From Lachnospiraceae bacterium (lineage in GTDB: Bacteria > Bacillota > Clostridia > Lachnospirales > Lachnospiraceae): a stretch of 34,751 nt of DNA. Under the pieces are notes generated by a model. That model saw only the letters and a list, made by a program, of their open reading frames with translations, was not told where the DNA came from and made no database searches. Positions 1 through 34,751 of this stretch are shown in pieces. Position 1 is the first letter of the stretch. Each line of letters starts with the position of its first letter. Location of the stretch: contig JAQYOA010000220.1 of assembly GCA_028727605.1 (NCBI GenBank), positions 1 to 34,751 of the forward strand, read 5' to 3'. Position numbers and translations under genes: made by a program.

Positions 1-333
1 ATTTTCTTCGCATATTTTTATACCTCAATTACTTTCAATCCCTTGGAAGTAGCGGATAATATGCGTAAGCAGGGTGGATTTATACCCGGTATTCGTCCCG
101 GAAAAGCTACCACTGATTATCTGAACGGACTTTTAAGTTACATTATCTTTATTGGTGCAGCAGGACTTACGATTGTAGCGGTGATTCCGTTCTTCTTCAA
201 CGGATTTTTCAATGCGAATGTTTCTTTCGGAGGAACTTCATTGATCATTATCGCCAGTGTAATTCTCGAGACTTTAAAACAGGTTGAATCCATGATGTTG
301 GTTCGTAACTACAAAGGATTCTTAAACGAGTAA
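1..333 (+). CDS. secY: Preprotein translocase subunit SecY, 3' end (truncated by window start)
   Basis: Frame 1 is open from base 1: IFFAYFYTSITFNPLEVADNMRKQGGFIPGIRPGKATTDYL..., the conserved SecY C-terminal region; followed by adk and map as in spc operons. Confidence 0.96.
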   Translation: MFFAYFYTSITFNPLEVADNMRKQGGFIPGIRPGKATTDYLNGLLSYIIFIGAAGLTIVAVIPFFFNGFFNANVSFGGTSLIIIASVILETLKQVESMMLVRNYKGFLNE

Positions 334-375
334 GGCATCTAAGGGACTGTCCGAAAATGGCAGGCCCTTAAAATG

Positions 376-399
376 CTATCCGGGGATATTTCCGGATAG
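376..399 (+). other. Intergenic hairpin between secY and adk
   Basis: CTATCCGG-GGATATTT-CCGGATAG, 8-bp perfect stem, no U-tract. Confidence 0.5.
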
Positions 400-425
400 A
401 CGATATATAATGGGAGGATAAGTCT

Positions 426-1070
426 ATGAAAATCATCATGTTAGGTGCTCCTGGTGCCGGAAAAGGTACACAGGCAAAACAGATTGCGGCAAAATATGAA
501 ATTCCGCATATTTCCACCGGAGATATCTTCCGTGCAAATATCAAGGAAGGAACAGAGCTTGGAAAGAAAGCAAAAGCTTTCATGGACAAGGGAGAACTCG
601 TTCCGGACGAACTCACCTGTGATCTGGTAGTCGACCGCATTTCAAAACCGGATGCCTCAAGAGGGTATGTGCTGGATGGATTCCCGAGAACCATTCCTCA
701 GGCCGAAGCCCTGACGAAAGCGCTGGAAGCACGGGAAGAAAAGATCGATTATGCGATCAATGTAGAAGTTCCGGATGAGAATATTGTCCATCGAATGTCA
801 GGACGCCGTGCATGCCTTGGATGCGGAGCAACTTATCATATCGAGTACAATGCTCCGAAAGTGGAAAATGTATGTGACAGCTGCGGAAGCGAGCTGGTGC
901 TTCGTGATGATGATAAACCTGAGACCGTGCAGAAAAGACTTTCCGTATATCATGCACAGACACAGCCTCTGATCGATTATTATAAAGAAGCAGGCGTGCT
1001 GGTTGAGGTTGATGGAACACAGGATATCAACGTGGTGTTCCAGGATATTGTGAAGATTTTGGGAGCGTAA
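426..1070 (+). CDS. adk: Adenylate kinase with Cys-rich (zinc-type) LID
   Basis: [25 protein letters not shown]-loop; LID with CLGC...CDSCG; RBS gggagg upstream. Confidence 0.98.
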
Positions 1071-1073
1071 CTT

Positions 1074-1844
1074 ATGTCCATATCAATTAAAACTGCCAGA
1101 GAGATTGAGAAAATGCGTCATGCGGGACAGCTCCTTGAGAAAGTGCATGATGAACTGGGAAAAGCAATTCATCCGGGAATGTCGACGCTGGAGATTGACC
1201 GGTTAGGCGAGGAGATTATCAGAAGCTTTGGCTGTGTGCCGAATTTTCTGAATTACAACGGATATCCGGCATCCATTTGTGTATCCGTGAATCAGGAAGT
1301 AGTTCATGGAATTCCAAGCAGGAAACGGATCCTGAAGGAAGGCGATATCGTGAGTCTTGATGCAGGTCTGATTTATGAGGGGTATCATTCGGATGCAGCA
1401 AGGACCCATGCGGTTGGTGAAATTTCTCCGGAAGCAAAGCAGCTGATTGAGGTAACACGCCAGGCATTTTTTGAAGGAATTAAGTATGCAAAGGCAGGAC
1501 ATCATCTCCATGAAATTTCTGCTGCAATCGGGGCATATGCGGAAAGCTTTGGATATGGTGTCGTGCGTGATCTTGTTGGTCATGGAATCGGAACACATCT
1601 TCATGAGGATCCGCAGGTGCCGAATTTTGCACAGCCAAGCAGAGGAATTCGCCTTATGCCGGGAATGACGCTCGCAATTGAGCCAATGATCAATGCAGGC
1701 CGTCCTGAAGTGCGCTGGCTGGATGATGAATGGACAGTTGTGACAGAGGATGGTTCACTTTCCGCTCATTATGAGAATACCATTCTGATTACGGAGGGAG
1801 AACCGGAGATTCTGACACTTTCACATCCGGAGGTTACCATATGA
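1074..1844 (+). CDS. map: Type I methionyl aminopeptidase
   Basis: MSISIKTAREIEKMRHAGQ..., VVRDLVGHGIGTHLHEDPQVPNF, MTLAIEPM; follows adk. Confidence 0.98.
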   Translation: MSISIKTAREIEKMRHAGQLLEKVHDELGKAIHPGMSTLEIDRLGEEIIRSFGCVPNFLNYNGYPASICVSVNQEVVHGIPSRKRILKEGDIVSLDAGLIYEGYHSDAARTHAVGEISPEAKQLIEVTRQAFFEGIKYAKAGHHLHEISAAIGAYAESFGYGVVRDLVGHGIGTHLHEDPQVPNFAQPSRGIRLMPGMTLAIEPMINAGRPEVRWLDDEWTVVTEDGSLSAHYENTILITEGEPEILTLSHPEVTI

Positions 1845-2092
1845 AACCCATCGTAAAAGGAATGTTTGCCAGGAGTCTGGCGGGTCACGATAAGGGAAAG
1901 CTGTATGTGATTGCGAAGGTGGAAGAGCCGTACGTTTATCTGATTGACGGTAAGATCCGTACAGCAGACAGACCAAAAAAGAAAAAACTGATTCATGTAC
2001 AGCCGGATTATGAAATAACCGAAGCGGTACGTGATGAAGAAATCCGAAAAGCAATCAAAGCAAAATTGAAGGAGGATTCAATCAATGTCTAA
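1841..2092 (+). CDS. KOW-domain RNA-binding protein (ribosomal L14e/L6e/L27e-like)
   Basis: 83 aa, [22 protein letters not shown]-like N-terminus; overlaps map by 4 nt (ATGA) and overlaps infA start. Confidence 0.8.
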
Positions 2093-2303
2093 GGCAGATG
2101 TAATTGAAGTAGAGGGAACCGTTCTTGAGAAATTGCCAAATGCAATGTTCAAGGTGGAACTTGAGAATAAACATGTGGTACTTGCTCATATCAGCGGAAA
2201 ACTGCGTATGAATTTTATCCGTATTCTTCCGGGAGATAAAGTTACCATCGAATTATCTCCTTACGATCTGGACAAAGGACGTATTATCTGGAGAGATAAA
2301 TAA
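2085..2303 (+). CDS. infA: Translation initiation factor IF-1
   Basis: [72 protein letters not shown]. Confidence 0.98.
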
Positions 2304-2318
2304 AAAAGAAACAGAATG

Positions 2319-2375
2319 ATACAGACAGAGCCGGCAAAAACCATTTCGTTTGTTTTTTGTCGGCTCTGTCTGTAT
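2319..2375 (+). other. Long stem-loop downstream of infA
   Basis: ATACAGACAGAGCCGGCAAAAA pairs with TTTTTGTCGGCTCTGTCTGTAT (22 bp, one non-Watson-Crick position); no clean U-tract after the 3' arm. Confidence 0.7.
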
Positions 2376-2414
2376 ATTGTTTACATGAAAATTTGTCGGT
2401 TTGATTTAAATAAA

Positions 2415-2455
2415 AAAGGACTGTCCGTCATTGCCGGCGGACAATCCGTTTTTCT
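2415..2455 (+). terminator. Probable intrinsic terminator between infA and rpmJ
   Basis: GGACTGTCCG ... CGGACAATCC (one mismatch) followed by GTTTTT; A-run on the other flank, so possibly bidirectional. Confidence 0.65.
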
Positions 2456-2747
2456 GTAAAAGATTTTCTGTATCCATCCCCAATAGCAGTTTCAATTCTA
2501 CAGAACAAAAGATTTCGACCGATGTTCAGATTTCTGACAACCGCAGAATAAGCACTCCTTTGCAAATCCCACAGCATCTGCAGCGGTATGTGTTTATTTC
2601 CGGAAAAGTTCCGGGAATGAAATAAAAGACATAACGAAATCCTTCAATTTTATTATGCATGATAATAGAAGGAAAAGCAATGAAAAAACTGTTAAAATTT
2701 TGAAAAGTGGCCTGCTTTAAAAAGTAAAAAAATATGTAAAATTCTTC

Positions 2748-2776
2748 TTGCATTTAGGAATATATAATGCTATACT
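2748..2776 (+). promoter_or_regulatory. Predicted sigma-A promoter upstream of rpmJ
   Basis: TTGCAT - 17 nt - TATACT. Confidence 0.65.
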
Positions 2777-2896
2777 ATAAAACGAACGTTTGTGCTCGGC
2801 TTTTTTTCTAACCCAAAAAGAGGCCGTGCAGAGATGTTGTGCAAATTAAAAATTCCCCTACACGGGGCGCCAAGGAGCAAAGAAAGGAGGATTCAA

Positions 2897-3010
2897 ATGA
2901 AGGTAAGGTCTTCTGTAAAACCGATCTGCGAAAAATGCAAGGTTATTAAGAGAAAAGGCAGTATCAGAATCATTTGTGAGAATCCAAAGCATAAACAGCG
3001 CCAGGGCTAA
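2897..3010 (+). CDS. rpmJ: 50S ribosomal protein L36
   Basis: [37 protein letters not shown] (37 aa); RBS aaaggagg; the longer 2792 ORF start is not needed. Confidence 0.98.
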
Positions 3011-3035
3011 TCCGTCATAAGCTTGATCGTTGTTG

Positions 3036-3322
3036 TGCAGATTTTAGTGCGGCTGCAGAATGAACCGCCAGAGTGCGTTGTTCATACTGTTTAATATTAT
3101 AAAGTGAGACCTGACATTTCGTCGGGGAACCTCCGGCGGGTGGACGCGCGGAGCGCATACATCCCTTATAATATTGCTTAATACTCTTATCTGTCAGGTG
3201 GCAGAAGGAGAAAGGTCGTGCGAATCACGGCTGGATACACGCATACCTGTATCCCAATTAGGAAAATATTATGGTAATTGTTTGGCAGTGGAAGCACTGC
3301 GCAGACAGGTTACTGAGAAATC
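3036..3322 (+). promoter_or_regulatory. Candidate structured 5' leader RNA of the alpha (rpsM-rpsK-rpsD-rpoA-rplQ) operon, including a pseudoknot
   Basis: Crossing helices AATATTATAA(3093-3102):TTATAATATT(3166-3175) and ACCTGACA(3109-3116):TGTCAGGT(3192-3199), plus several further hairpins up to the rpsM RBS. Confidence 0.65.
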
Positions 3323-3343
3323 AGAAAATGGAGGACAAATTAC

Positions 3344-3712
3344 ATGGCTCGTATAGCTGGTGTAGATTTACCAAGAGACAAACGTGTTGAGATTGGTCTG
3401 ACCTATATCTACGGAATCGGTAGAGCAAGTGCTGACCGTATCTTAAAAGAAGCCGGAGTAAACCCGGATACACGCTGCAGAGATTTAACAGACGATGAAG
3501 TAAAGAAAATCAGTGCAGTTATCGATGAGACTCAGGTAGTAGAAGGTGATCTGAGAAGAGAAGTTGCTATGAATATCAAGCGTCTTCAGGAGATCGGATG
3601 CTACAGAGGAATCCGTCATCGTAAAGGCCTGCCGGTTCGTGGTCAGAAAACAAAGACCAATGCAAGAACCCGTAAAGGTCCGAAGAGAACTGTTGCAAAT
3701 AAGAAGAAATAA
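3344..3712 (+). CDS. rpsM: 30S ribosomal protein S13
   Basis: [26 protein letters not shown]...; RBS ggagg. Confidence 0.98.
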
Positions 3713-3759
3713 TAACCAGTAGTCCAAGAATAGATAAGAAAGTGTAGGTTAGTTTTAAA

Positions 3760-4152
3760 ATGGCAAAAGTGACAAAGAAAACGACAAAACGTCGTGTCAG
3801 AAAAAACGTTGAACACGGACAGGCACATATCCAGTCTTCCTTCAATAATACAATCGTAACACTGACTGATGCTGAAGGAAATGCTCTGTCATGGGCAAGT
3901 GCCGGTGGTCTGGGATTTAGAGGTTCAAGGAAATCTACTCCATATGCAGCACAGATGGCTGCAGAAACTGCTACAAAAGCAGCACTGGTTCATGGTTTGA
4001 AGACTGTTGACGTTATGGTAAAGGGACCTGGTTCAGGACGTGAGGCTGCTATCCGTGCACTGCAGGCATGCGGTCTGGAAGTAACCAGCATCCGTGACGT
4101 AACACCGGTACCGCACAACGGTTGCCGCCCACCAAAACGTAGAAGAGTCTGA
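3760..4152 (+). CDS. rpsK: 30S ribosomal protein S11
   Basis: [49 protein letters not shown]...[11 protein letters not shown]. Confidence 0.98.
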
Positions 4153-4169
4153 TTAGGAGGTAGAGGAAG

Positions 4170-4763
4170 ATGGCAGTAAATAGAGTACCGGTCCTGAAAA
4201 GATGCAGATCTTTAGGTCTGGATCCTGTATATCTGGGAATTGATAAGAAGTCCACAAGACAGCTGAAAAGAGCAAACAGAAAAATGTCTGAGTACGGCCT
4301 TCAGCTGAGAGAAAAACAGAAAGCAAAATTCATTTACGGCGTTCTTGAGAAACCTTTCCGTAACTATTACGAGAAGGCAGACAGAATGGAAGGACAGACC
4401 GGTGAGAACCTGATGATCCTTCTTGAGCTTCGTCTGGACAACGTTCTGTTCCGTATGGGAATGGCAAGGACCAGAAAAGAAGCACGTCAGATCGTTGACC
4501 ACAAACATGTTCTTGTAAATGGCAAGCAGGTAAATGTTCCGTCATACCTGGTAAGTGCCGGAGATACCATCGAGATCAAAGAGGGAAAGAAATCTTCTCA
4601 GAGATATAAAGATATCGTAGAAGTTACCGGCGGTCGTCTGACTCCGGAATGGATTGAGACTGATCTGGAAGCACTGAAAGGTGTTGTAAAAGAGCGTCCT
4701 ACCCGTGAAATGATCGATGTTCCGGTTGACGAAGTGCAGATCGTCGAGTTGTATTCTAAATAA
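4170..4763 (+). CDS. rpsD: 30S ribosomal protein S4
   Basis: MAVNRVPVLKRCRSLGLDPV...LRLDNVLFRMGMARTRKEARQIVDHKHVLVNG. Confidence 0.98.
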   Translation: MAVNRVPVLKRCRSLGLDPVYLGIDKKSTRQLKRANRKMSEYGLQLREKQKAKFIYGVLEKPFRNYYEKADRMEGQTGENLMILLELRLDNVLFRMGMARTRKEARQIVDHKHVLVNGKQVNVPSYLVSAGDTIEIKEGKKSSQRYKDIVEVTGGRLTPEWIETDLEALKGVVKERPTREMIDVPVDEVQIVELYSK

Positions 4764-4832
4764 TAGTCGCCATACGCGGAAGGCTTTATTGAGAAACCAT
4801 AAGCCAACCAATCTAAAAGGAGGGGCTTTCGA

Positions 4833-5795
4833 GTGTTTGATTTTAACAAACCGAAAATTGAAATTACTGAGATCTCTGATGACAGAAAGTACGGCAGATT
4901 TGTGGTGGAACCTCTTGAAAGAGGCTACGGTACCACATTGGGCAATTCTCTTCGCAGAATAATGCTTTCCTCCCTTCCCGGAGCAGCTGTAAGCCAGGTG
5001 AAGATTGAGGGAGTTCTGCATGAATTCAGCTCCATCCCTGGTGTAAAAGAGGATGTTACGGAAATCATCATGAACCTGAAGAGCCTTGCAATCCGCAATA
5101 ACAGCGAAACCAACGAAGCAAAAGTTGCTTATATTGAGTTCGAGGGCGAGGGCGTTGTAAGAGCATCTGATATTCAGGTAGATCAGGATATTGAAATCAT
5201 GAATCCGGATCTGGTAATCGCAACCTTAAATGGCGGCCCTGAAAGCAAGCTTTACATGGAGCTGACCATTACAAAAGGCCGTGGTTATATCAGCGCCGAT
5301 AAAGGAAAAAGCGACGATATGCCGATTGGCGTCATTGCAGTAGATGCAATCTATACTCCGGTAGAGCGTGTAAATCTGACAGTGGAAAACACCCGTGTAG
5401 GACAGATTACCGATTATGATAAACTGACCCTGGATGTTTACACCAGAGGAACTCTTGATCCGGACGAGGCAGTGAGCCTTGCGGCAAAAGTTTTGAGCGA
5501 GCATCTGAAACTTTTCATTGACCTGTCTGAGAATGCGAAGACAGCAGAAGTTATGATTGAGAAAGAAGACAACGAGAAAGAGAAAGTCCTTGAGATGAAT
5601 ATCGACGAGCTGGAACTTTCTGTTCGTTCTTATAACTGCTTGAAACGTGCCGGTATCAATACCGTTGAAGAACTGTGCAATAAGACTTCCGAGGATATGA
5701 TGAAGGTTCGTAATCTGGGCCGCAAGTCTCTTGAGGAAGTACTCGCAAAATTAAAAGAACTGGGACTGTCATTGAGTCCTGGGGACGGAGAGTAA
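4833..5795 (+). CDS. rpoA: DNA-directed RNA polymerase subunit alpha
   Basis: GTG start after aaggagg; [14 protein letters not shown]...[34 protein letters not shown]-terminal alpha-CTD. Confidence 0.98.
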
Positions 5796-5887
5796 TCCTT
5801 TTCGTTTGAATTTGTAGAATTAAACCCCTTGTCAGTAAGTCCGAGGAAGCGTGACCTGCGGGTTCCACAAATGGAGGAAAAATTAAA

Positions 5888-6424
5888 ATGGCAAAGTATA
5901 GAAAACTTGGCAGAACATCTGACCAGAGAAAAGCTTTATTGAGAAACCAGGTAACAAATCTTCTGTATCACGGAAAAATCGTTACCACTGAGACCAAAGC
6001 AAAAGAGATCCGCAAGATCGCTGAGAGCATGATTGCCCTGGCAGTAAAAGAAAAAGATAACTTTGAAACCGTAACCGTTACCGCAAAAGTAGCTCGTAAA
6101 GATGCTGACGGAAAACGTGTAAAAGAAGTAAAAGACGGAAAGAAAGTTACCGTATACGATGAAGTACAGAAAGAGATCAAAAAAGATCTTCCTTCCAGAC
6201 TTCATGCAAGACGTCAGATGGCAAGCTTCTTCTATCCTGTAACAGAGGTTCCGAAGGAAGCAGCAGGCCGTAAGAAACACACCAAGTCTATCGATATGAC
6301 AGAGAAGATGTTCTCTGAAATTGCTCCGAAGTATGCAGACCGCAACGGCGGATATACCCGTATCATCAAGATCGGACCGCGTAAGGGCGATGCAGCTATG
6401 GAAGTAGTAATCGAGCTGGTTTAA
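5888..6424 (+). CDS. rplQ: 50S ribosomal protein L17
   Basis: [46 protein letters not shown]. Confidence 0.98.
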
Positions 6425-6441
6425 TCGATACGATAAGAACT

Positions 6442-6476
6442 TAAAAGGATCGCCTTACGAGGCGGTCCTTTTTTCC
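6442..6476 (+). terminator. Intrinsic terminator after rplQ
   Basis: AAAAGGATCGCCT tacg AGGCGGTCCTTTTTT. Confidence 0.9.
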
Positions 6477-6503
6477 ATCCGACGCAGACGTTTGCCGCAT
6501 CTC

Positions 6504-6532
6504 TTGCACGGAATGGAAAAATCAGGTAAAAT
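6504..6532 (+). promoter_or_regulatory. Predicted promoter for the lipid kinase gene
   Basis: TTGCAC - 17 nt - TAAAAT. Confidence 0.55.
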
Positions 6533-6564
6533 AGTAACTGCTTACAAATAAGGAGAGTAATCAT

Positions 6565-7467
6565 ATGGAAAAGAAAAAAAAGCTTTTATTTATTTTCAAT
6601 CCTCTTTCTGGAAAAGCGCAGATTACGAGCAAATTATTTGAAATTATTGATGTCTTTGTAAAAGGCGGCTATGAGGTAATTGTACATCCTACGCAGGCAG
6701 TCGGAGATGGCTATGAGAAGACCAAGGAACTGGCTCCGGAAGTGGATCTGGTTGTATGCAGCGGCGGTGACGGAACGCTTGATGAAGTGGTGAGCGGTCT
6801 GATGGATCTCAATGAGCGGATTCCTCTTGGCTATATCCCGGCAGGAAGCACAAATGATTTTGCGAACAGTCTTTCCATTTCTAAAGATATGGTACAGGCA
6901 GCCCGTGATATTATTGAAGGGCAGATGTATTCCTGCGATGTAGGCGCATTTAATCATGACAGCTTCGTCTACATTGCCGCATTCGGGCTTTTTACGGATG
7001 TATCTTATGAGACCGATCAGCATATGAAAAATATACTGGGGCATCTGGCATATCTGCTGGAGGGATCAAAACGAATCTGGAATGTGCCCACATATTGGAT
7101 CAAAGTGGAAGCAAATGGAAAAATTTTCGAAGATGAGTATATCTACGGAATGATAACCAATGCGAAATCCGTGGGTGGCTTTAAAAATCTTCCGGGTCAG
7201 GACGTAAAACTGGATGACGGACTGTTCGAGGTAACTCTGATCAAACGTCCAAAGAATCCGATTGAGCTGCATGAGATTATTACATCTCTGCTTGCAAAGG
7301 AAGATAAAACGAACATGATCGATTCTTTCAAAACCAATCGAATCATCATTGAATCAAATCAGGAAATTGCGTGGACACTGGACGGGGAATACGGCGGTGA
7401 ACACAACTATGTCTGTATCGAAGCCAGAAAGCATGCGATGGAGCTGATTTTGAATCCTCAGGAGTAA
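6565..7467 (+). CDS. Diacylglycerol kinase-family (YegS/BmrU-like) lipid kinase
   Basis: LLFIFNPLSGKAQI..., VVCSGGDGTLDEVVSGL, LGYIPAGSTNDFANSL, WTLDGE. Confidence 0.93.
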   Translation: MEKKKKLLFIFNPLSGKAQITSKLFEIIDVFVKGGYEVIVHPTQAVGDGYEKTKELAPEVDLVVCSGGDGTLDEVVSGLMDLNERIPLGYIPAGSTNDFANSLSISKDMVQAARDIIEGQMYSCDVGAFNHDSFVYIAAFGLFTDVSYETDQHMKNILGHLAYLLEGSKRIWNVPTYWIKVEANGKIFEDEYIYGMITNAKSVGGFKNLPGQDVKLDDGLFEVTLIKRPKNPIELHEIITSLLAKEDKTNMIDSFKTNRIIIESNQEIAWTLDGEYGGEHNYVCIEARKHAMELILNPQE

Positions 7468-7520
7468 GAATCGCTGCGGCAGGTGCTTCGCCAAAAAAAT
7501 TGAGAAATTCTGAAAACTAT

Positions 7521-7549
7521 TTGGCTTTTCTTAAAAGATGTTGTATAAT
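7521..7549 (+). promoter_or_regulatory. Predicted sigma-A promoter for fba
   Basis: TTGGCT - 17 nt - TATAAT. Confidence 0.65.
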
Positions 7550-7600
7550 GAGAGCAAGTTAGATAATTAACAATAACAGACACAGGAGGTTATTTGAGCT

Positions 7601-8464
7601 ATGTTAGTATCAGCAAAAGAGATGTTGGATAAAGCCAAAGCTGGTCACTATGCTGTTGGACAGTTTAACATCAACAATCTGGAGTGGACAAAATCAATTC
7701 TGCTTACCGCTCAGGAGATGAACTCTCCGGTTATCCTTGGTGTTTCCGAGGGCGCAGGAAAATACATGACAGGATTCAAAACCGTAGCTGCTATGGTAAA
7801 AGCAATGATCGAAGAACTGAACATTACCGTACCGGTTGCTCTGCATCTGGATCATGGAACCTACGAAGGATGCTATAAATGTATCGAGGCAGGATTCTCA
7901 TCCATCATGTTTGACGGATCTCACTATCCGATCGATGAGAATGTAGCAAAGACAAAAGAACTGGTAGCAGTCTGCAGAGAAAAAGGAATTTCTCTTGAGG
8001 CAGAGGTTGGTTCCATCGGCGGCGAAGAAGACGGCGTTGTAGGAATGGGCGAATGTGCAGATCCTAACGAGTGCAAGATGATTGCTGATCTGGGCGTTGA
8101 TATGCTGGCAGCAGGTATCGGCAACATTCATGGAAAATATCCGGCAAACTGGCAGGGACTGAGCTTTGAGACTCTGGATGCTGTACAGCAGCTGACCGGA
8201 GCAATGCCTCTGGTACTTCACGGCGGTACAGGAATTCCGGAAGATATGATCAAGAAAGCGATCGACCTTGGCGTATCCAAGATCAATGTAAATACAGAGT
8301 GCCAGCTGTCCTTTGCAGCAGCAACCCGTAAGTATATTGAAGAAGGAAAAGATCAGCAGGGTAAGGGATATGATCCTCGCAAGCTGTTAGCTCCTGGCGC
8401 AGAAGCAATCAAAGCAACTGTAAGAGAAAAAATTGAACTCTTTGGCTCTGCAAATAAAGCCTGA
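7601..8464 (+). CDS. fba: Class II fructose-1,6-bisphosphate aldolase
   Basis: AVGQFNINNLEW..., VALHLDHGTYEGC, LVLHGGTGIPEDMIKKAIDLGVSKINVNTE. Confidence 0.96.
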   Translation: MLVSAKEMLDKAKAGHYAVGQFNINNLEWTKSILLTAQEMNSPVILGVSEGAGKYMTGFKTVAAMVKAMIEELNITVPVALHLDHGTYEGCYKCIEAGFSSIMFDGSHYPIDENVAKTKELVAVCREKGISLEAEVGSIGGEEDGVVGMGECADPNECKMIADLGVDMLAAGIGNIHGKYPANWQGLSFETLDAVQQLTGAMPLVLHGGTGIPEDMIKKAIDLGVSKINVNTECQLSFAAATRKYIEEGKDQQGKGYDPRKLLAPGAEAIKATVREKIELFGSANKA

Positions 8465-8471
8465 GTTTTAG

Positions 8472-8518
8472 AAAAAAGTACCGTATCTGTTTAAAGAGAG
8501 GATGCGGTACTTTTTTTT
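8472..8518 (+). terminator. Intrinsic terminator after fba
   Basis: AAAAAAGTACCGTATC ... GATGCGGTACTTTTTTTT. Confidence 0.9.
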
Positions 8519-8609
8519 CTTAAAAATAGCCGCTCCGTTCATCGAATCCAATAAATTTTTGCGGCAAAGAAGAGAACTTTTGGCAAAAAGTACGAAATAT
8601 TCGAAACAG

Positions 8610-8640
8610 GCCAAAAACTGCTTGCCTTTTTGGCTTTTTT
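8610..8640 (+). terminator. Second intrinsic terminator or attenuator-like hairpin between fba and the glutamine synthetase gene
   Basis: GCCAAAAA CTGCTTGCC TTTTTGGC TTTTTT. Confidence 0.65.
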
Positions 8641-8829
8641 GCGTTATCTTATTAGCAGTTGGAAATGAAAATTCCATATGCGTATGTAAAACAAGGGCGT
8701 TCTACAAAAAATGATATGTTTTTTGAGGACCCCTTTTTCTTTTCATGACGGTTTGATTCAGGCGGTGCTGCCTGTATTGCCGGAAAAAGGATCGTACGTA
8801 AATATATTGAACTGAAAGGAAGAAATGAA

Positions 8830-10944
8830 ATGGGAGAATATGTAAATGCAGCCGAGATCTTTGGTGAAAACGTATTCAATGACAAAGTCATGCAGGAACG
8901 TCTTCCAAAGAACGTTTACAAAAAACTGAAAAAAATCATCGCAGAGGGCGGAGATCTGGATCTGGCAACTGCAGATGTCATTGCTCATGAGATGAAAGAG
9001 TGGGCAATCGAGAAGGGAGCTACTCATTATACACATTGGTTCCAGCCTCTGACAGGTGTAACTGCTGAAAAACATGATTCCTTTATTACCTCCCCACTGC
9101 CAAGTGGAAAGGTACTGATGAGCTTTTCCGGCAAAGAATTGATCAAAGGTGAGCCGGATGCTTCTTCCTTCCCTTCAGGTGGACTTCGTGCAACCTTCGA
9201 GGCAAGAGGATATACAGCATGGGATTGTACTTCTCCGGCATTTGTTCGTCAGGATGCTGCAGGAGCTACCCTTTGCATTCCTACTGCATTCTGCTCTTAC
9301 ACAGGAGAGGCACTGGATCAGAAGACACCACTGCTTCGTTCCATGGAAGCGATCAATGTTCAGTCTCTCAGACTGTTAAGACTCTTTGGAAATACTACTT
9401 CCAAGAAAGTTACACCATCCGTAGGACCGGAGCAGGAATACTTCCTGGTAGATGCTGAGAAATTCTTACAGAGAAAAGACTTGATTTATACCGGACGTAC
9501 CCTGTTCGGAGCAATGCCTCCGAAAGGACAGGAGATGGATGACCATTATTTTGGAACCATTCGTCAGAGAATTGCCGGATTTATGAAAGATGTCAATATT
9601 GAACTTTGGAAGATGGGTGTTACCGCAAAAACTCAGCACAACGAAGTGGCACCGGCACAGCACGAGCTGGCAACCATCTACTCCGAGGCAAATATTGCTG
9701 TTGATAATAACCAGCTGGTAATGCAGACCTTAAAGAGAGTTGCCTGCCAGCATGGAATGAAGTGCCTGCTTCATGAGAAACCATTTGCAGGTGTAAATGG
9801 TTCCGGAAAACATAATAACTGGTCAATCACAACGGATGACGGAATCAATCTGCTGGAGCCGGGAAAAACTCCTCACGAGAATGTTCAGTTCCTGCTCGTT
9901 TTAAGCTGCATCCTCAAAGCAGTCGATGTACATGCAGATCTTCTTCGTGAATCTGCAGCAGATCCAGGAAACGATCACAGACTGGGAGCAAATGAGGCTC
10001 CGCCGGCTATCATTTCTGTATTCCTTGGCGAACAGCTTGAGGACGTAGTAGATCAGCTGCTGAGCACCGGAAGTGCTACACAGAGCAAAAAGGGTGGTGT
10101 GCTTTCCACAGGTGTTAAGACTCTGCCGGATCTGAACAAGGATGCTACCGATCGTAACAGAACATCACCGTTTGCATTTACCGGAAATAAATTTGAGTTC
10201 CGTATGGTTGGATCCCGTGACTCCGTAGCAAGCCCGAACATTGTACTGAATACAATCGTTGCAGAAGCATTCCGTGATGCCTGTGATGAACTTGAGAAGG
10301 CAGAATGCTTTGAGGAAGCAGTACATGATCTGATCAAGAAGAACCTGAGTGAGCACCAGAGAATTATCTTCAATGGAAACGGATATACTGATGAGTGGGT
10401 AGCGGAAGCAGAGAAGAGAGGTCTTCCGAACATCAAATCCATGGTATATGCAATTCCTGCACTGACTTCCGAGAAAGCAGTAAAACTGTTCGGTGATTTC
10501 GGTGTATTCACCAAGGCAGAACTGGAATCCCGTGCGGAAGTAAAATATGAGAATTATGCAAAGACCATTAACATCGAGGCAAAGACCATGATCGATATGG
10601 CAAGCAAACAGATTGTTCCTGCAGTAATCAAATATGCTACTGGACTGGCCGGATCCATCAACACAATCCTTGCAGCAGGTGTCAGCGAAGTAAGCGTACA
10701 GAAAGAACTGCTTGAAGAGACCAGCAAGCTTCTGAAAGAGACTCAGAATGCTCTGGCAGCCCTGATTGCCATTGAAGACAAAGGCTGTACGATGGAAGAC
10801 GGCGAGGAAAAGGCAAAATATTACTACGAAGAAGTTGCTCCGGCAATGGAAGCACTCCGTACACCGGTAGATAAACTGGAAATGATCGTAGACAAAGAAA
10901 TGTGGCCGATGCCGTCCTATGGCGATCTGATCTTTGAAGTATAA
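8830..10944 (+). CDS. glnN: Type III glutamine synthetase
   Basis: 704 aa; [60 protein letters not shown]. Confidence 0.97.
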
Positions 10945-10989
10945 AGAATCAGCTATACATCCCTGTTTGACGAATATGAGGAAGAAAAG

Positions 10990-11020
10990 AGCCGTTTTTG
11001 ACAACGGCTCTTTTTTTTGG
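10990..11020 (+). terminator. Intrinsic terminator after glutamine synthetase
   Basis: AGAGCCGTTTTTGACAACGGCTCTTTTTTTT. Confidence 0.9.
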
Positions 11021-11046
11021 TACAATGGGGATAATTATAGGGGGAA

Positions 11047-11772
11047 ATGCCCTTGATCAGCCACAAAGAATCAGAGGTGCAGGAGTTGAAGGCAGAAATT
11101 GAAATTTTAGGCGTTGCAGTGGAATTGAAACGAGTCGATGCAGCGATGAGTCAGGTGGAGGAATACCTGAAAAATGATAAACTGAATACGATCGGTGTCG
11201 TGACGATGCAGATGCTGATGCAGGCGAACAAGGATGAGCGATGGAAAAAATATATTTCCGATTTTGATATGACCGTGATCTGCGAGACGGAGGTGTTGGA
11301 TGCTGCCGGAGTTGAACCGGAAGAGCCTGTTTATGAGGAAGTGGAAACCAATGAGTTTATTGCCCGTCTGTTCTGGTATCTGATTCAGAAAGATTGCCGG
11401 GTTTATGTACTTGGCGATACGGAGAGTGAGGCCAGGGCATTGGTAAAATATCTTATGGAAACCTATCCGGGAATCCAGATTGAAGGCAGTTCTGTTGTGG
11501 ATTCCCTGGAGGAATCCGATTTTGACAGTCTGGTTAATGAGATTAACAGTAACACGGTGGATATTATCGTAAGCGGACTTGCCGGGACAAGACAGGATCA
11601 GTTTGTCCTGGAGAACAGCAGCAAAATTAATGCGAAAATCTGGTTCAGTCTCGGAGAGCATCCATCGGTACAAAATGATGCGGGAATAAAAACCAGCTGG
11701 TGGGGAAACTTATTGAAGAAGAATACATTCAAACGAATGGTAACAAAATATAACAGTGAGAAGGAAGGATAA
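11047..11772 (+). CDS. WecG/TagA/CpsF-fold glycosyltransferase-like protein (divergent)
   Basis: IEILGVAVELKRVDAAMSQVEEYL...VVTMQMLMQA..., VYVLGDTESEARALVKYLMETYPGIQIEGSS, DIIVSGLAGTRQDQFVLENSSKINAKIWFSLG. Confidence 0.72.
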   Translation: MPLISHKESEVQELKAEIEILGVAVELKRVDAAMSQVEEYLKNDKLNTIGVVTMQMLMQANKDERWKKYISDFDMTVICETEVLDAAGVEPEEPVYEEVETNEFIARLFWYLIQKDCRVYVLGDTESEARALVKYLMETYPGIQIEGSSVVDSLEESDFDSLVNEINSNTVDIIVSGLAGTRQDQFVLENSSKINAKIWFSLGEHPSVQNDAGIKTSWWGNLLKKNTFKRMVTKYNSEKEG

Positions 11773-11777
11773 CGATC

Positions 11778-12650
11778 ATGCACCCATTGGTGAAGAAGAG
11801 ACCGGGGAGAGATTACTTTTTGATTACTTTGGGGACAGCCCTCATGGCTGTGGCAATCAATTCTGTTTTTGATCCGGCCGGTCTTGTTACCGGAGGCTTT
11901 ACCGGTCTCGCCATTGTGATCAAACAGCTGACGGAAGAGGTCTTTCCGGGAGGCATTCCGATCTGGTTTACCAACCTGATTCTGAACATTCCCATGTTCT
12001 TTTTTGGTATTCGCATCAAAGGGATCGAATTTTTGAAGAAAACAATTTTCGGAACGCTGATGAATACTTTCTGGCTGGCGGTCCTTCCGGTATTTTGCCT
12101 GGTTCCGGATGATCTGACCTTGTCCGCTCTGTTTGGCGGCGTTCTTATGGGAGCCGGCATTGGAATGGTATTTATCGGAAACGGGACAACCGGCGGAACG
12201 GATATGATGGCTGCTTTGATTCAGCATTTCCTGCGCTATTACTCAGTGGGGCAGGTGATGCAGGTGGTCGATGGTCTGATTGTGTTTCTCGGAGTTTTCG
12301 TGTTCGGAATCCGTGCCTGTTTATATGCGGTTGTTGCAATTTTTGTAACCACAAAGGTGGCTGATGCACTGATGGAAGGTATGAATTATGCAAAATCCGC
12401 TTTCATTATCACTTCCGCGCCGGAAGAAGTTGCCAATCGTCTGATGGAGGAACTGGACCGGGGAACGACCGGTGTCCATATCCGCGGAATGTATACCGGT
12501 GAGGAACGCGTGATGGTGTTTTGTGTGCTGGGGAAAAAACAGGTTCCCCAGATGAAAGTAATTGTAGGGACAATTGATCCCGATGCGTTTGTAGTAGTGT
12601 TTGATGCAAGGGAAGTTCTCGGAGAGGGATTTCAGACAGATTTCTCATAA
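11778..12650 (+). CDS. YitT family membrane protein (DUF161/DUF2179)
   Basis: 290 aa, LITLGTALMAVAINSVFDPAGLVTGGFTGLAIVIKQ, GNGTTGGTDMMAALI, C-terminal TGVHIRGMYTGEERVMVFCVL. Confidence 0.93.
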   Translation: MHPLVKKRPGRDYFLITLGTALMAVAINSVFDPAGLVTGGFTGLAIVIKQLTEEVFPGGIPIWFTNLILNIPMFFFGIRIKGIEFLKKTIFGTLMNTFWLAVLPVFCLVPDDLTLSALFGGVLMGAGIGMVFIGNGTTGGTDMMAALIQHFLRYYSVGQVMQVVDGLIVFLGVFVFGIRACLYAVVAIFVTTKVADALMEGMNYAKSAFIITSAPEEVANRLMEELDRGTTGVHIRGMYTGEERVMVFCVLGKKQVPQMKVIVGTIDPDAFVVVFDAREVLGEGFQTDFS

Positions 12651-12772
12651 AAGTGCAGAGATTGTTGGAGTTTCTCTTTATTTTTTGGACATTATGTATT
12701 AAAATGGAACTGTTCAGAGTCTAAGTAAGATTTGAAAAGCGGCACTGTACAGGAACCCGAAAAACGGTAATT

Positions 12773-12804
12773 GGTATCAGAAACATAGGGGTGTGGATTC
12801 TGAT
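12773..12804 (+). promoter_or_regulatory. Inverted repeat in the leader of the PucR-like regulator (candidate operator or hairpin)
   Basis: TATCAGAA-(15 nt)-TTCTGATA, 8-bp perfect inverted repeat. Confidence 0.4.
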
Positions 12805-12877
12805 ATGCAGTTGTTCTTTCGGCAGCAGATGGGTATTTTGAAAAGCAAAAACCATAGGATGAAAGAGGGAAGAAGCT

Positions 12878-13966
12878 ATGATTTCAAATCAGATTTTGCA
12901 AAGTACGATTGAGGGAATCAAAAACATTTCACGTGTAGAGCTTTGTGTGACGGATGTGGAAGGAAAGGTGCTGGTCACAACCTTCCCGGAAGTAGAGATC
13001 AATAAAAATGAAGTTGCCAGTTTTGCCGAGTCTCAGGCAGATTCCCAGACCATGAAGAATTATCAGTTTTTTAAGATTTATGATGAGCATCAGCTGGAGT
13101 ATATTCTTGTGGTGAAAGGGGCAAATGATGATGTACATCTGGTAGGGAAACTTGTTACCTTCCAGATCCAGAATCTGCTGGTAGCTTATAAAGAGCGATT
13201 TGATAAAGATAACTTTATCAAAAATCTGCTCCTGGATAATCTGCTTCTTGTAGATATTTACAACAGAGCGAAAAAGCTACATATTGAGGCGGAAGCAAGG
13301 CGCCTTGTATTTATTCTGGAAACAAACCCGGACAAAAACAGCGGTGCGCTGGAAAGCGTGAAGAATCTGTTTGGCACCAAGTCCGGTGATTTTATAACTG
13401 CTGTCGATGAGAAAAATATTATCATCGTCAAAGAGCTGGATGCAGGGGAAGATTATGCACAGATGAATAAAGTTGCAGCTTCTATCCTGGATGCAGCAGG
13501 TAAGGATGAGGAAGGGAAGACTCACGTTGCTTACGGTACCATTGTCAAGGAGATTAAAGAAGTCTCCAGATCCTATAAAGAAGCCAAAATGGCTATGGAT
13601 GTAGGCAAGATTTTCTCCGGCGAGAATGATATCTATGCATATAGTTCACTCGGCATCGGACGTTTGATTTATCAGCTGCCGATTCCGCTGTGTAAAATGT
13701 TCATCAGGGAAATATTCGGAAATAAATCTCCGGATGACTTTGATGAGGAGACACTGACAACAATTAATAAGTTCTTCGAGAATTCGCTGAATGTTTCGGA
13801 AACATCCAGACAGCTTTATATACATCGAAACACGCTGGTATACCGGCTTGACAAGCTGCAGAAGAGTACGGGACTTGATTTGCGGGTTTTCGAGGATGCG
13901 ATCACATTCAAGATCGCACTTATGGTCGTGCAGTATATGAAATATATGGAAACGCTCGACTATTAA
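12878..13966 (+). CDS. PucR/CdaR-like transcriptional regulator with C-terminal HTH
   Basis: C-terminus LTTINKFFENSLNVSETSRQLYIHRNTLVYRLDKLQKSTGLDLRVFEDAITFKIALMV is the PucR-type HTH. Confidence 0.8.
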   Translation: MISNQILQSTIEGIKNISRVELCVTDVEGKVLVTTFPEVEINKNEVASFAESQADSQTMKNYQFFKIYDEHQLEYILVVKGANDDVHLVGKLVTFQIQNLLVAYKERFDKDNFIKNLLLDNLLLVDIYNRAKKLHIEAEARRLVFILETNPDKNSGALESVKNLFGTKSGDFITAVDEKNIIIVKELDAGEDYAQMNKVAASILDAAGKDEEGKTHVAYGTIVKEIKEVSRSYKEAKMAMDVGKIFSGENDIYAYSSLGIGRLIYQLPIPLCKMFIREIFGNKSPDDFDEETLTTINKFFENSLNVSETSRQLYIHRNTLVYRLDKLQKSTGLDLRVFEDAITFKIALMVVQYMKYMETLDY

Positions 13967-13988
13967 GTACTCTTTAAGGAGGAGTTAC

Positions 13989-14672
13989 ATGATTATTTTA
14001 GACAGTGTAAGTAAGAGCTACGCGAAAGGCCAGCCGGCTGTAAATAACGTATCCTTACACATCGAGAAGGGGGAATTTGTATTTATTGTGGGCAACAGCG
14101 GCTCAGGAAAATCGACCCTGATCAAGCTTTTGCTCAAAGAACTGGAACCGACTTCGGGTACCATTAAAGTGAATGGGAAAAATCTGAATCGTATGAGACG
14201 GAGCCAGATACCGAAATACCGCCGGGGAGTCGGTGTTGTATTCCAGGATTTCCGGTTGCTGAAAGATCGCAACGTTTACGAAAATGTGGCCTTTGCCCAG
14301 AGAGTGGTAGAAAAACCGAACCGTGTCATTAAAAAACGTGTTCCGGAAGTGCTCACTCTGGTTGGACTGGCGGAAAAATACAGATCATTTCCAAAGGAGC
14401 TCTCCGGAGGTGAACAGCAGAGAGTTGCGGTTGCAAGAGCCATTGTAAACCGGCCGGATATTCTTCTTGCGGATGAGCCCACAGGTAATCTGGATCCGGG
14501 AAACTCCATGGAGATTATGAGACTGCTGGAGGAAATCAATGACCGCGGAACGACAGTGCTGGTGGTAACCCATAACCGGGAAATCGTCAACTCCATGAAA
14601 AAGCGCGTGATCACCATGCGCAAGGGTGTTGTGATCAGCGATGAGAAGGAGGGCGAGTACCATGAGGTTTAG
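13989..14672 (+). CDS. ftsE: Cell division ATP-binding protein FtsE
   Basis: GNSGSGKSTLIKLLLKELEPTSG, VGVVFQDFRLLKDRNVYENVAFA, LSGGEQQRVAVARAIVNRPDILLADEPTGNLDP. Confidence 0.97.
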   Translation: MIILDSVSKSYAKGQPAVNNVSLHIEKGEFVFIVGNSGSGKSTLIKLLLKELEPTSGTIKVNGKNLNRMRRSQIPKYRRGVGVVFQDFRLLKDRNVYENVAFAQRVVEKPNRVIKKRVPEVLTLVGLAEKYRSFPKELSGGEQQRVAVARAIVNRPDILLADEPTGNLDPGNSMEIMRLLEEINDRGTTVLVVTHNREIVNSMKKRVITMRKGVVISDEKEGEYHEV

Positions 14673-15576
14673 TACACTGTGTTACAGTATCAAACAGGGT
14701 GTCAGAAATATCTGGAGAAATAAAATGTTTTCTCTGGCATCCATCGCGACCATGGGAGCCTGTATTTTCCTGTTCGGTATCTTTTTTGCAATCGTCATCA
14801 ACTTTAATTATATTGTAAAGAGTGCAGAGACAGATGTGAGTATGACCGTTTTCTTTGATGAGGATGCGGATCAGGCGACGATTGATGAGATCGGAACCGA
14901 GATTTCTGCGAAGAAAGAGATTGTCAAAGAGGTCAAATATGTGTCTGCAGATGAGACCTGGGAAAATTTTGCAAAAGATTACTTCGAGGGAAAAGAGGAG
15001 TACAAAGAAGGGTTCCGACCGAACGACAACCCGCTGGCTACCTCTGCTCATTATGAAGTGTATGTGTACGAAGTGGAGAATCAGGATGCACTTGCTGATT
15101 ATATTCGCACACTGGATGGCGTTCGGGATGTAAAACAGATGGAAGGAGCGACGGCTACGCTTTCGACGATGAATCGTGTGATTGCGTATGTATCGATTGC
15201 CATTATCCTGATTCTGCTTGCGGTATCCGTATTCCTGATCAGCAACACTGTCACCATTGGTATCTCTGTCCGGAAGGAAGAGATTGGAATCATGAAGCTG
15301 ATTGGTGCTACCAATTTGTTTGTGCGTGCTCCGTTTTTGATTGAAGGAATTCTGATTGGCCTGATCGGTGCTGCAATTCCGCTGGGGCTTCTGTATCTGA
15401 TTTATAATAAAGTAATCAGTTATGTGATGACAGAATTCAGTGTTTTGTCAAGTTTTCTCGCTTTCATGCCGGTAGAGTCGGTCTTTCGGATTCTGCTTCC
15501 TGTCGGACTGCTCCTTGGTATGGGAATTGGCCTTGTGGGAAGTTTGGTTACAATTCGCAAACATCTGAGAGTATAA
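14662..15576 (+). CDS. ftsX: Cell division permease FtsX
   Basis: MRFSTLCYSIKQGVRNIWRNKMFSLASIATMGACIFLFG; ATG at 14662 preceded by aaggagg is preferred over 14641. Confidence 0.96.
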   Translation: MRFSTLCYSIKQGVRNIWRNKMFSLASIATMGACIFLFGIFFAIVINFNYIVKSAETDVSMTVFFDEDADQATIDEIGTEISAKKEIVKEVKYVSADETWENFAKDYFEGKEEYKEGFRPNDNPLATSAHYEVYVYEVENQDALADYIRTLDGVRDVKQMEGATATLSTMNRVIAYVSIAIILILLAVSVFLISNTVTIGISVRKEEIGIMKLIGATNLFVRAPFLIEGILIGLIGAAIPLGLLYLIYNKVISYVMTEFSVLSSFLAFMPVESVFRILLPVGLLLGMGIGLVGSLVTIRKHLRV

Positions 15577-15590
15577 CAAGCAGAGTATTC

Positions 15591-15650
15591 TGGCTGCCCT
15601 TGGGGAGGAGCGCTGCAGTGTCGGACGCAGATCCCCGGGGCAGTTTTTTT
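15591..15650 (+). terminator. Intrinsic terminator after ftsX
   Basis: CTGCCCTTGGGGA ... TCCCCGGGGCAGTTTTTTT. Confidence 0.8.
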
Positions 15651-15695
15651 AAAACGGAGTATCCGATGAGATAAGAGAACGGGAAGGGATGGAAA

Positions 15696-16934
15696 GTGAA
15701 CGAATTAGAGAATCAAAATGAACCGGAACATAAAGGAAAAAAGAGACGATTTTCAGGGAAGAAGATCAGCAGCACCAAAAAGGCGTTTTTCGCCGGAATT
15801 GCAGCGGCGCTTGGTGTCGTTGCCCTTTTGTTTCTTCTGATCAATTTTGTCTGGCTTCCCGGGAGTACTTCATCGCCCGGAAGCTGGCTTTCTGCAAAAA
15901 AAATCCGCACGATTGAGGAACTGATTGATCAGGTGTATGCCGGAGATAAGGAGGATGAAAAGCTGGCGGACAGTATGTATAAAGGATTGATCAGCGGATT
16001 AGGCGACCGCTATTCGACCTACTATACAGCCAGTGAATACGAAGCGATTAAAACCGCTCAGGACGGATATTATGAAGGCATTGGAGTCACGGTCTCCATG
16101 GAGGAGGATCACCTGATTGTGGAGGAAGTTCAGCAGGATACTCCGGCATGGAATGCAGGAATCCTGCCGGGTGATCAGATTGTAAGGATTGACGGAAATG
16201 AACTGACAGGAATGACGTTAAGCGAAGCGGTTGCGCTTCTCAAAGAAAACGGAAAAGAGACGGTAACGCTTACGATCAGCCGCGAAAGCGGGGAGAACGG
16301 CACATCAGAAGAACTGCTGCTGGAAGTGAAGAAAGAAAAACTGGAGGCAGTTTCGGTGGCGGGAGAGATGCTGGAGGATTCCATTGGATATCTGGCAATC
16401 AGTGAATTTACCAGTCTGACAGCAAAACAGTTCGGGGAAGTCTATGAAAACTTAAAGGAACAGGACATGGAGCGCCTGATTGTGGACTTGAGGGGAAATC
16501 CGGGTGGTCTGGTTTCTTCTGTCTGCGACACACTGCGCCAGATTCTTCCGGAAGGTCTGATTGTTTATACGGAAGATAAGAATGGAAAGCGGGAAGAATA
16601 CCTCTGTGACGGCGATACGCCTATTGACATTCCCCTGGTTGTGCTGGTCAATGAAAATACAGCCAGTGCGGCGGAGATTTTCACCGGAGCGGTCAAAGAT
16701 TATGGAATCGGTACGATTGTCGGTACTGTGACATTTGGAAAAGGTATTGTACAAAATACTTACAAACTGCCGGACGGCAGTGTGGTAAAATTGACGATCG
16801 CGCATTATTATACGCCTCTTGGGAATGATATTCATGGGGTGGGCATCACACCGGATGTGGAAATCGAACTGCCGGAAGATGCGGACAGCGATGTACAGCT
16901 GGAAAAAGCGATTGACGTGGTTAAGAAAATGTAA
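15696..16934 (+). CDS. S41-family C-terminal processing peptidase with PDZ domain
   Basis: Single N-terminal TM; GIGVTVSMEEDHLIVEEVQQDTPAWNAGILPGDQIVRIDG PDZ; LRGNPGG, VNENTASAAEIFTGAVKD, FGKGIVQ catalytic region. Confidence 0.95.
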   Translation: MNELENQNEPEHKGKKRRFSGKKISSTKKAFFAGIAAALGVVALLFLLINFVWLPGSTSSPGSWLSAKKIRTIEELIDQVYAGDKEDEKLADSMYKGLISGLGDRYSTYYTASEYEAIKTAQDGYYEGIGVTVSMEEDHLIVEEVQQDTPAWNAGILPGDQIVRIDGNELTGMTLSEAVALLKENGKETVTLTISRESGENGTSEELLLEVKKEKLEAVSVAGEMLEDSIGYLAISEFTSLTAKQFGEVYENLKEQDMERLIVDLRGNPGGLVSSVCDTLRQILPEGLIVYTEDKNGKREEYLCDGDTPIDIPLVVLVNENTASAAEIFTGAVKDYGIGTIVGTVTFGKGIVQNTYKLPDGSVVKLTIAHYYTPLGNDIHGVGITPDVEIELPEDADSDVQLEKAIDVVKKM

Positions 16935-17024
16935 AATGAAATACAAAAATGCATTTGGGTATTGAGTTTTGAGAAGATTGAACTTACACTATAATCAGGA
17001 AAAGAACATAGGAGGGATATTGCA

Positions 17025-18557
17025 ATGGAAAAATTAATGCAGGAATTTCGGGATGATCTGAGTGAATTCCGTGAGAAGACAGATCAGTTTTATGCCGGAG
17101 AAGTCAGCATGAAAGATTACAAGGGATTTTCCGGCGGCTTTGGAAGCTACGCCCAGAAAGGCGGAAAAGCCAGCATGATCCGTCTTCGCATGGCAGGCGG
17201 AAGAATGACAAAGGAAAAACTGAAATTTATTGCAGATGTGATTGCAGAGTATGGAGTGGACAAGGCTCATTTTACTACTTGTCAGACGGTTCAGCTGCAC
17301 AATCTGGACGGAAAAGCAGTCTGTGAGATTATGGAAAAGGCCATGGATGTGGGAATCGTCACCAGAGGCGGCGGCGGAGATTTTCCGAGAAATACCATGG
17401 TATCACCTCTTTCCGGTGTGGAAGCAGGAGAGTATTTTGATGTACTGCCCTATGCAGAGGCAGCTGCAGATTATCTTCTCACCACAATCAAAACCGTAAA
17501 GATGCCCCGAAAACTGAAAGTGGGATTTTCCAACTCTCCTGCAAATGTCACACATGCAACCTTCCGTGATCTTGGATTTGCCGCAAGAGAAGACGGAAAG
17601 TTTGATGTGTACAGTGCCGGCGGTCTGGGAAACAATCCCCGAATGGGCGTGAAAGTGGCGGAGGCAGTGGATCCCTCCGAAATACTGTTTTATATCAGAG
17701 CGATGATTGATACCTTTGTGGCATATGGAAACTATGAGAATCGTGCGAAGGCGAGAACACGATATATGCAGGAAACGCTGGGTGAAGGGTATAAGGCAGC
17801 ATTTCTTGAAAAACTTGCAGCGGTCAGGGAAAGAGAAGATCTGACAATTCAGGTAGAGCCCCGCGTTGTGAAAAAGACGGGAGATGGAAGCTGCGCATCC
17901 GGAGATAGAGTGATTCCCCAGAAACAGGAAGGTCTGTATGCAGTGGCATACCATCCGATCGGAGGACTTCCGGCGGTTGGAAAATTTGCAGAGATCTACG
18001 AAGCAATTCGTGATGCCGGGGAAGCAGAGGTCCGCATTGCACCGGATGAAACGATCTATGTGATTAATCTGACCGGAGCAGAGGCAGAGCGTGTACTTGC
18101 CGTTACCGAGGATGGAGCAAAGAATTTGTTTGAAACTTCCGTTTCCTGTATCGGAAGTACAATTTGTCAGATTGGTCTTAGAAACTCCCAGGGCTTGCTC
18201 GCAAGTATTGTAGAAGAAGTGAGAAAATATGATTTCGCTGACGGAGTACTGCCCCGGATTCATATTTCCGGATGTACCTCCTCCTGCGGAACCCATCAGA
18301 TCGGAACGCTTGGTTTCCATGGAGCAGTGAAAAAAGTGGATGGAAAACCACAGAGCGGTTTTACGTTCCATGTCAATGGATCCGATGTGCAGGGAGAAGA
18401 ACGTTTTGGTGAGGAGTGGGGCGTTATGCTTGAGTCCGAAATTCCTTCTTTCTTCGTGGACCTTGGAAAAGCTGTGGAAGCAGAGCATACCACTTTTGAT
18501 AAATGGTTTGCCAAAGATCCTGAGAAACTGCGCAAGGTGGCAGAGAAGTATCTTTAA
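17025..18557 (+). CDS. Ferredoxin-type nitrite/sulfite reductase (siroheme, 4Fe-4S)
   Basis: Two ferredoxin-like repeats; cluster ligands SCIGSTIC (C-x5-C) and GCTSSCG (C-x3-C). Confidence 0.88.
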   Translation: MEKLMQEFRDDLSEFREKTDQFYAGEVSMKDYKGFSGGFGSYAQKGGKASMIRLRMAGGRMTKEKLKFIADVIAEYGVDKAHFTTCQTVQLHNLDGKAVCEIMEKAMDVGIVTRGGGGDFPRNTMVSPLSGVEAGEYFDVLPYAEAAADYLLTTIKTVKMPRKLKVGFSNSPANVTHATFRDLGFAAREDGKFDVYSAGGLGNNPRMGVKVAEAVDPSEILFYIRAMIDTFVAYGNYENRAKARTRYMQETLGEGYKAAFLEKLAAVREREDLTIQVEPRVVKKTGDGSCASGDRVIPQKQEGLYAVAYHPIGGLPAVGKFAEIYEAIRDAGEAEVRIAPDETIYVINLTGAEAERVLAVTEDGAKNLFETSVSCIGSTICQIGLRNSQGLLASIVEEVRKYDFADGVLPRIHISGCTSSCGTHQIGTLGFHGAVKKVDGKPQSGFTFHVNGSDVQGEERFGEEWGVMLESEIPSFFVDLGKAVEAEHTTFDKWFAKDPEKLRKVAEKYL

Positions 18558-18591
18558 GAAACAGGCATTTTCGAGTGCTGAGCAATGAGCA

Positions 18592-18637
18592 GCTGCCGCA
18601 CGGGTGATTTCAAATCACAGGTGCGGCAGCATTTTTA
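18592..18637 (+). terminator. Intrinsic terminator after the reductase
   Basis: GCTGCCGCAC ... GTGCGGCAGCATTTTT. Confidence 0.9.
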
Positions 18638-18710
18638 CTTTGTATGGAGAAATTGATGTCGGGCTCATATGCCGGGAAATTCAGATTGAAGAAACGGGGG
18701 ACAAAAGTGT

Positions 18711-19694
18711 ATGTCAGTTCATTTTGCGACAATCGGGACAAGTAAAATAACGGTTCGCTTTCTGGAAGCAGCCGGAAAATGTGAGGATTTCAGATACTGT
18801 GCGGCGTATTCCAGGGAGAAAGGAAGAGCAGAAGAGTTTGCCGGAATGTATGGGGCAGAAAAGAGTTATGATGATCTGGAAGAGTTGGCGGCGGATCGGG
18901 AAGTGGATGCGGTGTATATTGCAAGCCCGAATTCCCTGCATTGCCATCAGGCAGTACAGCTTTTGAATGCAGGAAAACACATTCTCTGTGAGAAATCCAT
19001 GGCTTCCAATCTTCGCGAGGTACAGGAGATGATCAAAGCAGCCCGCCAAAACAAAAGGGTGCTGATGGAAGCGATGCGCCCTCTCCATGATCCGGGCTTT
19101 GAGAGAATGGCAAAAGAGATGGCAAAGCTTGGAACAATCCGCCGGGCTGCTTTTCGTTATTGCCAGTATTCCAGCCGTTACGACAGTTTTTTGCAGGGGA
19201 ATCATCACAATATTTTTGATCGCAGCTGTTCGGCAGGGGCACTTATGGATATCGGCGTTTACTGTGTGGAGCCGATGGTGCAGCTTTTTGGTGTGCCAAA
19301 AGAAGTAAAAGCGTCGGCTGTTCTTCTGCGGGGAGGAATCGACGGGCTTGGAAGCATTCTGGCAAGCTACGATTCCATGGTGGCGGAACTGGTTTATTCG
19401 AAGATAACAGACAGTAAGGAGCCCAGTGAAATCCAGGGGGAAAAGGGAAGAATGCTGATCTGGAATATCACAAATCCCAGAAAGATAGCGATCCATTATT
19501 ATGATGGGACAGAAGAAGAATATGAAGTGCCGGGAGAAGAAAACAATATGCTTTATGAGATACAGAAATTTCTTCTGGCAGTACAGGGAAGAGAAAACAC
19601 CGAAGATTATCTTTGGACGTCGCTGGAGAGTATGAAAATCATGGATGAGGTCCGCAGGCAGATCGGGGTCTCATTTCCGGCAGACAACATCTGA
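18711..19694 (+). CDS. Gfo/Idh/MocA family oxidoreductase (copy 1)
   Basis: FATIGTSKIT... Rossmann start; VDAVYIASPNSLHCHQAVQLLNAGKHILCEKSMASN. Confidence 0.92.
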   Translation: MSVHFATIGTSKITVRFLEAAGKCEDFRYCAAYSREKGRAEEFAGMYGAEKSYDDLEELAADREVDAVYIASPNSLHCHQAVQLLNAGKHILCEKSMASNLREVQEMIKAARQNKRVLMEAMRPLHDPGFERMAKEMAKLGTIRRAAFRYCQYSSRYDSFLQGNHHNIFDRSCSAGALMDIGVYCVEPMVQLFGVPKEVKASAVLLRGGIDGLGSILASYDSMVAELVYSKITDSKEPSEIQGEKGRMLIWNITNPRKIAIHYYDGTEEEYEVPGEENNMLYEIQKFLLAVQGRENTEDYLWTSLESMKIMDEVRRQIGVSFPADNI

Positions 19695-19710
19695 GAAGGA
19701 GGAGAGGGCA

Positions 19711-20751
19711 ATGGAACCGAAAAAGAAAATCATACGCTGGGGAATATTGGGAGCCGGCAGCATCCTGAACCGATGGATCAAAGGAGCCATGCAGGTGAAG
19801 GATATGGAGATTGCGGCAGTAGCTTCCAGAACAATGGAAAGTGCAGAGGCTGTAGCAAAACAGTACGGGATACCGGAGGCGACAAGCTATGAGGAGCTGC
19901 TGTCGCGGGAAGAGATTGATGCAGTATATATTGCCGTTCCTCACAGTGTACATAAGGATCTGGCATTGCAGGCGATGAAGGCGGGAAAACATGTGCTGGT
20001 GGAAAAACCGGCAGCAGTCAATGCGGCGGAATTTGAGGAGATGGCTGCCTGTGCAGAACAGCAAAACGTTTTCCTGATGGAGGCGGTATGGAGCAGATTT
20101 TTCCCGATGGCAGAAAGAATCTGTCAGTGTCTGGAACAGGGACAGATCGGTCAGGTGAGGGCAATCCATTCGGCATTCTCTTTTCGGGCGGAACCGCAGG
20201 ACGGCAGCGGAAGGCTGTTTGACCCGAACCGGGCAGGAGGAGGTCTTCTTGATGTCGGCGTTTATAATCTTCATTTTGCGGATATGATACTGAACAAAGA
20301 GCCTGTACGTATAACTGGTCTGGCTTCTTTTGATACGGATGAACTGCATTTGAAGGTAGATGAGCAGGCAAGCTATATTTCTTTGTATGACAAAGGAGAG
20401 CTGGCGGTTATGACAAGCGGAATCCGCACAGAAATGCCGGATACAGCCTGCATTTACGGTACAGACGGCTACCTTGTGGTGCCGCATTTCTGGAAGCCTA
20501 CACAGATGGAGATTCATTTGGGAGAGAAGGTGTACCGGGAAGAGCGGATGGTAGAGCAGAATGTGAGCGGAATACAGGATGAAGGCTTCCAGTATGAGAT
20601 AAGACATGTGAATGAGTGCATCCGAAACGGACGGATCGAGTCACCGGTTATGATCTGGAAAAAAAGTCTGTCGGTGTTAAGACAGTGTGATTCTCTGCGA
20701 AGAGAATGGAACCTGCGGTATCCGTTTGAGGAGGAATTTTCAAAACACTGA
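19711..20751 (+). CDS. Gfo/Idh/MocA family oxidoreductase (copy 2)
   Basis: IIRWGILGAGSILNRWIKG...; VYIAVPHSVHKDLALQAMKAGKHVLVEKPAAVN; ATG at 19711 after aaggaggag preferred over the 19645 ORF start. Confidence 0.93.
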   Translation: MEPKKKIIRWGILGAGSILNRWIKGAMQVKDMEIAAVASRTMESAEAVAKQYGIPEATSYEELLSREEIDAVYIAVPHSVHKDLALQAMKAGKHVLVEKPAAVNAAEFEEMAACAEQQNVFLMEAVWSRFFPMAERICQCLEQGQIGQVRAIHSAFSFRAEPQDGSGRLFDPNRAGGGLLDVGVYNLHFADMILNKEPVRITGLASFDTDELHLKVDEQASYISLYDKGELAVMTSGIRTEMPDTACIYGTDGYLVVPHFWKPTQMEIHLGEKVYREERMVEQNVSGIQDEGFQYEIRHVNECIRNGRIESPVMIWKKSLSVLRQCDSLRREWNLRYPFEEEFSKH

Positions 20752-20790
20752 TTGAGAATGAGCCGGAGCTTTTTGAATAAATTAAGATTC

Positions 20791-20833
20791 AAAAGTACAG
20801 AACGAGTATTCGGATTTGTTCTGTACTTTTTTT
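20791..20833 (+). terminator. Intrinsic terminator after Gfo/Idh/MocA pair
   Basis: AAAAGTACAGAAC ... GTTCTGTACTTTTTTT. Confidence 0.9.
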
Positions 20834-20878
20834 GTCACGGTAAAAATAAAGAGGATGTCCGGACTTACATAGTAAGTA

Positions 20879-21002
20879 GTTGGTATTGAATATTTTGTAC
20901 GGATACGGATATAATTTTCAATAAGATTTGCTTCTGGAACTTTTCTGAGGTATAATCATACTGAAAAAAGTGGACGTAAACGTAAAAAATATTCAATAAA
21001 AC
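20879..21002. repeat. Imperfect inverted repeat pair upstream of the ATPase gene
   Basis: 20879-20900 GTTGGTATTGAATATTTTGTAC versus reverse complement of 20982-21002 (GTTTTATTGAATATTTTTTAC); further TTCAATAA/TTGAATAA copies at about 20917 and 21023. Confidence 0.45.
20928..20956 (+). promoter_or_regulatory. Predicted promoter for the ATPase gene
   Basis: TTGCTT - 17 nt - TATAAT. Confidence 0.5.
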
Positions 21003-21074
21003 TTTATCTGATGAAAGCGTCATTGAATAAAAGGTACAAAATCGTTTAAAATGTGCAGTAAAGGAGATTGATTT

Positions 21075-22328
21075 ATGGAAATTAAAAGAGATAAATATCT
21101 AAACGATTTGATTAACCGAATGCACAATGGAATGATAAAGGTTGTAACAGGTATCAGAAGATGCGGAAAGTCCTATCTGCTTTTTCATATTTTCAAGAAT
21201 TATCTGTTAGAGCAAGGTGTACCTGTATCACATATTATTATGATTGAGTTGGATCAGCGAAAGAATAAAAAGTATCGTGACCCGGATGCAATATTAGATT
21301 ATATAGAATCATTGATTACCGATGACGAACAGTATTATATTATGTTGGACGAAGTTCAGATGCTGGAAGAGTTTGAAGAAGTGCTTAACTCGTTACTTCA
21401 TATCAGAAATGCAGATGTATATGTAACAGGCAGTAACTCAAAATTTTTGTCAAAAGATGTAATTACTGAATTTAGGGGTAGAGGTGATGAAATTCACATT
21501 TATCCATTGACTTTCAAGGAATTTATGGAAGCCTATGACGGAGACATATATCGTGGATGGGCTGAGTATGTAGTATATGGTGGTCTTCCGTTGACGGTTA
21601 CAATGAAAACAGAAGAACAGAAGATTAACTATCTTACGAATTTGTTTAAAGAAACCTATTTGAAAGATATTATTGAAAGGCACCATATTGAGAAAACACA
21701 GGAGCTGGAGGACTTAATTAACATTCTTGCTTCCGCTATTGGTTCCCTGACAAATCCGTCGAAGATTGAAGCTACATTTAAGAGTACAATTCAGTCAACA
21801 ATCAGTTTGAATACAATCAGGCAGTATATAGAGCATTTAGAAGATGCTTTCATTATTAATAAGGCAAATCGTTATAACGTAAAGGGCAGAAAATATATTG
21901 GTACACCATTAAAGTATTATTTTGAAGATGTGGGACTCAGGAATGCAATGTTAGAGTTCAGACAGGTTGAAGAAACGCATTTAATGGAAAATATTATTTA
22001 CAACGAATTGCGAAGCAGAGGATATTCAGTAGATATTGGTGTTGTAGAAAAACGTGGAACAGACGAAGAAGGTAAAGAATACAAGAAGCAGTTGGAGATT
22101 GACTTTATAGCGAACCTCGGCAGCAAACGATATTATATTCAATCAGCCTTTAGCATGCCGACGGAAGAAAAACGGATTCAGGAAAAGGTTTCTCTTGTAA
22201 ATGTAAACGATTCCTTTAAAAAGATTATTGTTGTTAAAGATGTTGTGAATATCACAAGGGATGAAGATGGAATTACTACTATGAGTATCTATGACTTTTT
22301 ATTAAAAGAAAATAGTTTGGAATTGTAA
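21075..22328 (+). CDS. AAA-family ATPase with C-terminal DUF4143 (accessory)
   Basis: VVTGIRRCGKSYLLFHIFKNYL Walker A; YYIMLDEVQ Walker B; VYVTGSNSKFLSKDVITEFRGRG; EIDFIANLGSKRYYIQSAF C-terminal nuclease-like segment; visibly AT-rich. Confidence 0.9.
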   Translation: MEIKRDKYLNDLINRMHNGMIKVVTGIRRCGKSYLLFHIFKNYLLEQGVPVSHIIMIELDQRKNKKYRDPDAILDYIESLITDDEQYYIMLDEVQMLEEFEEVLNSLLHIRNADVYVTGSNSKFLSKDVITEFRGRGDEIHIYPLTFKEFMEAYDGDIYRGWAEYVVYGGLPLTVTMKTEEQKINYLTNLFKETYLKDIIERHHIEKTQELEDLINILASAIGSLTNPSKIEATFKSTIQSTISLNTIRQYIEHLEDAFIINKANRYNVKGRKYIGTPLKYYFEDVGLRNAMLEFRQVEETHLMENIIYNELRSRGYSVDIGVVEKRGTDEEGKEYKKQLEIDFIANLGSKRYYIQSAFSMPTEEKRIQEKVSLVNVNDSFKKIIVVKDVVNITRDEDGITTMSIYDFLLKENSLEL

Positions 22329-22424
22329 ATACCTTTAAATGAGTTTGGTATGAATAATACAGAGGGAGGATGTTACAATGAAAAGTTGAATGTGGAGATT
22401 ATGGATTGAGGTAATTGTGAAAAG

Positions 22425-22555
22425 AAGGCCATGCCACTTCGATTTCGCTTATGCTGCATTTCGGTGAGGGCTTGTGCCCTATACATCTTCATTCGAATGT
22501 GCTTATACGTGAGCAAGCTCCCAATAAGCAATTCGGCTTATCTATGCATGGCTTT
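22425..22555 (+). other. Multi-branched structured element immediately upstream of the uvrB RBS (candidate structured RNA or dispersed palindromic repeat)
   Basis: Closing stem AAGGCCATGC(22425-22434):GCATGGCTTT(22546-22555), 10 bp with one G-U; internal hairpins AGGGC-TTGT-GCCCT, TGCTTA-TACG-TGAGCA, ATAAGC-AATTCG-GCTTAT. Confidence 0.55.
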
Positions 22556-22570
22556 AAGGAGAAAAAAATC

Positions 22571-24562
22571 ATGGATAAATTCATATTACACTCCGAATAT
22601 AAACCAACCGGAGACCAGCCGCAGGCCATTGAAGCCCTTGTAAAAGGCTTCAAAGAAGGCAACCAATGTCAGACTTTATTAGGAGTTACGGGCTCTGGCA
22701 AGACTTTTACCATGGCAAACGTCATTGAACAATTAAATAAACCAACACTCATAATTGCGCACAATAAAACTCTGGCAGCACAGCTCTACGGGGAATTCAA
22801 GGAGTTCTTCCCGGAGAATGCGGTGGAATACTTTGTCTCCTACTACGATTATTACCAGCCGGAAGCCTATGTGCCTTCGTCGGATACGTATATTGCAAAG
22901 GATTCTGCCAGAAATGATGAGATTGATAAGCTCCGTCTGTCCGCTACTTCTGCGCTGAGTGAGCGGAAAGATGTGATTGTGGTCTCCAGTGTTTCCTGTA
23001 TTTATGGAATCGGAAGCCCGAAAGATTACATGGAAATGATCATCTCGCTGCGACCGGGAATGGAGAAGGACAGAGATGATGTGATACGACAGCTGATTGA
23101 CATTCAGTATGAACGAAATGATATGGATTTTCATCGGGGAACTTTCCGTGTACGGGGAGATGTATTGGAAATCTTTCCGGCGGAGGAATCGGACAAGGCG
23201 ATACGTGTGGAATTTTTCGGAGACGAGATTGATCGGCTTGTCCAGATTGATACGCTGACCGGGGAAATTCTCTGTGAGCTGAAGCATGCGGCAATCTTCC
23301 CGGCATCTCATTATGTTGTCCCGATGGATTCGATTTTGAAAGCGACCACGGAGATTGAAAAAGATATGGAGGAACAGGTGCGCTTTTTCAAGAGCGAAGG
23401 AAAACTGATTGAGGCACAGAGAATCGAAGAGAGAACAAATTTCGATATTGAGATGTTAAAGGAAACCGGAATCTGTTCCGGTATCGAGAATTATTCCAGA
23501 TATCTTTCTGGGTTAAAGCCTGGAGAACCGCCCTATACGCTGATGGATTACTTTGGGGATGATTTCCTGATTATCATTGATGAGTCGCACAAAACTCTGC
23601 CGCAGATCCGAAGCATGTATGCAGGCGATCAATCCAGAAAGAGCACGCTGGTAGACTATGGATTTCGTCTGCCGTCCGCAAAAGACAACCGGCCGCTGAA
23701 CTTTGAGGAATTTGAGGATCGGATTGACCAGATTCTGTTTGTATCTGCCACACCGGGAGAATATGAGGCGGATCATGAGCTGCTGAGAGCGGAACAGATC
23801 ATTCGCCCGACAGGACTTCTTGATCCGAATGTGGAAGTACGTCCGGTGGAAGGTCAGATTGATGATCTGATTTTTGAAGTGAAAAAAGAGGTAGCCAGTC
23901 ATAACAAGGTACTTGTGACGACCCTGACCAAGCGTATGGCGGAGGATCTTACGGATTATATGAAAGAGGCCGGGATACGGGTCCGTTATCTGCATTCCGA
24001 TATTGACACCTTAGAGCGGACCGAGATTATCCGGGATATGCGGCTGGATGTATTTGACGTGTTGGTGGGAATCAACCTTCTAAGAGAAGGTCTGGACATT
24101 CCGGAGATCACGCTGGTGGCGATTCTCGATGCGGACAAAGAAGGCTTCCTGCGTTCGGGAACCTCTCTGATTCAGACGATCGGACGTGCGGCGAGAAACA
24201 GTGACGGACATGTCATTATGTATGCGGATACCGTGACAGATTCCATGAAAATGGCAATGGAAGAGACTCTTCGCCGAAGGGAATTGCAGGAGAAATACAA
24301 CGAAGAACACAATATCACACCAAAGACAATCCAGAAGGCCGTTCGGGATTTGATCAGCATTTCCAAAGAGGTTGCAAAATCGGAAGAAAAACTTTCGAAA
24401 GATCCGGAATCTATGAGCAGGGAAGAACTGGAAAAACTCATCGGAAAGGTACAGAAACAGATGAAGGCGGCAGCGGCAGAACTGAACTTCGAGATGGCGG
24501 CACAGCTGAGGGATCAGATGCTGGAATTGAAGAAAAATCTGGAGGATCTGCAGGAAAATTAA
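22571..24562 (+). CDS. uvrB: Excinuclease ABC subunit B
   Basis: [52 protein letters not shown]...; RBS aaggag; the 22451 ORF start would read through the structured element. Confidence 0.97.
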
Positions 24563-24568
24563 ACAGTA

Positions 24569-24613
24569 AAAAAGCCGTTTCGATTCCGGGAGGAAAACAG
24601 AAACGGCTTTTTG
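24569..24613 (+). terminator. Intrinsic terminator after uvrB
   Basis: AAAAAGCCGTTTC ... GAAACGGCTTTTT. Confidence 0.9.
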
Positions 24614-24667
24614 CATCCGGGAAAGATCCATTCGGATATCCGGCTCCTTTGGAATAGAGTTCCCTAC

Positions 24668-24697
24668 TTGACGCCGAACAGGAATTCTCGTTATAAT
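24668..24697 (+). promoter_or_regulatory. Strong predicted sigma-A promoter reading antisense to xre1 and toward the 25116 gene
   Basis: TTGACG - 18 nt - TATAAT. Confidence 0.65.
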
Positions 24698-24701
24698 GAA
24701 A

Positions 24702-24720
24702 ATACTACTAAATGGTCGTA
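24702..24720 (+). promoter_or_regulatory. Shared XRE-locus motif, copy a
   Basis: ATACTACTAAATGGTCGTA, at the predicted +1 of the 24668 promoter. Confidence 0.6.
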
Positions 24721-24759
24721 AAAGAGCAGATGAAAAAGTTACGAAGAGAAATCATTGAT

Positions 24760-24978
24760 TTATTGACCGAATTTTCTTTTCACGTCGCTGATGCCAAGCA
24801 GATAATCTGTTGTGCAGTCATAAAGCTTTGCGAGCCGGATCAGAAAATCAGTAGGAATATCGCGAGTTCCTTTCTCGTAACGGGAATATACATCTCTGTG
24901 ACAATTCAGGATCACGGATATTTCTTTGATTGTCAGATCATGGTCTACTCGCAGGTCTTCAATTCTCTGATATTTCAT
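24760..24978 (-). CDS. XRE-family helix-turn-helix regulator 1
   Basis: 72 aa, LTIKEISVILNCHRDVYSRYEKGTRDIPTDFLIRLAKLYDCTTDYLLG, HTH_3-type. Confidence 0.88.
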   Translation of the reverse strand: MKYQRIEDLRVDHDLTIKEISVILNCHRDVYSRYEKGTRDIPTDFLIRLAKLYDCTTDYLLGISDVKRKFGQ

Positions 24979-25036
24979 CTGTCTCTACCAATCCTTTGCC
25001 ACTAATCCTACCAATGGCGGCAGAATTTAAGGACAA

Positions 25037-25055
25037 ATACGACTATACGGCTATA
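25037..25055 (+). promoter_or_regulatory. Shared XRE-locus motif, copy b
   Basis: ATACGACTATACGGCTATA, between xre1 (-) and the 25116 gene (+). Confidence 0.6.
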
Positions 25056-25115
25056 TTTGCACGGCAATTTATTCGAAAAATCTGTGCGGCGATTCGTTGA
25101 AGGAGGATGCAGGTC

Positions 25116-25532
25116 ATGGAGGAGCGGCAGATCATCAGGGCAGGCGAGATTGCGCAGGATATGATGGGAGCGATCTGCGATGGTGATGAAGAAGCGATAA
25201 AAGAGGGATTTCCCCGGGAAATTCGGGAATACTGTGAGCAGGGAGAAATTCTGGATGGAATGGAAGTTCATCGGCTTAAGGCGGAATTGATGCAGGAGGC
25301 CGGAATCGATGAGACGAGTTTCTTCTATAAAAAGATAGGAATTCGTATCGGTTCCGGAGAACAGGAGTGTGATGAGGAAGTGCCGGAAACAGAAAAATGC
25401 AGTGTTCTGTTTCAGATCGGAAAACCTTTTTGGCAGGGGCATATGGGATGGCCGTTTTCCATCGATCTTTGTCTGGAAGAAGAGGAATGGAAGCTGGACG
25501 AATCATGGATCAGAGAATACCTGCTCCGATGA
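25116..25532 (+). CDS. Uncharacterised acidic protein
   Basis: 138 aa, MEERQIIRAGEIAQDMMGAICDGDEEAIKEGF...; RBS aaggagg 9 nt before ATG 25116; no family recognised. Confidence 0.75.
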   Translation: MEERQIIRAGEIAQDMMGAICDGDEEAIKEGFPREIREYCEQGEILDGMEVHRLKAELMQEAGIDETSFFYKKIGIRIGSGEQECDEEVPETEKCSVLFQIGKPFWQGHMGWPFSIDLCLEEEEWKLDESWIREYLLR

Positions 25533-25546
25533 TTTGACGAAAAGAG

Positions 25547-25573
25547 ACAGTCGGGATGAAAAATCCCGGCTGT
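25547..25573. terminator. Convergent (bidirectional) terminator hairpin between the 25116 gene and xre2
   Basis: ACAGTCGGGAT-GAAAA-ATCCCGGCTGT. Confidence 0.7.
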
Positions 25574-25578
25574 TCCAT

Positions 25579-25797
25579 TTACTCTCCGTAATGATGTCTG
25601 ATATCAGAAAGACCCAGAAGATAATCCATGCTGCAGTCATAAAGCCTGGCGAGACGAACAGCGAGATCAATGGGAATCTGTCGTCCGCCTTTCTCGTATC
25701 TGGAATAGACATCGCGGTTGCAGCCGAGGTAGGAAGCAACAAAGCGAATCGTAAAGCCACGCTCCAGACGGAGCTGTTCAATTCTTTCAAATTTCAT
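25579..25797 (-). CDS. XRE-family helix-turn-helix regulator 2, paralogue of regulator 1
   Basis: 72 aa, MKFERIEQLRLERGFTIRFVASYLGCNRDVYSRYEKGGRQIPIDLAVRLARLYDCSMDYLLGLSD; GTG at 25806 is an alternative start. Confidence 0.88.
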   Translation of the reverse strand: MKFERIEQLRLERGFTIRFVASYLGCNRDVYSRYEKGGRQIPIDLAVRLARLYDCSMDYLLGLSDIRHHYGE

Positions 25798-25814
25798 TTT
25801 GATCACCCATTCTC

Positions 25815-25833
25815 ATACTACTAAACGGCCGTA
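25815..25833 (+). promoter_or_regulatory. Shared XRE-locus motif, copy c
   Basis: ATACTACTAAACGGCCGTA just upstream of xre2. Confidence 0.6.
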
Positions 25834-25846
25834 TCGAAAAAGCAGG

Positions 25847-25865
25847 ATACTACTATACGGCATTA
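25847..25865 (+). promoter_or_regulatory. Shared XRE-locus motif, copy d
   Basis: ATACTACTATACGGCATTA, 32 nt from copy c in the same orientation. Confidence 0.6.
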
Positions 25866-25997
25866 CCAGTTTTCAGTTATAAAACAATAACGAAAATGAG
25901 AATATATCCCGGATGGAACGTCAGAGGAAGGGAAAAACTTCCCTGGGTGTTTATATTTTTTTCACAATTTCTTCATGGAAAAACTGGTAAAAAGTGT

Positions 25998-26026
25998 TGA
26001 CAAACAAATACCGGAGTGCTATCTTA
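25998..26026 (+). promoter_or_regulatory. Sigma-A promoter of the hrcA-grpE-dnaK operon
   Basis: TTGACA - 17 nt - TATCTT. Confidence 0.85.
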
Positions 26027-26038
26027 AGAACATAGATG

Positions 26039-26065
26039 TTAGCACTCCACTGAAACGAGTGCTAA
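26039..26065 (+). promoter_or_regulatory. CIRCE operator (HrcA binding site)
   Basis: TTAGCACTC-N9(CACTGAAAC)-GAGTGCTAA consensus arrangement, upstream of hrcA (outermost left base not certain). Confidence 0.96.
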
Positions 26066-26143
26066 CAAAACTAAAATCATCCGAGTCGAATGCCGACAGC
26101 GTCTGTCGGGAATATTTGACAGAGAAGAGAGGAGCTTAAGGGA

Positions 26144-27196
26144 ATGGATGTGGAATTGGATGAGCGAAAGAAAAAAATATTAAAAGCAATCATCCGGACT
26201 TATCTGGAAACCGGTGAACCGGTCGGCTCAAGAACGATTTCCAAGTACACAGATTTGAATTTAAGCTCCGCCACAATTCGGAATGAGATGTCTGATCTGG
26301 AAGAAATGGGTTACATTATACAGCCTCATACTTCCGCAGGACGCATTCCTTCAGATATGGGCTATCGCCTTTATGTAGATGAGCTGATGAAAGAAAAGGA
26401 GCAGGAGATCGCGGATATCAAGTCTATGGTAATCGAGCGAACCGATCACATGGAGAAAGTTCTCCAGCAGGTGGTAAAGCTTCTGGCTTCATCAACAAAT
26501 TATGCAACGTTGATTACAGGCCCTGAATATCACCACAATAAGGTAAAGTTCATACAGCTTTCCAAGCTGAATGAGGATCAGGTGCTGGCCGTCATCGTAG
26601 TGGAGGGAAATCTGGTGAAGAATCAGATTATCGACCTGGATGAGACAATCGACGATGAACAGATATTGAAACTGAACCTGCTTTTGAATACTCAGCTGAA
26701 CGGTCTTACAATAGAAGAGATCAATCTGGGTATTATCAAAAAATTGAAAGAGCAGGCGGGAATCCACTCCGGTGTGATCAGTCAGGTGGTTGATGCAGTA
26801 GCGGAAGCCATTGCAGTGAGCACGGAAGATGTGCCAATCTACACCAGTGGAGCAACCAACATTTTCAAATATCCGGAACTGTCAGACCGGAGCAGAGCCA
26901 GTCAGCTGATCTCCACATTCGAGGAGAGACAGAAACTGGTGGATATGCTCAAAGACACCGTGTCAGAGGAAAAGGAAAATACCGGTATTCAGGTATATAT
27001 CGGAAGCGAATCGACGCTGGAACCGTTTCGTGACTGCAGTGTCGTGACAACCACATATGATATGGGGAACGGCATGAAGGGAACCATCGCAATTGTGGGA
27101 CCAAAGAGAATGGATTACGAAAATGTGGTAGACAATTTGAAAACATTAAAAGTCCAGTTGGACTCCGTCTTTAAGAAGCCGGATACGAATACGTAG
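26144..27196 (+). CDS. hrcA: Heat-inducible transcriptional repressor HrcA
   Basis: LDERKKKILKAIIRTYLETGEPVGSRTISKYTDLNLSSATIRNEMSDLEEMGYIIQPHTSAGRIPSDMGYRLYVD. Confidence 0.98.
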   Translation: MDVELDERKKKILKAIIRTYLETGEPVGSRTISKYTDLNLSSATIRNEMSDLEEMGYIIQPHTSAGRIPSDMGYRLYVDELMKEKEQEIADIKSMVIERTDHMEKVLQQVVKLLASSTNYATLITGPEYHHNKVKFIQLSKLNEDQVLAVIVVEGNLVKNQIIDLDETIDDEQILKLNLLLNTQLNGLTIEEINLGIIKKLKEQAGIHSGVISQVVDAVAEAIAVSTEDVPIYTSGATNIFKYPELSDRSRASQLISTFEERQKLVDMLKDTVSEEKENTGIQVYIGSESTLEPFRDCSVVTTTYDMGNGMKGTIAIVGPKRMDYENVVDNLKTLKVQLDSVFKKPDTNT

Positions 27197-27213
27197 AAAG
27201 GTGGCATGAGGTT

Positions 27214-27888
27214 ATGGCGGAAGAAAATAAAAAGGAAGCAGAGGAAAACATGGAAGAACCTACACGCGATATAGAAAAAGAAATCGGGCAGGAAGCTGAT
27301 AAAGCGGATGCGGATGCAATTTTACAGGAAGAGCAGCCGGAAGCAGAAACTGTGGAGAATACAGAAGAAGCAGCTTCATCGAAAACGGAGGAGGACAGCT
27401 CCAAGGAAACCGCGGACGATGGAAAAGAGAGAAAATTCTTCAAGAAGAAAAAAGATAAGAAAGACGAGAAAATTGAAGAATTGACAGACCGTCTGACCCG
27501 ACAGATGGCAGAGTTTGATAATTTCCGCAAGAGAACCGAGAAAGAAAAAGCAAATATGTATGCAATCGGTGCCAGGGATATTGTAGAAAAGATACTCCCT
27601 GTTGTGGATAACTTTGAACGTGGCCTGGCCACGGTGGAACATCCGGAGGAGGATCCATTTGCTGACGGTATGAATAAGGTGTATAAGCAGCTTACGAAGA
27701 CCCTGGAAGATCTCGGTGTGACCGTGATCGAAGCAGTCGGCAAAGAATTTGATCCGAATCTGCACAATGCAGTGATGCATGTGGAAGATGAGGAAGTCGG
27801 TGAGAACATCATCGTTGAGGAATTCCAGAAGGGCTACAAATACAAAGAAACTGTAGTCCGCCACAGTATGGTCAAGGTGGCTAACTGA
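27214..27888 (+). CDS. grpE: Nucleotide exchange factor GrpE
   Basis: Acidic N-terminus; MAEFDNFRKRTEKEKANMYAIGARDIVEKILPVVDNFERGLA, ...EFQKGYKYKETVVRHSMVKVAN. Confidence 0.97.
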   Translation: MAEENKKEAEENMEEPTRDIEKEIGQEADKADADAILQEEQPEAETVENTEEAASSKTEEDSSKETADDGKERKFFKKKKDKKDEKIEELTDRLTRQMAEFDNFRKRTEKEKANMYAIGARDIVEKILPVVDNFERGLATVEHPEEDPFADGMNKVYKQLTKTLEDLGVTVIEAVGKEFDPNLHNAVMHVEDEEVGENIIVEEFQKGYKYKETVVRHSMVKVAN

Positions 27889-27979
27889 TACCGGCCTTGA
27901 TTTTGAATAGATCCGCCGGACAGGCGGGAAAACAAACAGGTAATGATTTTATTTAGTATATTTCATTGAGGAGGAATAA

Positions 27980-29848
<1,869 letters not shown>

Positions 29849-29903
29849 GAAAGAGATCAGTAAGCCAAAAGGCAAAAGAAAAGCCCTGTGAGGCTGGTAT
29901 TTG

Positions 29904-29931
29904 CAGGGGACGGAAGGTTTTCCGCCCCCTG
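29904..29931 (+). other. Intercistronic hairpin between dnaK and dnaJ
   Basis: CAGGGGaCGGAA-GGTT-TTCCGcCCCCTG, 11 pairs with one mismatch, no U-tract. Confidence 0.6.
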
Positions 29932-30040
29932 TATCTCTGAAAAAGAAATCATGCAGAAAAAAACGCTGACGCAAGAACGACTTTTTCAGAAAAAAAGGTA
30001 CCGGCAGACGCAGGATTTTTGCATGGAAAGGTGAAAACAT

Positions 30041-31240
30041 ATGGCAGATAAGAGAGATTACTACGAGGTCCTTGGCGTAGATCGTGGGGCTGACGATGCC
30101 ACATTAAAGAAAGCATACAGACAGCTTGCCAAAAAGTATCATCCGGATATGAACCCGGGAGACAAAGAGGCAGAAGCCAAGTTTAAGGAAGCGACGGAGG
30201 CCTACGGCATCCTCAGCGATCCGGAGAAACGGCGTCAGTATGACCAGTTCGGTCATGCAGCATTTGAAAATGGCGGAGGCGGCGGAGCAGGCGGCTTTGG
30301 CGGTTTCGATTTCAACGGCGGAGATATGGGTGATATCTTCGGCGATATTTTTGGTGATCTGTTCGGCGGCGGAGCAGGCAGAAGAAGAGCAAATAACGGA
30401 CCGATGAAGGGAGCCAATCTTCGTGCGGTGGTTCATATTACGTTTGAGGAGGCAGTCTTTGGCTGTGAGAAGGAACTGGAACTGAATCTGAAAGACACCT
30501 GTACCACCTGCCATGGAACCGGAGCAAAACCGGGTACATCTCCGGAAACCTGTTCCAAATGTAACGGAACCGGTCAGGTGACCTATACACAGCAGACCAT
30601 GTTTGGTTCTGTGAGAAATGTCACAACCTGTCCGGACTGTAACGGAACCGGAAAGATTATCCGTGAAAAATGTACCAATTGCCATGGAACCGGCTTTACT
30701 TCCAGCCGCAAACGCATTCAGGTTTCGGTACCGGCAGGAATCGACGACGGCCAGAGTATCCGGATTCGAGAGAAAGGTGAGCCGGGTATCAACGGTGGAC
30801 CAAGAGGCGATCTGCTGGTAGAGGTTCAGGTTGCACGTCATCCGATTTTCCAGAGACAGGATATGAATATCTTCTCCACAGCTCCGATTACCTTTGCACA
30901 GGCAGCGCTTGGCGGTGATGTCCGGATCAGTACCGTGGACGGAGATGTCCTTTATACCGTAAAACCGGGTACCCAGACAGATACCAAGATTCGTCTGAAA
31001 GGAAAAGGAGTACCGTCTTTGCGCAACAGCAGTGTGCGGGGTGATCATTATGTGACTCTGGTTGTTCAGACTCCAACCAAGCTGAATGAAAAGGCGAAAG
31101 CGGCTCTCCGTGAATTTGACGAAGCCTGCGGAAACAAACCCGCCGGTTCCGATTCCGGGGATTCCGCACCGGAACAGCATAAGAAAAAGAAAGGCTTCAT
31201 GGATAAAGTAAAAGAAGCTTTTGAGGATGTAACAGACTAA
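30041..31240 (+). CDS. dnaJ: Chaperone DnaJ
   Basis: [39 protein letters not shown]; four CxxCxGxG zinc motifs intact. Confidence 0.98.
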
Positions 31241-31247
31241 AAAGGAA

Positions 31248-31289
31248 ATAACGTACCGTCGGTTTTTTAAGCCGGCGGTATTTTTTTGC
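31248..31289 (+). terminator. Intrinsic terminator after dnaJ
   Basis: ACCGTCGG-TTTTTTAAG-CCGGCGGTATTTTTTT. Confidence 0.9.
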
Positions 31290-31376
31290 TAAAAGTTGTG
31301 AACTTTGGATGAAAAGGATACACAGATCTTTTCTTTTTTGCTATAATTGGGGACAAATTTGAAGGAGGAAAAAGTT

Positions 31377-32156
31377 ATGAGATTTCGTCCGTGTATCGAT
31401 ATTCACAATGGAAAAGTAAAACAGATTGTGGGAAGCAGTCTGAACGATATAGGAGATAAAGCAAAAGAAAATTTTGTTGCCGAGCAGGATGCCTCATTTT
31501 ATGCCGGGCTCTACCAAAGGTATGGGATCAGCGGAGGGCATGTGATCCTTTTGAACAGCAAAGATTCACCGTATTATCCGGAGACAAAACGTCAGGCGCT
31601 TCTGGCATTGTCTTCCTATCCGGGAGGGCTGCAGGTCGGCGGCGGCATCAATGCGGAGAACGCGTGTGAATTCTTAACAGCCGGAGCCAGTCATGTCATT
31701 GTAACTTCCTATGTATTCCGCGACGGCCATATTTACTATGAAAATCTGGAGAAGCTTGTGACGACAGTCGGAAAGAAACGCCTCACTCTGGATCTGAGCT
31801 GCAGAAAAAAGGAAGACGGATATTACATTGTCACAGACCGCTGGCAGAAGTTTACAAAGGAGAAGCTGACGGAGGAACTGCTTCTGAAATTGTCGGAAAG
31901 CTGCGATGAATTTCTGATTCATGCGGTGGATGTGGAGGGAAAAGCTTCAGGGATTGAGGTTGAGCTGGTTCGTCTGCTGGCAAAAATGAAAGGCTTTCCC
32001 ATCACCTATGCAGGCGGAGTCGGCACATTCCATGATCTGGAACTTCTGAAACAGGAGGGGCAGAATCATCTGGATGTCACCATAGGAAGTGCGCTCGATC
32101 TGTTTGGGGGATCCATGAATTTTGCGGAAGTACTGCGAATCTGTTCCGGTAACTGA
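31377..32156 (+). CDS. hisA: Eukaryotic-type (HIS6-like) phosphoribosylformimino-5-aminoimidazole carboxamide ribotide isomerase
   Basis: FRPCIDIHNGKVKQIVGSSL, GGLQVGGGINAENA, ASHVIVTSYVFRDGHIYYENLEKL, LTLDLSCRKKEDGYYIVTDRWQ, EFLIHAVDVEGKASGIE, ITYAGGVGTFHDL, IGSALDLFGG all resemble yeast HIS6; ATG 31377 after ggagg. Confidence 0.88.
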   Translation: MRFRPCIDIHNGKVKQIVGSSLNDIGDKAKENFVAEQDASFYAGLYQRYGISGGHVILLNSKDSPYYPETKRQALLALSSYPGGLQVGGGINAENACEFLTAGASHVIVTSYVFRDGHIYYENLEKLVTTVGKKRLTLDLSCRKKEDGYYIVTDRWQKFTKEKLTEELLLKLSESCDEFLIHAVDVEGKASGIEVELVRLLAKMKGFPITYAGGVGTFHDLELLKQEGQNHLDVTIGSALDLFGGSMNFAEVLRICSGN

Positions 32157-32195
32157 GTAAAATGTCTGAAAAAAGTGTAAATTTTCTAAATTCTA

Positions 32196-32224
32196 TTGCA
32201 TTCTTTTGACCGGATTGTTATAAT
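32196..32224 (+). promoter_or_regulatory. Predicted sigma-A promoter of hpf
   Basis: TTGCAT - 17 nt - TATAAT. Confidence 0.65.
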
Positions 32225-32232
32225 ATATTTAC

Positions 32233-32261
32233 TTACAGGCGACAGGATCAAATGCCTGTAA
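32233..32261 (+). other. Hairpin at the predicted 5' end of the hpf mRNA
   Basis: TTACAGGC-(13 nt)-GCCTGTAA, 8-bp perfect stem beginning near the predicted start site. Confidence 0.55.
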
Positions 32262-32288
32262 AATTTCAGAGCAAAGGGGTTGGGCATT

Positions 32289-32816
32289 ATGAAGATTACC
32301 ATCAGTGGAAAAAATATCGAAGTGACAGAGGGATTGAAAGCCGCGGTAAATGAGAAACTCGGCAAGCTGGAGCGATATTTCACGCCTGACACGGAAGTCA
32401 TCGTAACATTAAGCGTAGAGAAAGAAAGACAGAAAATAGAGGTTACCATCCCAGTCAAAGGAAATATTATCCGCTCCGAGCAGGTGAGCAGCGACATGTA
32501 CGTATCGATCGATCTGGTGGAAGAGATTATTGAACGCCAGCTTCGCAAATATAAGACCAAAATCGTGGACAAGCAGCAGGATGCCAGCAATTTCCAGAAA
32601 TCGTATCTGGAGCATGATTATCTGGAGGATGAGGATATTCAGATCATCCGTACAAAGAAGTTTGGCATGAAACCGATGTATCCGGAAGATGCCTGTGTAC
32701 AGATGGAACTCCTCGGACACAGCTTCTTCGTATTCCGCAATGCAGAGACAGAGGAAGTAAATGTCGTATACAAACGGAAAAACAACACTTACGGTCTGAT
32801 TGAACCAGAGTGCTGA
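32289..32816 (+). CDS. hpf: Long-form ribosome hibernation promoting factor
   Basis: MKITISGKNIEVTEGLKAAVNEKLGKLERYF...; C-terminal KPMYPEDACVQMELLGHSFFVFRNAETEEVNVVYKRKNNTYGLIEPE; followed by secA. Confidence 0.96.
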   Translation: MKITISGKNIEVTEGLKAAVNEKLGKLERYFTPDTEVIVTLSVEKERQKIEVTIPVKGNIIRSEQVSSDMYVSIDLVEEIIERQLRKYKTKIVDKQQDASNFQKSYLEHDYLEDEDIQIIRTKKFGMKPMYPEDACVQMELLGHSFFVFRNAETEEVNVVYKRKNNTYGLIEPEC

Positions 32817-32828
32817 TCGAAAATTCAT

Positions 32829-32864
32829 ACAGGTCCCGGTAAAAAGCCGGGACCTGTTTTTATT
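32829..32864 (+). terminator. Intrinsic terminator after hpf
   Basis: ACAGGTCCCGG-TAAAAAG-CCGGGACCTGTTTTT. Confidence 0.93.
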
Positions 32865-32881
32865 TGTTAACGAAAAATTCA

Positions 32882-32910
32882 TTGTTATATTGTTCCAAAG
32901 GTGGTAAAAT
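32882..32910 (+). promoter_or_regulatory. Predicted promoter of secA
   Basis: TTGTTA - 17 nt - TAAAAT. Confidence 0.55.
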
Positions 32911-33056
32911 ACGAATAGTATGTAAAAATGTCCTTATCCTGCCCGAATCACAGTGTTTTCGATGACGCGTGGACGGAAGGTATGAGACAGGGATTTTGGC
33001 GATGTCGGCAAAAGCGGACATGGCCGTTTATCATAAAAATTAGGAGTGTACTGCGC

Positions 33057-34751
33057 ATGAAATTTACAGAAAAGATCTTTGGTACCCACAGTGAGAGGGA
33101 ACTGAAGCGGATCATGCCCATCGTGGACAAGATCGATGCCCTTCGTCCGGAAATGCAAAAACTTTCTGACGAGGAACTGCGGGGGAAGACAAAGGAATAT
33201 AAAGAGCGTTATGCCAACGGAGAGTCTCTGGATGCTCTTCTTCCGGAAGCTTATGCGACAATTCGTGAGGCAGCCAAGAGGGTTCTCGGTATGGAACATT
33301 ACCGGGTACAGCTGATCGGCGGTATTATTCTCCATCAGGGACGAATTGCAGAGATGAAAACCGGTGAAGGAAAAACGCTGGTGTCAACGCTTCCTGCCTA
33401 TCTGAATGCATTGACAGGCCGCGGAGTTCACATTGTAACGGTCAACGACTATCTGGCAAACCGTGATGCCGAGTGGATGGGAAAGGTTCATGAATTTCTT
33501 GGTCTGACGGTTGGTGTTGTGCTGAACGATATGAAAAACGATGAGCGCCGCAAGGCTTATGCCTGTGACATCACTTACGTGACCAACAACGAACTTGGTT
33601 TTGATTATCTTCGTGATAATATGGTCATTTATAAAGAACAGCTGGTACAGAGAGAGCTGGCTTACTGTATTATCGATGAGGTTGACTCTGTTTTGATTGA
33701 CGAGGCCAGAACCCCGCTGATTATTTCCGGACAGAGCAGCAAATCCACAAAGCTGTATGAAACCTGTGACATTCTGGCACATCAGATGGAACGGGGCGAA
33801 GCCAGCGGAGAAATGACAAAAATGACGGCCATCATGGGCGAAGAAATTGAAGAGACCGGAGATTTCATCGTCAATGAGAAGGACAAAGTCATTACACTGA
33901 CAGAAGAAGGAGTACACAAGGTGGAGAATTTCTTCCACCTGGAAAACCTGTCGGATCCGGAAAACCTGGAGATTCAGCACAACATCATACTGGCACTGCG
34001 GGCGAATTATCTGATGCACAGAGACAAAGACTATGTGGTAAAAGATGATGAGGTACTGATTGTTGATGAATTTACCGGCCGTATCATGCCGGGACGCCGT
34101 TACTCCGACGGCCTTCATCAGGCAATCGAGGCAAAAGAGCATGTGAAGGTAAGACGTGAGAGCAAGACACTTGCTACCATCACCTTCCAGAACTTCTTTA
34201 ACAAATATGAGAAAAAAGCAGGTATGACAGGTACCGCTCTCACAGAGGAGCAGGAGTTCCGCGATATTTACGGAATGGATGTTATCGAGATTCCGACCAA
34301 TAAACCGGTAATCCGTATGGACATGGAAGATGCCGTTTATATGACCAAGAAGGAAAAATTCCATGCGGTTGTGGAAGCGGTGAAAGAGGCACATGCAAAA
34401 CAGCAGCCGGTACTGGTAGGTACGATTACCATTGAAACCTCCGAACTGTTAAGCAAAATGCTGCGCCGGGAAGGAATTCCCCATCAGGTACTGAATGCCA
34501 AGTTCCATGAGCTGGAGGCGGAGATTGTAGCGCATGCCGGGGAGGCTGGTGCCGTGACGATCGCGACTAACATGGCAGGCCGTGGTACGGATATTAAGCT
34601 GGATGAAGTGGCAAAAGCGGCAGGCGGTCTTAAGATTGTAGGTACGGAACGCCATGAATCCCGCCGTATCGATAATCAGCTTCGCGGACGTTCCGGACGT
34701 CAGGGAGATCCGGGTGAATCCCGTTTCTATATTTCCCTGGAGGATGATCTG
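33057..34751 (+). CDS. secA: Preprotein translocase subunit SecA, 5' part (truncated by window end)
   Basis: [31 protein letters not shown]..., [77 protein letters not shown]; open for 565 codons to the window edge, hence missing from the ORF track. Confidence 0.98.

Follow-up and report, generated by a model that had tools for sequence, protein, structure and literature searches.

Computational analysis of a 34,751-nt stretch of DNA from a Lachnospiraceae bacterium (the whole stretch is referred to below as the window) suggested that two small paralogous XRE regulators, Xre1 and Xre2, share one type of operator, an imperfect dyad found at several places around their genes. The explanation that best combines the results, and that we consider likely to be correct, comprises operator dyads, paired autoregulation of the two regulator genes, probable cross-regulation between them, and an antisense switch at operator 1. 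That the sites are operators shared by the XRE proteins, as originally predicted, is the best reading of them and is strongly supported by their conservation within the genus, by the joint loss of sites and genes, by the absence of the motif elsewhere in the genome, and by the presence of dyads at related genes.

Sites and genes at the locus

The features of the locus, in order along the window, are listed here.

24668..24697, + strand: near-consensus sigma-A promoter TTGACG-18-TATAAT (11/12 match)
24702..24721, + strand: operator 1 (dyad), the orthologous sites of L040 and L041 being perfect palindromes
24760..24978, - strand: xre1, encoding a 72-aa single-domain XRE/HTH_3 regulator (Pfam HTH_3 E=3e-10)
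25005..25022, + strand: operator 2a, degenerate, ATCCTACCAATGGCGGCA, with orthologous sites such as ATACTACCAACTGG in relatives
25037..25055, + strand: operator 2b, ATACGACTATACGGCTATA, present as ATACGGYCATAYGGMCGYA in G001, G002, G004 and G006
25107..25532, + strand: orf141, a small gene and the presumed regulated target, with homologues at the same place in five other genomes
25579..25797, - strand: xre2, encoding a 72-aa HTH_3 paralogue of Xre1 (40/72 identical)
25815..25833, + strand: xre2-proximal operator, ATACTACTAAACGGCCGTA, kept in G001-G004
25847..25865, + strand: xre2-distal operator, ATACTACTATACGGCATTA, 32 nt from the proximal site

A scan with the motif ATACKACTAWAYGG returned four exact matches in the window, at 24702, 25037, 25815 and 25847, exactly where the original prediction had placed them, and a scan allowing up to two mismatches returned the same four, compared with 0.64 expected by chance, in agreement with the earlier remark that the motif was not noticed elsewhere in the window. 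When the proposed genome-wide scan was run on the 2.91-Mb genome (251 contigs), these four copies at the XRE locus were the only exact matches, and the reversed control pattern had no exact match in the whole genome. A motif common in the genome and unrelated to XRE genes, which had been named as the finding that would speak against shared operators, is thus not what the scan showed. The one-mismatch matches that were inspected elsewhere (L006-L009) lie within long reading frames. A regulon elsewhere in the same genome was rejected, since the inspected near matches are coding sequence and the two-mismatch totals do not exceed those of the reversed-pattern control. In another Fusicatenibacter genome, G002, TACGGCCAAATGGTARWA sites were observed at C6:5732, C128:6964 and C128:7999, the first of which is upstream of a gene resembling a member of the Rpn/PD-(D/E)XK family; it is possible that these sites represent a further target or the operator of another regulator.

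The motif is an imperfect dyad of 18-20 bp, TACKRCY-AWAY-GGNCGTA, with its best symmetry axis at the motif centre, and alignment of 28 sites from six genomes gave a consensus of roughly ATACKRCYAWAYGGNCGTA with the axis in the middle. Perfect palindromes occur in relatives (ATACGACCAAACGGTCGTAT at L040:2120 and TACGGCCAAATGGCCGTA at L041:2107). The left arm is TACTACT in three of the four window copies, and in the copies at 24702 and 25815 the right arm is closer to the palindrome than the left. The predicted common orientation of the four copies was found, all being on the + strand, but it carries less weight than it had been given because the motif is a dyad. The inventory of four copies was likewise correct as far as it went, but it overlooked both the dyad symmetry and a fifth site, degenerate in sequence, at 25005 (operator 2a), which lacks one spacer base in the window and was recognised via the relatives. 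This fifth site is on the xre1 side of the xre1/orf141 intergenic region, 32 nt from the copy at 25037, and repeats the 32-nt pair that had been described upstream of xre2 and was found there at 25815 and 25847; therefore, xre1 and xre2 each have a 32-nt site pair. Almost every pair in all the genomes has this 32-nt spacing, including the xre2 pair in G000, G001, G003 and G004, the one exception being the 33 nt at the xre2 pair of G002. The complement of the xre2-proximal operator, TTTAGTAGTAT, may overlap the xre2 -10 element.

Alignment of the two XRE proteins gave the 40/72 identity, without gaps over 72 aa, that had previously been counted by hand. Both proteins score above the Pfam HTH_3 cut-off of 23 bits (40.4 and 47.4 bits) and both contain the recognition helix RDVYSRYEKG, the residues of which are the same in the two proteins in nearly all genomes. 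Orthologues of xre1 were found in G001-G004 and G006. Of the two copies in the window, xre2 has diverged more (56% identity with xre1 and no more than 64% with any xre2 orthologue), and the 72-aa proteins are too short for most forks of their gene tree to resolve. Assignment to the RstR family of repressors (NF041951) was rejected, with scores of 34.2 and 39.1 bits against a curated cut-off of 80, as was assignment to type II toxin-antitoxin antitoxins, for which the HigA, MqsA and PezA matches were all below cut-off; searches of toxin-antitoxin, defence and phage families returned only generic HTH matches for the XRE proteins. A third paralogue, xre3, is present at L014:2709-2927 (G000:C160) and L042:2705-2923 (G005) and is 93% identical between the genomes. 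It has the same recognition helix, but its upstream region in L014 and L042 is without a dyad, which counts against the preferred explanation; a conserved TTGATT-17-TAGAAT-like promoter is found upstream of xre3, and the divergent gene is lipoprotein-like.

The gene orf141 is restricted to the genus (found in two of 250 family genomes, both Fusicatenibacter) and evolves fast, the window copy being about 20-27% identical to the others. No Pfam, NCBIfam, PADLOC or PHROG family matched it above threshold, and a toxin-antitoxin, defence or phage module was rejected because orf141 had no qualifying family match. An AlphaFold model built from six sequences (pLDDT 75) consists of four helices, then a sheet and then a last helix, and the best Foldseek matches, all with E > 0.001 and not significant, include NTF2/cystatin-like folds (CaMKII hub, PBP2a), so that the protein may possibly have a fold of this kind. 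A search for structured RNA gave no Rfam match. The neighbouring genes are chromosomal housekeeping genes, uvrB before the locus and a CIRCE element with hrcA-grpE-dnaK-dnaJ after it (names from reading the translations), and no phage, plasmid or ICE genes were found around the locus. The CIRCE element is perfect (26039-26065, TTAGCACTC-N9-GAGTGCTAA) and precedes hrcA-grpE-dnaK, consistent with ordinary HrcA autoregulation. Elsewhere in the window, two adjoining Gfo/Idh/MocA-type oxidoreductase frames (18711-20751) overlap by ~50 bases as listed, with start codons unrefined.

Conservation in Fusicatenibacter and among related XRE genes

The site array is kept in five other Fusicatenibacter genomes, at the same places and with the 32-nt pairs, and the sites are conserved across six genomes while their flanks diverge. 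In G001-G004 the order is promoter, operator 1, xre1 (-), operators 2a/2b, orf141 (+), xre2 (-) and operator pair, and hrcA is next wherever the contig reaches that far. G006 has lost xre2 together with its site pair and has retained orf141 and operators 1, 2a and 2b, and G005, which is without xre1 and xre2, has no credible site, the best being one 2-mismatch match. The suggested comparison with relatives thus showed the motif kept with the XRE genes and lost with them (G006, G005). A REP-like interspersed inverted repeat, GTAACSGTTCAG...CTGAACGGTTA, was also observed around the locus in relatives (L038:2117-2145, L041:2258-2290 and L039 near 2495).

A contig scan identified 40 loci of XRE relatives, and the 31 outside Fusicatenibacter were examined for a dyad within 200 bp upstream, which had to contain the core C[CT][AG]WW[CT][AG]G and to be complementary at no fewer than four of its five arm positions. 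Such a dyad is present upstream of 19 of these 31 relatives, compared with 1 of 946 control tiles drawn from these loci and 0.06 of 31 in mononucleotide shuffles. When the rule was relaxed, two sites spaced exactly 33 bp apart were seen at seven loci. The motif is therefore taken to be the operator of a family of small single-domain XRE regulators. Speaking against this, 12 relatives are without a dyad by the strict rule, and they include all five of the Blautia-like SQRSYSHYE group. These Blautia relatives (L077, L080-L083), whose helix is SQRSYSHYE, have another conserved upstream block, TTTTAGTATAG..CCATTTTGCTC..GTTCTATACTTT, which is probably their own operator and promoter.

The fourth (outer) arm base is G in all 12 RDVYS loci and T, C or A in all 11 REVYR/RNVY loci, a lead, from loci that are related to each other, that the arm base may track the recognition helix. 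In the RDVYS relatives the dyad is located downstream of a divergent TAGACA-17-TATAAT promoter, a position consistent with the divergent gene being repressed. Which gene is found across the divergent region varies by locus, and the regulators as a family therefore do not have one fixed target. The sequence itself shows the sites, their dyad form, spacing and conservation, their co-loss with the genes and the family-wide association.

The operator-1 promoter and the proposed regulation

The original prediction had placed the first motif copy at the predicted +1 of a promoter after uvrB. This position was confirmed, operator 1 starting 5 nt past the -10 element and spanning the predicted transcription start, but it had been overlooked that the promoter, which is past the uvrB terminator, is directed antisense into the 3' end of xre1, through this gene and towards orf141. 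In all six Fusicatenibacter genomes TATAAT is invariant with operator 1 within 4-6 nt downstream, TTGACG or TTGTAA (TTGNNN) is found 17-18 nt upstream of it, and the oppositely oriented xre1 is between this promoter and orf141; in each of the six it is also the best + strand promoter. In the window, a search of the stretch from operator 1 to orf141 gave no terminator. Weak hairpin/T-run signals are present in this interval in four relatives, on the xre1 antisense strand or before it, and might end the antisense RNA short of orf141. Immediately upstream of orf141, the genomes of the genus show no conserved promoter of comparable strength. It is a tentative, if parsimonious, proposal, to which we give rather less than even weight, that the operator-1 transcript both serves orf141 and opposes xre1 in an excludon-like switch.

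In the proposed mechanism, dimers of the XRE proteins would bind the dyads, and the duplicated regulators would share one operator type. The two sites of a 32-nt pair, about three helical turns apart, would be on the same face of the DNA, making cooperative binding likely, and a pair at each regulator's own promoter would result in autoregulation. With the same recognition helix in both proteins, each would probably also act on the other; such cross-regulation is plausible because recognition helix and site type are the same at both genes. The XRE proteins are likely to be repressors because the sites are over or just after -10 elements. Since no xre1 or xre2 promoter could be clearly identified by consensus, their -35 elements being weak, the sign of control at the site pairs is uncertain. 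The operator-1 promoter would be shut when the XRE proteins are bound, and upon their loss the polymerase would cross xre1 antisense and may continue into orf141. Antisense transcription would in turn reinforce the loss of xre1, giving a double-negative, switch-like arrangement. Within this mechanism, we infer binding, the sign of regulation, cross-regulation and the extent of the antisense transcript from the sequence.

Other explanations of the sites were considered. They might serve only one XRE protein, probably Xre1, with Xre2 a diverging paralogue under its own autoregulation and the operators sharing ancestry without cross-regulation. The retention of operators 1, 2a and 2b with xre1 alone in G006, the greater divergence of the window xre2 (56% to xre1, at most 64% to orthologues) and the somewhat different left arms of the xre2 sites (TACTACT or ACAAGACC) are what this explanation would lead one to expect; however, in nearly all genomes the two proteins do not differ in their recognition-helix residues, and the dyad core is the same at all positions, and we regard it as unlikely. 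Far less probable still is that the sites are alike simply because promoter DNA was copied along with the gene when xre was duplicated, and that they now have no function. Duplication would indeed give similar upstream pairs at both XRE genes, but operator 1 is not in the upstream region of an XRE gene, the sites are kept in six genomes while the flanks diverge, and other genera have the same dyad.

Alternatively, the XRE proteins could both activate and repress, as lambda CI does, with the distal site of a pair recruiting or contacting polymerase at a weak xre promoter and the proximal site repressing at high protein level. The weak -35 elements of xre1 and xre2 are in keeping with this, as are the distance of ~43-48 bp from the distal site centre to the likely start (if the -10 element is TTTAGT or TAGTAT) and the multi-site autoregulated switches of the related Xre-type regulators ImmR and Rco (PMC4207663), but relatives in the RDVYS clade with a single operator work without a pair. 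Dual regulation seems rather improbable. A more serious competitor, though short of an even chance, is that the operator-1 promoter yields only a short non-coding antisense RNA to xre1, with orf141 having a weak promoter of its own in the 2a/2b region. Such a candidate, AGGACA-16-TATATT (9/12 match), overlaps site 2b in the window, and the hairpin-T signals that four relatives have between operator 1 and orf141 would agree with early termination. Against it, no 2a/2b promoter is conserved across the genus, whereas the operator-1 TATAAT is invariant in 6/6 genomes, and the window has no such terminator between operator 1 and orf141. Shared operator dyads with paired autoregulation, probable cross-regulation and an operator-1 antisense switch remain the preferred explanation.

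A broader reading is speculative and, in our view, doubtful: the locus would be a bistable chromosomal switch, conserved in the genus, with two paralogous mini-repressors holding down a strong promoter whose transcript is both antisense to one repressor and the mRNA leader of a small genus-specific protein, and the regulators would belong to an undescribed, widespread XRE family with its own operator code (helix RDVYS or REVYR paired with the arm base) and a fixed 32-33 bp operator pair. A literature search found no description of the XRE family or of the motif. The analysis provides an operator definition and a testable protein-DNA code for very small XRE regulators of Lachnospiraceae and some other Bacillota, and a locus at which a cultured species, Fusicatenibacter saccharivorans, would allow a test of antisense transcription under the control of the overlapped repressor.

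Comparison with known systems

The best family-level matches of the XRE HTH domain are RstR/Cro-like phage repressors (NF041951, PHROG 8), from which the present proteins differ in scoring below the NCBIfam cut-off and in having uvrB and hrcA-grpE-dnaK as neighbours instead of phage genes. In excludons or noncontiguous operons, described in Listeria and Staphylococcus, a transcript overlaps an oppositely oriented gene before reaching its coding gene (PMC7154746); here the promoter and the gene order of such an arrangement are seen, and the long transcript is predicted.

The only PDB relative found at E <= 1e-6 was ImmR of ICEBs1 from Bacillus subtilis (7t8i), which has multiple operators near divergent promoters and for which cooperative autoregulation has been proposed (PMC4207663). 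ImmR resembles the present regulators in its Xre/HTH_3 DNA-binding domain and its multiple operators, whereas the locus described here is without ICE genes and has two paralogous single-domain regulators, a different dyad, and one operator predicted to control an antisense promoter. Rco of plasmid pLS20 is likewise of the Xre type, regulates its own expression and has operator arrays and divergent promoters (PMC4207663), but it controls conjugation by DNA looping between distant operators, in contrast to the 32-nt pairs and the lack of plasmid genes at the present locus. By analogy with ImmR and Rco, the locus would work like the known autoregulated switches of the Xre/Cro type.
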